Assembly: GCF_038751955.1 (NCBI RefSeq) | Contig: NZ_JBCEXH010000002.1 | Coordinates: 124,001 to 188,000, forward strand | DNA length: 64,000 bases | DNA from: Methanocalculus natronophilus | Lineage (GTDB): Archaea; Halobacteriota; Methanomicrobia; Methanomicrobiales; Methanocorpusculaceae | Direction: 5' to 3' | Part shown: positions 1 through 64,000 of the stretch, in pieces | Layout of the letters: each line of letters begins with the position of its first letter | How positions within the stretch are numbered: position 1 is the stretch's first letter | Notes under the pieces: generated by a model | Seen by the model: only the letters and a program-made list of their open reading frames with translations | Databases searched by the model: none | What the model was told of the DNA's origin: nothing | Translations under genes and position numbers: made by a program

Positions 1-111
1 CTCTTTGCCGACATCAATTGCGGTGAAGCTGATCCCTTTCTTTGAGAGGTAAGCCTTGACCATCGCACAGTACGGACACCGCTCGGTTGTGTAGACGGTG
101 ATTGTCTCCAT
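1..111 (-). CDS. Glutaredoxin-like protein (N-terminal part, runs off the window)
   Basis: The 37 codons read METITVYTTERC followed by PYC and a typical thioredoxin-fold first helix and second strand. The CPYC redox motif near residue 12 is the classical dithiol glutaredoxin active site, so a role as a small cytosolic thiol-disulfide reductant is likely. The start is the only ATG here and is preceded on the minus strand by AGAAGGT. The C-terminal half, including the cis-Pro and GG motifs, lies outside the window, so a NrdH- or Mtt-type small redoxin cannot be told apart from a true glutaredoxin. Confidence 0.8.
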   Translation of the reverse strand, partial: METITVYTTERCPYCAMVKAYLSKKGISFTAIDVGKE

Positions 112-160
112 ACCTTCTGGATTGAATTCCCACTACATTATGCTTTGGCTTCCGGGAACC

Positions 161-1180
161 TCAGTCATCCGCACCTGATGCCCTGCCGATCTCCTGGACC
201 GCGATCTGATACCCCCCTATCATGAGAGAGAGGAGGAGCGGGCCAAGGATGAACCCGACAATACCCATCACAGCCATACCTCCAAAGAACCCGATGAAGA
301 TGATAACAGGGTGGATCTCAACCCTCTTCCCCATGAGAACCGGGCGGAGGTAGATGTCGGTGAAGACACAGAGGACCGGATAGCCGACAAAGATGATCAG
401 GAGAAGTGCACGGAAATCACCAATCGAGAGTGCATAGACTGCAAGGAATCCCAGGATAAAGACCGGGCCAAGGAATGGAATAAGGGCAAAAAGTCCGCAG
501 AGAACCGAGTAGAAAAAGATATGCTCAAACCCGAGTATCCAGAAGAAGGGGATCGCAAGGATGAAGGTAAGAATCGCAATAGAGACGTGAACAACATAGA
601 TCGAGTAGAGCGTATCATACACCCGCTGCCAGATAACCAGGATATTGTCGCGGGAGGCGGCCGGGATCATCCTGTTGACATCCGCTTTGATGCCCGGGCC
701 TGAATAGATAAGGATGGAGAGCGAGAGGATAAAGAGGAGGAGCTGGACTGCCGCTCCCGGGATCATCGAGAGATACACATAGATTGCATCCTGAATGGAG
801 AGGAGGAGGTTATTTATCATATCATCCAGACCGAGGGTGTCTATCTCAACGGGGAGTTCGGCCATCAGGCTCGGCTGCAGACCTTCAAGAATACTTGAAA
901 TAATGCCAATCAGGTAATCCATATTATCATATAATACAGAAAATGTGAACACAACAGCAGAAAAGCCGAGCAGCACGACACCACTGGTAAGGAAAAAAGC
1001 CGACAGTGCAGGCGTGATCCGCCTGGAGAGATATTCCTGAGCGGGGATGAGGACAACGGCAAGCGAGAGTGCAAAAACAACAACCTTAACAAGCGGGAAG
1101 AACGCCAGAAACGTAATCAGCGCTATAAGGGCAACAACAAAGAGAGAGACGCGATCAATAGATCCCCACTGAAACCCCAT
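161..1180 (-). CDS. AI-2E family (UPF0118) multi-spanning membrane transporter
   Basis: A 339-residue, very hydrophobic protein with an N-terminal pair of membrane helices, a more polar region around residues 85-135, and a dense C-terminal set of helices. The region after residue 200 (AIPFFWILGFEHIFFYSVLCG and ALIPFLGPVFILG) matches the conserved core of the AI-2E/PerM exporter family. Family members move autoinducer, Na+ or unknown solutes; the substrate cannot be read here. Length is normal for the family. It is transcribed alone on the minus strand, between the glutaredoxin and the rubrerythrin gene, with a gap on either side. Confidence 0.85.
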   Translation of the reverse strand: MGFQWGSIDRVSLFVVALIALITFLAFFPLVKVVVFALSLAVVLIPAQEYLSRRITPALSAFFLTSGVVLLGFSAVVFTFSVLYDNMDYLIGIISSILEGLQPSLMAELPVEIDTLGLDDMINNLLLSIQDAIYVYLSMIPGAAVQLLLFILSLSILIYSGPGIKADVNRMIPAASRDNILVIWQRVYDTLYSIYVVHVSIAILTFILAIPFFWILGFEHIFFYSVLCGLFALIPFLGPVFILGFLAVYALSIGDFRALLLIIFVGYPVLCVFTDIYLRPVLMGKRVEIHPVIIFIGFFGGMAVMGIVGFILGPLLLSLMIGGYQIAVQEIGRASGADD

Positions 1181-1266
1181 TGTTATGCATAGTACCGGGA
1201 ATTTATAAAAAGGCTTTGTATTCCAGCCACGCTGGACGTGGAAAAAGAGAGGGGTTGGTGTGTACG

Positions 1267-1767
1267 CTATTCAACCGGCAGGAAGCTTATCCCCGGAACC
1301 CCGCAGATCGGACATTTCTCCGGAACCGTGCCAAGTGCAACATTTCCACAGACCGGGCAGAGCCTGACATCGCCTGCAGGAAGATCGCTTCCTTTTGAGA
1401 CAGCGTCAACCGCCTCTTTGTAGAGGCCGGCATGCACCTCTTCTGCCTTCATCGCATGGGTGAAGGTGATCTCTGCATCTTTTCTTCCTTCTTCCTGCGC
1501 ACGCCTGATAAATTCAGGGTACATCTCCATGAACTCGTGGGTCTCACCCTCGATTCCGCCTTTGAGGTTCTCCTCGGTTGTACGGATCAGTCCTGCAACC
1601 CTGAGGAGCCTGCGGGCATGAATCTCTTCAGCCAGCGAAGCGGCACGGAAGAGCCGGGCGACCTGTGCATACCCCTCTTCCTTTGCTTTCTCAGCAAATA
1701 TCGCATATTTTCTGTTTGCCTGCGACTCGCCTGCAAAGGCTTCCATGATATCCTGTTCTGTTGCCAT
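1267..1767 (-). CDS. rbr: Rubrerythrin
   Basis: 166 residues with the standard two-part rubrerythrin layout. The N-terminal ferritin-like four-helix domain has the diiron ligands in ESQANRKY, EEIHARR and, after the repeat, EEVHAGLY. The C-terminal rubredoxin-like domain has CPVC and CPIC pairs near residues 137-155. Rubrerythrins reduce hydrogen peroxide in anaerobes using electrons from rubredoxin or NADH. The ATG is preceded by GAGGT at good spacing. It is divergent from radC, with about 90 bp between, and belongs with the oxygen-defence genes at 3.2-4.7 kb. Confidence 0.96.
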   Translation of the reverse strand: MATEQDIMEAFAGESQANRKYAIFAEKAKEEGYAQVARLFRAASLAEEIHARRLLRVAGLIRTTEENLKGGIEGETHEFMEMYPEFIRRAQEEGRKDAEITFTHAMKAEEVHAGLYKEAVDAVSKGSDLPAGDVRLCPVCGNVALGTVPEKCPICGVPGISFLPVE

Positions 1768-1857
1768 ACCTCTTCAATAGCCCCGGATGGTAAAAAATGT
1801 TTTGGAGATTCCGAACGACATCCTTAATCCCGGATACAAAGATACAGATATCTCACT

Positions 1858-2538
1858 ATGAACATGCAGCCGGTTGCACGCCTGATACGCGAGACGCCTG
1901 TGATCGACAGGCCGCGGGAGCGGATAAAAGCACGTGGTGCAGAAACGCTCTCCAATAACGAGCTCATCGCCGCGATCATCGGCAGAGGTGTGCGTGGCCG
2001 GGATGTCACGGCCCTTTCGCGGGACATCTGCAGCAGCCTTGATGAAAAAGGGCTTGCCATCTCGTGCAGTGATCTTGTCAGCATACCCGGTGTCGGTGAA
2101 GCAAAAGCCTGCCAGCTCCTGGCGGCATTCGAACTTGCCCGCCGCTACCAGGCTACATCACACCGGCCGAAGATCACCTCCCCTGAAGATACGCTCCCCT
2201 TTGCCGAGGAGATCAGGTGTGAGCAGCAGGAGCATGTCATCTGCCTCAGCTTAAACGGTGCCCACGAGCTTATCCGCAAAAGAGAAGTGACAAAAGGTAT
2301 TCTGAACCAGAGCCAGATCCACCCCCGCGAAGTCTTTGCAGATCCGATCACCGATCGGGCAGCGTCAATCATTTTGATCCATAACCACCCGTCAGGAAAC
2401 GTGACACCGAGTGCGGACGACATCGCGGTGACGAAGAAGCTCGCGGAGGCTGGCGAGATCCTCGGGATCCGCTTAATCGATCATATCATCGTCTCGGAAC
2501 GCGGCTTCTGTTCACTTCACGGAGAGGGATACTTCTGA
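1858..2538 (+). CDS. radC: RadC family JAMM-domain protein
   Basis: 226 residues, full length for RadC. The N-terminal half holds a UPF0758 helix-hairpin-helix segment (SIPGVGEAKACQLLAA near residue 75). The C-terminal half is the JAB/MPN-type metalloprotease fold with the Zn-binding signature HNHPSG..TPS.DD near residues 178-192. RadC proteins are named for DNA repair, but that role is disputed in bacteria, so the function should be treated as unknown. The 3' end overlaps the convergent flavoprotein gene by 27 bp. Confidence 0.93.
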   Translation: MNMQPVARLIRETPVIDRPRERIKARGAETLSNNELIAAIIGRGVRGRDVTALSRDICSSLDEKGLAISCSDLVSIPGVGEAKACQLLAAFELARRYQATSHRPKITSPEDTLPFAEEIRCEQQEHVICLSLNGAHELIRKREVTKGILNQSQIHPREVFADPITDRAASIILIHNHPSGNVTPSADDIAVTKKLAEAGEILGIRLIDHIIVSERGFCSLHGEGYF

Positions 2539-3135
2539 TTTTGCCACTTTGACCGCTTCCCCAAGCGATCGTCCCTTCAGATAGGCCTCTTCCAGGAGTT
2601 CCGGCCTGGTTTTGATATCCAGAATAGTGTCCATATCATCTCTCAACAGGGAGTCATGGAGCGGACAGTCGATGATCTCACCAAACGCGTGCATCGTCTG
2701 GAGGAGTCCGGCAAAGAGATTCTTCACATTCATCCCGGCAATCGAGAGGAGGAGCATCCGCCGGATCTTTCTCTGATCAGGCGTGATGAGAGGATCGTTT
2801 CGCTCATATTTTGCCATATAAAAGACCTGGAACCGATCAAGAAATGATTTGAGGGCGCCTGGAACGCCCATCGTCATGACAGGGGTTGCAACAATCAGGC
2901 CGTCTGCGAGACGCACCATATCATAATACTCCTGCATCTCATCCTTTATTGCACAGGCGGGCTTTGTTTTGCATGCAAATATCTCCATGCAGGGTTTTAC
3001 CTGGAGCGACGGCACACGAACAAGATCAACAGTACATCCGGCATCTTCTGCCCCGCGTATTGCTTCGTCAAGCAAAATTTCAGTATTGCCTCCTCTTTTC
3101 GGGCTGCCAAGCAGTGCTACAAGACGACATTCCAT
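2512..3135 (-). CDS. NADPH-dependent FMN reductase / flavodoxin-fold protein
   Basis: 207 residues. The N-terminus LVALLGSPKRGGNTEILLDEA is the phosphate-binding loop of the FMN_red/iron-sulfur flavoprotein family, and TPVMTMGVPGALKSFLDRF is its second flavin-contact segment. Cysteines near residues 49-61 (CMEIFAC..KPAC) sit where iron-sulfur flavoproteins carry their cluster, but the spacing is C-x6-C-x5-C instead of the compact C-x2-C-x2-C. An Fe-S cluster is therefore doubtful. One of five related flavoproteins in the window. Physiological partner unknown. Confidence 0.85.
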   Translation of the reverse strand: MECRLVALLGSPKRGGNTEILLDEAIRGAEDAGCTVDLVRVPSLQVKPCMEIFACKTKPACAIKDEMQEYYDMVRLADGLIVATPVMTMGVPGALKSFLDRFQVFYMAKYERNDPLITPDQRKIRRMLLLSIAGMNVKNLFAGLLQTMHAFGEIIDCPLHDSLLRDDMDTILDIKTRPELLEEAYLKGRSLGEAVKVAKSEVSLSVK

Positions 3136-3210
3136 GGAACCAGTGTGAGAATACGAAAATATAAACCTGTGCTTTTCCGAAGAACCCCCCGATTCGTCAC
3201 CTTCACAATG

Positions 3211-3220
3211 ATTATATATT
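3211..3220 (+). promoter_or_regulatory. TATA box of the oxygen-defence operon
   Basis: ATTATATATT lies 34-43 nt before the ATG at 3254, leaving space for a transcription start near 3243 and a short leader holding GGTGAT as ribosome binding site. It is the clearest box A in this part of the window. Confidence 0.6.
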
Positions 3221-3253
3221 TGCCTGACCCATTCTCACTTTGGTGATAGACTG

Positions 3254-3496
3254 ATGTCTAATCCAGATGAACGAAGTGAAATAGTGAAAGCTGGAACAAC
3301 AGCAAAGCCTGGAAAGTACGTCTGTATTGACTGCGGTGCAGAGATGACACTCGCAAAGGTCGAGGAGGACCTCAGAAAATGCCCGACCTGTGAGTGTGCA
3401 GAATACCAGTGTTTCCCAATGACCCACATCCGGCCGGACGTCAAGACTGCTGACGATGTGAACAACCCTCCAAAACGCGGCGAATCAAATCTTTAA
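3254..3496 (+). CDS. Small zinc-ribbon protein
   Basis: 80 residues with two CxxC knuckles, CIDCGAEM near residue 24 and CPTCECAEYQC near residue 49, typical of a zinc ribbon or rubredoxin-like metal site. Similar small zinc-ribbon proteins occur in other methanogens; no enzymatic role is known to me. It heads a run of redox genes (desulforedoxin, AhpD-like protein, peroxiredoxin), which suggests a part in oxygen or peroxide response. GGTGATAG lies in front of the ATG. The extra CEC could make this a redox-active rather than purely structural site. Confidence 0.8.
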   Translation: MSNPDERSEIVKAGTTAKPGKYVCIDCGAEMTLAKVEEDLRKCPTCECAEYQCFPMTHIRPDVKTADDVNNPPKRGESNL

Positions 3497-3498
3497 AC

Positions 3499-3518
3499 CC
3501 TGCAGATTGTTCTGCAGG
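3499..3518 (+). other. Hairpin between zinc-ribbon and desulforedoxin genes
   Basis: CCTGCAG, six-base loop, CTGCAGG: a perfect 7-bp stem beginning three bases after the stop codon. There is no T-run after it, so it is more likely an mRNA processing or stabilising element than a terminator. Confidence 0.4.
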
Positions 3519-3562
3519 AGTGCACAGCGTTTGGGAGAGGAACAACCAGAGGGTGATAATTT

Positions 3563-3688
3563 ATGGTGAATGTAACCGATGAGGGGCAGGTCTTCGACTG
3601 TGAGATCTGCGGAAATGTCGTTATGGTAAAGGAAGTGGGTGGCGGCGAGCTGATCTGCTGCGGCCAGCCCATGGAACTGCAGGAGTGA
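3563..3688 (+). CDS. Desulforedoxin-type protein (41 aa)
   Basis: A 41-residue protein beginning [20 protein letters not shown] and ending [10 protein letters not shown]. The CxxC plus CC pattern is the Fe(S-Cys)4 site of desulforedoxin, otherwise found as the N-terminal domain of class I desulfoferrodoxin (superoxide reductase). Free-standing desulforedoxins are electron carriers of about 36 residues. GGGTGAT lies at good spacing before the ATG. It sits between the zinc-ribbon gene and the AhpD-like gene, so an electron-donor role in peroxide or superoxide reduction is plausible. No superoxide reductase catalytic domain follows it. Confidence 0.88.
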
Positions 3689-3694
3689 TTGCTG

Positions 3695-4048
3695 ATGGGC
3701 AGACAGGCTGATGACCTGAAGAGCCTCGAAGAGAAGATAGGCAAAGTCCCGGTCTTCTTCCGCGAACTGATGAAGACCGAGCCTGATATGGCTGAGATGG
3801 TCTTGAAGTTCGATCAGCATATCTGGGCAGACGGCGCACTTGACCGGAAGACAAAGAAGGTGCTGGCAATTGCAATAGCAGCCGCTCTCCGCGACGAGCA
3901 TGCGGTTCGTGCCCAGATGGCAGGCGCAAAGAAACTCGGCGTGACCAGAGAGCAGATCGAGGAGGGGCTCCGGGTCACCTTCATGCTCTCCGGTATGCCC
4001 GCATATGTCCATGGCAAGAGTGCCATGGAAGAAATTATGAAGGAGTGA
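3695..4048 (+). CDS. Carboxymuconolactone decarboxylase (AhpD-like) family protein
   Basis: 117 residues when started at ATG 3695, which has GGAGTGA from the preceding stop region as ribosome binding site; a TTG six bases upstream is too close to that site. The helical core (LDRKTKKVLAIAIAAALRDEHAVRAQMAGAKKLGVTREQIEEGLR) fits the CMD/AhpD fold. The redox CxxC of AhpD is absent, so it is not an obvious disulfide reductant; only the acidic/His part of the proton relay (DEHA) is recognisable. Overlaps the peroxiredoxin start in TGATG, implying co-translation. Confidence 0.85.
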   Translation: MGRQADDLKSLEEKIGKVPVFFRELMKTEPDMAEMVLKFDQHIWADGALDRKTKKVLAIAIAAALRDEHAVRAQMAGAKKLGVTREQIEEGLRVTFMLSGMPAYVHGKSAMEEIMKE

Positions 4049-4734
4049 TGGCTTGTATGTGCGAAGACATGGATATGTTCTGTGAATGTGATTGTGAATG
4101 TGAGCAGGTGATGCCGAAGATCGGCGAGGAGGCACCTGATTTTGAGGCGGTAACAACCCACGGACCGATGAAACTCTCGGATTTTAAGGATAAGAAGTGG
4201 GTCGTCCTCTTCTCGCACCCCGCTGACTTCACACCGGTCTGCACGACCGAATTCATGGCGCTTTCTGCGGCAGAACCCGAGTTTCAGGAACTCAATGCCC
4301 AGCTTGTCGGTCTCTCCATCGACAGCATCCACTCTCATCTCGCATGGGTCCGGAATGTCAAAGAGAAGATGGGCGTTGAGATTCCATTCCCGATCATCGC
4401 AGACCTGGACATGAAGGTCGCATCCTTATTCGGGATGGTCCATCCTGGCCAGAGTACAACTGCCGCTGTTCGTGCCGTCTTCTATATTGACCCGAAGATG
4501 AAGATCCGGGGGATCCTGTATTACCCGCTCTCAAACGGCCGCTACATCCCGGAACTGATCCGTCTCCTAAAAGCATTCCAGACGAGCGATACCCACGGTG
4601 TCGCAACTCCTGCCAACTGGCAGCCCGGAGACAAGGTTGTTGTACCTGCTCCAAAGACTGTCGGGGAGATGAAGATCCGTGATGGCGAAGAGTATGAATG
4701 CAAGGACTGGTATCTCTGCCTCAAGCAGATCTAA
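4048..4734 (+). CDS. 1-Cys (Prx6-type) peroxiredoxin with Cys-rich N-terminal extension
   Basis: 228 residues. The Prx6-type core begins at MPKIGEEAPDF (residue 22). The peroxidatic cysteine is Cys65 in PADFTPVCTTEF, and the long C-terminal domain typical of archaeal Prx6 follows. If translation starts at ATG 4048, overlapping the AhpD-like stop and preceded by AAGGAG, the protein gains a 21-residue leader with six cysteines (3, 5, 12, 14, 16, 18). Starting at the internal ATG 4111 would remove it; that site also has AGGTG nearby. Reduces peroxides; last gene before a T-run. Confidence 0.92.
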   Translation: MACMCEDMDMFCECDCECEQVMPKIGEEAPDFEAVTTHGPMKLSDFKDKKWVVLFSHPADFTPVCTTEFMALSAAEPEFQELNAQLVGLSIDSIHSHLAWVRNVKEKMGVEIPFPIIADLDMKVASLFGMVHPGQSTTAAVRAVFYIDPKMKIRGILYYPLSNGRYIPELIRLLKAFQTSDTHGVATPANWQPGDKVVVPAPKTVGEMKIRDGEEYECKDWYLCLKQI

Positions 4735-4737
4735 CCC

Positions 4738-4745
4738 TTTTTTTT
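4738..4745 (+). terminator. Oligo-T terminator of the peroxiredoxin operon
   Basis: Eight consecutive T starting three bases after the peroxiredoxin stop codon. U-rich tracts without strong hairpins are the usual archaeal termination signal. Confidence 0.55.
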
Positions 4746-4790
4746 GATTTATTCCAAATACCCGGATAGTTAGAAGGAGCTCTGCTACCA

Positions 4791-5372
4791 GTGTGCTCAC
4801 GCTATACCATTATCGGGACAGCAATTTTTGCAGAACGCTTTTCTCACCCATTTCTGCGCCCCCGGTACAATGCTGCTCCAGGACAGAACCTTCCGGTCAT
4901 CACAGAACACGGCCTCCGGGAAGCGGGATTTGGGATCATCCGCCATGATGGAAGGCGCCTGATCAACCAGAGGATAGAGAGGGTGAGAGAAAAGGGCATT
5001 TCCGGAAGCGACCCGTGCCTCATCCCTGCAAGCGGATTTTATGAATGGAAGAGCGAAGGGGCGAGGAGACAGCCATACTACTTCTCTCTCCCGGGCCGTG
5101 AACTCTTCTGTTTTGCCGGGGTCCTGGATACGGCAGGAGATGCGTTTGCTATCGTCACCAGGCAGGCAACTGATCCCGTCAGCAGGATCCATCCACGTAT
5201 GCCGTTCATCCTTGATGCCTGGAGCGAGGAGGAATGGCTCCGGGGAAGAGAGCCGGAACCAGCACCTGATCTGATCACCATGATCGCGGTTTCCCTGGAT
5301 ATCAACGACCCTGCTGCACCCGATGACCCCGCCCTGATCCGGCCTGCTTTCCACAACCACACCTGGTGGTGA
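4791..5372 (+). CDS. SRAP/HMCES (YedK) abasic-site DNA-binding protein
   Basis: 193 residues. A GTG start gives MCSRYT, placing the essential Cys at position 2 as in all SRAP proteins, where Met removal exposes it for thiazolidine crosslinking to abasic sites in single-stranded DNA. Further family motifs are YNAAPGQ (residue 27), PASGFYEW (residue 79, catalytic Glu) and IHPRMP (catalytic His). A ribosome binding site AAGGAG lies upstream. The protein shields abasic sites during replication. It is monocistronic, convergent with the glutamine synthetase gene. Confidence 0.95.
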   Translation: MCSRYTIIGTAIFAERFSHPFLRPRYNAAPGQNLPVITEHGLREAGFGIIRHDGRRLINQRIERVREKGISGSDPCLIPASGFYEWKSEGARRQPYYFSLPGRELFCFAGVLDTAGDAFAIVTRQATDPVSRIHPRMPFILDAWSEEEWLRGREPEPAPDLITMIAVSLDINDPAAPDDPALIRPAFHNHTWW

Positions 5373-5388
5373 GGAGTACGGTGACGCA

Positions 5389-6894
5389 CTATCGTATATG
5401 CGTATACTCTTCGACTATAGCCTTGATCTCTTTCTCTTTCCCATAGATCCGTTCACTTAAACCGCGATCCTGGAACTCCAGAAGCTGCCCCATCACCGAA
5501 TCTATGACTGCAGGCGGGAAGACACCGCCATTCTCAAAGACGGAGCGTTTCAGGGAGAGGGCGTCTGCGGATTCGACACATGAAGCAGGCAGTCTCTCGA
5601 GTGATTTGATTTTTTCTGCATTCTTTGGATCATAGACGCTTCCGTCAATATAGAGATCCCGTGCACGGTCAAGGGCATCCGGCATCTGCAGGCCGTGGAG
5701 ACAGGCAAGAACAAGCCCCGCACCCGTCAGGTACACATCTGCTGACCCGTCAGGTATACGGAGCTCTATCGTCTGTTTTGCTATCTTTCTTGTATGATCA
5801 GGAGGTGCAGACGGATTTGCATCGCGGATCATCTCCCCGTTGCTGGTCCAGCCAAGCGGAACCCGGACAACAACAGACCGGTTCCGGTCACCCCAGCAGA
5901 CGTTCGTTGGTGCCTCCTGGTGGGGAACAAGCCGGAGGTAGGAGGTGGGTATGGTGTTGCCAAACGCCGTCAGGGCGCCTGAGCAGTCCAGAAGACCAGC
6001 GATCATCTTTTTTGCCGTATCAGAGAGTTTACCATCCCTGACCATCAGGTTCACCCCGTCCCTGACCGCCATCATATGGAAATGAAGTCCTGATCCAGCC
6101 TTTCCGATGGTAATCTTTGGGGCAAAACTGATCTGAACCCCATACTGCTCACCGAGCATCCGGACAATCCATTTTGCGATGATCAGCTGGTCAACCGCCT
6201 CTTCAACCGGTACCGGGAGGAACTCGATCTCATGCTGTTCATAGAGGGTTCCGTTCTGGGTGAAGCAGCCAACTTCGGCATGACCGTACTTCACCTTTCC
6301 TCCGGCACGGGCAACAAGGCGGAGAGCCTCCACCCTGAACGCCTCAAACTGCGTAAAGGGCCGGGACTCGTGGTACCCCCGCTGGTCACTGACCGGATAG
6401 AGCGGATCGGGCTCTGAGATCACATAATATTCAAGCTCTGCCAGCGCATGAAAATCTGATCCGGTCTCCTCCCTGAAGCGCTGGTGCGCCTTTCTCAGGA
6501 TATAGGACGGATCACTCTCCAGTGGTTTTCCCTCGCTTGTATAAAACGAGCAGAGGATCTCAAGTGTCTGTACCTCTGCAAATGGGTTGATAAATGCGGT
6601 CCGGTATTTTGGGATCACATAGAGATCGCTTGATCCAGCCTCGATACAGGAGAAGAGCTGTGAGCCGTCGATACGTTCCCCATCCGTTAAAATCGACTCC
6701 AGGTGATCCAGGCCCGTGATCACAAAATTGAGTGTTTTGAGACGGCCGTCCTCCCCGGCATATCGGAAATTCAGCATCTCAATGCCGCGCTCCCGCACAA
6801 AGCGGATCAGATCCTCCCTGGTGAATTCTGCTGGTGGTTTGTTAAGAAAACGGACTATTTCGTTTGGATTGAGGTCAGTTCCGACAGTCTCCAT
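5389..6894 (-). CDS. Glutamine synthetase family protein
   Basis: 501 residues from ATG 6894. An upstream in-frame ATG at 6948 lies inside the likely TATA box and would add a residue stretch unlike the family. The GS beta-grasp domain covers roughly residues 30-125 (NFRYAGEDGRLKTLNF), and the catalytic domain the rest. Metal/ATP motifs seen are ELEYYVI, the GSGLHFHM glutamate/ammonia loop and NRSVVVRVP. It is longer than canonical archaeal GlnA (about 440 residues) and divergent, so ammonia assimilation is the default guess, but another gamma-glutamyl ligase activity is possible. Confidence 0.88.
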   Translation of the reverse strand: METVGTDLNPNEIVRFLNKPPAEFTREDLIRFVRERGIEMLNFRYAGEDGRLKTLNFVITGLDHLESILTDGERIDGSQLFSCIEAGSSDLYVIPKYRTAFINPFAEVQTLEILCSFYTSEGKPLESDPSYILRKAHQRFREETGSDFHALAELEYYVISEPDPLYPVSDQRGYHESRPFTQFEAFRVEALRLVARAGGKVKYGHAEVGCFTQNGTLYEQHEIEFLPVPVEEAVDQLIIAKWIVRMLGEQYGVQISFAPKITIGKAGSGLHFHMMAVRDGVNLMVRDGKLSDTAKKMIAGLLDCSGALTAFGNTIPTSYLRLVPHQEAPTNVCWGDRNRSVVVRVPLGWTSNGEMIRDANPSAPPDHTRKIAKQTIELRIPDGSADVYLTGAGLVLACLHGLQMPDALDRARDLYIDGSVYDPKNAEKIKSLERLPASCVESADALSLKRSVFENGGVFPPAVIDSVMGQLLEFQDRGLSERIYGKEKEIKAIVEEYTHIR

Positions 6895-6951
6895 GTACCA
6901 GTAGGGTACGATAAAACCGGTTAAAATCCTTGGTTTATGCCAGAGCATGTT

Positions 6952-6959
6952 TTTTTAAA
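6952..6959 (-). promoter_or_regulatory. TATA-like box of the glutamine synthetase family gene
   Basis: On the minus strand TTTAAAAAA lies about 60 nt before the ATG at 6894, which places transcription start near 6928. A partial GGTN-N6-TACC dyad at 6905-6918 lies just downstream (see findings). Confidence 0.4.
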
Positions 6960-7039
6960 CACCAGGTAGGAAGCTACGTTCTCCCGACACCCCCCGCCGA
7001 CCAGCAAGGGTTATTAACTCAAGCACCAACCCTCAACAG

Positions 7040-7963
7040 ATGCTCGAACAATATAAAGGGTGCCTCCTTGGGGCGGCGCTCGGAGATGCACTCGGCATGC
7101 CGAATGAGACTGCACCTCCCCGCCTTCATGCACCCATGCGGGGGTTTCGAAAGGCATACAAAGGCCATCCAAATGACACGCTTGCACCTGGCCAGTATAC
7201 CGACGATACCCAGATCATGCTCATGGCCGGAAGGCTTGTCGCTGACAGGGAATTTTCTGAAGATGCATATGCAGCGGAACTCGGTGAACTATCCCGGACC
7301 GGAAGGCTCAGATTTCCTGACAGTGCAATCCATGCCTTCTGCGAACGTTTAAAAGACAGGCCCTGGAAAGATGCGGCAGTCAATTCCACAACCTCAGGAT
7401 GTGTACCTCTTGCAGTCCCCTTTGCACTTGCCTACACAGATGTTATCGAGTGCACCGAACGCGCGATCATCGCATCCAGTGTCACCCACACCCATCCCGG
7501 CGCCCTTGCCGGCACGGTTACCATCGCCACGCTCATCCGTTCTACCCTTGAGGGGGACAGAGATCCGCTTATGCGTGCAGCAGAAGCTGCATTGAGGGAG
7601 GATGAACTCCTTGGCGTCAGGGTAAAGGAAGCCATCCGTCTCGCCGGGGAGGAGGGGATCAGCATCCAGGGAGCATATGAACGTCTTGGAAGCGACAGCG
7701 CCGTCTACCAGACAATACCTTTGGCCATCTTCTTTGCGGCACGGGTACAGGATCCCGACAAACTGCTCGTCATCTCATCCCAGGCAGGAGGAAACGCTGA
7801 TACCATCGCATATATCTGTGGTGCATACATCGGTGCGAAGCTTGGCAAGATCGCACTTCCAACTGATCTGCTCACCCAGCTCGAATCGCGCGATCAGATT
7901 GAACAGCTTGCAACCGGGCTTCTGAGGCGCTCAGGAAGGTCCGTTCCCGGTGGAGCCGAGTGA
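7040..7963 (+). CDS. ADP-ribosylglycohydrolase (DraG/ARH) family protein
   Basis: 307 residues, normal for the family. The N-terminal motif KGCLLGAALGDALGMP, the acidic metal-binding segment YTDDTQIML near residue 54, and the C-terminal QAGGNADTIA (residue 249) are the dinuclear Mg2+ ligands of DraG-type hydrolases that remove ADP-ribose from proteins. In diazotrophs DraG reactivates nitrogenase; no DraT or nif genes are in the window, so the target is unknown. A TATA-like GTTATTAAC about 25 nt before the ATG suggests a leaderless message. Confidence 0.92.
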   Translation: MLEQYKGCLLGAALGDALGMPNETAPPRLHAPMRGFRKAYKGHPNDTLAPGQYTDDTQIMLMAGRLVADREFSEDAYAAELGELSRTGRLRFPDSAIHAFCERLKDRPWKDAAVNSTTSGCVPLAVPFALAYTDVIECTERAIIASSVTHTHPGALAGTVTIATLIRSTLEGDRDPLMRAAEAALREDELLGVRVKEAIRLAGEEGISIQGAYERLGSDSAVYQTIPLAIFFAARVQDPDKLLVISSQAGGNADTIAYICGAYIGAKLGKIALPTDLLTQLESRDQIEQLATGLLRRSGRSVPGGAE

Positions 7964-8018
7964 TACGGTACCCCCTCCGGGGTAAAACCCTTTATTCAGG
8001 CTCTGCAAGATAGCATGT

Positions 8019-9011
8019 ATGGATATTGCGATCATCGGAGCATCCGGATACACCGGCGGCGATCTGATGCGGCTGATAACTCTTCATCCCCATGCAGAGC
8101 TGACCCTTGCCACATCCAGAAAGCGTGAGGGAAGACCGGTTGCCACCGACCAGCCTCACCTGAAGGGTTTTGTCGATCTCAATTATACAAACCCGGATAT
8201 CGATTCAATCGATGTGGATCTCGTCTTTCTTGCAGTCCCCCACACCGTGGCCATGCAGTATGCAGGGTCACTGCATAGCAGGGGGATCAGGACAATCGAC
8301 CTCTCAGCAGATTACCGCCTGCCACGGGAGATATACGAAACCGTCTACGGGGTCACCCATACCGCCTATTTCGAGGCGCCATACGGCCTCCCGGAACTCC
8401 ATCGTGAAGAGATTCGCAGCGCCTCCTTCATAGCAAACCCGGGATGCTTCCCGACAGGGGCGGCACTTGCCGCTGCCCCGGTTGCAGATATCGCAAAAAC
8501 AATCATCTTCGATTCAAAAACAGGAGTCTCAGGAGCCGGGGATACCGTCTCCGAGACGACCCATTACCCAAATGTCAGTGATAACATCAATCCCTACAAG
8601 TGGACAGCCCACCGGCACCTCTCCGAGATGGAGATGGAGGTTGGCCGCCTTGGGTCCCGTGCCACGGTCCACTTCACCCCTCATCTCGTCCCGGTGACAA
8701 GGGGCATCCTGACCACAGCACATATCATCCCGGAACGGCCGGTGACAACAGACGAGATACGGAGACTCTACCAGCACCGCTACCGGGATGAACCATTCGT
8801 CAGGCTCCAGGCACCAAAACTGGCGAATGTCAGGGGAACAAACTTCTGCGATATCGCCTTTGAGGTTGAAGAGGGGGGGAGAAGAATTGTTGCCGTCTCC
8901 GCAATCGACAACCTGATGAAAGGGGCCGCCAGCCAGGCAGTCCAGAATATGAATATCATCTGCGGATTTGAAGAGACCACCGGCCTCCTCTTCCCCGCAG
9001 CCGCACCATGA
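8019..9011 (+). CDS. argC: N-acetyl-gamma-glutamyl-phosphate reductase
   Basis: 330 residues. Rossmann NADP-binding start [19 protein letters not shown], and catalytic Cys in the strictly conserved [12 protein letters not shown] motif near residue 144. It converts N-acetyl-glutamyl-phosphate to the semialdehyde, step 3 of arginine synthesis. First gene of an argC-CBS-argJ-argB operon with 10-bp spacing to the CBS gene. A TATA-like CCTTTATTC lies about 25 nt upstream. Full length, with no anomalies. Confidence 0.97.
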
Positions 9012-9021
9012 GGTACAAACA

Positions 9022-9507
9022 ATGAATGTCGAAGCAGTCATGACACCTGATCCGGTGACGATCCAGGCGCAGGATACAATCCGCAATGCATCACGAATCA
9101 TCCGCGAAAACAAGATCGGGGGGCTACCGGTTCTGGATGGAACAAATTTGATCGGGATGATCACAGAATCTGACATCCTTGCACTCCTCAGGGTGGAGGG
9201 GCCAAGCGAGGACCTCTGGCTCCCGTCACCCCTTGAAGTGATAGAGATTCCTATCAGGGAATTTTTCAACTGGGAGAAGACAAAAGACGCCCTCTCAGAC
9301 ATCGGATCACGGCCCGTTCGATCTCACATGAGTTACCCGATCATCACCATTGATGCAGATGATACCATTGAGGAGGCTGCACGGATCATGCTGCGGGAAG
9401 GAATCGCCCGCCTTCCTGTCACACGAGACGCTCAGCTTGCTGGTATTGTCACCCGTGCAGATATCATCGAGGGGATCGGCAGGAAGAAAGAGGAGGAATC
9501 CGGGTGA
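9022..9507 (+). CDS. CBS-domain protein inside the arginine operon
   Basis: 161 residues from ATG 9022, which has GAGGT seven bases upstream. Two CBS motifs cover residues 1-60 (MTPDPVTIQAQDTIRNASRIIRENKIGGLPVLD) and 100-158 (MSYPIITIDADDTIEEAARIMLREGIARLPV). Nothing else is present, so this is a stand-alone Bateman module, which usually binds adenosine nucleotides or SAM. It is inserted between argC and argJ and overlaps argJ by 4 bp, so a regulatory role in arginine or energy sensing is possible but unproven. Confidence 0.92.
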   Translation: MNVEAVMTPDPVTIQAQDTIRNASRIIRENKIGGLPVLDGTNLIGMITESDILALLRVEGPSEDLWLPSPLEVIEIPIREFFNWEKTKDALSDIGSRPVRSHMSYPIITIDADDTIEEAARIMLREGIARLPVTRDAQLAGIVTRADIIEGIGRKKEEESG

Positions 9508-10649
9508 AGAGCATCTGTGGTGTTGCCGGGGTCGAGGCAGCAGGAATCAAAGAGGGGAAGTACGGACTCGCGCTTATCCGGGCATCGGGACCTTCTGCAG
9601 CTGTCTTTACACAGAACCGCGCCCGTGCACCCGTCATCGACCTGATGGTTGACCAGATGAGGAGTGGGAGGCTTGAAGGGATCATTGCAAACTCGGGGTG
9701 TGCAAATGCATACACTGGCAGACGGGGACTCTCTGATGCAATGCAGATGGCAGAGATCGGCGCAGATGCACTTGGATGTGAATCAAGGCATATCGGGGTT
9801 GCCAGCACCGGGGTGATCGGGCGGTACCTGAACCTCGATCTGATCCGGGAACAGGCCGGAAAACTCAGGCTCTCGTCTTCTGCCGGGGCAGAGAGGGACG
9901 CAGCAGCCGCGATCATGACAACTGATCTCGTCGAGAAACATGCCCTTGTGCAGGGAGAAGGGTTCTCGGTTGGTGGGATCGCAAAGGGAAGCGGTATGAT
10001 CGCACCCGATATGGCAACGATGCTCGGCTTCATCTACACCGATGCCGAAATCGGCCACCGGGATCTGCAGGATGCCCTCAACACCGCTGTCCGCCGGAGC
10101 TTCAACAGGATCGTCGTCGATGGCGATGTCTCAACTAACGACTGCGTCTTCGTGACAGCAACAGGTGCTGCGGGAAGAGTTTCAAAAGAGGAATATACCG
10201 ATGCACTGACAAACGCCTGCATGCAGCTTGCCCGGCAGATTGCCCGTGACGGTGAGGGAGCGACAAAATTAATCGAGGTGATCGTCTCGGGTGCACGAAA
10301 CGAAGAGGACGCGGAAAAGATTGCAAAGACCGTTGTCACAAGCCCTCTTGTCAAGACCGCGGTCTATGGTCAGGATCCAAACTGGGGGAGGGTTGTTGCC
10401 GCCGCCGGGTATGCGGGAGTTGACTTTGAGATTCCTGACCTCTCCCTCTGGATTGGAACAGGAGAGGAGAGGACACCACTTGTCCAGAAAGGAGAGATTA
10501 CCGCAGATCTTGTCGCAGCGAAGGCTGCAATGAGAGGCGGGACGGTAGTCTTCTCAATCGATCTCGACGCTGGATCCGGTCATGCCACAGCCTGGGGCTG
10601 CGATCTGACAGAAAAATACATTGAGATTAACGGGAAGTACACTACATGA
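9504..10649 (+). CDS. argJ: Glutamate N-acetyltransferase (ornithine acetyltransferase)
   Basis: 381 residues starting at GTG 9504 with AGGAGG upstream. The autoproteolytic site [16 protein letters not shown] near residue 170 contains the Thr that becomes the new N-terminus and nucleophile of the beta chain. ArgJ transfers acetyl from N-acetylornithine to glutamate, and in bifunctional forms also uses acetyl-CoA. Overlaps the CBS gene by GTGA and argB by ATGA, so the operon is translationally coupled. The full-length family fold is present. Confidence 0.97.
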
Positions 10650-11515
10650 AACGTGAAGACGTTCTGATGGAGGCTCTCCCCTACATCAGGCAGTTCCATG
10701 GGAAGACGATTGTCATCAAGCTTGGTGGTCATGCCATGGTCGACCCTGGAATCATGAATACCGTCATAGAGGATGCAGTCCTGCTGCATTACATCGGAAT
10801 GCGGGTGGTGATAGTCCACGGCGGCGGCCCTGAGATCACCGAGAAGATGAAGGCGATGGGGAAAGAGCCGAAGTTTGTTGCCGGACTCCGGGTGACAGAC
10901 CAGGATACCCTCGAGATCGCGATGATGGTGCTTGCAGGCAAGATCAGCAACACAATCGTCTCGCTCATAGCGAAAAATGGTGCACGCGGCGTAGGAATTT
11001 CCGGAAACGACGCCAACCTGGTTATCGCACGGAAGATGGATATCCAGAAGGTGGTCATTGATGATCAGGAGCACGAGGTTGATCTCGGGTTTGTCGGCGA
11101 GATCCGCCGGGTGAACCCGGGCCTTCTCAGGACATTGCTTGATTCAGGCTACATTCCGGTCATCTCTCCGCTTGCAATAGACGAGGAAGGGAGAAACCTC
11201 AATATCAACGCTGATACGATGTCAGGCGAACTCGCAGTCGCCCTGGATGCAGGGAAACTGGTCTCGCTCACCGATGTCGACGGGGTGATGGATGCTGCAA
11301 GAACCACAGTATACCACCGCCTGACACTGGCCGAGGTGGAAGCCATGATCGCAGACGGGACAATACAGGGCGGCATGATCCCAAAGATTGCGGCATGCCT
11401 CTATGCATCCAAAAACGGGGTTGAGCGCTGCCATATCATCAATGGAAATGCACCCCACAACCTCATACTCGAACTCTTCACAGATCAGGGCGTCGGAACG
11501 ATGATCCGAAGATAG
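10646..11515 (+). CDS. argB: Acetylglutamate kinase
   Basis: 289 residues. The amino-acid-kinase motifs [10 protein letters not shown] (residue 23), [10 protein letters not shown] (residue 54) and [12 protein letters not shown] (residue 191) are all present. Phosphorylates N-acetylglutamate with ATP, step 2 of the pathway. Last gene of the operon, starting in an ATGA overlap with argJ. The N-terminal helix [17 protein letters not shown] resembles that of arginine-sensitive hexameric enzymes, so feedback inhibition by arginine is likely. Followed by an oligo-T terminator. Confidence 0.97.
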
Positions 11516-11521
11516 AATATC

Positions 11522-11528
11522 TTTTTTT
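11522..11528 (+). terminator. Oligo-T terminator after argB
   Basis: Seven T begin seven bases after the argB stop, in a 39-bp gap before the next gene. Confidence 0.5.
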
Positions 11529-11554
11529 ACCAAAACCAACCATCTTCTTCTGCC

Positions 11555-13183
11555 ATGGCCATCCCCTGGGAGATCGCATTCACAGTCATTCCCGGCGTCA
11601 TTCTTTTCCTTTTTGGAATCGAGAACTTCAGTAAGGAGATTCTGGCAGTCTCCAGAAAGCGCTTTGCCGCAGCCCTCAGCCGCCTGACAACAAACCGGTA
11701 CAAAGGACTCCTGCTCGGAGCCGGGATAACCGCACTGATGCAGTCGAGTGCGGCGACAACTGTGATTGCAATCAACCTGGTCAATACCGGGACAATCTCT
11801 TTTGTCCAGAGTCTTGGGATCATCATCGGATCAAATATCGGCACCACCATCACCTCCCAGCTGGTTGCCTATCAGCTCACCGTGTTTGGGCCATTCTTCA
11901 TTCTTGTCGGTTTCCTCACCCGGATACTTGCCGGACGGTATTCGTTTCTTGGAAAGCCAATCTTTTACTTTGGCCTGGTTCTCTTCGGCTTCTGGCTGGT
12001 ATCCTATGGGATTACGCCCTATACTGACGACCCGGCGCTCCTTGCATTTCTGAGCGGAATCGCGTTTCTTCCTCTCGCAATCCTTGTGGGTTTCCTGGTC
12101 ACCACCGCATTCCAGTCAAGTGCTGTGACAACCGGCCTTGTCGTCATCCTGGCACAGGAAGGGATGATCACAATGCCTGAAGCAATCCCCTTCCTCCTTG
12201 GCGCAAACATCGGATCGACAACAACCGCACTCTTTATATCCCGCGGTCTTGACCTGTATGCCCGGAGAGCGGCAGCTGCCCATACCCTCTTCAATATCGG
12301 CGGGGTGCTGATGGTACTCCCATTCCTCGTGCCATTCACCGCCCTGATCGCATGGATTGGGGGCGGGGAGGCGCAGCAGGTGGCTAATGCCCATCTTATC
12401 TTCAATCTTGTCACCTCAGTCATCTTCATCACGATAATCATCCCCTTCTCACGCCTGGTCATCCGTGTTGTGCCAGGAGAAGAGGAGGAGATCCTCTTCC
12501 GCACGGCTGCAATACCAGAAAAGCTGCCAGAAAAGCCCGATGAGATTCTGCCGCTTATTGAGGAGGAGATTAACCACCTCTATGCAGTCACTGATTTGGC
12601 ATTTGAGGCGGCAATCGATGTATTCACAGCAGCAAATCCTGCACGTGCATACCAGAAGGCCGGCAAGCTCGAACTCCTCAATGACTACCTTGACGAAGAG
12701 ATCGAGAGGGCGACCTTCATCTTCTCAAAAGAGGCTCTGAATCCTGTTCTAGCACGGAGGAGCGTCCTTCTAGTCCGTATATCAAACGAGCTTGAGCGCC
12801 TCGGCGATCTCTCCCGTGACCTCGCCAAGGTCGGACGGAATGCCCACCGGAAAGGAGACATCTTCCCCAAAGGCCAGGTTGAGGCGATTCGTGGAATATA
12901 CAGGATTTTTGATGGAAATCTCCAGGAACTCGCAAAGAACTTCCCTCATGCGACAAAGGAGACGATCGCCTCGCTCCGGGCGCGTGACAACGAACTGCGG
13001 CGGGCGCTGAACCTGGAGTATGCCCTCTACCTGGAACGGGTTGCCCAGAAGAACGAAAGCGGCGACTCCCGGTATCTCGAGGTCCTCTCGATCCTTGAGG
13101 CGGCAAACGGAAAAATCAGGGATATCAGGAAACTGACTGAAGAGTATTCTGCCCTTGATAAAGATACCATCATCTCCACCTGA
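11555..13183 (+). CDS. Na/Pi cotransporter family protein with PhoU-like C-terminal domain
   Basis: 542 residues. Two inverted NptA repeats carry the QSSAATT and QSSAVTT signatures (around residues 65 and 187), each followed by the GANIGSTTT/GSNIGTTIT segment; these form the Na+ and phosphate sites. Residues 1-310 are membrane-embedded. The remaining 230 residues are a soluble helical PhoU-like domain (EEINHLYAVTDLAFEAAIDVF and later) that probably regulates transport. Length and order match bacterial YjbB/NptA proteins. Monocistronic. Confidence 0.93.
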   Translation: MAIPWEIAFTVIPGVILFLFGIENFSKEILAVSRKRFAAALSRLTTNRYKGLLLGAGITALMQSSAATTVIAINLVNTGTISFVQSLGIIIGSNIGTTITSQLVAYQLTVFGPFFILVGFLTRILAGRYSFLGKPIFYFGLVLFGFWLVSYGITPYTDDPALLAFLSGIAFLPLAILVGFLVTTAFQSSAVTTGLVVILAQEGMITMPEAIPFLLGANIGSTTTALFISRGLDLYARRAAAAHTLFNIGGVLMVLPFLVPFTALIAWIGGGEAQQVANAHLIFNLVTSVIFITIIIPFSRLVIRVVPGEEEEILFRTAAIPEKLPEKPDEILPLIEEEINHLYAVTDLAFEAAIDVFTAANPARAYQKAGKLELLNDYLDEEIERATFIFSKEALNPVLARRSVLLVRISNELERLGDLSRDLAKVGRNAHRKGDIFPKGQVEAIRGIYRIFDGNLQELAKNFPHATKETIASLRARDNELRRALNLEYALYLERVAQKNESGDSRYLEVLSILEAANGKIRDIRKLTEEYSALDKDTIIST

Positions 13184-13221
13184 GGCGGGTGGTGAAGGGA
13201 GGGAAGAAAAAGTCTGGCTCT

Positions 13222-13926
13222 TCATTCTTTGAGGGATATCGAGAGCCGAAGAGAGCTGTAAACCATATGTACGAGATCTTCCCGGGTGTAGGGATTTTCC
13301 TCTATCTTCTCCCAGTCACGGGTGGTATCCTCATCATTCTCCCCAACCCACGAGGTGATCGCGACATCTGGTATCGAAAACCCAAGCCAGGAGAAGAAGT
13401 TCAGGAGGTTGCCTGCCACATGCTGCACGCCGTCGACATGGCCGATGACGATCAGCCCTGCAACCTTGTTTCTAATCATCCGGTTGCCAAACCATGCATA
13501 CTGGTTCTCAATCGAGTTCATCCGTTCAACAAACGTCTGGACAAGTGCAGAATGGTTGTTCCACCGGATGGGGGAAGCCAGGATGAGAATGTCACACCCA
13601 AGCACCGCATCATAGACCCGTTGCATCTGGTCATCCTGGTATTTCAGGGAGGTCATGCAGGGGTAGATGCACTGCGAGGGATCTTCAGAATAGTTCCCTT
13701 CACAATGATAGATTTTGAGATCCTTGAGCCTGATGAGCTCGGTTGTGCATGAGAACGATTCATATTGTTCAAGTGCCCGTTTCAGCAGCCGTTCAGACTT
13801 GCTCAGGCTCCCATCCTGGCGGCTGGATCCGGATATGCCAAGTACCCTGATTCCCCTGCACTGGTCAGGTGCAGGAGGCTCGATGATATTGACGCCAAAC
13901 TTTCGTCCAACAAGAGGTGCGGGCAT
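13222..13926 (-). CDS. NADPH-dependent FMN reductase family protein
   Basis: 234 residues from ATG 13926; an in-frame ATG at 14013 would add 29 residues without family similarity. VLGISGSSRQDGSLSKSERLLKRAL is the flavin-phosphate loop, and LASPIRWNNHSALVQTFVERMNS the second flavin contact. It contains several cysteines (CEGNYSEDPSQC..C), but not the compact iron-sulfur flavoprotein motif. Likely a flavodoxin-fold oxidoreductase of unknown partner. Divergent from the small gene at 14043. Confidence 0.82.
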   Translation of the reverse strand: MPAPLVGRKFGVNIIEPPAPDQCRGIRVLGISGSSRQDGSLSKSERLLKRALEQYESFSCTTELIRLKDLKIYHCEGNYSEDPSQCIYPCMTSLKYQDDQMQRVYDAVLGCDILILASPIRWNNHSALVQTFVERMNSIENQYAWFGNRMIRNKVAGLIVIGHVDGVQHVAGNLLNFFSWLGFSIPDVAITSWVGENDEDTTRDWEKIEENPYTREDLVHMVYSSLRLSISLKE

Positions 13927-14042
13927 AGGAGTTAGATGTATCAGCAGATCTATTTCTAGCTGACGTTTTTGTACTGGTTGCCGGAACTGATCTGCTGAGC
14001 CGGACACCAGCATTTTTATTCTAAGAAGTCCGAACAAATACC

Positions 14043-14348
14043 ATGAAAGAGCGTTGTGTCAATAATTTTGGTGGTAAAGTCCTGATGATGGATGCAAAAG
14101 CAGAAGACGTGAACGAATATGTCAGGAAGAACACCGCGGAGCAGTACGAGATGCGTCCGGATTTTGAGTTCCGCGGACTGATGATGCTCCTCGCACAACC
14201 CATGCTTGTCGGGCTGAAGATCAAGAAGAAGAAGATCATTCTGCCGTTCACAAAGCTCTGCCCAAAGTACGGCACTGTCCTCTACGAGATCGATGCAACT
14301 GAAGAGGATTTTGAGGCGATCAGATCAGGGCTTCAAAAGATGAACTGA
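14043..14348 (+). CDS. Conserved hypothetical protein
   Basis: 101 residues, mixed alpha/beta, no signal peptide or membrane segment. It has a basic stretch LKIKKKKIILPFTKLCPKYGT near residue 57 and an acidic C-terminus. I do not recognise a family with a function. The ATG lies about 25 nt after CATTTTTATTCT, so the message is probably leaderless. A T7 run follows, so it is an independent transcription unit. Confidence 0.72.
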   Translation: MKERCVNNFGGKVLMMDAKAEDVNEYVRKNTAEQYEMRPDFEFRGLMMLLAQPMLVGLKIKKKKIILPFTKLCPKYGTVLYEIDATEEDFEAIRSGLQKMN

Positions 14349-14360
14349 GAGAACCACTCC

Positions 14361-14367
14361 TTTTTTT
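14361..14367 (+). terminator. Oligo-T terminator
   Basis: Seven T thirteen bases after the stop of the 101-residue gene. Confidence 0.45.
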
Positions 14368-14441
14368 GCCGGGGTTTCTCTTCGGGACGGGATGAGGGAT
14401 TCATTTCTCATCGGGAGAGTCCTTATTTCCCCACAGAACCA

Positions 14442-14666
14442 ATGTATACAGACATGAAAGGCCGGAATCGATCAGATATAGCAATCGGATCAACCGTACA
14501 GGTTATCCAGAAGAAAGACCAGCAAAGCGGGAAGACGAAACAGGGTGTTGTCACCGCAATCCTGACGAACTCGTCTTTTCATCCCCACGGCATCAAGGTC
14601 CGGCTTGCCGATGGCACCGTTGGCAGGGTTGCGTCAATAGAAGAGACCTGCGAGCCTGGGCCCTAA
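14442..14666 (+). CDS. YwbE family protein
   Basis: 74 residues. The stretch NRSDIAIGSTVQVIQKKDQ, then KQGVVTAILTNSSFHPHGIK and VRLADGTVGRV, matches the small YwbE/DUF2196 family of bacteria and methanogens, a beta-rich fold with no established function. An alternative start at ATG 14454 would begin MKGRNRSD, closer to bacterial YwbE. No good ribosome binding site is visible for either. A (GA)13 run follows the stop codon. Confidence 0.85.
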   Translation: MYTDMKGRNRSDIAIGSTVQVIQKKDQQSGKTKQGVVTAILTNSSFHPHGIKVRLADGTVGRVASIEETCEPGP

Positions 14667-14670
14667 ACAC

Positions 14671-14696
14671 GAGAGAGAGAGAGAGAGAGAGAGAGA
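14671..14696. repeat. (GA)13 microsatellite
   Basis: An uninterrupted GA dinucleotide run begins five bases after the YwbE-like stop. A second, longer run lies at 29991-30026. Confidence 0.95.
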
Positions 14697-15036
14697 TCTG
14701 GTTTCTGCTGTCTCTCACGTTTCTACTGTTTCTGCCTTGTGCAAGGGGTGTGGTGCAGGGATTGTGCGTGTTACGGTTCACGCCTGCGCCAGATACCCCC
14801 TATGCTGTCAGGAAGCAAACCTTTTTAGTTCCATTCATTCACTGGAGCGACGATATCCGGTTCGTTTTCTTTTCTTTTGATAATTGGGGAGTGAAAGAGA
14901 CATAGCCAGGAGAGGTTGCCATGCATCCATTTCCAAACAACGCTTCCAACGCCCCTTACAATATCTTCATATGAGATAACGCAGTATGAAAGCGTATCGC
15001 ACAAAATTTTCATTGAGAGCCACCGGAGTGGTGCAG
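14697..15036. other. Intergenic region upstream of the Pro/Glu-rich membrane protein
   Basis: About 340 bases without a convincing gene. The second half is AT-richer and includes TTACAATATC near 14955, a possible box A for the gene at 15037, and pyrimidine-rich stretches after the GA run. I see no tRNA or riboswitch fold. Short open frames here lack ribosome binding sites and coding character. Confidence 0.4.
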
Positions 15037-17010
15037 ATGGAGAGAGACGTTACACCCCAGGATACCCCCGGGCCAGAAACACTTGCAGATATTGCAGGTA
15101 TTATGGTTGAAGGGATGATTCGCAATCTGAAAAAAACAGTTCCCCTTTTCATTGGTATCTTTCTTGGAATCTGGATCCTGCATACCTTTGTTCTGTTTTT
15201 TATAAACCAGAGTATTCGGGGAAGAGGTGATCTCCTTGGCAACATGCTTGCAGTCACTGACGGACTGGTTACCGGAACCCTGTTCTGGCTGCTCATTGCG
15301 ATGCTTGGAACAACAGTCTTTCTCAGGATCAGGCAGCATGGAGTAAACGGCTATATCAGAGAGATCCAGGACATTCCAGGGTGGATAACCAGATCCCGAT
15401 CTCTCTATGAAGCTGAATCAGCAGCCCTGATCGCTGCTGGGATTGGCATAGGTGGACTTATAGGAGCAGTTCTGCAAAATTATCTTGTTTCCATCCTCAT
15501 TACAGCCCTTCTCCTCCTCTCACTTACCGCACGGGAGGAGAGCGTACTGATACTCATCTCAGGAATCGGGTATTCTGATCTGAAACGAACCTTCCTGAAG
15601 GAACCTGCTTTTTCTCCCCTTGAGATAGAGCGAACAACCCTTGTCATAACCGGCTGTGCTGCAGGCTTTCTGCTTGCTGCATTCATTCCCCGGATAGGAT
15701 CACTTATTATTGCAGTCGCAGCTCTTGGGTATGCTCTCTACTGGTATCACAGGCAGGAAGGGTCTGGAAAACCGCCTGAAGCTGCTGCTATATCAATTGG
15801 TATTCTGGTTCTCATGGCAGCAGGTGTCCTCGCAACCCCGGTTCTCGCTGCTGTCGGGGGGATGCCGCTGAGCAGCAGCTGTTCATGTCCCTACAACAAT
15901 ACCACAACAGCCATCATTGTAGGCATCTTTCCCGCATCTGCAACAATTGCCGGGATTCTCTCAACCCTGACAATATCCGGCGGTGCCTCTTCGCTTGCGG
16001 GATTCGCAAGCGGCATGGGCTCTCCTGGGGCTGGAGCAGCAGGAGGAGCAGGACCTTCTGCTGCCGGAGCTTCGCCTGCACGCCCCGAATCCGGCATATA
16101 CGGCACTGGTACACCAGATGATCCATTCCGCGATGCACATTCCATTGGGAAGACTGAGGCAGATGGGAGCCTCACACCATATCCCGAACAGGCTGGCAGA
16201 CCCCCTGAGATCATTGGGAGGGGAACACCAGACGATCCGTACCGGGATAATCCTGAGTACAGAAGATACAAAGAACAGTCTGGAGAACAGGGGGGAGCAG
16301 CACCAAAACCCGCACCAAAGCAGGAAGCTCCAGGTACAACCCCTGAAACACCGGTGGCGCCTGAGATGCCTGAGCCTGAAACACCAGGTAAACCGGAGAT
16401 GCCAGAAGAACCGGTACCAGAGAGAGAACCGCCAAAAACCCCGGAGACAGAACCCACTCCAGAGCATCCGCAGCCGGAACCTGAAACACCGGCAGAGCCT
16501 GAGATGCCTGACGTGGAGCCGGAGGCTGAACCCCCCGGGCCTGGAGAGGAGACGATGCCGGAGTGGCGGATCCAGCAGCTGAGAGAGCATATCAGCGAAC
16601 TGGAAACCAGGGAACAGGAGATCAGAAACACCTGGCAGGAGAGACGGCAGATCCAGGAAGAATACGATCGGGCCCGGAGGGAATATACGAGGCAGGGTAT
16701 CAGGACGATGTTCAAGATGGGAAAGGAGACAGTGGAGGCCTGTACTGATCCCAAAGGAACGATCTATGATGGCGTCAAAGAGAAGATGGGCATTGAAACA
16801 CCTCTTGATAAAGCCAAGGAAGATGTGTTTGGGAGAGAGGTAACCACAGAAGAATTAACCAGTGAATGGGTGGAGATCCAGACCAGAAGAAGAGAGATCA
16901 GATCCCGGCTCGACAGCATGCCATCCAGGGAAGAGATGCTCGAAGAAACACGGGAGATCAAGCGGAAGATACGTGATGCACAGCAGCAGATTGAACAGGG
17001 GGTGTGGTGA
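15037..17010 (+). CDS. Polytopic membrane protein with Pro/Glu-rich linker and coiled-coil C-terminus (unknown function)
   Basis: 657 residues from ATG 15037 (GGAGTGGTG upstream); an upstream in-frame ATG at 14986 would add 17. Residues about 30-290 hold six or seven membrane helices. A segment SSSCSCPYNNTT and a Gly/Ala-rich stretch follow. Two copies of GTPDDPF/YRD are present. A linker of about 100 residues is dominated by Pro, Glu and Thr. The last 140 residues are strongly charged and helical (probable coiled coil: EHISELETREQEIRNTWQER). I do not recognise the family. It is followed after one base by the 341-residue gene, so the two proteins probably work together. Confidence 0.8.
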   Translation: MERDVTPQDTPGPETLADIAGIMVEGMIRNLKKTVPLFIGIFLGIWILHTFVLFFINQSIRGRGDLLGNMLAVTDGLVTGTLFWLLIAMLGTTVFLRIRQHGVNGYIREIQDIPGWITRSRSLYEAESAALIAAGIGIGGLIGAVLQNYLVSILITALLLLSLTAREESVLILISGIGYSDLKRTFLKEPAFSPLEIERTTLVITGCAAGFLLAAFIPRIGSLIIAVAALGYALYWYHRQEGSGKPPEAAAISIGILVLMAAGVLATPVLAAVGGMPLSSSCSCPYNNTTTAIIVGIFPASATIAGILSTLTISGGASSLAGFASGMGSPGAGAAGGAGPSAAGASPARPESGIYGTGTPDDPFRDAHSIGKTEADGSLTPYPEQAGRPPEIIGRGTPDDPYRDNPEYRRYKEQSGEQGGAAPKPAPKQEAPGTTPETPVAPEMPEPETPGKPEMPEEPVPEREPPKTPETEPTPEHPQPEPETPAEPEMPDVEPEAEPPGPGEETMPEWRIQQLREHISELETREQEIRNTWQERRQIQEEYDRARREYTRQGIRTMFKMGKETVEACTDPKGTIYDGVKEKMGIETPLDKAKEDVFGREVTTEELTSEWVEIQTRRREIRSRLDSMPSREEMLEETREIKRKIRDAQQQIEQGVW

Positions 17011-17011
17011 C

Positions 17012-18037
17012 ATGAACGAAAAGCCCACCTATACGCTGGAAGCCGGGCTGCTTGGGAAACTTGGATCATTCTGGGAGGGTGAACGAACCCCGCTGACGTA
17101 TCTTGATCCCCATACAGGAAGCCTGGAAGAGGAGCCACTCCTCCGGACATTCAAAGAAGGCGGCATTCTCGATGAAGATGGCAACATACCAGGCTCTTTT
17201 GCCAGTACACTTCGAGTCCTCGCCGCACCTGTCCGGATCATCACCATCACCCTGTCAGGTGAAGAACAGGAGATCACCATAACGAAACTCTTCTCAGGTG
17301 AATCTGAAGCAGTAACAATGCTCCAGGGCGATGATGGAACTGTGGCTTTCGGAGAGTCCCTGAAAACTGACTGGATTATCAGCCGGTTTGGGGTTACGAA
17401 CGGGACTGCTGCCACCCCGCAAAAATCATGGATGATTCCGGCCACAGTCAACGAGATGAAAGTCCTTCTGGCTCTCTGTGATCTCTCATGGGAACTTGCT
17501 ATTGGCAGGGAAGGACTGCCACAGGATATCGTCGAGAGGTTCAGTAACGGGTTTGGTACAGAAGGAATTGAAGCGATCCTGAAGAATGCTGAGACGAAGC
17601 CGGGCAGCACTCTCTTCTCATCCCTTCCCATGCTCATCCGGCAGGATGAAGGAGCACCAGTGAAGAGAGTCAAAACCGTTCTCAATGCTCTTGTGAAGAA
17701 AGGCGTTGTCTCCGGAGAGAATGGAAAATACCTGCCACACGATGCAATTCTTCCCTATTGCAATGGTTTTTTGATTCCAAAGGCAATCATCCGTATTGTG
17801 ATCTCAGAATGGAAACCTGATCAGGGAACCATCAGGTCAACGGATATCATCTCATCCCTCTCAGAACACGCTGCCATTACCATCGAAGAGCCCTTTGATA
17901 TGCCGGGTAAAATGAGACTCTACCTGACAGATGCTCCTCGTCTTTCAGATCTCATAAAGACATTATTGAGCGGGAACGCAGCATATCCCCCCCATATAAT
18001 CGGAGCTGAATCACTTCTTCACCGGGATGAGGGCTGA
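17012..18037 (+). CDS. Hypothetical soluble partner of the Pro/Glu-rich membrane protein
   Basis: 341 residues from ATG 17012, one base after the stop of the membrane protein gene. No signal peptide or membrane helix. The N-terminal half is beta-rich (PVRIITITLSGEEQEITITKLF). A basic helical segment near residues 215-235 (PVKRVKTVLNALVKKGVVSG) resembles a winged-helix recognition region. The two-domain alpha/beta layout could also be that of a chaperone-like adaptor. No family with known function recognised; the tight coupling argues for a complex with the upstream protein. Confidence 0.78.
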   Translation: MNEKPTYTLEAGLLGKLGSFWEGERTPLTYLDPHTGSLEEEPLLRTFKEGGILDEDGNIPGSFASTLRVLAAPVRIITITLSGEEQEITITKLFSGESEAVTMLQGDDGTVAFGESLKTDWIISRFGVTNGTAATPQKSWMIPATVNEMKVLLALCDLSWELAIGREGLPQDIVERFSNGFGTEGIEAILKNAETKPGSTLFSSLPMLIRQDEGAPVKRVKTVLNALVKKGVVSGENGKYLPHDAILPYCNGFLIPKAIIRIVISEWKPDQGTIRSTDIISSLSEHAAITIEEPFDMPGKMRLYLTDAPRLSDLIKTLLSGNAAYPPHIIGAESLLHRDEG

Positions 18038-18086
18038 CCCGGCTTCACACCCAGGCAAACAAGCCTCTTTGAGGAAGGGTTAAGAT

Positions 18087-18107
18087 TGAAGGGGAAAAAC
18101 CCCTTCA
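18087..18107. terminator. Hairpin in the gap before ruvC
   Basis: TGAAGGGG, five A, CCCCTTCA: a perfect 8-bp stem. A second weaker stem CACCCG/CGGGTG follows at about 18120-18145. The 171-bp gap holds no gene. No T-run follows, so termination is inferred only from position. Confidence 0.4.
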
Positions 18108-18208
18108 GCCGTCTCTCCCACCCGTACCGAAAGCGTTCCGGGTGCCGTTCACATTCGCCCTCCGCAGGATAACCGTATTTACCATGAGCACCGATGATCC
18201 AGTAGACC

Positions 18209-18682
18209 ATGATCGTCATCGGGATAGATCCGGGTATCGCCCGTGTGGGATACGGGGTGATCGAGAAGCAGGAGCGGGGGATGCGACCCCTCTGTTACGG
18301 CTGTATCGAGACATCGGCCCGGGATCGGACAACAAGCCATCGCCTTCATGAGATTTATACCCGGATACAGGCACTTTTTGCCGAACATGCACCTGATGAG
18401 ATCGCTGTTGAAGAACTCTTCTTTACAAAGAATGTGACATCGGCAATCAGGGTTGCCGAGGTGCGGGGAGTGATCCTGCTCGCCGCAGAGGAGCGGGGGA
18501 TCAGAATCGTCGAATACACACCAAACCAGATCAAGCTGGCAGTATCGGGATCGGGCCGGGCAAAGAAAGAGCAGGTACAGGACATGGTACGCCGCCTCCT
18601 CAGGCTTGATGAGATTCCCCGGCCTGATGATGCAGCTGACGGCCTTGCAATAGCGCTCTGTCATATCAATACCCTGAGGTAG
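18209..18682 (+). CDS. ruvC: Crossover junction endodeoxyribonuclease RuvC
   Basis: 157 residues. RNase-H-like active-site motifs are MIVIGIDPGIARVGYG (first Asp at residue 7), VEELFFTKN (Glu) and RPDDAADGLAIAL (final Asp pair). It resolves Holliday junctions with RuvAB. The N-terminus is exactly that of the family, so the ATG is secure although no ribosome binding site is visible. First gene of ruvC-ruvA-ruvB. A bacterial-type set is unusual in archaea, which normally rely on Hjc. Confidence 0.96.
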   Translation: MIVIGIDPGIARVGYGVIEKQERGMRPLCYGCIETSARDRTTSHRLHEIYTRIQALFAEHAPDEIAVEELFFTKNVTSAIRVAEVRGVILLAAEERGIRIVEYTPNQIKLAVSGSGRAKKEQVQDMVRRLLRLDEIPRPDDAADGLAIALCHINTLR

Positions 18683-18689
18683 GAAAACC

Positions 18690-19283
18690 ATGTTTGCACA
18701 TATAACCGGAAGACTCACAGATGTGGGGGAGAAGTCTGTTGTCCTTGATGTCGGGGGGATCGGCTACCTTCTGCAGGTGAGCCAGCCAACTCTCAGGGAG
18801 CTGGAGGCTGCCGACGGGCCGGTGAAGGTCTTCACCCAGCTTGTTGTCAGGGAGGATGCCCTTACCCTGTATGGCTTCCACCGGCAGAGCGAGCGTGAAC
18901 TCTTCCAGATACTAATCAATGTCTCCGGGATCGGTCCCCAGATAGCACTTAGCATCCTTTCCCAGATCTCGCTTGAACAGTTTGCAATGGCGATCATCAA
19001 TGATGATGAACGTGCCCTCACCAGCATCTCGGGAATCGGGCCAAAGAGTGCGAAACGGCTGATCCTTGAACTGCAGGAGACAATGAAGAAACAGACAATC
19101 TCCCTGATCGACAGAGAAGAGCATCTGCCTGCATCAGATGCGAAATCTGCCCTTGTATCCCTTGGCTTCACCGAGCGGGAGGCTGAGGAAGCCGTGAAGG
19201 CGGTGATTGAGAGCGTGCCCGGAGGAAGCGTGCAGGCGATCATTAAAGCCGCACTCCGGCATATGAAGGAGCGAGGCTCATGA
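18690..19283 (+). CDS. ruvA: Holliday junction branch migration protein RuvA
   Basis: 197 residues with three family domains. OB fold: residues 1-63, [29 protein letters not shown]. Double helix-hairpin-helix: [14 protein letters not shown] and [18 protein letters not shown]-terminal UBA-like domain: residues 150-197, [20 protein letters not shown]. Binds the four-way junction and loads RuvB. Seven bp after ruvC, and overlaps ruvB by ATGA, consistent with one message. Confidence 0.97.
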
Positions 19284-20281
19284 CTGATCGGATCATCACC
19301 CCTGTTCAATTCGATGACGAGATCGACGACCCCGCCATCCGGCCCGCAAGGCTTGATGAGTTCGTCGGCCAGGACCAGGTGAAGGAGGCGCTTCGTATCG
19401 CAGTCGAGGCGGCAAAGATCCGGGGCGAGACCCTTGACCACATCCTCTTCTCAGGCCCTCCGGGACTTGGGAAGACGACGCTTGCCCAGATAATCGCCCG
19501 TGAGATGGGATCTGCGATACGGAGCACGACCGGCCCGGTCCTGGATAAGCCAGGCGATCTCGCTGCCCAGCTGACCGCACTCTCCTCAGGCGATCTCCTC
19601 TTCATCGACGAGATTCACCGGTTAAACCCGGTTGTTGAGGAGATCCTCTATCCAGCAATGGAAGATTACACAATTGATGTGATGATCGGCGAAGGTCCGG
19701 GTGCACGGGCAATCCAGCTTCCGCTTGAGGAATTCACCCTTGTCGGAGCAACGACCCGTGTCGGCCTCCTCGGATCCCCGCTCCGTGACCGGTTCGGGCT
19801 CATCTTCCGGCTGAACCTCTATGAGGTTTTCGATCTCCTGGCTATCGTGAGGCGATCAGCTGCGATCCTGCAGATCCCAATCACTGAGGAGGGGGCGCTT
19901 GAGATTGCAAAACGGAGCCGGGGAACACCAAGAATCGCAAACCGCCTCCTCAGGCGTGTCCGGGATTATGCCATCGTCCGGGGTGACGGATCAATATCCA
20001 GGGAATCTGCTGACGCCGCACTTGGCATCCTTGGGATCGATCCCCTCGGCCTTGATGATCTCGACCGCAGGATCATCTCTGTCGTGGCCCGTGACTTTAG
20101 TGGCGGGCCTGTCGGCGTGAAGACGATTGCCATCTCTATTGGAGAAGAGGTCCGGACAATCGAAGAGGTCTATGAGCCCTACCTGATCAGGATTGGGTTT
20201 CTGAAACGGACGCCAAAGGGCCGCGAGACGACAGAGGCAGCAGTCACACATCTCTTTGCTGACGGGGAGCAGATACCCTGA
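19280..20281 (+). CDS. ruvB: Holliday junction branch migration ATPase RuvB
   Basis: 333 residues. AAA+ motifs are Walker [12 protein letters not shown] (residue 57), Walker [13 protein letters not shown] (residue 108), sensor 1 GATTRVGLL and the Arg finger PLRDRFG. The C-terminal winged helix covers residues 255-333. It drives branch migration with RuvA. The bacterial family length and N-terminal [11 protein letters not shown] motif are conserved, so the protein looks functional. Last gene of the ruv operon. Confidence 0.97.
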
Positions 20282-20376
20282 TTGTGAGTAGTACTGATTC
20301 TACTTCGGACTCATCCTGATTCGGATTCCATCTGCGCCGTTTTCGATCCTGTTCTGGGCTGTAGGAGATCCTGACG

Positions 20377-20384
20377 TTTTTTTT
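20377..20384 (+). terminator. Oligo-T after ruvB
   Basis: Eight T about 95 bases after the ruvB stop, in the 266-bp gap before the coenzyme M operon. The gap is otherwise AT-rich and geneless. Confidence 0.4.
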
Positions 20385-20492
20385 GCAGAAAGGAGCCCTG
20401 CATCACCGGTTGAGCGGGATCATATGATCCCTTCACGCATAAAATGTATACTATTAGACAATTATATTGATTTTTGTAACCTATAAGCCCAA

Positions 20493-20506
20493 TTTTTATT
20501 AAATTT
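20493..20506 (+). promoter_or_regulatory. TATA box of the coenzyme M operon
   Basis: TTTTTATTAAATTT, about 45 nt before the ATG at 20548, in a markedly AT-rich stretch. This predicts a leader of roughly 20 nt. It would drive all six genes to 26221, since every junction between them overlaps or abuts. Confidence 0.5.
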
Positions 20507-20547
20507 AGGAAAATCATTATCATATCCCGGGGGCGAAAAACTACATT

Positions 20548-21315
20548 ATGCATACGATCACCATCCTCCCCGGCCATGATCGACATGGCGACCCTGAAGG
20601 GTTTGATGCCATCCATATCGCACCCGGCGACACCCTCTCAATCGTCGGGCCAACCGGATCAGGCAAAAGCGCTCTTATCAATGACATCGAGGTCTTTGCA
20701 CAGGGCGATACCGCTACCGGCAGAACCATTCTCCTTGATGGCGCACCTCCCCCGGAATCATCTGTCAGGGATCCTGCAAAGAAACCGATTGCCCTCATCA
20801 CCCAGACCACGAAATGCTTAGCCGATCTGAGGGTGGAAGAGTTCCTGGGGATGCATCTCCGTGCCAGGAAAATTACAGACACAGGCCTGGTTGAGAAAGC
20901 AATCCGTCTTGCAAACGAGTTTACAGGGGAGCCGATCCGGCCCGATTGCCGGATCTCCTCTCTCTCCGGCGGCCAGACGAGATCCCTCCTTGTTGCGGAT
21001 GCAGTCATCATCTCAGGCGCCCCGATCATCCTCCTCGATGAAGTGGAGAACGCAGGAATCTTCCGTGACCGTGTCATAACCTGCCTCAAAAAGACAAATA
21101 CCTCCGTCATCTTCGTCACCCATGACCCGCTTGTTTCACTGATGTCAGACAAAAGGATAGTGATGGGGAACGGTGCGGTGAAGACGATCCTTGAGCCGGA
21201 TGGATCTGAGGCGGCGGTTCTGAAGCAGGTGACTGAGATCGACGCATACCTCTCTGATCTCAGGGAACGGCTCAGGGCAGGCGAGATCCTGGGCGAAGCG
21301 GTACCACAGGCATGA
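20548..21315 (+). CDS. ABC-type ATPase of a methanogen cofactor cluster (function unknown)
   Basis: 255 residues, a single nucleotide-binding domain without membrane segments. Walker A is GPTGSGKSALI (residue 34), the signature LSGGQTRSLLVADA (residue 141), Walker B APIILLDEVENAG and the H-loop FVTHDP. No permease gene is nearby, so it is probably a soluble ABC ATPase acting on a protein or cofactor instead of a transporter component. First gene of the operon ending in comDE, overlapping the next gene by ATGA. The C-terminal 50 residues form charged helices. Conservation in other methanogens is likely but not testable here. Confidence 0.85.
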   Translation: MHTITILPGHDRHGDPEGFDAIHIAPGDTLSIVGPTGSGKSALINDIEVFAQGDTATGRTILLDGAPPPESSVRDPAKKPIALITQTTKCLADLRVEEFLGMHLRARKITDTGLVEKAIRLANEFTGEPIRPDCRISSLSGGQTRSLLVADAVIISGAPIILLDEVENAGIFRDRVITCLKKTNTSVIFVTHDPLVSLMSDKRIVMGNGAVKTILEPDGSEAAVLKQVTEIDAYLSDLRERLRAGEILGEAVPQA

Positions 21316-22016
21316 AACTGATCATTGTCGCCGGGCCGCCATCGACCGGAAAAACCGCAATAATCAGGCAGATAATCAGCAATCTCCCAAAGAATTCCGT
21401 TGCCTACCTCAAGATAGATGTCGTATATGCAACCGAGGATACAGAGATTGCAGGCGAATTCGGGATACCTGCAAAAAAAGTGATATCAGGCGACCTCTGC
21501 CCGGACCATGCCGGGATCATGGTCCTCTCTGACGCCTTTGCCTGGGCAGAAAAGGAGGGTGCAGACTACCTGATCGTGGAATCGGCAGGTCTCTGCCTCA
21601 GGTGCACCCCCTACACAACCGAATCACTCGGAATTGCGGTTCTCTCCGCAATATCGGGAACCCATTCCCCCTACAAGATGAGCCCGATGATCGCGCTTGC
21701 TGATGTCGCAGTCGTCACCAGGATCGATCTCGTCTCACAGGCAGAAAAGGAAGTATTCCGCGAGGCGATCCGGGATGTGGCACCAGGTGTTGAGATCATC
21801 GAGACAAACGCCCCGATCGGCACAGGGCTGCGGTACCTGATGAAGATCATCAACGACCTTGCACCAGTCAGAGACCAGGCAGCAGTCAAACTCAGGGGCA
21901 GTCCTCCGCTTGGTGTCTGCACCGTCTGTGTCGGGAAAAAAGAGATCGGCTGGGAGAACCATTTCGGCGTTGTCCGCAGGCTTGATGGCGCCGGTACACT
22001 CTTCCGGGGGGAATAG
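21312..22016 (+). CDS. P-loop GTPase (HypB/UreG-like) of the coenzyme M operon
   Basis: 234 residues. Walker A is GPPSTGKTAIIRQI at the N-terminus, and TRIDL takes the position of the NKxD guanine motif. Cysteine pairs are LCLRC (residue 97 region) and CTVC near the C-terminus (GVCTVCVGKKEIGWENHFGVVR). The layout resembles metal-insertion GTPases HypB and UreG, which deliver nickel to enzymes, but the histidine-rich stretch is missing. It abuts the Fe-S protein gene with no gap. Suggested role: metal or sulfur cofactor delivery to a partner encoded downstream. Confidence 0.85.
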   Translation: MKLIIVAGPPSTGKTAIIRQIISNLPKNSVAYLKIDVVYATEDTEIAGEFGIPAKKVISGDLCPDHAGIMVLSDAFAWAEKEGADYLIVESAGLCLRCTPYTTESLGIAVLSAISGTHSPYKMSPMIALADVAVVTRIDLVSQAEKEVFREAIRDVAPGVEIIETNAPIGTGLRYLMKIINDLAPVRDQAAVKLRGSPPLGVCTVCVGKKEIGWENHFGVVRRLDGAGTLFRGE

Positions 22017-22631
22017 ATGACCTGGACACCCCCTGGTAAAGACTGCGGCCTCTGCGGAGCAGATTCCTGCATTGCATTCTCCTCACTTGTTGCTGCGGGT
22101 GCAAAGAAACTTGTAGAATGCCCCTTTTACGAAGAGGAGAGGAAAAAAAGGTACATTTCAAAGACAGACCGGAATACAGCAGATCTCCTCGGCCACAGTT
22201 TTGACTTTATCCTCCATCCCTTCCCAGGTGAAATCTCAACCAGAAAGGATGTCGTCCCGTTCAGGGCGGATCTCGTTGAAAAATGGGAGATAAAAACCGG
22301 AGATCTCGTCATCGGGAGACCGGCAGGCGCCGGATGCCCGATCACCCATGCACTCAGGGTGACAGCAGCAGATCCGGTAAGCGGGATCATCTCCTGCCAT
22401 GTCACAAGCCCGATTGAGGCGCGGGAAGAAGAGTATCTCGATATTGTGGCATACCATGTCCATGCATTTGAAGGTATAGCCGAAGTGATCGGCCGCGAAC
22501 CGACATTCGGGCTGAAGCAGCGGTTCCAACCCGGATACTGCCTGATGGGGATCTCACACACCGGTGTTGTGAATATGGTTATCATGACTGACGACGGACT
22601 CCGTGTCAGGGTAGAGGGGATCGGACTGTGA
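22017..22631 (+). CDS. 4Fe-4S cluster protein of the coenzyme M operon
   Basis: 204 residues. The N-terminus CGLCGADSCIAF...VECPFY is the C-x2-C-x4-C-x(15-17)-C Fe-S motif known from RnfB and the corrinoid iron-sulfur protein. The rest is a beta-rich domain (GDLVIGRPAGAGCPITHALRV and PGYCLMGISHTGVVNMV) that I associate with uncharacterised methanogen proteins. It may carry electrons to, or hold a cluster for, the downstream marker-16 protein. Starts directly after the GTPase stop and overlaps the next gene by GTGA. Confidence 0.85.
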   Translation: MTWTPPGKDCGLCGADSCIAFSSLVAAGAKKLVECPFYEEERKKRYISKTDRNTADLLGHSFDFILHPFPGEISTRKDVVPFRADLVEKWEIKTGDLVIGRPAGAGCPITHALRVTAADPVSGIISCHVTSPIEAREEEYLDIVAYHVHAFEGIAEVIGREPTFGLKQRFQPGYCLMGISHTGVVNMVIMTDDGLRVRVEGIGL

Positions 22632-23863
22632 AGACCAGAGCCGTGATCAGCCAGAAGATACGGGACGGGGATGCTGTTGTCATCCCTGCTCCCGAATTCA
22701 AAAAAAGGGTGCGGGATGGAGAAAGATTCACACCAGACGATGTTGATGTCGTCACCTGCGGGACATTCGGGGTGATGTCAGGGACGTATGCAGTCCTGAC
22801 AATCCCGGTTGCAGAGCCGGGTGCATTCAGAAAAGCCGGGAAAATCTTCCTGAACGGGGTGCCTGCATATCCCGGCCCATGCCCCAATGAGCGGCTTGGG
22901 CTTGTTGACTGTATCGTCTATGGAACAGCGCACCGTGACGAGCGGTATGGGGGAGGCCATCTCTTTTCCGATCTCGTCTCCGGGAAGGCGATCGAGGTTC
23001 TGGCTGAAGCAGACGGGAAGGACTATTCCAGTACGGTCACCCTCTCTGACTGTGGTTTTGCCAGGCTCCAGACCACGCGGTCCGCATTCAGAAACTATAC
23101 AGGCTTTATTTTTGAACATGAAGGCGTTCTTCCGACGATCTTCTCGGCAACCGGGCTGCATGGGCCTGCCAGGGAGATCTCGGTCTCAGGATGCGGCGAG
23201 ATCAACCCGGTGGAGAATGATCCCGGTCTCCGGTACCTCCAGCCCGGTGTACCGGTCCTTGTGAATGGTGGAACCGGAATCATCATCGGCACCGGGACAC
23301 GATCCACCACAGAACGGTCAAACCTTGCCGTTGCAGCTGATATGGATGGTATGGCGCCCGGCATGATGGGAGGATGCGTCACGTCAGACGGCCCGGAATG
23401 CCTCACGTCTGTTGCAGCTGCGGTTCCCGTGACAGATGAAGCAACTCTCAGATGGTTGTTGGTGCTTGACGAGGATATCCCACTCCCCATTGCCGGGATC
23501 ACCAGGAGACAGCCCATCGGATCGTCCCATTATGGCAGGATCTGGCAGGGGACAGACCGGGGAGTCCGGGTGCAGGAAGAGAGGTGTCTTGCCTGCGAAC
23601 CCTGCCAGGCACGACGGATCTGCCCCTCAGACGCAGTCAGGGAAGACCATACCATTGACCGGTCACGCTGCCTTGCCTGTGGCGCCTGCGCCTCGGTCTG
23701 CGAGGGGAAGGTATACACCATAGAGCTTGGATCTGTTCTGGTTGGTGAGCAGGAGATCCCGGTCACCTTCCGCCAGTCCGATCGGACCCGTGCCGAACGG
23801 CTCTGCAGGCAGCTTGCGAGGCAGATCATGGATGGATCGTTTCAAATGCCGGAGGGGCCATGA
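22628..23863 (+). CDS. Methanogenesis marker 16: DUF39 (COG1900) domain fused to 2x[4Fe-4S] ferredoxin
   Basis: 411 residues. Residues 1-315 are the COG1900 domain (VVTCGTFGVMSGTYAVLTIPV; GGTGIIIGTGTRSTTERSNLAVAADMDGM). Residues 320-370 are a ferredoxin with CLACEPCQARRIC and CLACGACASVC. COG1900 relatives convert an aldehyde (aspartate semialdehyde) into a thiol (homocysteine) with sulfide and electrons. The last step to coenzyme M, sulfoacetaldehyde to the thiol, is the same chemistry, and the gene lies directly upstream of cysteate synthase and comDE. I recall a report assigning this step to a Methanocaldococcus homologue, but cannot verify it here. Confidence 0.9.
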   Translation: MKTRAVISQKIRDGDAVVIPAPEFKKRVRDGERFTPDDVDVVTCGTFGVMSGTYAVLTIPVAEPGAFRKAGKIFLNGVPAYPGPCPNERLGLVDCIVYGTAHRDERYGGGHLFSDLVSGKAIEVLAEADGKDYSSTVTLSDCGFARLQTTRSAFRNYTGFIFEHEGVLPTIFSATGLHGPAREISVSGCGEINPVENDPGLRYLQPGVPVLVNGGTGIIIGTGTRSTTERSNLAVAADMDGMAPGMMGGCVTSDGPECLTSVAAAVPVTDEATLRWLLVLDEDIPLPIAGITRRQPIGSSHYGRIWQGTDRGVRVQEERCLACEPCQARRICPSDAVREDHTIDRSRCLACGACASVCEGKVYTIELGSVLVGEQEIPVTFRQSDRTRAERLCRQLARQIMDGSFQMPEGP

Positions 23864-25101
23864 CCCATATGCTCTCCTGCCCGGTCTGCAGATCCACCTT
23901 TCCGGATCAGGGCGAACTGACCTGCCCTGGGGGACATCCCGGCCTTCTCAGGGCAATCTATCCTGAAGAGAGACTGGTGCTTCGTGATGAGCCCGGCCTC
24001 TTCAGGTATCAGAGCTGGCTCCCGGTGAGGGAGATCCCAAATACGGGTGCAGGTCCAGTCACCTTCCGTTCTGTTGGGTTTGCCCGTGAGACGGGGCTGT
24101 CAGAACTCTGGATCGGATTCTCAGGCTATGCTCCGGGGAGAGGCGCCCATGTACCCACCTGTTCGTTCAAGGAACTGGAGGCATGGCCGACACTGCAGCG
24201 GGTCAGGGAGACGGGAGGCGGCACCCTCGTTGTCGCATCTGCCGGAAACACCGGGAGGGCTTTTGCCGAGGTTGCCGATGCAATGAACCAGCCTGTCCTG
24301 CTCGTCATCCCAAAACGGGCGCTGGAACGTATCTGGACAACAAAGCCTGCGAGGAATACCATCCTGGTTGCCGTGAACGGCGACTACTCGGATGCTATCG
24401 CACTTGCAGACCGGATCTGCACGCTCCCAGGCTATACCCCCGAAGGCGGTGCAAAAAATGTTGCCCGCCGCGACGGGATGGGGACCGTCTTCCTTGATGC
24501 AGCCTGCACAATCGGCAGGATACCCGACCACTACATCCAGGCAGTCGGGAGCGGGACAGGCGCAATCGCCGCATGGGAGGCAGCGCTCCGGCTTGTTGCG
24601 GACGGCCGGTTCGGCGGGACGCTGCCCCGCCTGCACCTGGCCCAGAATCTCCCTTTCATCCCGCTCAAATCCGCCTGGGATGCCCGGAGGCGTGAGATAG
24701 TTCCTGAACTTGATATGCCGCATGCAGAAGATGCGATCAGGGCTGTCAATGCCGATGTCCTGACAAACAGAAAACCACCCTATGCCGTGCCTGGCGGCCT
24801 GTATGATGCGCTCTCGGACTGCGGCGGAGCAATGTATGGGATCACAAACCATGATGCCAGGCAGGCGGGAGATCTCTTTGAGGCTACCGAGGGAATAGAC
24901 CCCGATCCGGCAGCAGCAGTCGCCTGCGCAGCCCTGCTGGCCGCAGTCGATCAGGGAGATCTTCCAGAGAATGCCTGTATTCTTTTGAATATCACCGGCG
25001 GGGGATACAAGGCAGTTCCTCTGAAACATACCGTGCAGCCGGTTGAGACCGTGCAGCCCGGTGAAATGCCGTCTTTCCTGGCAGGAGAAGAAGATGTCTG
25101 A
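23860..25101 (+). CDS. Cysteate synthase (coenzyme M biosynthesis)
   Basis: 413 residues, PLP fold-type II, related to threonine synthase. An N-terminal zinc-knuckle CPVCRSTF...LTCPGGH precedes the fold. The PLP lysine is in TCSFKELEA (about residue 106), and the phosphate loop is SAGNTGRAF. The combination and the comDE neighbour identify it as the enzyme making L-cysteate from O-phosphoserine and sulfite in Methanosarcinales and Methanomicrobiales. A threonine synthase is the alternative by sequence alone, but context argues against it. Overlaps marker 16 by ATGA and comDE by 8 bp. The aspartate-type aminotransferase for the next step is not in the window. Confidence 0.88.
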   Translation: MTHMLSCPVCRSTFPDQGELTCPGGHPGLLRAIYPEERLVLRDEPGLFRYQSWLPVREIPNTGAGPVTFRSVGFARETGLSELWIGFSGYAPGRGAHVPTCSFKELEAWPTLQRVRETGGGTLVVASAGNTGRAFAEVADAMNQPVLLVIPKRALERIWTTKPARNTILVAVNGDYSDAIALADRICTLPGYTPEGGAKNVARRDGMGTVFLDAACTIGRIPDHYIQAVGSGTGAIAAWEAALRLVADGRFGGTLPRLHLAQNLPFIPLKSAWDARRREIVPELDMPHAEDAIRAVNADVLTNRKPPYAVPGGLYDALSDCGGAMYGITNHDARQAGDLFEATEGIDPDPAAAVACAALLAAVDQGDLPENACILLNITGGGYKAVPLKHTVQPVETVQPGEMPSFLAGEEDV

Positions 25102-26221
25102 AGAAGCAGTTGTTCGTATCCTGAAAGAAGAGGAGATCGGGCTCATCTCCCACCTCCCCTGTGACCGTGCCGGTCTGCTCTGTTCGATGATCACCAGCAT
25201 GTCGCCGCATGTCCCCCTGCTTCGTGAGGAGGACGGGGTCGGAGTCTCGGCAGGAGCGTACCTGGCAGGTATCAAACCAGCCATGGTAATCCAGAGCTCA
25301 GGACTTGGAAACATGCTCAACGCCCTCCTCTCACTCCATGGAACATTCCACCTTCCCCTTCCGATCATCACAAGCTGGCGGGGGGTATACCAGGAAGCAA
25401 TTCCGGCACAGGTTCCATTCAATTCCCGCCTTCCTGAAATACTCAGGGGAGCTGGCATCCCCTATGCAACCGTGATGGACGCAGACGAACTCCCCCGCTT
25501 CAGGGAGATGCTCTCGCTCTCTTTTGCAGAGATGACCCCCACTGTCACCCTCATTTCGCCTGCCTGTTTTACCAGTGGAGCGTGTCCCCCTCCCGACTTC
25601 CCTGACCGGAGCAGAACAGTTGCCCCAATCCCCGGATCTGTTCTCAGGACACCGCTGATGACCCGCTACGATGCAATCGCCGCGGTTGCTCCGCACCTGG
25701 GATCAGCCCTCTGCGTCAGCAATATCGGGGTTCCCTCAAAAGAGCTGTATGCCATCTCCGATCGGCCGGAGAACTTCTATATGCTTGGTTCATACACCCA
25801 GGCATCACCGATTGCACTTGGGCTTGCCCTCTCAACAGACCGGGAGGTGGTGGTGATCGACGGCGACGGCTCACTCCTTGGATCCGCAATCCTTCCAGTC
25901 ATTGCTTCGCTTGGACCAAAGAACCTGACCATCATCTGCCTTGATAACGGCACCTTCGGTTCCACCGGCAACCAGATCACCCAGGGGTATGCCACAACCG
26001 ATCTGGCACAGATAGCAGCAGCTGCCGGGATCAGACAGTGCGTGCAGGTGCAGACAGCAGAGGAGCTTGATGCCGCACTCAGGGCAAAGAGGGGCGGCCC
26101 ATGGTTCATCCACGTGATCATCCGGCCTGGCAATGCGGATGTCCCAAATATCCCCCTTTCGCCTATAGAGATCCGGAACCGGTTCATGGAGGCTGCCAGC
26201 ACCACGCCACCCTTCAGATGA
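25094..26221 (+). CDS. comDE: Sulfopyruvate decarboxylase, fused alpha and beta subunits
   Basis: 375 residues from ATG 25094 (GGAGAAG upstream). Residues 1-165 are the ComD half (LPCDRAGLLCSMI; EEDGVGVSAGAYLAG with the catalytic Glu). Residues about 190-375 are the ComE half with the thiamine-diphosphate motif VVIDGDGSLLG ... LDNGTFGSTGN. The enzyme decarboxylates sulfopyruvate to sulfoacetaldehyde. Methanocaldococcus encodes two separate subunits, whereas fusions are usual with the cysteate synthase route. Ends 8 bp inside the convergent AEC transporter gene. Confidence 0.95.
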   Translation: MSEEAVVRILKEEEIGLISHLPCDRAGLLCSMITSMSPHVPLLREEDGVGVSAGAYLAGIKPAMVIQSSGLGNMLNALLSLHGTFHLPLPIITSWRGVYQEAIPAQVPFNSRLPEILRGAGIPYATVMDADELPRFREMLSLSFAEMTPTVTLISPACFTSGACPPPDFPDRSRTVAPIPGSVLRTPLMTRYDAIAAVAPHLGSALCVSNIGVPSKELYAISDRPENFYMLGSYTQASPIALGLALSTDREVVVIDGDGSLLGSAILPVIASLGPKNLTIICLDNGTFGSTGNQITQGYATTDLAQIAAAAGIRQCVQVQTAEELDAALRAKRGGPWFIHVIIRPGNADVPNIPLSPIEIRNRFMEAASTTPPFR

Positions 26222-27134
26222 GCAGCAGGGTGATTACCGGTATCGTCAGAAGCGATACGATTGTCGAGAGAAAGACGAGCTGGGAGGCAAACCGCTCGTC
26301 TGATCCATAGATATCTGCAAAGATCACCGTCATCGATCCAACCGGCATTGCGGCAAGCAGGACGAGGATTCCCAGAACAAGCGGGTCATCGATGAGCGGG
26401 GAGAGGAGGAGGTATGTGCCGGCAGGCAGCAGAAGAAGCCTGAGTGCTGCCCCGGTGAAGACGGTTCTATCACCAATCATCTCCCGTACCGGAAACGTGG
26501 CAAGGAAGGAGCCGACGATCAGCATGGCAAGCGGTGTCGTCAGGTCGCCAAGGAGCCGCATCGCATCGATTGCGGGAGATGGTATCCGGATCTCAAGCAG
26601 GAAGAGCGCAAGGCCCAGGAGAGAGGCCGTGATACCAGGATTGACCAGGAGTTTCAGATTGAACTCGTACCTGCCGGTGATCATCACGATCCCGGCAGAG
26701 AAGATGAGGAGATTGAAGATCAGGTTGGCTATTGCCACATAGAAGATGCTCTCCGGGCCAAAGAGGGCAGCAGCTATTGGAAAACCCATGAACCCGATAT
26801 TGCCAAAGAGGATGCCAAACGAGAAGACCCCGCGGCGCATCTCTCCCATCGTGAAGAGGCTGCTTCCGATATATGCCACAATGACTGCAAAGAGGTAGAA
26901 GACGACGACCCCAATGCAGAAGATGAGGGTATTTGAGAGGAGGGCAGCAGACGGCGGTATCTGCATCGAGACGATAATGAGTGCAGGAATTGAGACATTT
27001 AAGAGAAATAGCGATATTTTATGGGTTGCGTGCCGGTCAAGGATACCAAGACGGTATGCGGCGTAGCCGGTTGCAATGAGGATCATAAGAACTGCAACCG
27101 GGTCAATTATCATGAGAAATTCCGCCAGCACCAC
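26214..27134 (-). CDS. AEC (auxin efflux carrier) family transporter
   Basis: 306 residues with about ten membrane helices in two inverted five-helix repeats. Typical family features are GILDRHATHKISLFLLNVSIPALI at the N-terminus and the PLAMLIVGSFLA and AAMPVGSMTVIFADIYGSD segments in the second half. Members export organic acids or malonate; the substrate is not predictable. The start is GTG 27134 with GAGGTG upstream, or ATG 27113. It is convergent with comDE and divergent from the flavoprotein at 27241. Confidence 0.9.
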   Translation of the reverse strand: MVLAEFLMIIDPVAVLMILIATGYAAYRLGILDRHATHKISLFLLNVSIPALIIVSMQIPPSAALLSNTLIFCIGVVVFYLFAVIVAYIGSSLFTMGEMRRGVFSFGILFGNIGFMGFPIAAALFGPESIFYVAIANLIFNLLIFSAGIVMITGRYEFNLKLLVNPGITASLLGLALFLLEIRIPSPAIDAMRLLGDLTTPLAMLIVGSFLATFPVREMIGDRTVFTGAALRLLLLPAGTYLLLSPLIDDPLVLGILVLLAAMPVGSMTVIFADIYGSDERFASQLVFLSTIVSLLTIPVITLLLI

Positions 27135-27207
27135 CTACACCTCAAAAGAACCATTGCACCTGATCAGACAATTGGTTTTTGCTCAAGAGAAGAGAAGAAT
27201 GCAAAAG

Positions 27208-27220
27208 TTTCTTTATCAAT
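27208..27220 (+). promoter_or_regulatory. TATA-like box for the iron-sulfur flavoprotein
   Basis: TTTCTTTATCAAT sits 21-33 nt before ATG 27241. With no ribosome binding site in between, a leaderless transcript is likely. Confidence 0.4.
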
Positions 27221-27240
27221 ACAGGCGATCATCAACTGGT

Positions 27241-27861
27241 ATGACAATCAGGGTTCTCGCCTTTGCAGGCTCACCCCGCCGCCACGGCAACTCCGAGACA
27301 CTTCTTGACTGGGTGCTTGACCGGATGCAGCAGGAGCAGGATACAGATGTTTTGAAGTATGCACTCACTGAGATCACGATCGCCCCCTGTAAAGGCTGCA
27401 ATGCCTGTGAAAAACTAAATACCTGTGTCCAGAAGGATGATCTCGTCTGGGTTGAGGAGAAGATTCTCGAAGCCGACATCATCATCCTCTCCGCACCCAT
27501 CTTCTGCATGGGTATTGCGGCACAGGCAAAGGCCCTCATTGACCGGGCACAGGTCTTCCGCTCCCGGAAATATGTCCTGAAACTGCCTGTTGTGCCGGCT
27601 GAACGGAAGGGAAAGCGGATTGGGATCTTCCTTGCATCTGCGGGCCAGGACTGGGATTTTGTCTTTGATGCTGCAGTTCCTTCCGTGAAATGCCTCTTCA
27701 ATGTCATTGATGTGAAGAACAAGGATATCCGGTACCTGATGGTGAATAATGTCGATGAGAAGGGTGCGGTCAATGATCACCCGACTGCACAGAAAGATGC
27801 TCGTGCACTTGCAGATGAGGTGATCGCCACGATGCGGGAGATGAAGGGAGAGAGCCAGTGA
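27241..27861 (+). CDS. Iron-sulfur flavoprotein (Isf family)
   Basis: 206 residues from ATG 27241; longer upstream frames lack family similarity. The FMN loop is AGSPRRHGNSETLLDWVL. The compact cluster motif has cysteines 50, 53, 56 and 62 (CKGCNACEKLNTC), the 4Fe-4S site of Methanosarcina Isf. The second flavin contact is SAPIFCMGIAAQAKALIDRAQ. Isf proteins are dimeric electron carriers implicated in oxygen and peroxide reduction. Followed after 31 bp by a related gene, so the pair probably arose by duplication. Confidence 0.92.
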   Translation: MTIRVLAFAGSPRRHGNSETLLDWVLDRMQQEQDTDVLKYALTEITIAPCKGCNACEKLNTCVQKDDLVWVEEKILEADIIILSAPIFCMGIAAQAKALIDRAQVFRSRKYVLKLPVVPAERKGKRIGIFLASAGQDWDFVFDAAVPSVKCLFNVIDVKNKDIRYLMVNNVDEKGAVNDHPTAQKDARALADEVIATMREMKGESQ

Positions 27862-27892
27862 TGCTTGAGAAGTGCATGAAGGGAGGCGGGCT

Positions 27893-28483
27893 ATGAAAGC
27901 CCTTGGGATATCGGGAAGCCCGAGGCGCCGGGGCAATACCGAGATGCTTCTTGATGCGTTTCTTGCGGGGGCGGAGGAGGCGGGTGCTGATTGTGAAAAG
28001 ATCGTCCTCTGCGATCTTGAGTTTTCGTCCTGCAAAGGATGCAATGCATGCCACAAGACCGGTGAATGTATCGTCGAAGACGATCTGACCCCGATATTTG
28101 AGGAGATCCTGGAAGCAGGGATCGTTGCCCTTGCCTCTCCCATCTATTCGATGAGCGTGACAGCGGAACTAAAAGCGTTTATCGACCGTGGCCAGGTCTT
28201 CTGGGCACGGAAGTTTATCCTGAAGGATCTCTTTTTTGACGAGGAGCATACCCGGCAGCACAGGGGAGTCTTCATCTCGACAGCTGGCCAGGACTGGGAT
28301 CATGTCTTTGACGCGGCATACCCGGTGATTACCGCATTCTTCAATGACATCGGGTTTGCCTATAGAGACAATATCACAGCCGGCAACATGGACGGCTATA
28401 AGGGGATCAAAGCTCACCCGACAGCGCTTACGGAAGCAGAGGAGAGGGGGAGAAAGATTGTGGGGGAACTGGAGAGAGTTTGA
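27893..28483 (+). CDS. Iron-sulfur flavoprotein (Isf family), second copy
   Basis: 196 residues from ATG 27893 with GGGAGG upstream. FMN loop ISGSPRRRGNTEMLLDAFL; cysteines 47, 50, 53 and 59 (CKGCNACHKTGEC) form the cluster motif; flavin contact SPIYSMSVTAELKAFIDRGQ. Shares the GQDWD(F/H)VFDAA segment with its upstream neighbour, so they are paralogues. Electron-transfer role inferred from family. Its 3' end overlaps the broken vapC gene on the other strand by 70 bp. Confidence 0.92.
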   Translation: MKALGISGSPRRRGNTEMLLDAFLAGAEEAGADCEKIVLCDLEFSSCKGCNACHKTGECIVEDDLTPIFEEILEAGIVALASPIYSMSVTAELKAFIDRGQVFWARKFILKDLFFDEEHTRQHRGVFISTAGQDWDHVFDAAYPVITAFFNDIGFAYRDNITAGNMDGYKGIKAHPTALTEAEERGRKIVGELERV

Positions 28484-28889
28484 TTATTATCCTGGCAGAT
28501 AGCGTTATCCGGAGAATGGATTAGAATAACCAAATCCGGAACGCCATTGAAATCCTTCTCATTACGGGTAATGAGTATTGCATGTAATGATAACGCAGAA
28601 GCAGCAATAACCGCGTCAGGAAGTGAGATATCGGTATTTGTTCGGATACCGATGGCACTCTCTGCAATTGCACGAGTCAAAGGGAGGCACCATGCACAGT
28701 TAAGAAGCCTCTTTGCTTTTTCCAGACCGTCAGGGGTATGCCAATTCCACCCAGGAAGCTCAATTCGGGTTATTATTGAAATATAAAAGATTCCAGAATG
28801 ACTCTTTCAATAAACGATCTCTCTTCATCTGGAATAGCTCCAGCCAGATAATAGATTAGAATATTTGTATCAAGCAGGTATGAGTTCAT
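28414..28889 (-). pseudogene. vapC: VapC-type PIN-domain toxin with a one-base frameshift
   Basis: The first frame reads MNSYLLDTNILIYYLAG.. and stops at 28773 after 38 residues. A second frame continues as FYISIITRIELPGWNW.. with LPDAVIAASAL and TRNEKDF. Together they form a complete PIN domain with the catalytic acids (Asp7, Glu of RIEL, Asp of LPDAV, Asp of EKDF). Adding one T to the four-T run (A4 at 28785-28788 on the plus strand) restores one frame. The start overlaps vapB by ATGA. It is either an inactivated toxin or a homopolymer sequencing error. The 3' end runs into the flavoprotein gene. Confidence 0.85.
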
Positions 28890-29071
28890 ATGCGGTTCCA
28901 TTCTCTACGAAGTGACCGGGCAACCTCATCCGGGTTTTTGATGATGTCACGATAAATTCCATAGTATTCCTGAGGATTGCAGGGTGAAATCCGGGGTTTC
29001 TGTACCTGGAGCGTCTGCTTCCAGAGTTCTATTGGAATGATGACACTTTTTTTTGTGACCGCTTGCGTCAT
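28886..29071 (-). CDS. vapB: VapB-like antitoxin
   Basis: 61 residues from ATG 29071 (another ATG two codons upstream). A short N-terminal strand TKKSVIIPIELW is followed by a C-terminal helical tail NPDEVARSLRREWNRI, as in antitoxins that wrap around PIN toxins. The stop codon overlaps the vapC start, the classic antitoxin-first arrangement. No family name recognised with certainty; the assignment rests on size and position. Confidence 0.68.
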   Translation of the reverse strand: MTQAVTKKSVIIPIELWKQTLQVQKPRISPCNPQEYYGIYRDIIKNPDEVARSLRREWNRI

Positions 29072-29313
29072 ACACATCCTGGATCTCGTTCATTATATTC
29101 CTGCTATTGCTTCGGGAGAGTATATTTATCCCGATGTACCATTGATCAATCTCGTTGGTAACCTAAGCTGTGATGATCAAAGGAATCAGGAGATACGAGA
29201 GCTATCAAAACTCAGATTAGCAACATACAAGCTGAGAAGAGATTCGGGCGTACCGGTATGGTAGCGAGAACAACTCCTCGATCATTTCATAACCATGGAA
29301 TACGCATTTCTTC

Positions 29314-29658
29314 ATGGCAGGGGGCAAGTCAGTGAATATAATCGAAAAGAGGGGGACCAGATCCCTCCATCAAAGGGAGATTATAAACAGGCTGAAACAA
29401 GAGATGCCAACACTTCAAAGACGATTTGGCATCAAAAGGATCGGATTGTTTGGGTCATATGCACGGGATGAAGCCGGTGAGATAAGTGATATCGATCTTC
29501 TGGTCTCTTTTGAAGAGGAGAAAGAGCGTTTCCGTACATTTATGCAATGTATTTTTTATCTTGAGGATATTTTCGGCAAAAACGTCGAGCTTATCGCAGA
29601 ACATGCACTCGATTCCAGAATCCGACCGGTCGTTATTGATGAGGTGATCTGGATTTGA
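29314..29658 (+). CDS. mntA: MNT-type nucleotidyltransferase (antitoxin of HEPN/MNT pair)
   Basis: 114 residues. FGIKRIGLFGSYARDEAGEISD then IDLLV contains the GSx(9-11)DxD metal-binding signature of minimal nucleotidyltransferases, with a further acidic residue in NVELIAE. Such proteins neutralise HepT toxins by AMPylating them. The start is uncertain (ATG 29314 or GTG 29332). It ends in a TTGA overlap with the HEPN gene. Low-GC codon use compared with neighbours fits acquisition by transfer. Confidence 0.9.
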   Translation: MAGGKSVNIIEKRGTRSLHQREIINRLKQEMPTLQRRFGIKRIGLFGSYARDEAGEISDIDLLVSFEEEKERFRTFMQCIFYLEDIFGKNVELIAEHALDSRIRPVVIDEVIWI

Positions 29659-29981
29659 AGACAGATGCCTTTTATATCAGCCATATTCTCCATGAGATTG
29701 ATTACATCCAGAAGAAATGTAAAGATAAAACCATTGATGACCTCTATTCAGACGAAGATCTTCAACATATCATATCCCGTGCATTGGAAATCATTGGCGA
29801 AGCGTCAAAAAATATCTCTCCTGAGATGAAGAGCGCTCATGATCACATTCCCTGGAAAGAGATGAGTGGGATACGGGACAAGATCATTCACAGCTATTTT
29901 TCAATCAACTGGATTATAGTATGGGACGTTATCACTCATGAGATAGGGGATTTAAAACGCCAGCTTACAGAGATTCAATAA
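29655..29981 (+). CDS. hepT: HEPN-domain RNase toxin (HepT-like, DUF86)
   Basis: 108 residues, all helical, with the catalytic RX4HXY motif in GIRDKIIHSYFSINWIIVW near residue 73. The TTG start at 29655 overlaps the mntA stop, and GGTGATC lies upstream. HepT cleaves or modifies RNA and is controlled by MntA through AMPylation near the HXY tyrosine. The conserved RALEIIGEASKNIS helix is intact, so the pair looks functional, unlike the neighbouring vapBC. Confidence 0.92.
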   Translation: MKTDAFYISHILHEIDYIQKKCKDKTIDDLYSDEDLQHIISRALEIIGEASKNISPEMKSAHDHIPWKEMSGIRDKIIHSYFSINWIIVWDVITHEIGDLKRQLTEIQ

Positions 29982-29987
29982 AATAAA

Positions 29988-30030
<43 letters not shown>

Positions 30031-30069
30031 TAATCCCCTATTCCTCAATCCCCGCACCATCTCTACCAT

Positions 30070-30753
30070 CTACAGGTAATACAGCCCAAGGAACAGCGCA
30101 GCAAACGAGGCTCCGATCAGGGCGACAAAGATGCCTTTATTCCAGGCAAGCACCTTCCTCCCGTCAAGGGGTCCGAATGGGAGCATATTGAATGCAGCAA
30201 GCATCGCATTGATCTTGACACCGACAGCACCAACAAGGAGGACAAACGATCCGAGATCAAACCAGATCGCGGCTGCGGCAAGAAGCGCAAACGGGATGAG
30301 CAGGATCAGGTTTGTTATCGGTCCTGCTGCAGATATAATTCCGTTTTCACGTTTTGAGAGGGATGGGCCATAGATCATCGTTGCACCGGGTGCGGCAAAG
30401 ACAACACCAACAAGAGCCGCAATGGCAACCGCAACAAGCAGCATCTGGTTGTCTTTCCGAAACTCCGCCCAGTACCCATACCGCACCGCTGTGAACTTGT
30501 GGGCGAGTTCATGGAGCACAAACCCGACCCCGACTGTGATCAGTGAGAGGATGAAGAGGAGGGCTGCTGTCCCGGGATTGACACCTGTGAACGAGAACCC
30601 GCCGATGAGCGCGATCGTGAAGGCAATCGCAAGGGCTATCCACGCGATTCCAAGATCCCTCCGCTCATGTTCCGATATACGATTCAGCATAACAATATAT
30701 TGACTGGTGACGTGATAGGGTTTCTCATCAGGATCATGGCTCTCATCCATCAT
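30070..30753 (-). CDS. M50 family (site-2 protease-like) membrane metalloprotease
   Basis: 227 residues with about five membrane helices. The zinc motif HELAHKF sits at about residue 87, and the third ligand region is NMLPFGPLDGRKV near residue 192, the S2P NxxPxxxLDG motif. GPITNLILLIPFALL fits the family core. It cleaves substrates inside the membrane; the natural substrate is unknown. The N-terminal 30 residues are hydrophilic. Convergent with hepT across the GA repeat. Confidence 0.92.
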   Translation of the reverse strand: MMDESHDPDEKPYHVTSQYIVMLNRISEHERRDLGIAWIALAIAFTIALIGGFSFTGVNPGTAALLFILSLITVGVGFVLHELAHKFTAVRYGYWAEFRKDNQMLLVAVAIAALVGVVFAAPGATMIYGPSLSKRENGIISAAGPITNLILLIPFALLAAAAIWFDLGSFVLLVGAVGVKINAMLAAFNMLPFGPLDGRKVLAWNKGIFVALIGASFAALFLGLYYL

Positions 30754-30869
30754 CCATCATACAATTCAACCAATTCCCCGGGTACACCCATGGATCCGGA
30801 TCTATAACATGGGATCAGTACATCTTTTCTCCTCTTCTGCAAAATATCTCTACAGCCTGACGATTCAAA

Positions 30870-31412
30870 ATGAAGACCATGAGAACAATCCCATCCCCCG
30901 GAAAACTCATCTGCATAATCTCCCTCGTTTTGATCACAGGAGCACTCATCGGAACAGCAGGCTGCCTTGGTGATACACGGCTCCCTTTCATGGCACAGCA
31001 GGCGGAAGAGCAGGTGGAGCCTGAGTATGCCCCGGGTGAGATCCCGCTGCTCATTGCAAAGGCTGAAAGGGAGGCACGAGCCGGCTTCGATGCAATCGCA
31101 GAGATACCGGCAGATAAGCGGACATTTGAGAATACCATCCTTGCTTTTGACACCCTGATGACCGGCTATAGTGATGTTGTATTGCCCATACTCCTGGTGG
31201 GGTATGCAAACCCTAATCCAACCGTCCGGGAAGAAGGAAAAGCTGTCAGTGAACCCATCTCGAAATTTTTAAATGAGACATATGGTCGATTGGATCTCTA
31301 TGATGCACTGGCCGATCCGGTTCCCCGGACCGCCGGTGAGAGACAGCTGCAGGATGCTGTTTTGAGAAGATTCGAGAAGCAGGGGCTTAATCCTCCTGAT
31401 GATCAGGTTTGA
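30870..31412 (+). pseudogene. Truncated M3-family oligopeptidase (N-terminal fragment, lipoprotein)
   Basis: 180 residues with a lipoprotein signal (ISLVLITGALIGTAGC, lipobox Cys about residue 32). From residue 50 the sequence (FENTILAFDTLMTGYSDVVLP; GYANPNPTVREEGKAVSEPISKF; LQDAVLRRFEKQGLNPPDD) matches the N-terminal helical region of thimet-type M3 peptidases. The protein stops there. The remaining 450-500 residues with the HEXXH zinc site are absent, and no other frame continues the family. Probably a non-catalytic remnant, though it could still be made as a lipoprotein. Confidence 0.72.
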
Positions 31413-31490
31413 GCGGTTTAGAACCGTATCTCAATCTGGTGGATATTTTTGTTTACAGGACACATAGATACCACAGAAGATAAGAGCAGC

Positions 31491-31524
31491 CACACAGGAG
31501 ATACTGTCACACAGGAGATACAGT
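31491..31524. repeat. Two 17-bp direct repeats in front of dam
   Basis: CACACAGGAGATACTGT is followed immediately by the same unit with one change (AGT at the end). A degenerate earlier copy is visible from about 31458. Each unit contains AGGAG, so the number of units sets ribosome-binding copies before the ATG at 31529. Confidence 0.8.
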
Positions 31525-31528
31525 CACC

Positions 31529-32464
31529 ATGCCAAGGCCAAAACGAATCCCCGGACAGGCGCACCCGTTCCTCAAATGGGCAGGCGGCAAAACGCAGCTT
31601 CTGCCTGAACTCATCTCCCGCCTCCCGCCAGGGATTGCCAGTGGGGAGGTCACCAGATATGTCGAGCCGTTCATCGGGGGAGGGGCGCTCTTCTTTGCCC
31701 TCCACGAGCATCATACCATACAAGAGTCGTATCTCTCTGACGTCAACTGCGAACTCACCCTCTGCTATTCCGTCATCCAGAAGGATGCAGAGGCCCTGAT
31801 CGAGAAACTTGATCACCTGAGATCAGACTATTATTCGCGAGATGAGGAGGAGAGGAAAGCCTTCTATTACGAGATCCGGGACAACTTCAACAGGCAGCTC
31901 TCTGAACTATCGTTTGAAGGATACAACCCGGACTGGATCACTCGTGCTGCATGGATTATCTTTTTAAACCGCACCTGTTTCAACGGGCTCTTCCGGGTAA
32001 ACCAAAAAGGCGGATTCAATGTTCCCTTCGGAAAGTACAAAAACCCCGATATCCTGAATGCCGGGAACCTGCGAAATGTCGCAAAACTCCTTGAAGGTAC
32101 AACAATCAGGCGGGGAGACTTCACCAGCTGCCGGGATGTTGTGGATGAGAAGACGTTTGTCTATTTCGACCCACCCTACCGCCCCCTCAACGAGAAGACT
32201 GCCGTCTTCACCTCATATGCAAAAGACGGGTTTGACGACAGTGACCAAAAGCGGCTTGCTGAATTCTTCCGGGAGCTTGACCGGAGCGGAGCAAAACTCA
32301 TGCTCTCAAATTCAGATCCCAAAAACACCGATCCCGATGATTGCTTCTTTGATGATCTCTACTCCGGATTCACCATCGAACGGGTACCTGCAACACGGAT
32401 GATCAATGCAAATGGTGCGGGCAGGGGTGTAATCAACGAGCTGATCATCACAAATTACCTGTGA
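31529..32464 (+). CDS. dam: Orphan DNA adenine methyltransferase (Dam / D12 class)
   Basis: 311 residues. AdoMet motif I is PFLKWAGGKTQLLPEL at residue 13, and catalytic motif IV is VYFDPPYRP near residue 212. YVEPFIGGGALFFAL and IFLNRTCFNGLFRVN also fit the D12 class, whose members methylate the adenine of GATC or related sites. No restriction endonuclease is next to it, so it is solitary. It lies beside a peptidase remnant and close to two toxin-antitoxin loci, which suggests acquisition with mobile DNA. Confidence 0.94.
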   Translation: MPRPKRIPGQAHPFLKWAGGKTQLLPELISRLPPGIASGEVTRYVEPFIGGGALFFALHEHHTIQESYLSDVNCELTLCYSVIQKDAEALIEKLDHLRSDYYSRDEEERKAFYYEIRDNFNRQLSELSFEGYNPDWITRAAWIIFLNRTCFNGLFRVNQKGGFNVPFGKYKNPDILNAGNLRNVAKLLEGTTIRRGDFTSCRDVVDEKTFVYFDPPYRPLNEKTAVFTSYAKDGFDDSDQKRLAEFFRELDRSGAKLMLSNSDPKNTDPDDCFFDDLYSGFTIERVPATRMINANGAGRGVINELIITNYL

Positions 32465-32525
32465 ACCAGAGATTATCGCTCCATCCCGAATGGCTGAAGG
32501 GCAGAAATTGTACTCAGGAGCAGGC

Positions 32526-32633
32526 TCAGATAATCCCAATAGCAATAAGAATCAAGATAATCCCCCCAATTGCAACCGTCAGCACCCCGGCAATCCCAAG
32601 TGCCAGGTAGAGCAGGGGAAGATACGTATTCAC
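32526..32633 (-). CDS. 35-residue membrane protein at the end of the ATP synthase operon
   Basis: A GTG start overlapping the atpD stop (TAGTG) gives MNTYLPLLYLALGIAGVL then TVAIGGIILILIAIGII: one long hydrophobic helix, or two short ones joined at Gly, and almost no charged residues. It is too short for most gene finders. The translational coupling and lack of a gap support a real product. No ATP synthase subunit of this kind is established in archaea as far as I know. Confidence 0.65.
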   Translation of the reverse strand: MNTYLPLLYLALGIAGVLTVAIGGIILILIAIGII

Positions 32634-33277
32634 TAGGCTTCTGCCTCCTCCCGCCCCTTCGCCCGTTTCCTCCGGAAGAGATCCTCCCGCTCCATCTCCT
32701 CAAGGTAATCCGAGATATACACAATAACCCCTTCCAGCTGGGGGATCAGGATCGACTCAAGGGCATTGGTCCTGCGCCGGACCGAGGCAATCCTGGTCGA
32801 GAGCCTGAGGATCGCTCCTTCCACCTCTGATAACCGGATCGCAGCTTCAATAGCTTCTGAAGCGAGATCAGATGCCCGGTCAAGCCTCCCACCAGCCGCC
32901 ATCAGCCCATACCCCGGCAAGGGATCAGAACGGAACGGGTCAGGAAGATCAAACGCTGGCACGCCGGTACCCATGATGTTCTTTGGAAGAGCCGGGATAT
33001 CCGGGATCGTCCTCTCCAGTGCGGCACAACTCTCCACCTCCCGCCGGGACGCCGCAATCTCCGCAGCAAAGAGAGCAGGGTACGCAGCAGCAAACGCCTC
33101 CTCCATCGATCGCCTGAGATCCTTTCTCTTCTGGACAAGCGAGAAGAACTCCATCACCATCGCATCAAGCTTCTCCCGCAACAGTTCATGCCCTTTCCTG
33201 GCAGTGACAAGCCGCTTCCTCACCTTCAGCAGTTCAAGCAGCGTCGGCCGGGTACCTGCCGGAAGACGCCTGCTCAC
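32633..33277 (-). CDS. atpD: A-type ATP synthase subunit D
   Basis: 214 residues starting at GTG 33277, overlapping the atpB stop (GTGA). The long helical N- and C-terminal arms ([72 protein letters not shown]) form the central-stalk coiled coil homologous to F-type gamma. It rotates inside the A3B3 head. Normal length. Confidence 0.97.
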
Positions 33278-34659
33278 CCGGTCTCACCCCGGTAATGCTT
33301 CTCGATGAATGCCGGGTTGATCCGCCTGAGCTCTTCCCTTGGGAAGATCGAGAGGAGATCCCAGGCACGATCAAGAGTATCAGCAACAGATCGCCCCTCT
33401 TCTGGGTCCTGCCCGACAAACTCCCGTTCAAACCGCTCAAGGAAGGTAAGGTAGAGCCGGTCCACCTCAGTCAGCCCCTCATCCCCGATGACCGCGACAA
33501 GGCTGACAAGCCGCCGCCCGCGTGCATATGCAAGATAGAGCTGGCTTGAGACATTGGCGTGATCCTCCCGTGTCCTCCCCTCGCCGATACCGCCCTGCAT
33601 CAGGCGGGAGAGGCACGGCAACACATCAATCGGCGGATACACCCCTTTCCGGTGGAGTTCACGCGACAGCACAATCTGGCCTTCGGTGATATACCCGGTC
33701 AGGTCAGGAACAGGATGGGTGATATCATCATCCGGCATCGTGAGGATCGGGAGCTGGGTGATCGAACCCGACCTGCCTATCACTCTCCCGGCCCGTTCAT
33801 AGAGCGAGGCGAGATCCGTATACATATACCCCGGATACCCCCTCCGGGCCGGGATCTCCTCCCTCGCTGCAGAGACCTCCCGTAATGCCTCGCAATATGC
33901 GGTGATATCCTGCATCACCACCAGGACGTGCATCCCGCAGTCAAAAGCAAGGTATTCTGCCGCAGTCAGGGCGAGACGGGGGGTGATGATCCTCTCGATC
34001 GCCGGATCATCGGCACGGTTCAGGAAGATCAATGCATGTGCCCGTGCCCCTGTCTTTGAGAACTCCTGTGTAAAGAACTGCGCCTCCTCATGCGTAATGC
34101 CCATCGCCGCGAAGACAACAGCGAAGGCCTCGTCACTGCCCCGGACACGTGCCTGCCGGGTAATCTGGGCGGCAAGCATGCTGTGCGGCAGGCCTGACCC
34201 TGAGAAGACCGGGAGCTTCTGGCCCCGGACAAGCGTATTCATACCATCAATTGCCGAAATCCCCGTCTCAATGAAATCCTGCGGAAACTCCCGTTTCGTC
34301 GGGTTGATTGCATAGCCTGAGATCTCCATCTCCTTCTCAGGCACAACACGGCCGCCACCGTCAATCGGCTCAGCCGAACCAGAGAAGATCCGCCCAAGCA
34401 TCTCTTTTGATACCGGCATGGTGAGAGGTTTGCCGGTGAACCGGACAGCAGTGAAATCACAGTCGAGATCGCGTGTCCCGCCAAAGACCATCACAATTGC
34501 AATACCCCTGCCCGCCTCAAGCACCTGGCCCATCCTGGTAGTACCATCCGGCAGGAGAACCTGCACCACCTCGTTGTACCCGGCATCATCGATCCCCGAT
34601 ACCGCAAGGATTGGACCCGCTACCCGGACAACAGACCGAAACTCCCGCAATGGAGCCAT
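33274..34659 (-). CDS. atpB: A-type ATP synthase subunit B
   Basis: 461 residues from ATG 34659, overlapping the atpA stop by one base (TGATG). Non-catalytic head subunit: [19 protein letters not shown] replaces a canonical P-loop, as in all archaeal B subunits, and [26 protein letters not shown] is family-typical. It alternates with subunit A in the hexameric head. Full length. Confidence 0.98.
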
Positions 34660-36410
34660 CAACGATCACCATCCAAAAAGGCGCTCTCAATCTGGTCAAG
34701 CACCTCGGGATAGAATGATTCAAACTCCTCGTGCGGCATCGGGCCCATCCTGGAGAGCCGGGCAGTCACGGGATTTGCCCGGATCCCGTCGGCATCCATC
34801 CCGGTTCCAACCGCTGCACGCCCTGCTTTGAGATACCGATGGATCAGCGTCATCATCCGGTACTGCTTCTCAGGCGGGCAGAAGGTATCCACTTCATCAA
34901 ATGCAGACTGGATCAGGAACGACTCCCTCAGAATAGCAGCAACCTGGAGGGTGAACCGGTCCTGTTCAGGGAGGAGATCCGGGCCGACAAGCTGGACGAT
35001 CTCCTGCAGTTCACTCTCTTTCTGGAGGAGGGCAAGCAGATCAGATCGCATCTCTTTCCAGTTGCTGCCTCCATGTTTCTCCCACCAGGGAGAGACGAGA
35101 TCGGCATAGAGCGTATAGGAGAGAAGCCAGTTTACCGCAGGAAAATGGCGTTCGTGGGCGAGGTCAGCATCCAGTGCCCAGAAGACCCTGACAATACGGA
35201 GCGTGTTCTGGGTGACCGGTTCTGAGAAGTCACCGCCCGGCGGGGAGACCGCACCGATCACCGAGACCGAGCCTTCATCCCCGGAGAGCGTCGTCACCAG
35301 GCCCGCCCGTTCGTAAAAGTCCGCGAGACGGGAACCAAGATACGCAGGGTAGCCATGCTCACCCGGCATCTCTTCGAGCCGGCCGGAGATCTCACGCATC
35401 GCCTCTGCCCACCGGGAGGTCGAATCTGCCATCAGGGCTACCGTATACCCCATATCACGGTAATATTCTGCGATCGTGATACCGGTATAGACCGAGGCTT
35501 CACGTGCCGCAACCGGCATGTTCGAGGTGTTGCCTATGAGGACGGTACGGTTCATCAGCGGCTCTTTTGTCTTTGGATCCACAAGCTTTGGGAACTGTCT
35601 CAGCACATCTGCCATCTCGTTGCCGCGTTCACCGCACCCGACATAGACAATGATATCAGCATCACACCACTTGGCAAGCTGGTGCTGGACAACCGTCTTG
35701 CCTGCACCAAACGGGCCCGGAACCGATGCGGTACCCCCCTGGACAATCGGGAAGAACGAGTCTATCACCCGCTGTCCGGTAATAAGAGGGCGTTTTGGAG
35801 GGATTTTCTTCGCTGCCGGCCGCGGCACCCGGACAGGCCAGTGCTGGAGCATGGAGATCTCAAGATCCCTGCCGGATCCATCCCTGAGCGTGAGGATCGT
35901 CTCATCAACCGGGTACTCACCCTCGTCGGCTATCCAGACCACCTCCCCGGAGATGGAGGGGGGAAGCATAATCCGGTGCGTGATATGATCGGTCTCGGGA
36001 ACAGACCCGAGGACTGCACCCCCTGCCAGCTTATCACCGCCTGATACGGCTGGTGTAAAATGGAACCTGCGATCACGGGAGAGAGCGGGAGAACTGACTC
36101 CCCGGACAATGAAATCGCCGGATATATCAGCAAGAGCCGTGAGCGGCCTCTGGATACCATCAAAGATCCGCCCAAGCAGACCCGGTCCCAGTTCGACCGA
36201 GAGGGACATCTTCGACCGCTTCACCGGCTCCCCCGGCGTGATCCCGGTTGTATCCTCATAGACCTGGATCGTTGCCAGATCCTCGTTCAATCCGATGATC
36301 TCCCCGATGAGTGCATCGGTTCCGACCATAACCACTTCAAACATCCGTGTACCCCGCATCCCGTCTGCATGAACAACCGGGCCGGATATCCTTTGTATTG
36401 TACCTGCCAT
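34659..36410 (-). CDS. atpA: A-type ATP synthase catalytic subunit A
   Basis: 583 residues from ATG 36410 ([20 protein letters not shown]). Upstream in-frame sequence to 36608 is the reverse of atpF and not part of the protein. Walker A is [17 protein letters not shown] near residue 235, and the catalytic Glu lies in [11 protein letters not shown]. The non-homologous insertion of about 90 residues typical of A-type subunits ([24 protein letters not shown]) is present. No intein. Synthesises ATP from ADP and phosphate. Four bp from atpF. Confidence 0.98.
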
Positions 36411-36414
36411 CCAC

Positions 36415-36732
36415 TCACTCCGGCATACCTTTTCCTGCGACCCGCCGGATCGCCTGCGTGATGCTGTCTTCGCCTTCAGAGGGTCCGGCAGAACCAGGAA
36501 CCCCGATGATGACCGGGTAGACCGCATCAGATCTCCCATGTTCGTCAAGGAGCGGGAGAAGCGGCTGCATAAACCGATCAAGGATGAGGATGACCCCGAC
36601 AGAATCATCCTGCAGGAGCTTTTTCAGTTCCTCCTCCGCAGATTCGGCATCATCGCAGTGTAAAGACTCAGAGACACCCCCAAGCCTGCAGAGCAGGGCC
36701 ATCTGGAAATCTCCGATTGCAACAATCCTCAT
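36415..36732 (-). CDS. atpF: A-type ATP synthase subunit F
   Basis: 105 residues with the Rossmann-like fold of subunit F (MRIVAIGDFQMALLCRLGG; VILILDRFMQPLLPLLDEH; YPVIIGVPG). It binds the D subunit in the central stalk and regulates ATP hydrolysis. Start overlaps the atpC stop by ATGA. Normal length. Confidence 0.95.
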   Translation of the reverse strand: MRIVAIGDFQMALLCRLGGVSESLHCDDAESAEEELKKLLQDDSVGVILILDRFMQPLLPLLDEHGRSDAVYPVIIGVPGSAGPSEGEDSITQAIRRVAGKGMPE

Positions 36733-37910
36733 TCCGGTTCCACCACCATATATCCGGGGATCTCGTCCTGCGGCACCTCGAGGAGGAGAGCCGCAGCAGC
36801 AGCCATCAGGTTCTCCATCTCAAGCTCAAGGGCAAGGAGGTACCTGATTATAGGACCGCTCCCCAGGTGATACTGGCTGCTGATTGCCCTGCTGATCCCA
36901 AGTGTGCATTGGGAGAGTGCCGTCTCGAGTGGACCGGTATCACGGGTCTTCCGAACCTCCTCCAGGAGTGGTTCGATATACGGCCCATATGCAGTATCAC
37001 GGAGAGCTGCACCAAATTCAAGAATATCCGTCTTCCGTGCAAGATCCTGAAGCACCGGACCTGTGATCTCAAAGCCTCCCGTGGTAACGAGGAAAGGCTC
37101 AGTCTCCTCCGGACCCAGGTTCCTGATCAGGCCCCGTGCAAGAATCCTGAGATTTTCTGTATCAATCAGCCGGCCTGCCATTGCCACCGCCGGTTCGTAA
37201 TGAGCATCTTCAATACCCCGTGCCACGATCATGAGCGAGTGGAAGGACTCCGCGATGATGGCTGATTCAAAGGCGGTAAACCCGCCTGTCTCGCCAACCT
37301 TCTGCCAGGTGTTCCGTATGCCAGGGAGTATCCCGGCCCGCTCGATCCTGACAGTACTCTCCTCTATCGTCTCTGCATGGCTGATCTTCCTGATTGCCGA
37401 ATCTGTCAGCGACCCGATTGCCACGGCCCGTTCGCGTATGAGATCTGCTGGCAGACCGCCTGCAATCCCCCGCAGGATGGCAGCAACCTCCCGGCATTCC
37501 AGGATCCGGATATATCCCTGGATAAGGGGCCTGATGGCATCTGGAACAGAACTGACAAGATCAGAGAGCATCCGGTAGTGGTGGGTGCGGATCAGCCGTT
37601 CGATAGCATCTGCATCTGCACCCTCACCGTACCCGACATCATGGCCGAGCCGGGCGGCACGCTCAAAGAGGTCAAGGAGATCGGTTGAGCCGGAGACCGT
37701 GTCAGCACCGTCAGCCGTCACCAGCGGGTTTCCCATTGCCCTCACCCGTGCTGATGGGTAGGCAAACGAGGCAATACTCAGGATAATCCTGAACCAGCCG
37801 GCCGATATGGCAATAAAAACCGCGATCAGAAACGCAATGCCGATCCCGATCACCAGCAGGCCGGTTCCCTCTGCAGCCAGAAGATCAGCGAAGAGCTGGT
37901 CAATATCCAT
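36729..37910 (-). CDS. atpC: A-type ATP synthase subunit C with N-terminal membrane anchor
   Basis: 393 residues from ATG 37910 (MDIDQLFADLL). The family domain, which links the central stalk to the K ring, begins only near residue 49 with FAYPSARVRAMGNPLV. In front of it lies a strongly hydrophobic segment (residues 17-38, GLLVIGIGIAFLIAVFIAIS) that looks like a transmembrane helix. Known archaeal C subunits are soluble and start close to the ARVRAM motif. Alternative starts do not remove the helix without cutting codons that look coding. Overlaps atpE by 11 bp and atpF by 4 bp. Confidence 0.92.
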   Translation of the reverse strand: MDIDQLFADLLAAEGTGLLVIGIGIAFLIAVFIAISAGWFRIILSIASFAYPSARVRAMGNPLVTADGADTVSGSTDLLDLFERAARLGHDVGYGEGADADAIERLIRTHHYRMLSDLVSSVPDAIRPLIQGYIRILECREVAAILRGIAGGLPADLIRERAVAIGSLTDSAIRKISHAETIEESTVRIERAGILPGIRNTWQKVGETGGFTAFESAIIAESFHSLMIVARGIEDAHYEPAVAMAGRLIDTENLRILARGLIRNLGPEETEPFLVTTGGFEITGPVLQDLARKTDILEFGAALRDTAYGPYIEPLLEEVRKTRDTGPLETALSQCTLGISRAISSQYHLGSGPIIRYLLALELEMENLMAAAAALLLEVPQDEIPGYMVVEPE

Positions 37911-38514
37911 CACCATCACCCCCAAAGAGCGTCGCGTGAACACGATGGATCAGGGTGTTTCGCATCTGGTCAAGCCTGGTGGCAAAGGTCTGGTCGCACC
38001 GGATTGTTGAATCCGCAGATGTAATAACCACCCCACCGGAGATGATTGCGGGATCATCTGCTGCAAGCACACGAACCTCAGCCTGATCCAGGCCCGATAC
38101 TGCGAGACGGACGGCGTCTTCATCCTGGCTCCGGCAGTAGACAAGCACTGCTCCATCCCCGACCACCCCGATGCCTTCGAGAACCAGGTGCCGGATAATA
38201 TCAGGGTACTCCGGCGATTCTGTAAGTGTTGCAAGCATCTCTTCGGCTTCACTGAATACCCCGGAGATCGCCTCCCACCGCGCCTCACGCAGCCGTTTTC
38301 CAGACTCATATTCTGCCTGGAGGAGGATCAGGCGCCGCTCTTCCCCAGCCCGCCGCTCCCCCTCATGCTCAATTCTCTCCCGTTCCTGTTCTGCACTATA
38401 CCGGGCAGATTCTTCGATTTTCTTCAATGTACGGCTCGTTTCTGCTTCTATTCGCTCAATCTCCTCCCGTGTCTCATCCTCAATCAGCCTGAGGAGGGTA
38501 ACAAGGCCCATCAT
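37900..38514 (-). CDS. atpE: A-type ATP synthase subunit E
   Basis: 204 residues. The N-terminal 90 residues are a charged coiled coil (ETREEIERIEAETSRTLKKIEESARY), and the C-terminal half is the globular domain (DEDAVRLAVSGLD; GGVVITSADSTIRCDQTFATRLDQM). It pairs with H to form the peripheral stalks. Start overlaps the atpK stop by ATGA. Normal length. Confidence 0.95.
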   Translation of the reverse strand: MMGLVTLLRLIEDETREEIERIEAETSRTLKKIEESARYSAEQERERIEHEGERRAGEERRLILLQAEYESGKRLREARWEAISGVFSEAEEMLATLTESPEYPDIIRHLVLEGIGVVGDGAVLVYCRSQDEDAVRLAVSGLDQAEVRVLAADDPAIISGGVVITSADSTIRCDQTFATRLDQMRNTLIHRVHATLFGGDGDGY

Positions 38515-39965
38515 ACCCCTCCGAAGAGACCGATACCAAACATGATCAGGATCGCAACCAGCAGGCCAAAGATTGCAAATGTCTCTGCCATCACCGCAAA
38601 GACGAGGCTCTGCCCCATGGACGCGGGCCGCCGTGCAACTGCGCCGATACCGGCAGCAGCCGTCATACCCTGGCCAATCGCCGAGAGGCCTGCGAGGCCG
38701 ACTGCGAATCCGGCACCAATTGCAGCAAGACCAGCAGCAGCTGTGGCAGTCACGTCACGCGTGATGATCCCGGTGAAGGCCATGACCAGGATCGCAACCA
38801 GCAGGCCATAGATCGCCTGCGTCTCAGGGATCACAGTGAAGACCAGGCCTTTCCCAAACGTCTCCTCGCGTTCAGAGGTTGTGGCGATACCTGCAGATGC
38901 AGCAATACCCTGGCCGATTGCCGAGAGGGCCGCAAACCCAACGGCAATACCTGCTGCAACCGCGGCAAACCCGGCAGCCAGTGTTGGAACGAGATCCCGT
39001 GTGATCATGCCGGTAAACGCCATGATCAGGATCGCCACAAGAAGACCATAGATCGCCTGCGTCTCAGGGATAACTGAGAAGACAAGGGATCTGCCAAACG
39101 ATTCGGTCCGCTCCGCCGATACCGCAGCACCTGCGGCAGCAGCAATACCCTGGCCGATTGCAGAGAGTCCTGCAAGCCCGATTGCAAACCCGCAGCCGAT
39201 TGCGGCGATGCCAAACGCAGCATCTGAGACGGGGTCGCCTGCAATCATGCCGGTGAAGGCCATGATCAGGATCGCAACCAGCAGACCGTAGATCGCCTGT
39301 GTCTCAGGGATGACAGAGAAGACGAGAGAGCGTCCAAATGACGCTTCGTGTTCGGCAGATGCAGCAGATCCGGCAGCAGCAGCAATTCCCTGACCGATTG
39401 CAGAGATACCTGCAATACCAATTGCAAGAGCGCACCCGATAGCAGCAAGGCCGGTTGCCGTTGTCGCAATCTCCTCACCCGTCAGCATCCCGGTGAAGGC
39501 CATGATCAGGATCGCAACCAGCAGACCATAGATCGCCTGTGTCTCAGGGATAACTGAGAAGACAAGGGATCTGCCCATGGACTCTTCCCGCTCAGACGAG
39601 GTGGCGATACCCGCAGATGCGGCAATTCCCTGACCTATGGCCGATATTCCGGCGATACCGGCAGCAAGACCCGCACCAAGGGCGGCAAGGCCCATTGCCG
39701 TTGATACCTCGCCACCCCCGCCACCGATGACTCCTGTCGAAAGCAGGATCAGAACAGCAACAAGCAGCCCATACATCCCCTGTGTCTGGGGTACTGCCTG
39801 GAAGACCAGGGCCTGGCCGAACTTCTCTGGTTTGATTGCTATCACGCCTGCTCCGGTTGCACCAGCAATACCAACACCGATACCGGATCCGATTGCTGAG
39901 AGGCCGACGGCAAGGCCCGCCCCCGTGACAGCCAGGATAAACCCGGCAGTTATCTCAATACTCAT
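38511..39965 (-). CDS. atpK: A-type ATP synthase rotor subunit K with six fused hairpins
   Basis: 484 residues made of six helical hairpins of 80 residues. Each second helix carries the ion site: IPETQAIYG in hairpins 2-5, MAETFAIFG in hairpin 6 and VPQTQGMYG in hairpin 1, where the ion-binding Glu is replaced by Gln60. Each first helix has SAIGQG except hairpin 1 (SAIGSG). The E, T, Q, Y and partner Q set resembles the Na+ site of Enterococcus NtpK, so Na+ or mixed Na+/H+ coupling is possible. Five carboxylates per six hairpins. Most archaeal K subunits have one to three hairpins. Confidence 0.96.
   Translation of the reverse strand: MSIEITAGFILAVTGAGLAVGLSAIGSGIGVGIAGATGAGVIAIKPEKFGQALVFQAVPQTQGMYGLLVAVLILLSTGVIGGGGGEVSTAMGLAALGAGLAAGIAGISAIGQGIAASAGIATSSEREESMGRSLVFSVIPETQAIYGLLVAILIMAFTGMLTGEEIATTATGLAAIGCALAIGIAGISAIGQGIAAAAGSAASAEHEASFGRSLVFSVIPETQAIYGLLVAILIMAFTGMIAGDPVSDAAFGIAAIGCGFAIGLAGLSAIGQGIAAAAGAAVSAERTESFGRSLVFSVIPETQAIYGLLVAILIMAFTGMITRDLVPTLAAGFAAVAAGIAVGFAALSAIGQGIAASAGIATTSEREETFGKGLVFTVIPETQAIYGLLVAILVMAFTGIITRDVTATAAAGLAAIGAGFAVGLAGLSAIGQGMTAAAGIGAVARRPASMGQSLVFAVMAETFAIFGLLVAILIMFGIGLFGGV
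38530..39965. repeat. Six tandem coding repeats of 240 bp in atpK
   Basis: Near-identical blocks recur at exactly 240-bp spacing, for example around 38781, 39021, 39261 and 39501 (ATGATCAGGATCGCAACCAG and the following bases). The outer two units are more diverged. Each block encodes one helical hairpin. Confidence 0.92.
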
Positions 39966-41944
39966 GTATCATCCTCCAGAAGCCGGGTGGCAACACGGTC
40001 TGCTGCAAACGGGGAGAAAGCCCTGCCGCCACCCTGGTAGAAAGTGCCGAAGAACTCCACGTACTGGAGACGGAGCGCATGGATGAATCCGCCAAGCGCC
40101 TGGAGAACAAGATTGGCCGCATGGCCGGCAATGGCAAAGATGATGGCAACAACAACGAGGACAGGATGGATCGACCAGATCATCCCTGCGAGGATGTTGA
40201 CGGTCATGGCTATCCCGGCAGTTGCCAGGGCAAGGGCGAGAATTCGTGTATAGCTCAGCCAGTCGCCAAGGAATCCGGTGATGCTGAAGAAACCAAGAGG
40301 ACCCTCTGTTATGATGATCATGATCGCACATGCTGCTGCACCAAACCCGGATGCCAGAATGAGTGCCTGGGAAAATTCTGCCCATCCGAAGAAGGAAAAG
40401 AGAAGGATTGCCGCACAGGGCTGGATTGCAAACCATAAACCCTGTTTTTTAATCATCTCACCAGTTTTGCCGTCTTTCAGGTTCATATACCCTGCAATCC
40501 CAAGGCCCACATTCAGGTGTGCGATCCCAAAGATCAGGGCAGCTGTCAGGATTGCAAGCGGGTTTGTGAGCGGATCAACACGTGCAAACGGAACTGCCAT
40601 GCCAAGGTAGGCGGGGAAGAGATCGCCAAAGAACCCTCCCTGCAGAATACCAAACACGATCCCCGAGAGGGAACAGGCAAGCAGCACCCAGCCGAGATCA
40701 CGGGTGGATCCGGGTGCCCGGGCAGGCCCTGCCAGGAGCATAAGGCTCAGGATCGCGAGGCAGAGACCATACCCGGCATCACCAAGCATGATGCCGAAGG
40801 TGATAACCAGAACCGGAGCAAGAAAGATCGTCGGGTCAACCTCCCGGTACCGCGGGCGGGCAAAGGTGGAGGTCAGCGTCTCAAACGGCCTGAGCCAGAA
40901 CGGGTGGGCATAGGAGACCGGAACGTCTGCATCACCATCAGTTCCGGGAATTGACCGGTAGATGAGTGTTCCCCCGGCAGAATCCTCGCCGATCTTCTCA
41001 AGGGTCGGGATATCCCGTCTCCTGATCCATCCGGTATAGAGACGGAGGTCACGGGTTCTTCCCGCACGGGCAGAGGCATCGATCTGCTCCCGTGCGAGCC
41101 TGAGTTCCTCTGCCAGTCCGAAGAGCTGCTGGTATTTTTGTTTTCGAATCGTATCGAGGCTCTCGTTGATCTCCTCACGCTCACGCTTCAGAGCCTCCCG
41201 CTCCTGCCCAACCGATCTGAGAGCCCCGGCAACGTTTCCGGTCCTCCATCCAAACTGGAAGTCCGCGAAGGCACGGGACCGGAGGAGGGAATCAACCCGG
41301 TCTGCCGCAGTTCTATGGCTGACGACGAGTGCAACCATCCCCTCCTCCTGAAACCGGCAGACCGATGCAGCAACTGCGTTCTCTATTCCTTCTTCCCAAA
41401 GGAGAAGCGCAACATCCTCACATTCGCCACCAGGTATCAGGCCTGCCCGGATCGTGAGAAACTGCTTCTCCTCTGGAGGCGGGAGGGTATCAGAGAGGGT
41501 TGCATAGAGCAGAAGGTGCTGCTCCTCCTCTCCAAGGCGCAGCAGCTGTTCGTTGATAGCTGATAACCGCGTTCGTTTCAGAAGGACATCCTCAATGAGC
41601 GGATTGGATTGTGCTGCGGCATCAAGGCATTCCTGCGGCGTCTTCTCGCTGACGTTAACAGGATCCCGTTTTTCGGGCAGAAAGAATGCCGCTATTCTGC
41701 CCCGTTCTCCATTGTTTTGATCGGTGAGGACCTCGACTGCCCGTTCAGTCCTCGATTGTGCTGCGGCGATCGCCTGGCGGATCTCTTCCCGTTCAACCGG
41801 GGTGACCAGGTGGAGGAGATGTTCCCCCTCAGAGATCGGTGTCAGTTCAATGATTCCGGCTTCATGGATCGCCTGGAGAAAGGTACCTGCATACCGGTGA
41901 TGGATGCCGATCATCACCTTATGCATCTCTGCCGGATAGATCAT
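39962..41944 (-). CDS. atpI: A-type ATP synthase subunit I (a-type stator)
   Basis: 660 residues from ATG 41944 (GGTGTGGAG upstream). The hydrophilic N-terminal half contains long helices (VGQEREALKREREEINESLDTIRKQKY). The C-terminal half has about eight membrane helices beginning at PTIFLAPVLVITFGIMLGDAGYG. The essential Arg of the half-channel should be in the penultimate helices near LQYVEFFGTFYQGGG. It conducts ions past the K ring. Overlaps atpH by 26 bp and atpK by 4 bp. Confidence 0.96.
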   Translation of the reverse strand: MIYPAEMHKVMIGIHHRYAGTFLQAIHEAGIIELTPISEGEHLLHLVTPVEREEIRQAIAAAQSRTERAVEVLTDQNNGERGRIAAFFLPEKRDPVNVSEKTPQECLDAAAQSNPLIEDVLLKRTRLSAINEQLLRLGEEEQHLLLYATLSDTLPPPEEKQFLTIRAGLIPGGECEDVALLLWEEGIENAVAASVCRFQEEGMVALVVSHRTAADRVDSLLRSRAFADFQFGWRTGNVAGALRSVGQEREALKREREEINESLDTIRKQKYQQLFGLAEELRLAREQIDASARAGRTRDLRLYTGWIRRRDIPTLEKIGEDSAGGTLIYRSIPGTDGDADVPVSYAHPFWLRPFETLTSTFARPRYREVDPTIFLAPVLVITFGIMLGDAGYGLCLAILSLMLLAGPARAPGSTRDLGWVLLACSLSGIVFGILQGGFFGDLFPAYLGMAVPFARVDPLTNPLAILTAALIFGIAHLNVGLGIAGYMNLKDGKTGEMIKKQGLWFAIQPCAAILLFSFFGWAEFSQALILASGFGAAACAIMIIITEGPLGFFSITGFLGDWLSYTRILALALATAGIAMTVNILAGMIWSIHPVLVVVAIIFAIAGHAANLVLQALGGFIHALRLQYVEFFGTFYQGGGRAFSPFAADRVATRLLEDDT

Positions 41945-42260
41945 GCTCCACACCTGTTATTGCCCGTATAATCAGTTCAACTGCCGCTTTTCTTCCGGAT
42001 ACGGCAGCCTGTTCTATCCGTTCGACCCTGAAGCCGGTCTCTTCAGAGACTGCTGCTGCTGCGGATCGGGCATCACGGACAGCCGTTGCAACCATTTCTT
42101 CTGCTGCTTCGGCTGCCTTCTTCTTCTCTTCTGCAATATATGCTGATGCCTTCTCTTTTCCATCTGCAATCCGCTCTTCAGCGTCTGCTTCTGCATCCCT
42201 GATCATTGAGACAGCCTGCTCTTCGGCCTTCAGGACAGTCTCAATATCATGGATTGGCAT
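41919..42260 (-). CDS. atpH: A-type ATP synthase subunit H
   Basis: 113 residues from ATG 42260 (MPIHDIETVLKAEEQAVSMI). Uninterrupted Ala/Glu/Lys-rich coiled coil, as expected for the peripheral-stalk subunit H that pairs with E. First gene of the minus-strand operon H-I-K-E-C-F-A-B-D. The 141-bp gap to the divergent glucokinase gene should contain both promoters; no strong TATA box stands out. Confidence 0.92.
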   Translation of the reverse strand: MPIHDIETVLKAEEQAVSMIRDAEADAEERIADGKEKASAYIAEEKKKAAEAAEEMVATAVRDARSAAAAVSEETGFRVERIEQAAVSGRKAAVELIIRAITGVEHDLSGRDA

Positions 42261-42401
42261 GATTCTGGATATGGGAGGCTTCAAAGATAAATATACTCCC
42301 ACCGGAGCCAGCCTTCCACCGGGGATATCCTTTATATCCTGAAGACGAGAGTTCCTCAGGGCAGGCTGCGGCTGTGCCGGCAAGGGAGGTGGAGTTCAGG
42401 C

Positions 42402-43385
42402 ATGGTGGACGACTATATCATCGCCGCTGACATCGGGGGGACAACCAGCAGATTTGGATCATTTGCTCTTTTAGAGGATGGAGAACTCTTTTGCAGGGAT
42501 TTGGTTCATCTCCGGACAGGTGAGTCCGGCTCATTTACCGCTCTCATCCAAAAGGCAGAAGATGCTTTTTGTTCTGCCTGCGATCATCCCCCGGCAGCAG
42601 TTGTTCTTGCTGTACCAGGGCCGGTCCGGAAAGGAGCACCGGTTATTCTCCCAAATATCCCCTTTACAATTTCTGAGAGTGAGCAGGAGAGACGGTTTCT
42701 GGATCGAAAAATCATCCTTATCAACGATTTTGCAGCCCAGGGGTATGCCTGTTGGCGCAACCAGCATCTTGCAACAGAGGTGATCCAGGAAGGATACTTC
42801 CGCAAAGAAGGAACAATGGCAGTGATTGGTGCTGGAACCGGGCTTGGTCATTGTGCTATCAAGCGGTGCAACGAGGGGTTGCCAGTTGCGATTCCCTCTG
42901 AAGCAGGCCATGCCGCTTTTCCATTCTCAGGAGATGAGGAGATCAGGTACCTGCACTATCTCCTCCAAAAGGAAGGAATCAGCTATCCAAATTGCGACCT
43001 TGTGGTGAGCGGACGGGGGCTGTCACATCTTCATGCCTGGCTCACCGGAGACTGCCTTGAGCCCGAGGAGATTGTCCGGCAGATCGGATCCGAATCAAAG
43101 ACAACGATCTTGTTCTCCCGTTTTTATGCCCGTGCATGCAGGAATTACGCACTCAGTCTCCTTGCGACAGGTGGGATCTTTATCACCGGCGGAATTGCCA
43201 TGAACAATACGTTCCTGGTGAACAATACGTTCTTCAGGGATGAGTTTGCGGATGCCGGACCCTATACAGGCCTGCTTCAGGAGATCCCGGTCTCAGTCGT
43301 CACTGATGAGAGAGTCGGGCTTCTTGGCGCAGCAGAATGTGCCAGGATACGGCTTGGGAACCGGACTGCACCGCGGCAGATCTGA
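42402..43385 (+). CDS. Glucokinase (Glk family)
   Basis: 327 residues. ADIGGTTSRFGSFAL is the N-terminal phosphate motif, LINDFAAQGYA and VIGAGTGLGH the catalytic and adenosine-binding segments, and PSEAGHAAF is family-typical. The layout is that of the ATP-dependent Glk family rather than ROK (no CxCGxxGC zinc motif). It phosphorylates glucose, perhaps in glycogen turnover. GGAGGTGGAG precedes the ATG. Confidence 0.92.
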   Translation: MVDDYIIAADIGGTTSRFGSFALLEDGELFCRDLVHLRTGESGSFTALIQKAEDAFCSACDHPPAAVVLAVPGPVRKGAPVILPNIPFTISESEQERRFLDRKIILINDFAAQGYACWRNQHLATEVIQEGYFRKEGTMAVIGAGTGLGHCAIKRCNEGLPVAIPSEAGHAAFPFSGDEEIRYLHYLLQKEGISYPNCDLVVSGRGLSHLHAWLTGDCLEPEEIVRQIGSESKTTILFSRFYARACRNYALSLLATGGIFITGGIAMNNTFLVNNTFFRDEFADAGPYTGLLQEIPVSVVTDERVGLLGAAECARIRLGNRTAPRQI

Positions 43386-43427
43386 TCGGGGAGATAGTTT
43401 TTATCATAGAAGAGAGGAGTTCTGAGC

Positions 43428-43712
43428 ATGGGCATTCAGGAGATCCGTGATGAGATAGAGAAGATAGATGCTGAGATCGTCGAACTCATCAAAAAAAGGC
43501 AGTCTCTTGCCGGGAAGATGGCACACGAGAAGGTGAAGGCCGGCAGGCCGCCTGTTGATCCAGACCAGCGGGATCAGGTGATTGGACGGGCGGTTGAAAC
43601 TGCAGTGGAGCTTGGGATCGATCCTGCCGGTATCCGCGAGATCTTTTCGCACCTTGTCAGGATGAGCGAAGATAAACAGAGGGGTTGCATGGGGGATGGG
43701 AACCTGCCGTGA
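43428..43712 (+). CDS. Chorismate mutase (AroQ class, monofunctional)
   Basis: 94 residues. IRDEIEKIDAEIVELIKKRQSLAGKMAHEK is the AroQ helix 1 with the active-site Arg and Lys, and DPDQRDQVIGRAVETA plus IFSHLVRMSEDKQR complete the three-helix fold. It converts chorismate to prephenate for Phe/Tyr synthesis. No fused prephenate dehydrogenase or dehydratase. The C-terminal CMGDGNLP tail is not part of the fold. Convergent with the JAMM-like gene, with a gap of 5 bp. Confidence 0.93.
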   Translation: MGIQEIRDEIEKIDAEIVELIKKRQSLAGKMAHEKVKAGRPPVDPDQRDQVIGRAVETAVELGIDPAGIREIFSHLVRMSEDKQRGCMGDGNLP

Positions 43713-43717
43713 GATCT

Positions 43718-44359
43718 CTAGAGAAGGCGCATCTTCCAGAAGCGAAGAGAAAGATCCATTGCAATGTAATTCCATATGCCGTCATTTGGCTCAAAACGCT
43801 GCGAGAGGGATTGCGCAGACGACCTGATCCGATAGCACCCGACAATATCACGGAGGAGTTTCCGCGAGAAGTACGCTTCTTCAATCGGCGGCATCAGGAT
43901 ATCGAGTCCCCTGCCTGCAACAACCATCATCGATCGCATCTCAAAGACACAGGCAGTCTCTATATCCGCCAGTGAGAATGAAGAGCCGCGTGGATGGTTG
44001 TGGAGAAAGATGGTATTGGTGAGGCAGAAGAGAGCCCGGTGACCAAACTGGATCCGCATCCGTTCGCCGGTGAGTCTCTCAAGAAGGGTTCCATGCTCAT
44101 CAAAGACACATGCATGTTCAATCTCTTCATCCCGTATCGCAGACGCATACGTTGCAAGCACGCCGGGAGAGAGGGGATCATCGTTTTGGAACGGATAGGG
44201 GAGGTCTGATACCGGCAACCGGGGGGATGGCAGAACAGGGTATGCCGATCCGCGGTGGAGATCCGGAAACGAGAGGTAATCTCCCCCCGTGTGTTCTGAT
44301 ATTGCCCCGCAGACACACAGTGTGGCAGCTCTGCAGGGTATGGGCGGGCGATCCATCAT
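43718..44359 (-). CDS. JAB/MPN-like (JAMM) domain protein, uncharacterised
   Basis: 213 residues. HACVFDEHGTLLERLTGE and, about residue 118, FLHNHPRGSSFSLADIETA contain the JAMM signature HxHP(x6)SxxD. The upstream acidic residue could be in EEIEHA. The N-terminal 60 residues are Pro-rich with three Cys (PCRAATLCVCGA). The fold resembles RadC's metalloprotease domain but without its HhH part. Substrate unknown. Downstream of it lies only the convergent chorismate mutase. Confidence 0.7.
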   Translation of the reverse strand: MMDRPPIPCRAATLCVCGAISEHTGGDYLSFPDLHRGSAYPVLPSPRLPVSDLPYPFQNDDPLSPGVLATYASAIRDEEIEHACVFDEHGTLLERLTGERMRIQFGHRALFCLTNTIFLHNHPRGSSFSLADIETACVFEMRSMMVVAGRGLDILMPPIEEAYFSRKLLRDIVGCYRIRSSAQSLSQRFEPNDGIWNYIAMDLSLRFWKMRLL

Positions 44360-44476
44360 AATAAAATTAATTTGTGCTAACTAATATTATTTTGCAAAAC
44401 AATACCAGGATGCTCCCGATCTCAATGACCGGATTGCAGTTACGTTTTTTTATCATATAGAGAATAGGTATCCACT

Positions 44477-45301
44477 ATGCAATCGCTTCAGATTCTCTTT
44501 ATTGGTATCGCTGCTCTCCTCGCCGGGGTTGCCATAGGCCTGATCGCCGCCCCTGCACCTGATACAGACGATGAGGCGGCACGTGTACTGCTTGAGCTCC
44601 AGTCTGAGATTACTGCTTCCCTCCATACGCTGGATACCAGGCTGGCTGCCGCAGCATATGATCTGGGGGCAACCGGTCTTGATACCGATCCCGCTCGTGA
44701 GATACTGCTTGAAACAAGCACAATCCACCCATCAGTCATCGACAGCACCACGGTTGGGCCGGATGGCATCATTCGTGCTGCCGAACCGCCTGCATACCAC
44801 GATGTGGAAGGAACTGATGTCTCGGACCAGCTGGCAACACAGCATATCCTGGCAACGCACCGGCCGATCATGAGCAGAATACTGCCGGTGGCAGAAGGCA
44901 TTGATGCTTCATTCATCAGCGCACCCGTCTTTACCCGCGAGGGGATCGCAGATGAGCCTCCGGGGATGTTCATCGGGTTTACCTCGGTCGTCTTCAGGCC
45001 GGATCTCCTGATAGGAGAGGCGGCTCTCCCGGTTGTTGCCGGGACACCATACACGATCTGTGTCGTGGATACTGACGGCCGCGTCATCTATGATACCGAC
45101 CCCGACCAGATCGGACTTCCGCTTGATGATCCCATCTATACCGCGTACCCGGAGCTCGTTGCATTCGTCACCCGTGTCACAGAAGAGCGGCAGGGAAAAG
45201 GTTCCTATACCTTCAGGGGTGAGACAAAAGAGTCGATCTGGACGACTGTCTCACTCTATGGAACAGAATGGCGGGTGGCTGTCAACAGGATAGCAGATTA
45301 G
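44477..45301 (+). CDS. Stand-alone Cache/PDC sensor-domain protein
   Basis: 274 residues. An N-terminal signal anchor (residues 4-28, LQILFIGIAALLAGVAIGLIA) is followed by an extracellular domain with the Cache-type pattern VVDTDGRVIYDTDPDQIG and GSYTFRGETKESIWTTVSLYGTEWRVAVN. No HAMP, kinase or methyl-accepting domain follows, so it is a detached ligand-binding module. It may serve as an extracytoplasmic sensor or binding protein. TATA-like sequence lies in the AT-rich 117-bp gap upstream. Confidence 0.75.
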   Translation: MQSLQILFIGIAALLAGVAIGLIAAPAPDTDDEAARVLLELQSEITASLHTLDTRLAAAAYDLGATGLDTDPAREILLETSTIHPSVIDSTTVGPDGIIRAAEPPAYHDVEGTDVSDQLATQHILATHRPIMSRILPVAEGIDASFISAPVFTREGIADEPPGMFIGFTSVVFRPDLLIGEAALPVVAGTPYTICVVDTDGRVIYDTDPDQIGLPLDDPIYTAYPELVAFVTRVTEERQGKGSYTFRGETKESIWTTVSLYGTEWRVAVNRIAD

Positions 45302-45325
45302 CGAGGGGGAAAAGAGAGGAGCTAA

Positions 45326-46402
45326 TCAGGTTCTCTTCCATGCGAGAACTGCAGCCATGATGAGTGCCAGGAGCGGCAGAACCATTCCTGCCGGTGATGA
45401 TTCCACCGGCACCCGCTTTCGATCAGTTGACGTGAAGAGATCGGGATGGATAACGTCCGCCACCTCTTCAAGTGCATCCACTATCCTCGGGCCCCCGCGG
45501 CTGATGGTGTCGGCATCAACAATAATAACCCTCTTCTGCTTCACTGCATTCATTCGCTGGAATCTCGGCTCGTTCATCACATACTCATAGATGATATCAT
45601 AATCATCCTTATCCATCCCGGTCCCGGAGTTGACGAGAATATAGTCCGGGTTAGCAATAACAAACTCTTCAAGCCCGATGATCTCCCATTCCTCAAATGA
45701 TTCAAAGGCATTTGTCCCACCAGCCCTTGTTATAACCTCATGCTGGAAGGTTTTGTCACCTGATACCCAGACCGGATCATGCCAGACAATATGGGCAACC
45801 GAGGGGGTCTCCAATCGGTCTGCCACCGTATCGGTTACTGCCTGGATTCGTTTGTCAAGGTTCGTTGTAAGCAGTTTTGCCTCAGCCGTATTACCCGTGA
45901 GCCTGCCAAGCAGGAGGATATCATCCAGGATACCATCCATTGTTTCCGGCTCAATGACCACAACCTCAAAGCCGAGTCTCCGGAGTCGTTCAATCAGTTC
46001 CCCGGAGTTGCCGGAAGTTGCCACCACCAGATCCGGTTTTGCGGCAACGACCTTCTCAAGGCTGACTGTCCTGTATCCTCCAACTGTTGGAATGGCATGT
46101 GCCTCTGCTGGATAATCGCTCTGGTCAGCCACTGCAACAAGCCGGTCGCCTGCACCGATGGCAAAGAGGAGCTCGGTATTGGATGGGGCAAGGGATACGA
46201 TACGATCCGGGTACGAGTCAATTGGTATTGTATGACCGGCGTCTTCAGGAACAGTGATAGTCAGGGTTCCATCTTCATTGAGCAGGGTCTGACCTGCTGG
46301 TTCTTCTGGCGCGAGGGCTGCTCCAACCCCGGTGCAGAGCACCATGATGGCTGCCAGAACACCAATACTTCTCCAGATACTCTTCGTTTTTTGACTTCTC
46401 AT
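45326..46402 (-). CDS. btuF: Corrinoid/iron ABC importer substrate-binding protein, C-terminally membrane-anchored
   Basis: 358 residues from ATG 46402, which places a signal peptide (SIGVLAAIMVLCTGVGAALA) at the N-terminus. The PF01497 domain runs from RIVSLAPSNTELLFAIGAGDRLVAV to ADVIHPDL. The C-terminus SSPAGMVLPLLALIMAAVLAWKRT is a helix plus basic tail, like archaeal PGF-CTERM anchors but without the PGF tripeptide. With btuD and btuC upstream it probably binds cobalamin, needed in quantity by methanogens; iron chelates are the alternative. Confidence 0.88.
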   Translation of the reverse strand: MRSQKTKSIWRSIGVLAAIMVLCTGVGAALAPEEPAGQTLLNEDGTLTITVPEDAGHTIPIDSYPDRIVSLAPSNTELLFAIGAGDRLVAVADQSDYPAEAHAIPTVGGYRTVSLEKVVAAKPDLVVATSGNSGELIERLRRLGFEVVVIEPETMDGILDDILLLGRLTGNTAEAKLLTTNLDKRIQAVTDTVADRLETPSVAHIVWHDPVWVSGDKTFQHEVITRAGGTNAFESFEEWEIIGLEEFVIANPDYILVNSGTGMDKDDYDIIYEYVMNEPRFQRMNAVKQKRVIIVDADTISRGGPRIVDALEEVADVIHPDLFTSTDRKRVPVESSPAGMVLPLLALIMAAVLAWKRT

Positions 46403-46446
46403 GCAATCACAGGTCCTATAAGAGTCATAAAATTCCATAATAATCG

Positions 46447-46455
46447 AAAAAAAAA
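46447..46455 (-). terminator. Oligo-T after btuD
   Basis: Nine T on the minus strand begin two bases after the btuD stop. Possible partial terminator between btuD and btuF, so btuF may have its own promoter. Confidence 0.4.
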
Positions 46456-46456
46456 T

Positions 46457-47683
46457 TCACACTCTCATCGTCATGGCATCTTCCAGTGAGTCTGCCACCA
46501 CCATACCGCCCAGAACGAGCCGGAAGAGCAGGCTGGTTGCCGCTCCCCCGGTATGGTCCTCAAATGATTCCACGCACCCGACAAGAACCGTCTTTTTGGC
46601 ATAGGGTTCCAGAAGTCGTATATTCTCAAGATTTCCACTCCCAACGGGCATTGGAACAAGCAGAATCATATCCGCCTCCTCAAGGAAAGAGATGAGTGCT
46701 TCTGCGGCATCACCAGATATTGATGCAAACGGTGCTTCGGAGATGATCGGAATACCAAGATCACGTGCTGTTGTATAATCTGAGTCAAGGACATTCAGGA
46801 CGCCGGTGGAGAGGAGGCAGCCTGCCTGGTGGAGTTCTCTCTGGATGAACGAACCTGTGCCGCCGCCGCAGACCAGATGCACCCGTCGTCCCCCGGTTTC
46901 AAGCTGCGCCTTCTCATACATCGGCAGGATATACGGCCTGTTCGTGGACGGGTGTGTTGCCACAATGACACTGATTCCATAGACCGAGTGGATCAGGTTC
47001 TCTGTCACCACGTCTGCCGGTCTTCCGATACCGGCAATCTGCCTCTCCTTTAAGAGAATTATCCGGTCACAGTAGCAGGATGCAAGATTGATGTCGTGGA
47101 AGACGCTGATCGTCGCTGTCTTCTCCATCTCCTTTCTGATGATTGTTAAGATCTCGATCTGGTGGCTGATATCAAGGTGCGAGGTTGCCTCATCAAGAAG
47201 CAGGATATCCGGCTCCTGTGCGAGAGCCCGTGCGATCAGCACCCGCTGCCGCTCGCCGCCGCTGATCTGGTTTACGGGCATATCTGCAAGGTGGGAGACA
47301 TTGGCAAGCCGCATCACCCGCTCACAGATTGCGTGATCCTCCCTGCTTTCTGATGCGAACCTGCCGATATAGGGGTGGCGGCCCATCATCACGATCTCAG
47401 CAACGGTATAGTCAAAATTGATAGCCGTCTCCTGGGGAACGACTGCCACCCGCTGCGCCAGCATCCGGAAGGAGAGGGAGTCCAGCTGATCACCATTGTA
47501 GTAGACGTCTCCTCCTGCCGGGGCAACAATCCTGCTCATGGCTTTCAGGAGGGTGGTCTTTCCGGAGCCATTCGGGCCGCAGATACCGATCATCTCACCA
47601 GACTGCACTGAGAAGGCAATCTCCTCCAGGATCTGGTGCGCTCCGTACCGGACATCGAGATCGACGACATCGACAGCCTTCAT
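46457..47683 (-). CDS. btuD: ABC importer ATP-binding protein with extra C-terminal domain
   Basis: 408 residues. Residues 1-250 are a BtuD/FecE-type ATPase: Walker A GPNGSGKTTLLKA, signature ISGGERQRVLIARAL, Walker B ILLLDEATSHLD. A further 150 residues follow (HLVCGGGTGSFIQRELHQAG; VLNVLDSDYTTARDLGIPIIS; GDAAEALISFLEEADMILLVPMPVG) with a Gly-rich nucleotide-binding look. Such an extension is not in bacterial BtuD. Overlaps btuC by ATGA. Confidence 0.92.
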   Translation of the reverse strand: MKAVDVVDLDVRYGAHQILEEIAFSVQSGEMIGICGPNGSGKTTLLKAMSRIVAPAGGDVYYNGDQLDSLSFRMLAQRVAVVPQETAINFDYTVAEIVMMGRHPYIGRFASESREDHAICERVMRLANVSHLADMPVNQISGGERQRVLIARALAQEPDILLLDEATSHLDISHQIEILTIIRKEMEKTATISVFHDINLASCYCDRIILLKERQIAGIGRPADVVTENLIHSVYGISVIVATHPSTNRPYILPMYEKAQLETGGRRVHLVCGGGTGSFIQRELHQAGCLLSTGVLNVLDSDYTTARDLGIPIISEAPFASISGDAAEALISFLEEADMILLVPMPVGSGNLENIRLLEPYAKKTVLVGCVESFEDHTGGAATSLLFRLVLGGMVVADSLEDAMTMRV

Positions 47684-48630
47684 ACCGCACTCCTCCTTCG
47701 CAGGAGATACATGAAGAATGGAGCGCCAAGGAATGCCGTGATGATCCCAACCGGCATCTCGTTTCCAAATGTCCGGGTGAAGGTATCTGCCCAGAGGAGG
47801 ATCAGTGCTCCTGCAAGGATTGCAGCAGGGAAGAGCACCCGGTGATCAGGGCCGACGATAGTGCGCATCAGGTGGGGGGTGATCAGGCCGATGAACCCGA
47901 TTGCGCCCGCGATGGAGACAGCGATCCCGGCAAGGACTGCACTTGCAAAGAGAAGGAGAATCTTCAGCTGCTCAACATTTACCCCAAGGTGGACTGCGTC
48001 CTCATCACCAAGCGAGATGATGTTGATGTCGCGTGCAAAGAGATAGATCAATAGACAGCCTGCCGGGATAAGAAGCGCAACCCATACCTGGTCCCATGAG
48101 ACCGTCCAGAACCCACCCATCAGCCAGAAGACGATCTGGTGCAGGCTCTTTCCGGCAGTATACATGAGAAACGAAAGCATTGCCGAGAGGAACATCGAGA
48201 GTGCAACACCTGTCAGGAGCAGGGTCTCAACCGGGATCTTCCCGCCCCTGCGGGCAATGGTATAGACCAGGAAGGTTGCGCCGACAGCCCCGGTAAAAGC
48301 AAGGACCGGAAGGCCGACTCCTGCGAGGAATACAATAGAGATGACTGCACCAAGCGATCCCCCGGCAGATGTTCCGATGATATAGGGATCTGCCATCGGA
48401 TTCTTAAAGAGCGCCTGCATCGCGGTGCCTGCCGTTGCAAGCGCAGCACCCACCAGCACCGCCGCAATCACCCGCGGAAGCCGGATATCGAAGATGATCT
48501 GGTGTGCTGTTGCATCCTGGAAGATAGATGCGAGGTGAACGCTCGTTGGCCCGGTTGCAATAGCGATGAGCATGCTTACAGCGAGGGAGGCAAGGAGGAG
48601 GAGAAGGATAGCTGGTCCCCGGTAGCGCAT
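47680..48630 (-). CDS. btuC: FecCD/BtuC-type ABC importer permease
   Basis: 316 residues, about ten membrane helices. Family motifs are RLPRVIAAVLVGAALATAGTAMQALFKNPMADPYIIGTS near the N-terminus and IGFIGLITPHLMRTIVG near residue 235, which contacts the ATPase. Slightly short compared with 330-350 usual residues, mostly at the N-terminus. First gene of btuC-btuD-btuF, with a TATA box 25-36 nt upstream. Confidence 0.93.
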   Translation of the reverse strand: MRYRGPAILLLLLASLAVSMLIAIATGPTSVHLASIFQDATAHQIIFDIRLPRVIAAVLVGAALATAGTAMQALFKNPMADPYIIGTSAGGSLGAVISIVFLAGVGLPVLAFTGAVGATFLVYTIARRGGKIPVETLLLTGVALSMFLSAMLSFLMYTAGKSLHQIVFWLMGGFWTVSWDQVWVALLIPAGCLLIYLFARDINIISLGDEDAVHLGVNVEQLKILLLFASAVLAGIAVSIAGAIGFIGLITPHLMRTIVGPDHRVLFPAAILAGALILLWADTFTRTFGNEMPVGIITAFLGAPFFMYLLRRRSAV

Positions 48631-48654
48631 TAGATCAAGTCTGTTTTTCTTAAC

Positions 48655-48666
48655 GTAAATAAATAC
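48655..48666 (-). promoter_or_regulatory. TATA box of btuCDF
   Basis: GTATTTATTTAC on the minus strand, centred 30 nt before ATG 48630, implying a leaderless or nearly leaderless message. No cobalamin riboswitch is recognisable in the 287-bp gap up to 48917. Confidence 0.55.
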
Positions 48667-48896
48667 TCACCATCCGGAATCAGCATCAGTCATCAGGAGG
48701 ATATCCTGTTTCCCCCTATATTGCGGTAAAGATCTTCCCCTCCCGGTTGTCACTGTTCCAGGCTGGATGGGAGGTATTCCAGACTCATGGTCAGTCGGGA
48801 AGAGAAATGCTCAACGAATCTCCAGGGCCTTTTTCTGCCTTTCTTGTTATACGTATCAATATCTCAGAGTTATAGCGGGGATACATATATAGACAA

Positions 48897-48917
48897 ATTG
48901 TAAATATAATTTACAAT
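48897..48917. promoter_or_regulatory. Perfect palindromic operator-like site
   Basis: ATTGTAAAT, ATA, ATTTACAAT: nine-base perfect arms around a three-base centre. It ends directly before the ATG at 48918. A TATA-like ATACATATATAG lies at 48880-48891, so the palindrome covers the expected transcription start. Confidence 0.75.
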
Positions 48918-49100
48918 ATGTCCAGTACAGTCGGGACTACCATGATCAAACGGGATGCAGAGGAGAAACTCCGAATACCTGCCACCGGTTTTCCTGCCGT
49001 TTCAGTCATCGGTCCACGCCAGTCAGGGAAGATGATGCTTGTGGAGGAGATCTGCACCAGCAGTGAACAGCAGGGAAGCTGGTTTCATACCGGGATCTGA
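48918..49100 (+). pseudogene. Remnant of an archaeal/bacterial ATPase (AAA_14/DUF4143-type)
   Basis: 60 residues. MIKRDAEEKLRIPATGFPAVSVIGPRQSGK matches the N-terminus of the large AAA_14-DUF4143 ATPases (about 400 residues), which read GPRQSGKTTLV at the Walker A. Here the motif is GPRQSGKMM: the catalytic Thr is lost. After LVEEICTSSEQQGSWF the frame ends. All later domains are missing, so this is a decayed fragment that still keeps its operator and start. Confidence 0.78.
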
Positions 49101-49141
49101 AGCCAGTATTCCGATATCTTGAATAAAAAGAAGGGGTTGGA

Positions 49142-51106
49142 TCACACAATCCTCCTCGCATCAGAGATCACATCCACGATCACCGGAACATTCATTGATA
49201 GCGCCTTTTGAACCGCTCCTGCCAGTTCATCCGGCTGCTCCACCCTGATCCCGGCACCGCCGCAGGCCCCGGCATAGGCAGCAAAGTCGGGGTTATGGAG
49301 GTCTGTTCCGAAATTTGGGTAGTTCTCCATCAGCTGCTCGACCTGTATCATCCCAAGCTGCCGGTTGTTCATGATGATGACAACCATCGGGAGATCGTAC
49401 TTCACCGCGGTGACAAAATCTGCCATCGCCTGCGAGAAGCCGCCGTCGCCGGTGATGCAGACGACCTGTTTCTCCGGGTAGGCAAGTTTTGCCGCAAGTG
49501 CCGCCGGAAACCCAAAGCCCATCGTCCCAAGATACCCCGACATCGTAAACCGCTGCTGGTTCATCCTGAAGTTCCGCCCAAACCACCACTGGTTCTCGCC
49601 GACATCCAGGCAGATGACTGCATCTGCTGGAAGCGTCTCCGAGAGGACCTTCATGAGATAGGGAGGACGGATTGGGACTGCTGTCGAGTCGGCCTCGTTC
49701 TCCAGTTGCTCAGACCAGGCCTTCTTCATACCGGCAAGCTCGTCTGCAAGGCCGGGGCGGGTCTTCTTTGAAACCATCTCTGCCAGGAGGGGAATCGTCT
49801 CCGAACAGGTGCCAAAGAGCGGGATCGTCTGTCTCCCGATACCGAGACGGAGGGGGTTTGTATCTACCTGGATGATCCGGCTGTCTTGCGGGACATTGGT
49901 GAATTTCGAGAACCCGACACCAAAGCAGATGATCAGATCAGATCGTTCTGCCAGCAGGCGGGCCTGTGGCGAGCCGACAGATCCAAGCACGCTGATCACC
50001 CGTGGGTGATCTTCAGGGAGGATGCCCTTTGCCCGGTACGTCGTCAGGATCGGGGCATCGATTGCCTCTGCAAACCGGAGTACAGCAGCTCCATCGTCAT
50101 ATGCCCCAAACCCTGCAAGGACAACCGGATTCTCTGCTGCCTCAATCGCGTCAGCTGCCTCTTTGAGTGTTGTCGCATCCGGTATGACGGCTGGTTCGGG
50201 GATGATCGCCTCACGCCTTGAGATAGAGGGATCAAGGGGTTGTTTCTGGATATCATTTGGAATTGAGAGCTGGGCAACACCATGGCGGAGTGTTGCATAC
50301 CGAATCGCCCGTGAGAGGAGGAGGAGTGTCATCTTCCGGTCAGATATGGTGTTGTTATACACGGTTACCGGCCTGAAGAAGGCGTCCTGATCGATCTCCT
50401 GCATCCCGTACTCGCCGGTATACTGCATCTCGACCTGCCCGTTTAGGGAGAGGACAGATGCCCCGTCCTCTTTTGCATCATAGAGACCGGTTGCAAGGTT
50501 TGTAGCACCGGGCCCTGCAATGGTGAGGCAGGCAGCGATTCTGCCGGTGAGCTTGTTGTAGGCAGATGCTGCCATTGCTGCTGCCTCCTCGTGCCGGACA
50601 ACAATATAGCGGACCTTCCCGTTCTTCCGGATCGCATCCACAAGCCCAAGTGACGAGGTGCCGGGGAGGCCGAAGACGAGATCGATTCCGGCAGATACCA
50701 TCTCCCCGATGATCACATCAGACACGGTCTTTTCGGACTGCTCATGCGTGATTGCATCCTTCCTGACCATCACAAAGACGGTGCGGGCAGCACCGCAGAC
50801 GGGACACCGCCAGTCTTCTGCAAGTTCTGCAAATCTCGTCCCCGGAGGCGTATTCGTGGCAGGCTCCCCGGTATCTTCCGAGTAGCGGTAGTTACAGACG
50901 GTGCATCTCCAGATCATTGAGAGGGCAGGTCCGGATGGTGCATCTGCAGAGATCTGAGAGAATGCTGTTTTACCTGCCGCACAGACCGGACACCGCCAGT
51001 CTTCGGGGAGTTCATCAAAACGAGTTTTCGGCTCTGTCCTGGTCGAAGGCTCACCAGCCTCTTCATCATAGACATAGCCGCAGACAGAGCATTTCCAGTG
51101 TGACAT
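49142..51106 (-). CDS. Double rubredoxin fused to a thiamine-diphosphate enzyme (pyruvate oxidase / acetolactate synthase-like)
   Basis: 654 residues from ATG 51106 (GGTGA upstream; ATG 51112 also possible). Rubredoxin 1 has C6/C9 and C39/C42; rubredoxin 2 has C68/C71 and C101/C104, each with the usual GY..D..G.P and F.EL.EDWRCPVC. Residues 120-654 are a three-domain ThDP enzyme: catalytic Glu in VRHEEAAAMAA, central domain VLAGFGAYDDGA, and ThDP/Mg motif GDGGFSQAMADF...NNRQLG. Acetolactate synthase and pyruvate oxidase are the nearest families. The fused rubredoxins suggest electrons from 2-oxoacid oxidation leave through them. Monocistronic. Confidence 0.9.
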   Translation of the reverse strand: MSHWKCSVCGYVYDEEAGEPSTRTEPKTRFDELPEDWRCPVCAAGKTAFSQISADAPSGPALSMIWRCTVCNYRYSEDTGEPATNTPPGTRFAELAEDWRCPVCGAARTVFVMVRKDAITHEQSEKTVSDVIIGEMVSAGIDLVFGLPGTSSLGLVDAIRKNGKVRYIVVRHEEAAAMAASAYNKLTGRIAACLTIAGPGATNLATGLYDAKEDGASVLSLNGQVEMQYTGEYGMQEIDQDAFFRPVTVYNNTISDRKMTLLLLSRAIRYATLRHGVAQLSIPNDIQKQPLDPSISRREAIIPEPAVIPDATTLKEAADAIEAAENPVVLAGFGAYDDGAAVLRFAEAIDAPILTTYRAKGILPEDHPRVISVLGSVGSPQARLLAERSDLIICFGVGFSKFTNVPQDSRIIQVDTNPLRLGIGRQTIPLFGTCSETIPLLAEMVSKKTRPGLADELAGMKKAWSEQLENEADSTAVPIRPPYLMKVLSETLPADAVICLDVGENQWWFGRNFRMNQQRFTMSGYLGTMGFGFPAALAAKLAYPEKQVVCITGDGGFSQAMADFVTAVKYDLPMVVIIMNNRQLGMIQVEQLMENYPNFGTDLHNPDFAAYAGACGGAGIRVEQPDELAGAVQKALSMNVPVIVDVISDARRIV

Positions 51107-51240
51107 CGACATTTCACCAGTTCCAATGTGGAACAGGGAACAGCAAAGTGATAAATATTCCTCTTGGTGCAATGGGAGATACAGGATGGTGGATCAGAAG
51201 ACGGGTTGGAGGAAGACACCGAATCCCGTTTGCCGGGCAT

Positions 51241-51252
51241 ACGTATTATATA
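51241..51252 (+). promoter_or_regulatory. TATA box of the BofA-like gene
   Basis: ACGTATTATATA, centred about 28 nt before ATG 51275, with no ribosome binding site between. A leaderless message is likely. Confidence 0.55.
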
Positions 51253-51274
51253 GAGAAACAGACGAGAATTCAGT

Positions 51275-51529
51275 ATGTTCGGATCGGTCTTTGGCATCCT
51301 CATCGCTCTTGCGATTGCAGTTGCCATCTACTATCTCCTGAAGAAAGGAGTGTACCTGCTCTACAATGCGATCATCGGTATAGTCATTCTCTTCATCCTG
51401 AATGCCACCGGTTTATTTGGGGATCCGGGTATCCCAATCAACCTGGTAACGATCCTGATCAGTGCAATCGGCGGGATTCTTGGAGTAGTCATCATCATCC
51501 TGCTGCACTTCCTCGGCGTGCCGCTCTGA
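51275..51529 (+). CDS. BofA (pro-sigma-K processing inhibitor) family membrane protein
   Basis: 84 residues with three hydrophobic segments. LLKKGVYLLYNAIIGIVILFILN and IPINLVTILISAIGGILGVVIIILL match the PF07441 BofA family. In Bacillus BofA inhibits the M50 intramembrane protease SpoIVFB; the archaeal relatives have no known role. The window also encodes an M50 protease (30070-30753), so regulation of that enzyme is a thin possibility. Convergent with the thioredoxin-CcdA gene. Confidence 0.85.
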   Translation: MFGSVFGILIALAIAVAIYYLLKKGVYLLYNAIIGIVILFILNATGLFGDPGIPINLVTILISAIGGILGVVIIILLHFLGVPL

Positions 51530-51553
51530 TGGCGGCGACGTCCCCGACAGGCT

Positions 51554-52774
51554 CTACACAATGCCAGTAAGCATCATCAGGCCGATTGCCACCAGAAATA
51601 CACCCATACAGAACCTGATCAAGCGATTATATCTTCCTCGCCACTCATCCAGGTGTCCTGGTGCCAGACCCCGGTATACAATGAGAAGGACAAGCAGAAG
51701 CGGCAGTACAAAGATGAGGTTATACAGGATGAGATAGGGCAGGCCTTCCATAAAGGTCATCCGATCAGCAAGAAGAGCGAGTATGGCAAGGTATATCCCG
51801 CCGGTGCAGGGCAGTTCAACGATACTGACAAACGCACCAAGGAGAAGGGCAGACGGGATCGTTGCCCGCCGGATATAGTTCCCGATACGCTCACTGAACC
51901 GATCCGGGATAGAGAAGGAGAAGGCATGCTTCTTCCTGACCACATCACCAATCTGGAATAGACCTGCAAGTATCACGATGACTGCTGCAAGCGAGAAGAA
52001 AGGACTGGTTATCTCAAGGGAGTGTACAAAACCAAGCAGGGCAAGTCCTGCCAGAAGGTAAACGACAAACACCGTCCCGATATAGACCAGGCCAACCTGG
52101 AGCATCCGTCTCCTGTCATCTAGTGTCGAGAGGTACGCAAGAAGGACGAAGAGGACTGCAAACGCACAGGGGTTGATGCTGTCGACTGCTGCGCCGATGA
52201 GAACTGCTGCCAGTGTCACCTGCCTGCCGGGGGAAGGATCAGGTCCCGGCGGTATCTTCTCCGGGGCAGGAGTTGGCAGTTTGCCATCCCTGTCACTACC
52301 CTCAGCATCATCAAAGGTTCTGAGAGCCCAAAGCAGCAACTCCACTCTATCCATATCTCCATCCTGCAACGCTTCGGTCTCAGCTGCTTTGAGAAGTATC
52401 GGGATACGGGAGCTTATCTGCTCTTCACCAACCATCACCGCATCTCCGATCAGAAAGAGAGGGACAAGCGGCGTCTCTATATGGTAGTTATCAGCAATTG
52501 AAAAGAAATGCTCCCGGTTCTCCCTGCTATGGGTGATCTCAAGGTATTCAGTTTCAATATGGGGGTAGACCCGTGCAAGCTCTTCGACAAGCGGCCTCAC
52601 ACGATTGCAGTTTGCACAGGTCAGGCTATAAAAATAGTATGCATCTACCCTCTCTTCGCCAATTTCCGGATTAAGGTCAGGCTCTTCTCCATGATAGACA
52701 AAGGCAGATGCAACAGCTGTTCCAGTGAAGAGAAGAATGAAGATAGTACACAGAATCGAGAAGACCAGCCTCAT
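51554..52774 (-). CDS. Thioredoxin-like domain fused to CcdA/DsbD-type membrane domain
   Basis: 406 residues from ATG 52774 (AAGGGGG upstream). After a signal segment, residues 40-150 form a thioredoxin fold with CANC in YFYSLTCANCNRVRPLVEEL. After an acidic/Pro linker, residues 190-400 hold about six helices with INPCAFAVLFVLLAYL and ELPCTGGIYLAILAL, the two membrane cysteines of CcdA/DsbD. It passes reducing power from the cytoplasm to extracytoplasmic thiols, perhaps for Cys-containing binding proteins encoded next to it. Confidence 0.9.
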   Translation of the reverse strand: MRLVFSILCTIFILLFTGTAVASAFVYHGEEPDLNPEIGEERVDAYYFYSLTCANCNRVRPLVEELARVYPHIETEYLEITHSRENREHFFSIADNYHIETPLVPLFLIGDAVMVGEEQISSRIPILLKAAETEALQDGDMDRVELLLWALRTFDDAEGSDRDGKLPTPAPEKIPPGPDPSPGRQVTLAAVLIGAAVDSINPCAFAVLFVLLAYLSTLDDRRRMLQVGLVYIGTVFVVYLLAGLALLGFVHSLEITSPFFSLAAVIVILAGLFQIGDVVRKKHAFSFSIPDRFSERIGNYIRRATIPSALLLGAFVSIVELPCTGGIYLAILALLADRMTFMEGLPYLILYNLIFVLPLLLVLLIVYRGLAPGHLDEWRGRYNRLIRFCMGVFLVAIGLMMLTGIV

Positions 52775-52901
52775 AGCAATGAAAAAATCCCCCTTCAACG
52801 ATGGCAGAGGAGAGGTTGCCAGAATATGATGGGGAAGGAATGATACCTATCTCCCTTCACCCAACCCCTCTCGTCCGGTTCCAATGCTGTTTTCTTTTTT
52901 C

Positions 52902-54137
52902 TCACCCGCAGCTTGGGCAATCATCAACTGCCCAGTCCATCCACTGGGCCGAACGAAGCCCGATTGCTGTTTGATGATCCACATCATAAACATTCTTGTA
53001 GAAGTCAAGCAGCCATTCTGAGAGTTCGATATCTGCAAACAGATCAGGATATGCCGCTTTTGCGATAATCATCACATCAATCGGATACTCGATCCGTTTT
53101 GCACAGTTGCAAGGAGTCCAGGGCCAGGCGACGACACGCTGGTTCTTCACTGCAGTCAGCTCCTGCAGGTTCTGATAATACGGAGCAGTATACAACTCCG
53201 AAGGCGGGTGATACCCACTTGCCGTGCAGAGAACAATGACATCCGGATCAATACTCAGAATATGCTCAGCCGAGACCGTCTTGAAATATCCATCCTGCCG
53301 GTATGCATTTTTCGCATGGGCAATCTCTTCGATGAAGTACGACTCGATGGTATCAAGGCCAAAGACCTGTCCTGCACCCCCGGCATCCCGTGCTCTGGGG
53401 GATAAGCCGAGAACAAGAACACGTGGCCGCTCCTCCATTGGGATATCTTTTGTCCTCTCATAGATGAAACTGACCTGATCTTCAAGGTACGCAGCGAGTG
53501 TGGAGGCCTCGTCCTTCTTTCCAAAGACCTCACCTATGATCAGGATCTCATCAGTCATCTTGGTCAGATCCGGATCTGTATATGCAGGCGGGCCATAGAT
53601 GACAATAAGCGGGATGCCAAGAGACTCGATGGTGTGTATAGTTTTTGTAACTGATTCGTCACTAATATGGCGCACCGTGCATGAGCCGACACGAAGGATC
53701 ACAACATCGGGGTCAAGGGTTACAAGTGATTCGTAATTCAGTGCTGCCCCCGACTCCGCAACACGCGGAATGTCAATGATCCAGGGGTTCAGGTATGTCA
53801 CCGGATTCATGCCGTCACGGTACCAGTATGATTCGCCATGAATCGTTGGAAACTCGTAGTGGAAGATACGCTGGATACATGAAGACCCAACACCGACAAT
53901 CGTCTCCTCGACACCAAGATAGGTCATTGTCCCCTCGATCATGCCGTCTGAGACCGTGACAACACGCTCAATATGTACCGGAACCTGCACCGCAACGCCA
54001 CGGGAATCAACAACTGTGCGGTAGCTCCCTTCAGCAGATGGTTCAGTATCAACGGTATCAGTTGATCCGACACACCCTGCAGAGAGCAGAAGGGCGATCA
54101 GGATGATCGCCACAGATAGGAATACTTTGGTTTTCAT
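52902..54137 (-). CDS. ABC importer substrate-binding lipoprotein, Cys-rich
   Basis: 411 residues from ATG 54137. Lipoprotein signal IILIALLLSAGC (lipid Cys about residue 22), then a PF01497 domain. It shares long segments with the protein at 57281, including SELYTAPYYQNLQELTAVKN. Unlike that paralogue it has extra cysteines (SSCIQR, GSCTVRH, WTPCNCAKR and the C-terminal DDCPSCG), suggesting metal binding or disulfides. Last gene of the cluster permease, ATPase, methyltransferase, binding protein. Ligand unknown; a metal chelate is likely. Confidence 0.9.
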   Translation of the reverse strand: MKTKVFLSVAIILIALLLSAGCVGSTDTVDTEPSAEGSYRTVVDSRGVAVQVPVHIERVVTVSDGMIEGTMTYLGVEETIVGVGSSCIQRIFHYEFPTIHGESYWYRDGMNPVTYLNPWIIDIPRVAESGAALNYESLVTLDPDVVILRVGSCTVRHISDESVTKTIHTIESLGIPLIVIYGPPAYTDPDLTKMTDEILIIGEVFGKKDEASTLAAYLEDQVSFIYERTKDIPMEERPRVLVLGLSPRARDAGGAGQVFGLDTIESYFIEEIAHAKNAYRQDGYFKTVSAEHILSIDPDVIVLCTASGYHPPSELYTAPYYQNLQELTAVKNQRVVAWPWTPCNCAKRIEYPIDVMIIAKAAYPDLFADIELSEWLLDFYKNVYDVDHQTAIGLRSAQWMDWAVDDCPSCG

Positions 54138-54198
54138 GGATAACACCAGGAATTTGTTCGTTGCCCAATACCCGATACATCATGATCAACAGGATAGC

Positions 54199-55044
54199 TC
54201 ACCGGCATCCATTCACCCTCCACCAGATCTTCACCCGCTTCGTCATCCCTGAATGGATGAATTCATCACCATTTTGAACAAGTACCCCTCTCAGGTAGTC
54301 AAGCAGGATCGCCTCCTGCTCCGGGGTCTGTATCCCATACTGGCCTTTGTATTCTTCAAGGGCAGCCTCAGGGTTTGGGAATCTCCTGACATGATCCATA
54401 TCGGCAGTCTCGACATTTGGGTAAAAGCCCATCGAATAGAGGAGATTAAAGAGGACATCCGCTTTTGGTCCACGCTGGTATTCTCTTCCATGGAGTTTTG
54501 GCCAGAGGTCGATCATCGCCTGCTCCCAGCTTGTTGTATCTGCAAACCAGAAGAGGTAGACCCAGTCAGACGAGACCTGGCACATTGCAGAAATTGCTTC
54601 CCTGATATCCGGCATCCCAAGCGAGTACGAGGCAACAACGACATCATACTGCTGTTCCAGATCCGTTGAAAGTTCAATATCCTCCCAGCGTTTCTCAACA
54701 ACCCGGATATTCGTGAGCCCTTCTTCCAAGGCATACTCCTTCAGAACCCCGGTCATTCCGGGAGAAGGCTCAACAGCGGTGACATGGGCTGCTTTTTTTG
54801 CGATCGGGATTGCCATTGTTCCGGGCCCGGCGCCAATATCAAGCACACGGGAACCGGAGTGGATCGGGAGACCTTCGATCACGTGCCTTATCCGCTCCGG
54901 GTTCTCCCTTGACTGCTTCATAAATGATCTTGCCTTCTCTTTTGAGGCCCAGATCGAGGCGCAGTCATTTGTTCCACGGCATTCCAGGTTGTTATTATAC
55001 AGTTTCTGCCAGATCAGGTTCCAGTCTAACTCGGTATACTCCAT
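54199..55044 (-). CDS. Class I SAM-dependent methyltransferase in an ABC importer operon
   Basis: 281 residues from ATG 55044 (AGGAGTG upstream). The AdoMet loop is VLDIGAGPGTMAIPIAKK near residue 72, with the acidic motif II VTAVEPSPGM. The N-terminal region has WNLIWQKLYNNN and CRGTNDCASIW. The target is unknown. It is wedged between the ATPase and a substrate-binding protein, so it may modify the imported chelate or precursor. Similar methyltransferases occur beside metal-chelate importers, but this is inference. Confidence 0.88.
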   Translation of the reverse strand: MEYTELDWNLIWQKLYNNNLECRGTNDCASIWASKEKARSFMKQSRENPERIRHVIEGLPIHSGSRVLDIGAGPGTMAIPIAKKAAHVTAVEPSPGMTGVLKEYALEEGLTNIRVVEKRWEDIELSTDLEQQYDVVVASYSLGMPDIREAISAMCQVSSDWVYLFWFADTTSWEQAMIDLWPKLHGREYQRGPKADVLFNLLYSMGFYPNVETADMDHVRRFPNPEAALEEYKGQYGIQTPEQEAILLDYLRGVLVQNGDEFIHSGMTKRVKIWWRVNGCR

Positions 55045-55067
55045 TCTACACTCCTTGTACAATCTAT

Positions 55068-55925
55068 CTAGGATTCTGTTTTTATTTTCTGAGATTCATG
55101 GTACGATAACAGGCCATCTGCATGGCCGTGGTGGTGACCATCACAGCAGCACCGATCTGCAACGCTCCGGGGCATTACCATCTGCACTCCGTTGACTGAC
55201 CGGACACAGCAGGTGTCACGGTAGATCAAGGAGAGCACCTCCTCTGATATGACCTCGGAGGGAGGTCCATCAGCCACAATATCCCCATCTCCCATCACAA
55301 CCACCTGATCACAGAACCAGGCGACATGGTTTGGGTCATGGCTGCAGGCGAGGATTGTCTTCCCATCCTCTGCGATATCCCCCATAATCTTCCAGATACG
55401 CATCTGGTTCTGGAAATCAAGCGCACTTGTCGGCTCATCAAGGAAGAGTACCGGTGTCGCCTGTGCAAGGGCACGGGCCATCAGCACCATCTGCCGCTGA
55501 CCGCCGGAGAGCTGGTTATAGGGACGATCAGCCAGATCGTCAATCTCAAGTTCTGCAAGAGCATCCATTGCGATCTCCTTGTCACGCCGCTTCACCCCGA
55601 AGAAACCTCCAAGATGTGGGGTCCTGCCCATCAGGACAACTTCACGGACAAGATAGGGGAACGGGGGCTTGTGTTCCTGTGGCACGTAGGCAACCATCCG
55701 GGCCATCTCCTCGATTGAGCAGGTATATGCATCCTCGCCGCACATTCGCACCAGCCCCTCTCCTGCCTTCAGAAAACGGAGACAGCATTTGAAGAGTGTC
55801 GTCTTGCCTGACCCGTTTGGCCCAAAAAGGCCACATAGTTCTCCTTCCTGTACAGAGAATGAGACCCCTGACAATACATTCGGAACCTCATCATAACTGA
55901 AATGGATATTGTGCACATCTAACAT
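55068..55925 (-). CDS. ABC importer ATP-binding protein with Cys/His-rich tail
   Basis: 285 residues. FecE-type ATPase: Walker A GPNGSGKTTLFKC, signature LSGGQRQMVLMARAL, Walker B VLFLDEPTSALD. After the catalytic domain the C-terminus reads CCVRSV.. and then ADRCCCDGHHHGHADG: three adjacent Cys and five His within 16 residues. This is a likely metal-binding or metal-sensing tail. Overall length is slightly above the 255-265 usual. Six bp after the permease gene. Confidence 0.93.
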   Translation of the reverse strand: MLDVHNIHFSYDEVPNVLSGVSFSVQEGELCGLFGPNGSGKTTLFKCCLRFLKAGEGLVRMCGEDAYTCSIEEMARMVAYVPQEHKPPFPYLVREVVLMGRTPHLGGFFGVKRRDKEIAMDALAELEIDDLADRPYNQLSGGQRQMVLMARALAQATPVLFLDEPTSALDFQNQMRIWKIMGDIAEDGKTILACSHDPNHVAWFCDQVVVMGDGDIVADGPPSEVISEEVLSLIYRDTCCVRSVNGVQMVMPRSVADRCCCDGHHHGHADGLLSYHESQKIKTES

Positions 55926-55931
55926 GGTTTA

Positions 55932-57011
55932 TCACCCAAAGATGACCCGGCCCTTGTGCCGGAGCAGGTAACAGAGATACGGAGCACCAAGGATTGAGGC
56001 GATGATGCCGACTGGAATCTCTGCTGTTGTCAGTGTTCTCGCAAGCGTATCACAGATGATCAGGTACGTTGCACCCATCATCAGTGCAGCCGGTATCACG
56101 TACCGGTTATCCGGCCCAAGCATCATCCTCGCCGCATGGGGCATCATCAGGCCGACCCAGGCGATGATGCCAACAAGCGAGACGGCAAATGCGGTGACGG
56201 CTGTTGCGAGTGCGACAACAATGAACTTGTACCGCTCAGGATTCACCCCCAGCGTCCGTGCCTCCTCATCACCCATAGAGAGGATATTCAGTTTCCACCC
56301 AAGCCCCCAGAGAATGATGAAGCAGAGGAGGACAAACGGTGTCAGCAGCCGGACATCGCCCCAGGTGGCATAGTAGAACCCGCCCATCAGCCAGAAGACG
56401 ATCTCTCGTAGAGCCGTATCGGTTGAGATGTACTGCAGGAGCGAGACAAGGGCCGAGAAGATCGAACCGATAATGACACCGGCAAGGATGAGGGTGACAA
56501 TCGGGGTTTCACCCCGTACCCGGGCAAGCAGATACGCAAAAGTAACCGCGAGCGCACCAAAGATGAAGGCTGAGATCTGGATCGAGAAGAAGATATGGGG
56601 AAATACTATCCCAAGCGCTGCGCCAAAAGCTGCTCCTGACGAGACACCGAGGATATAGGGCTCAACAAGCGGGTTTCTGAAGACACCCTGGAAGACTGCT
56701 CCCGCAATTGCAAGAGCACCCCCGACCGAGATTGCAAGGATGATTCTTGGTACACGAATATCCCAGACGATTGTGTTATGCAGTCGTGGGAGGGCGGAGA
56801 CATCACCAAAGGTAAGATGGGTCAGGATTGTCCTGTAAACGGCAGAAACCGCAATATCATATGCCCCCATCGTGACTGCGATACAGGCGCTGAGAAAGAG
56901 CAGGGCAGCAAGTGCAAGCAGGATGCCGATCTTCTTCCCTTCATTGAATCCATCAACAGGATCATACCCGAGGCTGATGAGAAACTGTCGTAAGTTCTTT
57001 GATTCTGCCAT
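55932..57011 (-). CDS. FecCD-type ABC importer permease
   Basis: 359 residues, about ten membrane helices. Motifs are RVPRIILAISVGGALAIAGAVFQGVFRNPLVEPYILGVS and GIIAWVGLMMPHAARMMLG. The N-terminal 35 residues are hydrophilic. It imports a chelate with the ATPase directly downstream. First gene of the minus-strand operon; TATA-like ATTTATATTATTATC lies about 45 nt upstream in the AT-rich divergent promoter region. Confidence 0.94.
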   Translation of the reverse strand: MAESKNLRQFLISLGYDPVDGFNEGKKIGILLALAALLFLSACIAVTMGAYDIAVSAVYRTILTHLTFGDVSALPRLHNTIVWDIRVPRIILAISVGGALAIAGAVFQGVFRNPLVEPYILGVSSGAAFGAALGIVFPHIFFSIQISAFIFGALAVTFAYLLARVRGETPIVTLILAGVIIGSIFSALVSLLQYISTDTALREIVFWLMGGFYYATWGDVRLLTPFVLLCFIILWGLGWKLNILSMGDEEARTLGVNPERYKFIVVALATAVTAFAVSLVGIIAWVGLMMPHAARMMLGPDNRYVIPAALMMGATYLIICDTLARTLTTAEIPVGIIASILGAPYLCYLLRHKGRVIFG

Positions 57012-57280
57012 AAGAAAACAAATCCCCCGGATGTATACTCATCTTGGTATGATAATAATATAAATTCATAGCATTTGATCCAAAATTTTTCATCTTGAAA
57101 AGCACTAATTAAAAAAATGTAGAGAGAATATCATTTCAAATAAAATATTTTCAAAAATAGCGATTATTAATAAGAGAAAATAGCCGTAAACTTTCGCATT
57201 TTAAAATAATATTCAATCAAATCTTAGTTATGAAATAACAAAAAATAACATATTAATAGTACAAAGCTGATGAACAGTAT
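57012..57280. promoter_or_regulatory. AT-rich divergent promoter region of the second importer
   Basis: 269 bases, far AT-richer than the surroundings, with no gene. Boxes: minus-strand ATTTATATTATTATC near 57052-57066 for the permease, and plus-strand ACATATTAATAG at 57248-57259, about 22-33 nt before ATG 57281, pointing to a leaderless transcript. The long A/T tracts between would suit a metal- or iron-responsive repressor, but no clear dyad is seen. Confidence 0.6.
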
Positions 57281-58501
57281 ATGAAGAATTTTCATTACCT
57301 CCTTATAGCCGCCTTCCTTCTTATTGGTGCAGTGCTGATCTCAGGATGCACTGATCATGGAACAGGTGGAGAAGACCATGAATCCGCAGATACCCGCATA
57401 ATCACCGATATGCGTGGCCGGACTGTTGAGATCCCCTCGACTATTGAGCGGGTTGTCTGCATAGACGACGGGTTTGTCGAAGGTATCATGTACCGGTTCG
57501 GCGAGCATGAGAAGGTCGTCGGAGTCGGTGGCGAATGGACCAGGGATTATACCTATTCATTTGACACAGTCGGCGGAGAGTCATATGAATATACAAACGG
57601 TATGAATCCTGTCAGTTATCTCATACCAGAACTTGCCGATCTTCCCGTCCTCGTTGGAGCGGGTACAGGGATGAACTACGAAACCCTTGCCTCGCTTGAA
57701 CCGGATGTGATATTCCTCAGGATGGGTGCATGGGCATTCAGGGCTGGAGACGAGGAGAACCTCCAGAAGACCATTCATACAATAGAATCCCTTGGATACC
57801 CACTCGTCATCCTGGTGGGGCCGCCATACCAGGATGAACCAACAATCGATCAGATAGGAGATGAGATCCGGATCATAGGTGAAGTCTTCTCAAAGCAGGA
57901 TGATGCTGATGCACTTGCAGACTATCTTGACGCCCAGATCAGTGAGATACGGAAACGGACACAAGGTATTCCCGAGGATGAAAAGGTTCGGATGATCCAG
58001 CTTGGTCTCTCCCCCCGTGCACGGCAGGGTGGCGGTGCCGGTATGGTGTGGGGCAAGGATACAATAGAGTCCTATTTCATTGAGGAGATTGCAAATGCAA
58101 AGAATGTCTACGAAGGTACAGGCGCATTCGTCGTTGTCTCAACCGAACAGATCCTGGCTCTTGATCCTGACGTGATCGTGCTCCCGACGGCACAGGGATA
58201 CCACCCGGCAAGCGAGTTGTATACTGCTCCGTATTACCAGAACCTGCAGGAACTGACTGCTGTCAAGAACGAGCGCGTCTATGCCCTCCCCTGGACGCCC
58301 TTCAACTGGGCAAAGCGCCTGGAATATCCAATTGAGGCGATGGTCATCGCAAAAGCAGCATATCCGGATCGCTTTTCTGACATCAATGTCGGGGAATGGA
58401 CACTGGAGTTCTACCAGGAGGTTTATCGTGTGGATGAGGCAACAGCACGGGAACTCAGGTCAGTCCAGTGGCTCGACTGGATGGCCAAAGAGAACTTCTA
58501 A
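57281..58501 (+). CDS. ABC importer substrate-binding lipoprotein
   Basis: 406 residues. Lipoprotein signal AAFLLIGAVLISGC (Cys about residue 23), then a His/Glu-rich spacer (DHGTGGEDHES) and a PF01497 domain (TDMRGRTVEIPSTIERVVCIDDGFVEG). Paralogue of the protein at 52902, but without its extra cysteines (WTPFNWAKR instead of WTPCNCAKR). It probably shares the permease/ATPase encoded divergently. Followed by a T7 run. Confidence 0.92.
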   Translation: MKNFHYLLIAAFLLIGAVLISGCTDHGTGGEDHESADTRIITDMRGRTVEIPSTIERVVCIDDGFVEGIMYRFGEHEKVVGVGGEWTRDYTYSFDTVGGESYEYTNGMNPVSYLIPELADLPVLVGAGTGMNYETLASLEPDVIFLRMGAWAFRAGDEENLQKTIHTIESLGYPLVILVGPPYQDEPTIDQIGDEIRIIGEVFSKQDDADALADYLDAQISEIRKRTQGIPEDEKVRMIQLGLSPRARQGGGAGMVWGKDTIESYFIEEIANAKNVYEGTGAFVVVSTEQILALDPDVIVLPTAQGYHPASELYTAPYYQNLQELTAVKNERVYALPWTPFNWAKRLEYPIEAMVIAKAAYPDRFSDINVGEWTLEFYQEVYRVDEATARELRSVQWLDWMAKENF

Positions 58502-58503
58502 CC

Positions 58504-58510
58504 TTTTTTT
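58504..58510 (+). terminator. Oligo-T terminator
   Basis: Seven T start three bases after the stop of the binding-protein gene. Confidence 0.5.
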
Positions 58511-58581
58511 ATTTCCGAACAGAACCCTTTACGTCACACCGGTGTCAATATATTATTACGAAGTAAAGGAGTTCGTAGCAC

Positions 58582-59538
58582 GTGCCTGCAGTAGAGATCA
58601 GAGACGTAACAAAACGGTTCGGCACCCTTGTTGCAGTCAATGAGATGAACCTCTCAATTGACCGGGAGATCTTCGGCCTCCTCGGGCCAAACGGGTCAGG
58701 CAAGACGACGACCGTCAAGATGCTCACCACACTCCTCACCCCGACAGCAGGCGATGCATGGATCTGCGGCCATTCGATCCTCACCGATCCAAACCGGGTG
58801 CGTGAGCAGATCAGCTATGTCCCCCAGGATATGGCAGTCGATCCGAAGCTGACCGGGCGGGAGAATGTCCTCTTCTATGCGAAGCTCTATGGCATCCCCC
58901 GGCCCCGGGAGACCACAGACGAGGCTCTCTCTTTACTGGAACTTGGAGAGCGGGCAGACGATCTCACCCGGACATACTCCGGCGGGATGCGCAGGCGGCT
59001 TGAGCTTGCCCAGGCACTCGTCCATGATCCCGAGGTGCTCTTCCTGGACGAGCCAACAATCGGGCTTGATGTCGCCGGGAGACGGCGGATCTGGGACCAT
59101 ATCATCACCCTGAAAGAGAAGGGGATGACTATCTTTGTCACCACCCACTACATGGATGAGGCAGACCATGCCTGCGACCGTGTCGGGATCATCGATAGCG
59201 GAACAGTGGTCGCATCCGATACACCGGCACACCTGAAGGCGGAGATCTGCCGGGACATCGTTGCAATCCGGGCAGATGGCAGATTTACCGGGACTGTTCC
59301 CGACGATATCACGTACCTCGGCCAGTCTGGCGACGAGCTGAAGTTCGAGGCACAAAGCGGTGAGGAAGCCGGTATCGTCCTCTCCCGCCTGCTTGCAGAG
59401 AATGGCATGCAGGTTCGATCCGTATCGATCCGGCAGCCGACCCTTGATGATGTCTTCCTCGCCCTCGTCGGGGAACAGGACGAATCGACTGCATTTGATT
59501 TCCAGCGGTTCAGGACGATGCTTCGGAGGCGAAGATGA
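58582..59538 (+). CDS. DrrA-type ABC exporter ATP-binding protein
   Basis: 318 residues from GTG 58582 (GGAG upstream). Walker A GPNGSGKTTTVKML, signature YSGGMRRRLELAQAL, Walker B VLFLDEPTIGLD, H-loop VTTHYMDEADH. The C-terminal 90 residues are the DUF4162-like extension of DrrA-type exporters (GIVLSRLLAENGMQVRSVSIRQPTLDDVFLAL). Drug or lipid export is the family theme; substrate unknown. Overlaps the permease gene by ATGA. Confidence 0.94.
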   Translation: MPAVEIRDVTKRFGTLVAVNEMNLSIDREIFGLLGPNGSGKTTTVKMLTTLLTPTAGDAWICGHSILTDPNRVREQISYVPQDMAVDPKLTGRENVLFYAKLYGIPRPRETTDEALSLLELGERADDLTRTYSGGMRRRLELAQALVHDPEVLFLDEPTIGLDVAGRRRIWDHIITLKEKGMTIFVTTHYMDEADHACDRVGIIDSGTVVASDTPAHLKAEICRDIVAIRADGRFTGTVPDDITYLGQSGDELKFEAQSGEEAGIVLSRLLAENGMQVRSVSIRQPTLDDVFLALVGEQDESTAFDFQRFRTMLRRRR

Positions 59539-60260
59539 GAGAGACATTCTATTACATGGAGCGGGACTTCCGCAGGTGGAGCCGTGGAAAGATCAATGTC
59601 ATCTCAGCACTCATCCTGCCGGCTGCCTGGCTCATCTTCGTCGGCCTTGCGCTTCCAATCCGCTTCACCGACAACTACCTCGACTTCATCACCCCCGGAA
59701 TCCTCGTCCTGACGATGCTTGGTGCCTCGCTGCAGGGGGGAGCACTCCTGATGTTTGACAAGATCCTCGGGTTTCTCCAGAAGTTCCTTGCGATGCCCGC
59801 ACCACGAGAGAGTATCCTCTTTGGTAAGATCCTCTTCATCACCATCAGGGGTATGATCCAGACGACGATCATCCTGGTGATGGCCATCCTGCTTGGTGCA
59901 CAGTTCCTTGACCCGCTCCTCCTGGCACAGACCTATCTTGTCCTCTTCATCTTCGGTATCCTCCTCTCATCTTTCATGACAACGGTTGCACTCAGCCTGG
60001 AAGATCATGATTCGTACTCGGCATTCAACTCCATGGTTGCCATGCCGCTCTTCTTCACAAGCAGCGCACTGATGCCGTACGAGCAGATGCCGGGGTGGCT
60101 TGAAGTACTTGCACGCCTGAACCCGGTCAGTTATGCAATTGATGCAATCCGGGCATTGCAGGAGGGGATCTTCCCTGCAACCACAATTGGAGGGCTTTTG
60201 ATCGGGGCTGTGCTCGTCCTCTCGGTGAGCATCATGGTCTTCAGGCGGGCAACCGTCTGA
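59535..60260 (+). CDS. ABC-2 type (DrrB) exporter permease
   Basis: 241 residues, six membrane helices. The pattern GILVLTMLGASLQGGALLMFDKI, PRESILFGKILFITIRGM and LARLNPVSYAIDAIRALQEG is the ABC-2 permease family. The C-terminal residues IMVFRRATV and the following 60 bases are repeated at 60851-60948, the trace of a tandem duplication. Partner of the ATPase just upstream. Confidence 0.93.
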   Translation: MRETFYYMERDFRRWSRGKINVISALILPAAWLIFVGLALPIRFTDNYLDFITPGILVLTMLGASLQGGALLMFDKILGFLQKFLAMPAPRESILFGKILFITIRGMIQTTIILVMAILLGAQFLDPLLLAQTYLVLFIFGILLSSFMTTVALSLEDHDSYSAFNSMVAMPLFFTSSALMPYEQMPGWLEVLARLNPVSYAIDAIRALQEGIFPATTIGGLLIGAVLVLSVSIMVFRRATV

Positions 60261-60321
60261 AAAATTAGGGGCATGTCTTGAGCCTGACTCTATGAGATTC
60301 AAGAGAGGCTATCTGGAATCA
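60226..60321. repeat. Direct repeat, copy 1 (3' end of the exporter permease gene)
   Basis: About 96 bp from TGAGCATCATGGTCTTCAGG to CTATCTGGAATCA. It recurs at 60851-60948 with about ten differences. Copy 1 is followed by a fragment (to about 60372) resembling parts of the downstream flavoprotein gene. Confidence 0.9.
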
Positions 60322-60460
60322 AAATAAAGAAAGGGATGTGCCAGGCCGCCTCTCCGCGGGCTTCCGGAGACAGCAAAAATACTTGTTTTATTCACAATGT
60401 AATGGTTATTCTTTTCACTTTCATAATGGTATACAAAAAAGAGAATTGACAACAAGGTCA

Positions 60461-60589
60461 TCAAAACAACACATCATACAAATGAACTAATAAAGCTAAC
60501 ATACAGATTATCACAAGCAAAATAAACAATAAAATACGAATATACCCCTCCATATAGATATCAGCATCAGAATCGTCCCGCATAGACAT
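60461..60589 (-). CDS. 42-residue single-span membrane protein in an AT-rich insert
   Basis: MSMRDDSDADIYMEGYIRIL then a hydrophobic stretch LFILLVIICMLALLVHLYDVLF: an acidic N-terminus followed by one membrane helix. ATG 60589 lies 38 nt after the centre of a good TATA box (60621-60632), and GTGAAGCGTG precedes the ATG. Codon use is AT-rich, unlike the neighbouring genes. No homologue recognised. Reality rests on the promoter geometry and the amphipathic layout. Confidence 0.45.
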   Translation of the reverse strand: MSMRDDSDADIYMEGYIRILLFILLVIICMLALLVHLYDVLF

Positions 60590-60620
60590 CACGCTTCACA
60601 ACAGCAAAATATAATCATCA

Positions 60621-60632
60621 ATTATATAAAAC
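60621..60632 (-). promoter_or_regulatory. TATA box of the 42-residue gene
   Basis: GTTTTATATAAT on the minus strand, about 38 nt before ATG 60589. This gives a predicted transcription start near 60602 and a leader of about 13 nt. Confidence 0.45.
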
Positions 60633-60850
60633 TTATTGCGCGGTGTGACCCCTGCGGCCGCCTGTCAGAGACCAGCATTCCATGGGATCGTCACAAGCAG
60701 ACCAGGCGCCCTTGCCACCAGGACACAATAATTTCAGCACCCAGCCGTACCTGCTCACCTCTTCCGCCGACACCACCCCACAATCAGATAGATCACCAGG
60801 ATACCTGCTGCCAGAGCCCAATCAACCAAGCTCCCTGCTCATAAAGCCCT

Positions 60851-60948
60851 TGAGCATCATGGTCTTCAGGCGGGCAACCGTCTGAAAAAAATAAGGAGCG
60901 TGTCTTGAGTCTGACTCTATGAGATTCAAGAGAGGCTATCTGGCATCA
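60851..60948. repeat. Direct repeat, copy 2
   Basis: Second copy of the permease 3' end. It encodes again the tail IMVFRRATV plus the stop and the following non-coding bases up to the flavoprotein 3' end. No permease gene precedes it. Confidence 0.9.
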
Positions 60949-61548
60949 GGGAGAGGCAAGGGATTTGCCAAGCTTCCTCCCCGCAAGCTTCGCCTCTTCA
61001 AGTACATCGGGGCAGTTCCGCACCGCACCCCGGTCAAAGAGTGAGAAGACAGTCATCTCTGCAACAATCTCATATCCCATCGCCTGAACAGGAAGCCGGA
61101 GAGCCTCCATTGCAACCCCCATATCCTCTTTATGCTCCTGTTCGCATATCGAGGCGATGATGGCCTTCCTCCCCTGTCCGGCAAGCCTGCTTGACCACGC
61201 CCGTGGCCGGGTATCCTCAAAATCATAGTAGCAGTAGCACCGGTCGATGAATGCCTTCATCTCCGCGGTGATGTTGTAGGTATGGGTTGGGGAGACCAGA
61301 ACAAGGGCCTGTGATGAGGAGATCTTTGGGTAGAGCAGGGTCATGCCATCATACAGCCCCGTGCAGATACCGTCTGTTCTGCATGCTTCACACCCGGTGC
61401 ATGAGGAGAACCGGTAATCCCTGAGATGAACCGCCTCAGTCACGGCTCCCGCCTCGCCTGCACCCTTCAGGATAGTCGCAAGGAGAATATCAGAATTGCC
61501 GCCTCTTCGCGGGCTTCCGGAGACACCCAGAATGCCGGTATCGTTCAT
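60946..61548 (-). CDS. Iron-sulfur flavoprotein (Isf family), third copy
   Basis: 200 residues. FMN loop GVSGSPRRGGNSDILLATIL; cysteines 50, 53, 56 and 62 (CTGCEACRTDGIC) give the compact cluster motif; flavin contact SPTHTYNITAEMKAFIDRCYCYYDF. More distant from the pair at 27-28 kb. Electron-carrier role inferred from family. Parts of its 5' and 3' ends reappear at 60322-60372, so it was once duplicated together with the exporter permease. Confidence 0.9.
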   Translation of the reverse strand: MNDTGILGVSGSPRRGGNSDILLATILKGAGEAGAVTEAVHLRDYRFSSCTGCEACRTDGICTGLYDGMTLLYPKISSSQALVLVSPTHTYNITAEMKAFIDRCYCYYDFEDTRPRAWSSRLAGQGRKAIIASICEQEHKEDMGVAMEALRLPVQAMGYEIVAEMTVFSLFDRGAVRNCPDVLEEAKLAGRKLGKSLASP

Positions 61549-61862
61549 ACCGAAGAGATACGGGACTGTTCCTCAATAAGGGTATCGGAAAGACAAAAAA
61601 GAGAGCAGCACTGCTGCCGGTGCGCGGAGAGGATCAGGTATGAGAGGCAGTCGGGTAGCGGGCTTTTCGAGTCCAATGGATGAGGGATGCCCTGGACTTG
61701 CCAAAAAAGCCCGATAGAAGGCAGCTTCCACCCCATGATGGAAGCAGTATGCGGTCGGCAACAACCATCAATATTTCGAAACTGCTATTAGCCTTTTCGA
61801 AGAGACGGTTATGAAACGGATCACCCGGATACGGGGGATCTGACAGGAGAAGGTGCGTTCTT
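61549..61862. other. Intergenic region before the CofE-like gene
   Basis: 314 bases, no convincing gene. It contains a 7-bp hairpin GCTTCCA/TGGAAGC near 61723-61745 and two TTCGAA sites about 25 bases apart near 61775-61800. A ten-codon frame beginning at 61811 (MKRITRIRGI) precedes the AGGAGAAGGTG ribosome binding site. No tRNA or known riboswitch recognised. Confidence 0.35.
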
Positions 61863-63068
61863 GTGATACAATTACCAGACTATATCGGACCGTGTGCATT
61901 TGGAATAAAGATGGGAGTTATCGTTCCTGGAACTGACCTTCACAGGATGCTCATCGATGAGGCTGCGAGGCTTGATGCGGATGGGCTGCTTGACAATGGT
62001 GATGTCCTCTCCATCACTGAATCAATCCTTGCACGGGCACAGAACAATCTTATCACAACAGAAGAGACAGCGCTTGAGATCAGAAAAACACTTGGTCTTC
62101 GGCCGGACAGTACAGTCGGCGTCCTCTTCCCGATCGCCAGCAGGAACCGGTTCTCCCTTATCCTTGAATCGATTGCAAAGGCAGTGCCAAACGGTACCGT
62201 GATCGTGCAGTTCTCCTACCCTGACGACGAGGTCGGCAACCAGGTTCTCCCCCCGGAGATAGCAGAAGAGCTCGAAAAGCGGCACGGGAGCCTCTTCACG
62301 CTTGATGAGATCGGAGGCGACTATACGCACCCGCTCACCGGCGTCAATTACCTGACATTATACAAGGAGATCATCGAACGCGAAGGGGCAGAGCCAAAAA
62401 TCATCCTTTGCAATGATCCACGGCAGATAGCCGGGTTCAATCCTGACGGCGTGATCGTTGCCAATATCCATCCCCGCGAGAAGACGAGGAAGACACTCGA
62501 AGGTATCGTGAGCAACTGCTGCACCCTCCAGGAGATCTGCAGCAGCGGCACCTGCCCGCCCACTTCAGAATGGGGGCTGCTTGGGAGCAACATGTCCTCC
62601 AGCTGCCGCCTCAAGCTTGCACCATTTGAGGCTGAACCATTTGTCTGCCTACTCCAGGAACAGATCCAGAAACTGACAGGCAAAGAGATCGAGATCCTGG
62701 TCTTTGGCGACGGCGCCTACAAGGATCCGACAAGCGGCATCTATGAACTTGCCGATCCAAAAGCAGCCTTTGGCGCAACACCCGGTATCAAGGAGGTGCT
62801 GCGTGAAGGTGTCAAGATGAAGTACCTGATCGACAAGTACCATGAAGAGGGAAAGACCAGCCTTGAGATCATCGAACTGATCGATCAGGAGAGTGCAAAG
62901 AAACGCGGGATCAACTGCATTGAATCTGAGGGAACCACTCCCCGGCGTATGGAGGATATCCTGGCCAGCCTCTCGGATCTCATCACGGGCTCCGCCGATG
63001 CGGGAACCCCGCTTGTCCTGATCAAAGGCGTATACCGCCCTCCGACAGTGCCGGGTGAAGCAGAGTAG
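61863..63068 (+). CDS. CofE-like protein (coenzyme F420-0:L-glutamate ligase family, long form)
   Basis: 401 residues from GTG 61863 (AGGAGAAGGTG upstream). The N-terminal two thirds fit the F420 ligase family: LLDNGDVLSITESILARAQNN, VGVLFPIASRNRFS and LFTLDEIGGDYTHPLTGVNYL. The length exceeds the roughly 250 residues of biosynthetic CofE. These long homologues also occur in organisms without F420, so the substrate may not be F420-0. Other parts include GNMSSSCRLKLAPFEAEPFVC and GDGAYKDPTSGIYELADP. Monocistronic. Confidence 0.8.
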   Translation: MIQLPDYIGPCAFGIKMGVIVPGTDLHRMLIDEAARLDADGLLDNGDVLSITESILARAQNNLITTEETALEIRKTLGLRPDSTVGVLFPIASRNRFSLILESIAKAVPNGTVIVQFSYPDDEVGNQVLPPEIAEELEKRHGSLFTLDEIGGDYTHPLTGVNYLTLYKEIIEREGAEPKIILCNDPRQIAGFNPDGVIVANIHPREKTRKTLEGIVSNCCTLQEICSSGTCPPTSEWGLLGSNMSSSCRLKLAPFEAEPFVCLLQEQIQKLTGKEIEILVFGDGAYKDPTSGIYELADPKAAFGATPGIKEVLREGVKMKYLIDKYHEEGKTSLEIIELIDQESAKKRGINCIESEGTTPRRMEDILASLSDLITGSADAGTPLVLIKGVYRPPTVPGEAE

Positions 63069-63114
63069 CCGGGTGAAGAGATTTTACGGTTCATCCCCAC
63101 AGGTGTGGGGAACT

Positions 63115-64000
63115 CTACCCCCGGCGCCACCCGCCCTCCGGGACCCGGATCACAAACCGTGCACCATCGCCCGGCACACCGTCTTCGGTGATGGTGATGC
63201 CTGTGATCCCAAGGATCTCGCGGATAAAGAAGAGCCCAAGCCCGGTGTTCTTCCCATACCCACGCAGAAAGATCTGCTCCTTCTCTTCAGCCGGAATACC
63301 AGGGCCATCATCTTCCCAGAGAACCAGCAGGTCACCATTATCCCTCCTGCACCAGACCCGGACGCGTGTTGCCCCCGCTGCGTACCGTTCGGTATTCTCC
63401 ATCAGGTTTGCAAAGACCTTTGGCAGCAGGGGATCTGCAAAGATTGAGATGGCATCAGTCTCATCAACCACCGGGATTCTGGCAGTTCCATGCTCGCCAA
63501 TCACCCCGGAGAGACGCTGCCAGTCCGGTGCAGCCACCCCGAGATCCTGGTACTCGCGGGTAAACTCGATCTGACGGCGGATACGCTCTGTTGCCTCTTC
63601 CATCTTTGCCAGGTAGAGGGACAGTGTTTCAGTATCCTTCAAAGTATCCCCGGCAAGCGTCAGGTACCCGTTTAAGACCGTGAGCTGGTTTGCGATATCG
63701 TGCCGGGTGATCCCGGTCATCAGGTTCAGCTTCCGGTTGGCATCTGCAATGGCGGCTGCATTCCACGCCAGTTTCTCCTCATTCTTTTTTGCAGCGGTAA
63801 TATCGCGGGCAATCCCTTCAATCGCAACGAGATTTCCGTCTGCATCATATACCGGCACATTCTTCTGCTCAACCCAGATCACCTCGCCGTCCCGCCTGAC
63901 AAGACGGGTGACAATAAGCTCACCGAGTCTGTTCAAAAGCTCATTGCGTGAGAAATTGTCCTCAGGGTGGATGATTGCCTGGAGAAGTCCGGGGTCGGCA
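63115..64000 (-). CDS. PAS-domain sensor histidine kinase (C-terminal part, runs off the window)
   Basis: 295 codons visible, and the frame is open to the window edge. A PAS domain ends with NVPVYDADGNLVAIEGIARDITAAKK. The dimerisation/phosphoacceptor segment is GITRHDIANQLTVLNGYL (His of RHDIxN). The ATPase domain has NLMENTERYA (N box), WEDDGPGIPAEEKEQIF (G1) and GLGLFFIREIL (G2). This is the methanogen-type HATPase kinase; its signal and response regulator are not visible. Confidence 0.93.
   Translation of the reverse strand, partial: ADPGLLQAIIHPEDNFSRNELLNRLGELIVTRLVRRDGEVIWVEQKNVPVYDADGNLVAIEGIARDITAAKKNEEKLAWNAAAIADANRKLNLMTGITRHDIANQLTVLNGYLTLAGDTLKDTETLSLYLAKMEEATERIRRQIEFTREYQDLGVAAPDWQRLSGVIGEHGTARIPVVDETDAISIFADPLLPKVFANLMENTERYAAGATRVRVWCRRDNGDLLVLWEDDGPGIPAEEKEQIFLRGYGKNTGLGLFFIREILGITGITITEDGVPGDGARFVIRVPEGGWRRG

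Follow-up and report, generated by a model that had tools for sequence, protein, structure and literature searches.

An ATPase-GTPase-Fe-S protein module encoded ahead of coenzyme M genes in Methanocalculus natronophilus is common to archaea and many bacteria

Results

The window analysed in this study is a 64 kb stretch of the genome of Methanocalculus natronophilus (Methanomicrobiales; genome G000, 2.0 Mb and 99.7% complete) that carries an operon of six genes on the forward strand. It opens with three open reading frames, hereafter the trio, that encode a soluble ABC-type ATPase of 255 amino acids (20548..21315; ABC_tran over cut-off), a HypB/UreG-like GTPase of 234 amino acids (21312..22016; cobW/HypB/UreG over cut-off), and a 4Fe-4S protein of 204 amino acids (22017..22631; FeS family PF04060 over cut-off). 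These are followed by the genes for methanogenesis marker 16 (MMP16/ComF; 22628..23863, with a GTG start; TIGR03287 at 509 bits, cut-off 364), cysteate synthase (CS; 23860..25101; TIGR03844 at 597 bits, cut-off 325), and a fused sulfopyruvate decarboxylase ComDE (25094..26221), whose two halves score over the cut-offs of TIGR03845 and TIGR03846. Successive genes are joined by a 4-bp overlap, an abutting junction, two further 4-bp overlaps, and an 8-bp overlap. An earlier note on this DNA had placed the trio ahead of marker 16 with overlapping or abutting junctions, which the coordinates bear out, and had spoken of it as driving the operon, which is true of its leading position and of nothing beyond that.

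The intergenic region between ruvB upstream and the operon downstream (20282..20547, forward strand, read from the sequence) contains an AT-rich stretch at ca. 20490-20530 that is likely the operon promoter. Beyond the other end of the operon, at 27076-28483, lie two adjacent genes resembling NADPH-dependent FMN reductases or iron-sulfur flavoproteins with CxxC motifs. The order of the trio genes is kept in all of the 30 related loci that were first retrieved and in dozens more, and its recurrence across phyla rules out chance co-location. We regard MMP16 as an operon partner of the trio that lies outside the module core.

The trio ATPase consists of a single ABC domain with a generic ABC_tran score in the family scan. 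No permease gene was found in the operon cluster of the window or among the conserved neighbours at trio loci, in agreement with the initial description of an ABC ATPase without a permease. ABC transporters carry a D-loop of the DEPTSALD type; the D-loop region of the trio ATPase family reads DE[VI]ENA in 167 of 174 homologous ORFs (duplicates included).

The GTPase has the SIMIBI G-domain fold of the HypB/UreG type. It matches the Pfam family cobW with 51 bits (cut-off 20.7), and the nearest folds to its structure model (pLDDT 87.4) in VIA-align are Ni-bound UreG (5xkt; Z 21.6 over 184 residues at 2.3 A) and Zn-bound HypB (2hf8; Z 20.0), with matches to Ni-UreG and Zn/Ni-HypB spanning Z 17.8-21.6 at 16-26% identity. 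The protein nevertheless falls below the curated HypB/UreG cut-offs (TIGR00073, 57.4 bits against 121.2; TIGR00101, 26.8 bits against 204.2). The Cys pairs that had been noticed early on are confirmed as the motifs CPDH (63-66), CLRC (95-98), and CTVC (203-206), of which C63, P64, D65, H66, C95, C98, C203, and C206 are invariant in a set of 28 sequences and in one of 47 that spans archaea and bacteria. CPDH occupies the metal-site position of HypB and UreG; the profile alignment matches it to the Cys-His motif of HypB and puts C95 and C98 near the ENVGNxxC position of HypB, suggesting a putative Cys/His metal site in the G domain. Unlike HypB and UreG, the trio GTPase has an additional C-terminal CxxC, and its partners are an ABC ATPase and an Fe-S protein rather than HypA or UreEF.

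The N-terminus of the Fe-S protein is a 4Fe-4S domain with the spacing CX2CX4CX16C (PF04060 at 32 bits, cut-off 23). It had been described as RnfB-type, which is right for the presence of such a domain and can be refined for its kinship, because it is nearer to the large subunit of the corrinoid/Fe-S protein (CFeSP; PDB E 2e-7) than to RnfB (E 0.003). The four-Cys cluster domain is common to both proteins, with up to ~40% identity over ~40 residues to the N-terminal PF04060 domain of the CFeSP large subunit, but the trio protein lacks the corrinoid-binding part, and its remaining 140 residues form a beta domain. In this C-terminal domain, GCPxxH, PxxC, and H181 are conserved throughout (invariant residues C107, H111, C175, and H181). 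The structure model has a pLDDT of 90.9, with values >90 across most of residues 61-204, and residues 62-202 gave no clear fold match in Foldseek or VIA-align (best Z 5.5 over 64 residues); we do not take this as a sign of a new fold. One homolog (L022:2200-2727, genome G011) is short of ca. 36 residues including the third and fourth cluster cysteines, due to either an assembly error or loss of the cluster.

The gene neighbourhood has been published previously, so the window is not its first notice. The legend to Fig 2 of Chadwick et al. 2025 (PMC12068725) describes an ATPase, a "Ni2+ binding GTPase", and a COG2000 Fe-S protein as frequent neighbours of coenzyme M genes across several methanogen orders, and the role of these proteins is stated there as unknown. 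The window trio, an ATPase, a GTPase, and an Fe-S protein beside coenzyme M genes, fits this definition, with COG2000 being the label of those authors. That passage concerns methanogens only, and we found no mention in the main text of the bacterial trios, NifS-containing quartets, bias toward CS, or link to ComA that we describe below. Literature searches with locus names and for a HypB/desulfurase/ABC/Rrf2 cluster returned no functional study of the trio. The view that the trio is the best candidate in the window for an undescribed system thus holds for its function but not for its neighbourhood.

Among archaea, our profile covers Halobacteriota. Across 61 Methanomicrobiales genomes, 35 have both the trio and CS and 23 have neither, while 3 are discordant, two of them (G006 and G027) at contig ends; the comparison with MMP16 likewise gives 35 with both and 23 with neither, and the discordant genomes are G014, G027, and G047. 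Both co-occurrences have a p value of 2e-13, which overstates the evidence because the genomes are related. The Fe-S gene is present in 49/196 Halobacteriota, with CS in 48 and MMP16 in 46 of these 49 genomes (p 4e-21 for the Fe-S gene and CS, though the genomes are not independent). Read in the other direction, the Fe-S gene is missing from 45 of the 91 Halobacteriota with MMP16 and from 37 Halobacteriota with CS (both at E<=1e-25). By coordinates, CS adjoins the Fe-S gene in 44/49 genomes and MMP16 in 35/49; among genomes in which the Fe-S gene adjoins just one of them, this is CS in 10 (mostly in one family, perhaps three independent cases) and MMP16 in one. In archaea, CS stays with the trio more constantly than any other neighbour, MMP16 included.

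Individual genomes illustrate how these genes come apart. Some Methanoregulaceae have the trio, CS, and ComDE but no MMP16. This arrangement is seen in the one-contig genome G047 and on the complete Methanoregula chromosome G106 (L077), and MMP16 is also absent from the trio genome G253. Genome G014 has MMP16-CS-ComDE with no trio upstream (L137); the adjacent genes resemble thiamine and tryptophan biosynthesis genes, and the genome has the DUF364-type pair. In G036, the operon decayed as a unit: a deletion joins GTPase residues 1-115 to ComDE residues 261-366 (L139:1882-3235), the ATPase gene is broken, and the Fe-S, MMP16, and CS genes are lost. Other archaeal trio neighbours are sulfur genes encoding ThiF, ThiS, CysK, CysE, LarE, NifS, or an SsuA-family protein, e.g., at L039, where a trio copy is flanked by CysE, CysK, ThiS, ThiF, and SsuA-family genes. 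Several of the source records come from metagenome bins whose labels are doubtful, and trio loci labelled as Bacilli (L067, a full methanogen trio-MMP16-CS-ComDE operon), Nanohalarchaeota (L066), and Patescibacteria (L114) are probably binning errors.

Beyond archaea, a genome-wide alignment scan returned GTPase relatives with 54-60% identity from Bacillota, Chloroflexota, Omnitrophota, Acidobacteriota, Bacteroidota, Verrucomicrobiota, Pseudomonadota, and others among the matches listed, and nearly all bacterial loci among these matches retain the ATPase-GTPase-FeS order. MMP16 was not found above cut-off in any of the 43 bacterial trio genomes searched. A phylogenetic profile against marker 16 had been suggested in the earlier note, and it shows a trio that spans many phyla without MMP16, an outcome that the note had named as refuting its proposal, though the trio is sparse within most of them: 14/94 genomes in the class of Pelotomaculum, 5/97 in Omnitrophota, 1/148 in Bacteroidota, and 1/121 in Chloroflexota, with the single hits in the latter two being the query genomes themselves. 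Plasmid records (PLSDB) yielded two matches only, a paralog-type GTPase from Fusobacterium and a weak one in Embleya. The former record (L140), a 2.1 Mb "plasmid" of Fusobacterium vincentii, is probably a chromosome mislabelled as a plasmid.

Of 46 bacterial loci, about half have a gene for a NifS-type cysteine desulfurase between the GTPase and Fe-S genes. A CymR/IscR-like regulator of the Rrf2 family is encoded at 16 of the 46 loci, often ahead of those of the NifS type, and transsulfuration-type enzymes are represented by a CBS/CysK-type PLP enzyme (9/46) and a cystathionine synthase/lyase (7/46). The NifS-type quartet often has no enzyme gene alongside, and we recognised no sulfonate genes near NifS-type loci. 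Some Clostridia carry the trio immediately after ComA or ComA-ComB (L086 and L088, as well as G614 and G615 by coordinates), and several have ComA or ComAB within 7 kb of it. This association is statistically weak: within the class of Pelotomaculum, ComA is present in 14/14 trio-positive and 26/35 trio-negative genomes (p 0.045, related genomes). Among NifS-type trio genomes, 2/15 have ComA. Taken as a gene set, the bacterial version resembles SUF and ISC operons in bringing together a soluble ABC ATPase, a cysteine desulfurase, and an IscR/CymR-like regulator. Unlike these operons, the core module encodes no SufB/SufD or IscU scaffold, and a HypB-like GTPase and a 4Fe-4S protein take its place. 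SufB/SufD is also absent from the conserved neighbour set of the 46 loci.

In the GTPase tree, the methanogen trio clusters with the trio of Clostridia (95% SH-aLRT), while NifS-type bacteria form a separate set (95%) that includes two archaea of apparently Methanocellales-like lineage, one of them with NifS (L171). A deep branch (99%) divides these trio sets from DUF364-linked pairs and a diverged trio, which is found in Methanosarcinaceae-like genomes and a second family and sits directly behind CS. Two deeply diverged trios therefore both adjoin CS, through convergence or inheritance depending on where this unrooted tree is rooted. The DUF364-linked pairs belong to a sister module (L031-L037 and L047; e.g., L033:7272-9736) with a paralogous GTPase (36-42% identity) and ATPase (40-43%) that share the same invariant motifs. 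It differs from the trio in lacking the Fe-S gene and in the DUF1858-like N-terminal domain of its ATPase; where checked (L031 and L033), the next gene encodes a DUF364/DUF4213 "heavy-metal chelation" protein.

Discussion

The trio is an old, mobile module common to archaea and many bacteria. In the latter it mostly adjoins genes that mobilise sulfur, and its role is probably a general one and not the service of a single methanogen enzyme. We tentatively propose, at a little under an even chance, that it is a self-contained, nucleotide-driven module that handles sulfur or metal-sulfur cofactors and that methanogens have co-opted at the sulfonate entry of coenzyme M synthesis. Its link to sulfur is drawn from gene context, and the chemistry we infer. 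CS and ComA catalyse reactions that both use sulfite (PMC12713407, PMC3087415), and the NifS context in bacteria is one of sulfur mobilisation, which together place the module in sulfur handling and point to the sulfite step as the place where it most likely meets coenzyme M synthesis. This synthesis can do without the module, as seen from the 37 Halobacteriota that have CS without the Fe-S gene and from G014 with its trio-less MMP16-CS-ComDE genes, and the many CS-bearing genomes without a trio show that it is conditional or replaceable.

Protein families, motifs, folds, gene order, co-occurrence, and phylogeny are the basis of a working model in which metal binding, the flow of sulfur, the output of the module, and every catalytic step are conjectural. 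By analogy to HypB and UreG, the CPDH/CxxC site of the GTPase would take up a soft metal ion and release it again, and the Fe-S protein, with its 4Fe-4S domain and a second Cys/His-bearing domain, could serve as a carrier of clusters or sulfur. The ABC ATPase would power a conformational opening step and the handover. Sulfur may enter from the dedicated cysteine desulfurase in many bacteria and from sulfide in sulfide-grown methanogens. The module would have been recruited next to CS in methanogens and next to ComA in some Clostridia, where its output probably supports the supply of sulfur for the sulfite step or the enzymes that handle this sulfur.

The gene context cannot separate sulfur supply from the maturation of a sulfur-pathway metalloenzyme. 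We consider it rather unlikely that the trio is a classical maturase inserting a metal or cluster into one client of sulfur or sulfonate metabolism other than MMP16, in the way that HypAB and UreEFG serve nickel enzymes. Maturation systems typically combine soluble NTPases with a carrier protein, and the GTPase resembles HypB and UreG in its fold and CPDH/CxxC site, but there is no one client gene that goes with the trio in every context and the NifS-type quartet often stands alone. CS is a PLP enzyme and, to our knowledge, needs no nickel. Another potential client, the COG1900 homocysteine enzyme L-ASST, was dropped as its homologs also occur in Methanomicrobiales without the trio. MMP16 itself had been put forward as a possible target, and the common operon with its 4-bp overlap, the strong co-occurrence in Methanomicrobiales, and the ferredoxin domain that the family scan found inserted in MMP16 would all suit its maturation or reductive activation by the trio. 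Yet this is very unlikely given the 43 bacterial trio genomes without MMP16, the presence of trio, CS, and ComDE without it in G047 and Methanoregula G106, and the 45/91 MMP16 genomes that lack the Fe-S gene. In addition, E. coli with MJ1681 on a plasmid made coenzyme M according to Chadwick et al. 2025 (PMC12068725), which may also count against this reading. What persists of the original proposal is a metallochaperone-like multi-protein system tied to coenzyme M biosynthesis. Activation of methyl-coenzyme M reductase had also been considered and is unlikely, and we reject maturation of this enzyme or its F430, since the trio is common among bacteria and these are not methanogens.

Two further explanations assign the trio a more direct part in sulfur or sulfonate metabolism. 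It might be, in bacteria along with NifS, an undescribed anaerobic producer of sulfite from persulfide or sulfide, or of an equivalent activated sulfur, for sulfonate-forming enzymes of the CS/ComA type. This would match the shared sulfite use of its archaeal and clostridial neighbours (PMC12713407, PMC3087415) and the sulfane sulfur that NifS would yield, but the module has no siroheme, molybdenum, or flavin enzyme for a 4- or 6-electron oxidation and ComA is absent from most of the NifS-type genomes tested, making this reading improbable. Scarcely credible is an ATPase that energises an SsuA-like sulfonate importer with an adjacent substrate-binding protein: an SsuA-family gene does adjoin the trio in L039, L041, L075, and L171, but we found no such gene at the window locus and at most other loci, the SsuA-like proteins have no evident signal peptide by inspection, and no permease gene lies beside the trio.

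The trio thereby turns from a methanogen curiosity into a cross-domain module with a testable function, for which Heliobacterium, Pelotomaculum, and Methanoculleus offer further model organisms, and the sulfite/cysteate end of the pathway replaces MMP16 as the experimental focus. Should the module prove to be a new assembly line for Fe-S or metal-sulfur cofactors, it would be an addition to SUF, ISC, and NIF. If it supplies the sulfur of sulfonates, it would address the source of sulfite for coenzyme M in strict anaerobes and methanogens that live on sulfide.

Follow-up and report, generated by a model that had tools for sequence, protein, structure and literature searches.

The oxidase gene and its surroundings

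The window, by which we mean the whole 64,000-nucleotide stretch of DNA analysed here, carries on its minus strand a gene of 654 codons plus stop (49142..51106; start ATG at 51106, end at 49142) encoding two rubredoxin (Rd) domains followed by a thiamine diphosphate (ThDP) oxidase. The plus strand of the same interval contains many stops. The gene is solitary and apparently monocistronic. Vitamin B12/iron-type ABC transporter genes lie on one side, the nearest at 48630 after a downstream gap of ~510 nt, and a small membrane-protein gene (51275-51529, plus strand) lies divergently upstream. A Shine-Dalgarno-like GGTG (51115..51118, minus strand) is located 8 nt 5' of the ATG, and a possible archaeal TATA box, AATATTTATC (51150..51159, minus strand), ~44 nt 5' of it; both were picked by eye and are unscored. 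An alternative in-frame ATG at 51112, two codons 5' of ATG 51106, has a poorer spacing to the GGTG. The source genome is archaeal (2.0 Mb), and the closest named relatives of the oxidase protein are from Methanocalculus. Elsewhere in the window, a gene on the minus strand (51554-52798) fuses a thioredoxin-like domain to a CcdA/DsbD-like membrane protein, and an ABC-transporter ATPase (46457-47683, minus strand) has an additional C-terminal domain of ~150 residues of a different kind.

Pfam recognized Rubredoxin twice (E 5e-37) together with TPP_enzyme_N, _M and _C (E 1e-27 to 1e-43), and every hit exceeded the cut-off. The single frame and these domains confirm the proposal of a first-pass annotation, which had given no strand, that two rubredoxins and a ThDP enzyme are joined in one protein. 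Rd domain 1 spans residues 2-49 (50960..51103, minus strand) and Rd domain 2 residues 64-111 (50774..50917, minus strand). Each matches PF00301 above cut-off and contains two CxxC knuckles within 45-50 residues, with the predicted iron-ligating cysteines 6/9/39/42 and 68/71/101/104 located as claimed. The ThDP PYR domain follows at residues 127-241 (50384..50728, minus strand; PF02776, 9e-35) and includes the catalytic Glu173 (50588..50590, minus strand), which aligns with Glu50 of PoxB and is kept in 50/50 relatives. The central domain (residues 314-438; 49793..50167, minus strand; PF00205, 3e-27) corresponds to the FAD-binding fold of pyruvate oxidases (POX). Its signature of GxG, TT..xKG, GxxF and QxD is conserved in the alignment, and judged by this conservation an FAD site is probably present. 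The ThDP PP domain (residues 501-646; 49169..49606, minus strand; PF02775, 6e-43) carries the GDGG...NN motif, so that both catalytic motifs named in the first-pass annotation were found. Across the 50 aligned family members Glu173, Asp554 and Gly555 are invariant. Position 586, the equivalent of PoxB Phe465, is Met in the window protein and most members, Asn in one group and Lys in the group with a Rieske domain (see below). PoxB Phe465 helps electron transfer. The variation at this position suggests that the substrate may differ between lineages.

An AlphaFold model (pLDDT 88.5, pTM 0.79) was computed for the monomer without cofactors, so that its Rd-to-FAD geometry is unreliable. The nearest folds were Lactobacillus plantarum POX, truncated PoxB (3eya, TM 0.90) and the tail-truncated pyruvate:quinone oxidoreductase (PQO) of Corynebacterium glutamicum.

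We looked for a stop or frameshift between the Rd and ThDP parts and found none. The same domain order was searched for in other genomes and recurs there; Methanocalculus taiwanensis (86%) and M. chunghsingensis (75%) are among those with the complete two-Rd fusion. Between Methanocalculus orthologues, dN/dS was 0.04-0.22 for the Rd domains and 0.11-0.14 for the ThDP part, and higher for the first linker. At these ratios both Rd domains, like the ThDP part, are under purifying selection, the iron domains being maintained. That the fusion is an assembly artefact, or that Rd and ThDP genes are merely joined by chance read-through, is hardly conceivable: it recurs in dozens of independent assemblies, and purifying selection acts on both Rd domains. 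Nothing was found in favour of an artefact, which we regard as refuted. At one locus (L015), the first Rd of a two-Rd fusion is in a different frame from the rest, reflecting a sequencing indel or a genuine split.

Relationship to pyruvate oxidases

The best curated model for the window protein was pyruvate oxidase PRK08611 (E 5e-145), although the score of 484 bits did not reach the cut-off of 742. Among sequences in the PDB, PoxB and L. plantarum POX were nearest. In a tree of 58 proteins, the 50 family members formed one clade (99/96) beside the POX references, with acetolactate synthases (AHAS) outside. The family clade is sister to the POX references (99/96 and 100/95) and not nested within them; note that the PoxB branch is long, making its exact placement among these references unsure. 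Residue 590 (49337..49339, minus strand), the position of a Trp in AHAS, is Glu in 50/50 family members and in POX.

The family differs from POX at the C-terminus. Past the aligned core, its members have 5-13 residues, compared with 38-47 in the POX references. In PoxB, residues 558-568 form the lipid-activation helix, and electrons pass to ubiquinone (PMC7245740). By sequence, the family thus represents tail-less POX relatives in which the membrane/lipid device is gone and iron carriers have been added, and the carriers may compensate for the lost tail. Of the first-pass description, a full ThDP enzyme of the acetolactate synthase/pyruvate oxidase type, the POX type therefore holds, but not the completeness, the C-terminal segment of POX being absent.

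Quinones are not known from the hydrogenotrophic methanogens of the Methanomicrobiales. With PoxB and the C. glutamicum enzyme the window protein shares ~30% identity, the three-domain ThDP/FAD fold, the catalytic Glu and the POX-type Glu590, but it lacks their C-terminal lipid/membrane segment and has N-terminal Rd domains instead. The L. plantarum enzyme, which forms H2O2 and acetyl phosphate, is alike in fold and catalytic residues; in contrast, it uses O2 as acceptor, retains the tail and has Phe479 where the window protein has Met. The Bacillus-type pyruvate oxidases of the best-scoring model likewise possess the tail and have no iron domain; to plasmid-borne enzymes of this kind from Bacillaceae, the window protein is ~39% identical. 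Pyruvate:ferredoxin oxidoreductase would resemble the window protein in oxidizing pyruvate to one-electron iron carriers, but is an unrelated multi-subunit, CoA-dependent iron-sulfur enzyme whose products are acetyl-CoA and low-potential ferredoxin.

We consider it improbable that the protein is a non-oxidative ThDP enzyme, such as an acetolactate synthase or a decarboxylase of sulfopyruvate or another oxo-acid, with the rubredoxins as a structural, metal-binding or regulatory appendage. Acetolactate synthase (IlvB/IlvI) shares the ThDP fold, PF00205 and the FAD-type central domain, binds FAD without using it in redox chemistry, and can also have Met at position 586. However, the Glu in place of the AHAS Trp and the tree position with POX, in a clade separate from AHAS, argue otherwise, as does the presence of a normal leuA-ilvB-ilvN operon elsewhere in the same genome (ilvB-ilvN on contig C11). 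There is no ilvN adjoining the oxidase gene. These observations support the first-pass view that this is not a normal acetolactate synthase. Moreover, a structural role would not predict the replacement of Rd by a Rieske cluster in some relatives. A step in coenzyme M synthesis (sulfopyruvate) was rejected on taxonomic distribution: haloarchaea have the family, whereas the sister genus lacks it, as does half of the order, and both of these groups need coenzyme M.

Distribution and carrier forms

Within the Methanomicrobiales, the oxidase was found in 115/232 genomes (73/135 of those of good quality) and in 26/40 genera. The distinct loci read in the order comprise 14 with two fused Rd domains, 37 with one, 23 with a separate Rd open reading frame and 8 without Rd. 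One fused Rd is thus the commonest form; two are the minority, occurring in Methanocalculus and some others, and are not essential. In Methanoculleus and neighbouring taxa, the end of the Rd reading frame lies ~14-20 nt inside the enzyme gene, counted from its probable ATG, and a GAGGTG-like, Shine-Dalgarno-like motif precedes this ATG at the split-Rd loci (23 distinct). Judged by these signals, Rd and enzyme are two proteins made together at Methanoculleus-type loci. An in-frame TGA in some Methanoculleus matches was considered as a recoded codon and rejected, the match having run back into the upstream Rd gene, a separate overlapping reading frame.

Outside the order, some families have a short fused Rd and some have none. 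The haloarchaeal members carry an N-terminal Rieske domain (PF00355, 4.8e-19), and records from Halorarius, Salinirubellus, Halorubrum and Haloferax match the Rieske-ThDP protein over its whole length. The sole bacterial member found, in a thin bacterial sample, is a Rieske-ThDP protein on a Mycobacteroides plasmid. Sodium/cation:proton antiporter genes lie near the Rieske-ThDP genes on one haloarchaeal and one mycobacterial plasmid (L235, L237). On the tree, at least four changes between Rd, Rieske and no carrier are required. Members with neither a fused carrier nor a carrier gene just upstream were found in f4 g14, f10 and f7.

The linked glutamate-synthase-like gene

A search for a conserved neighbourhood across the Methanomicrobiales found none, the oxidase gene being mostly solitary. 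One type of neighbour does, however, recur. At one locus (L177), the oxidase adjoins a 494-residue protein with its own Rd and the FMN domain of glutamate synthase (GltS-like). In a haloarchaeon (L185), the neighbour combines a Rieske domain with the same FMN domain, and in a further family (L175, L176) oxidase and GltS-like neighbour are both bare. The GltS-like protein carries Rd in 20/20 methanogen-type loci examined and Rieske in the haloarchaeal loci. Its gene lies 39-371 nt from the oxidase gene in families f30, f6, f2 and f7, and at ~0.7 kb in one haloarchaeon. Within the Methanomicrobiales, Rd-GltS adjoins the oxidase in genomes of g34, g32 and g4 and in genome G076, on varying strands and sides, which argues that the linkage arose repeatedly and was not inherited as a single block. 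The carrier type matches in adjoining pairs but not in distant ones, g14 and G292 combining a bare oxidase with Rd-GltS. Genome G076 has two oxidase copies (contigs C60 and C125), of which one adjoins Rd-GltS and is unlike the genus's own; this additional copy is likely due to gene transfer or contamination.

The two genes also co-occur. Within the order, the oxidase is present in 38/48 GltS-bearing genomes versus 77/184 others (Fisher p 2.8e-6, ignoring ancestry and genome incompleteness). Outside the order, among ~310 genomes, the oxidase is present in 37 and the GltS-like gene in 48, with 30 carrying the two together (Fisher p 1e-22, with ancestry and incompleteness again ignored). Oxidase without Rd-GltS occurs in 77/115 oxidase-bearing genomes of the order, and Rd-GltS was absent from the window's genome and from its genus as sampled. 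In alignment, the GltS-like protein retains the three [3Fe-4S] cysteines of GOGAT. It resembles ferredoxin-dependent glutamate synthase in these cysteines and in the FMN domain, but consists of the FMN domain only, without a glutaminase domain and with N-terminal Rd or Rieske instead. Small Cys-rich DUF2769 proteins adjoin GltS or the oxidase at several loci (L177:678-896, L254-L258, L263, L267, L126, L127 and L129); in the window's own genome, a DUF2769 gene is on a different contig from the oxidase.

The exchange of Rd for Rieske and the redox-type neighbour strongly suggest that the N-terminal iron domains act as electron carriers. To this extent the electron export through Rd envisaged in the first-pass annotation is borne out, except that a pair of Rd domains is dispensable for it. 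Very improbably, the Rd might instead be a redox or oxygen sensor gating the ThDP enzyme, serving regulation and not electron transfer. This reading would accommodate lineages in which the carrier is dispensable, and PoxB is gated by its own tail (PMC7245740), which this family lacks. A shuttle fits better with the separate, diffusing Rd encoded by an overlapping gene, with the Rieske replacement and with the occurrence of the same domain on the neighbouring FMN enzyme.

Proposed reaction and electron acceptors

In our view the protein is probably a soluble enzyme of the POX type, dependent on both FAD and ThDP, which oxidizes a 2-oxoacid and gives up the electrons one by one. They would go to an iron carrier, either tethered or co-encoded, and not to O2 or a membrane quinone. 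The substrate is most likely pyruvate, giving the reaction pyruvate + H2O -> acetate + CO2 + 2 electrons. The 2-oxoacid would bind to ThDP and lose CO2, and the resulting hydroxyethyl-ThDP would reduce FAD. From FAD, electrons would move one at a time to the iron of rubredoxin (or Rieske), two Rd domains perhaps serving to hold two electrons at once or to reach farther. The reverse direction, which the first-pass annotation had also allowed, is thermodynamically implausible because the potential of the acetate+CO2/pyruvate couple is about -0.7 V, against about 0 V for rubredoxin (textbook values).

Reduced Rd would then donate to a downstream enzyme. In many relatives, a plausible acceptor is the GltS-like FMN/[3Fe-4S] protein encoded next to the oxidase, with its own Rd or Rieske tag. 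As a tentative proposal, methanogens, related archaea and haloarchaea would share a two-component system in which the tail-less POX oxidizes a 2-oxoacid and passes the electrons via an exchangeable N-terminal carrier, Rd in anaerobes and Rieske in haloarchaea, to a carrier-tagged GltS-like enzyme, by which a second metabolite would be reduced or aminated, often with DUF2769 alongside. Since the window's genome lacks Rd-GltS, the final acceptor there is not assignable to this partner.

We found no description of an Rd-POX enzyme or of an Rd-GltS protein in the open-licence literature, in keeping with the first-pass statement that no characterized enzyme of such architecture was known to it. Public records name the proteins only 'thiamine pyrophosphate-binding protein' and 'glutamate synthase-related protein'. 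The linked Rd/Rieske GltS-like protein points to a pathway that appears to be undescribed. If the two-component proposal is true, the enzyme would be the first 2-oxoacid:rubredoxin oxidoreductase. With electron transfer to the tethered carrier as proposed above, it would be a POX that has given up quinone or oxygen as acceptor in favour of an attached iron protein taking one electron at a time. The family would then offer a natural test of acceptor choice by flavoenzymes, in which evolution shows Rieske taking the place of rubredoxin. It would also provide a direct oxo-acid donor to rubredoxin in methanogens, in which rubredoxin reduction is poorly understood.

A role of the same chemistry in defence against O2 and reactive oxygen species, with Rd feeding a flavodiiron protein (FprA) or rubrerythrin and pyruvate as emergency reductant, seems rather unlikely to us. 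At 19 split-Rd loci of the Methanoculleus type (g10, g11), the opposite strand carries an FprA gene 1.2-2.5 kb upstream, which makes the flavodiiron protein a candidate acceptor in Methanoculleus and oxygen reduction a serious alternative as electron sink. These loci are among L027-L042 and L123-L127; FprA was not found at L035 and L122. The linkage is, however, limited to two related genera, and the linked gene in other lineages is GltS-like. The window's genome has a rubrerythrin and an Rd-FprA operon, a short rubredoxin gene standing directly 5' of an FprA-type flavodiiron gene (L004:1501-2818, contig C1), and a strongly downhill, irreversible reaction would fit scavenging. On the other hand, methanogen FprA is generally known to use F420H2, and no redox-defence gene directly adjoins the window oxidase gene. 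The suggestion of the first-pass annotation that electrons end up on rubrerythrin or an oxygen reductase is still a guess. An oxidative-stress group is located in the window ~45 kb away from the oxidase gene, consisting of a rubrerythrin (PF02915; 1267-1767, minus strand), a flavodoxin/FMN-reductase-like gene (2512-3135, minus strand) and a peroxiredoxin-like gene (4045-4734, plus strand).
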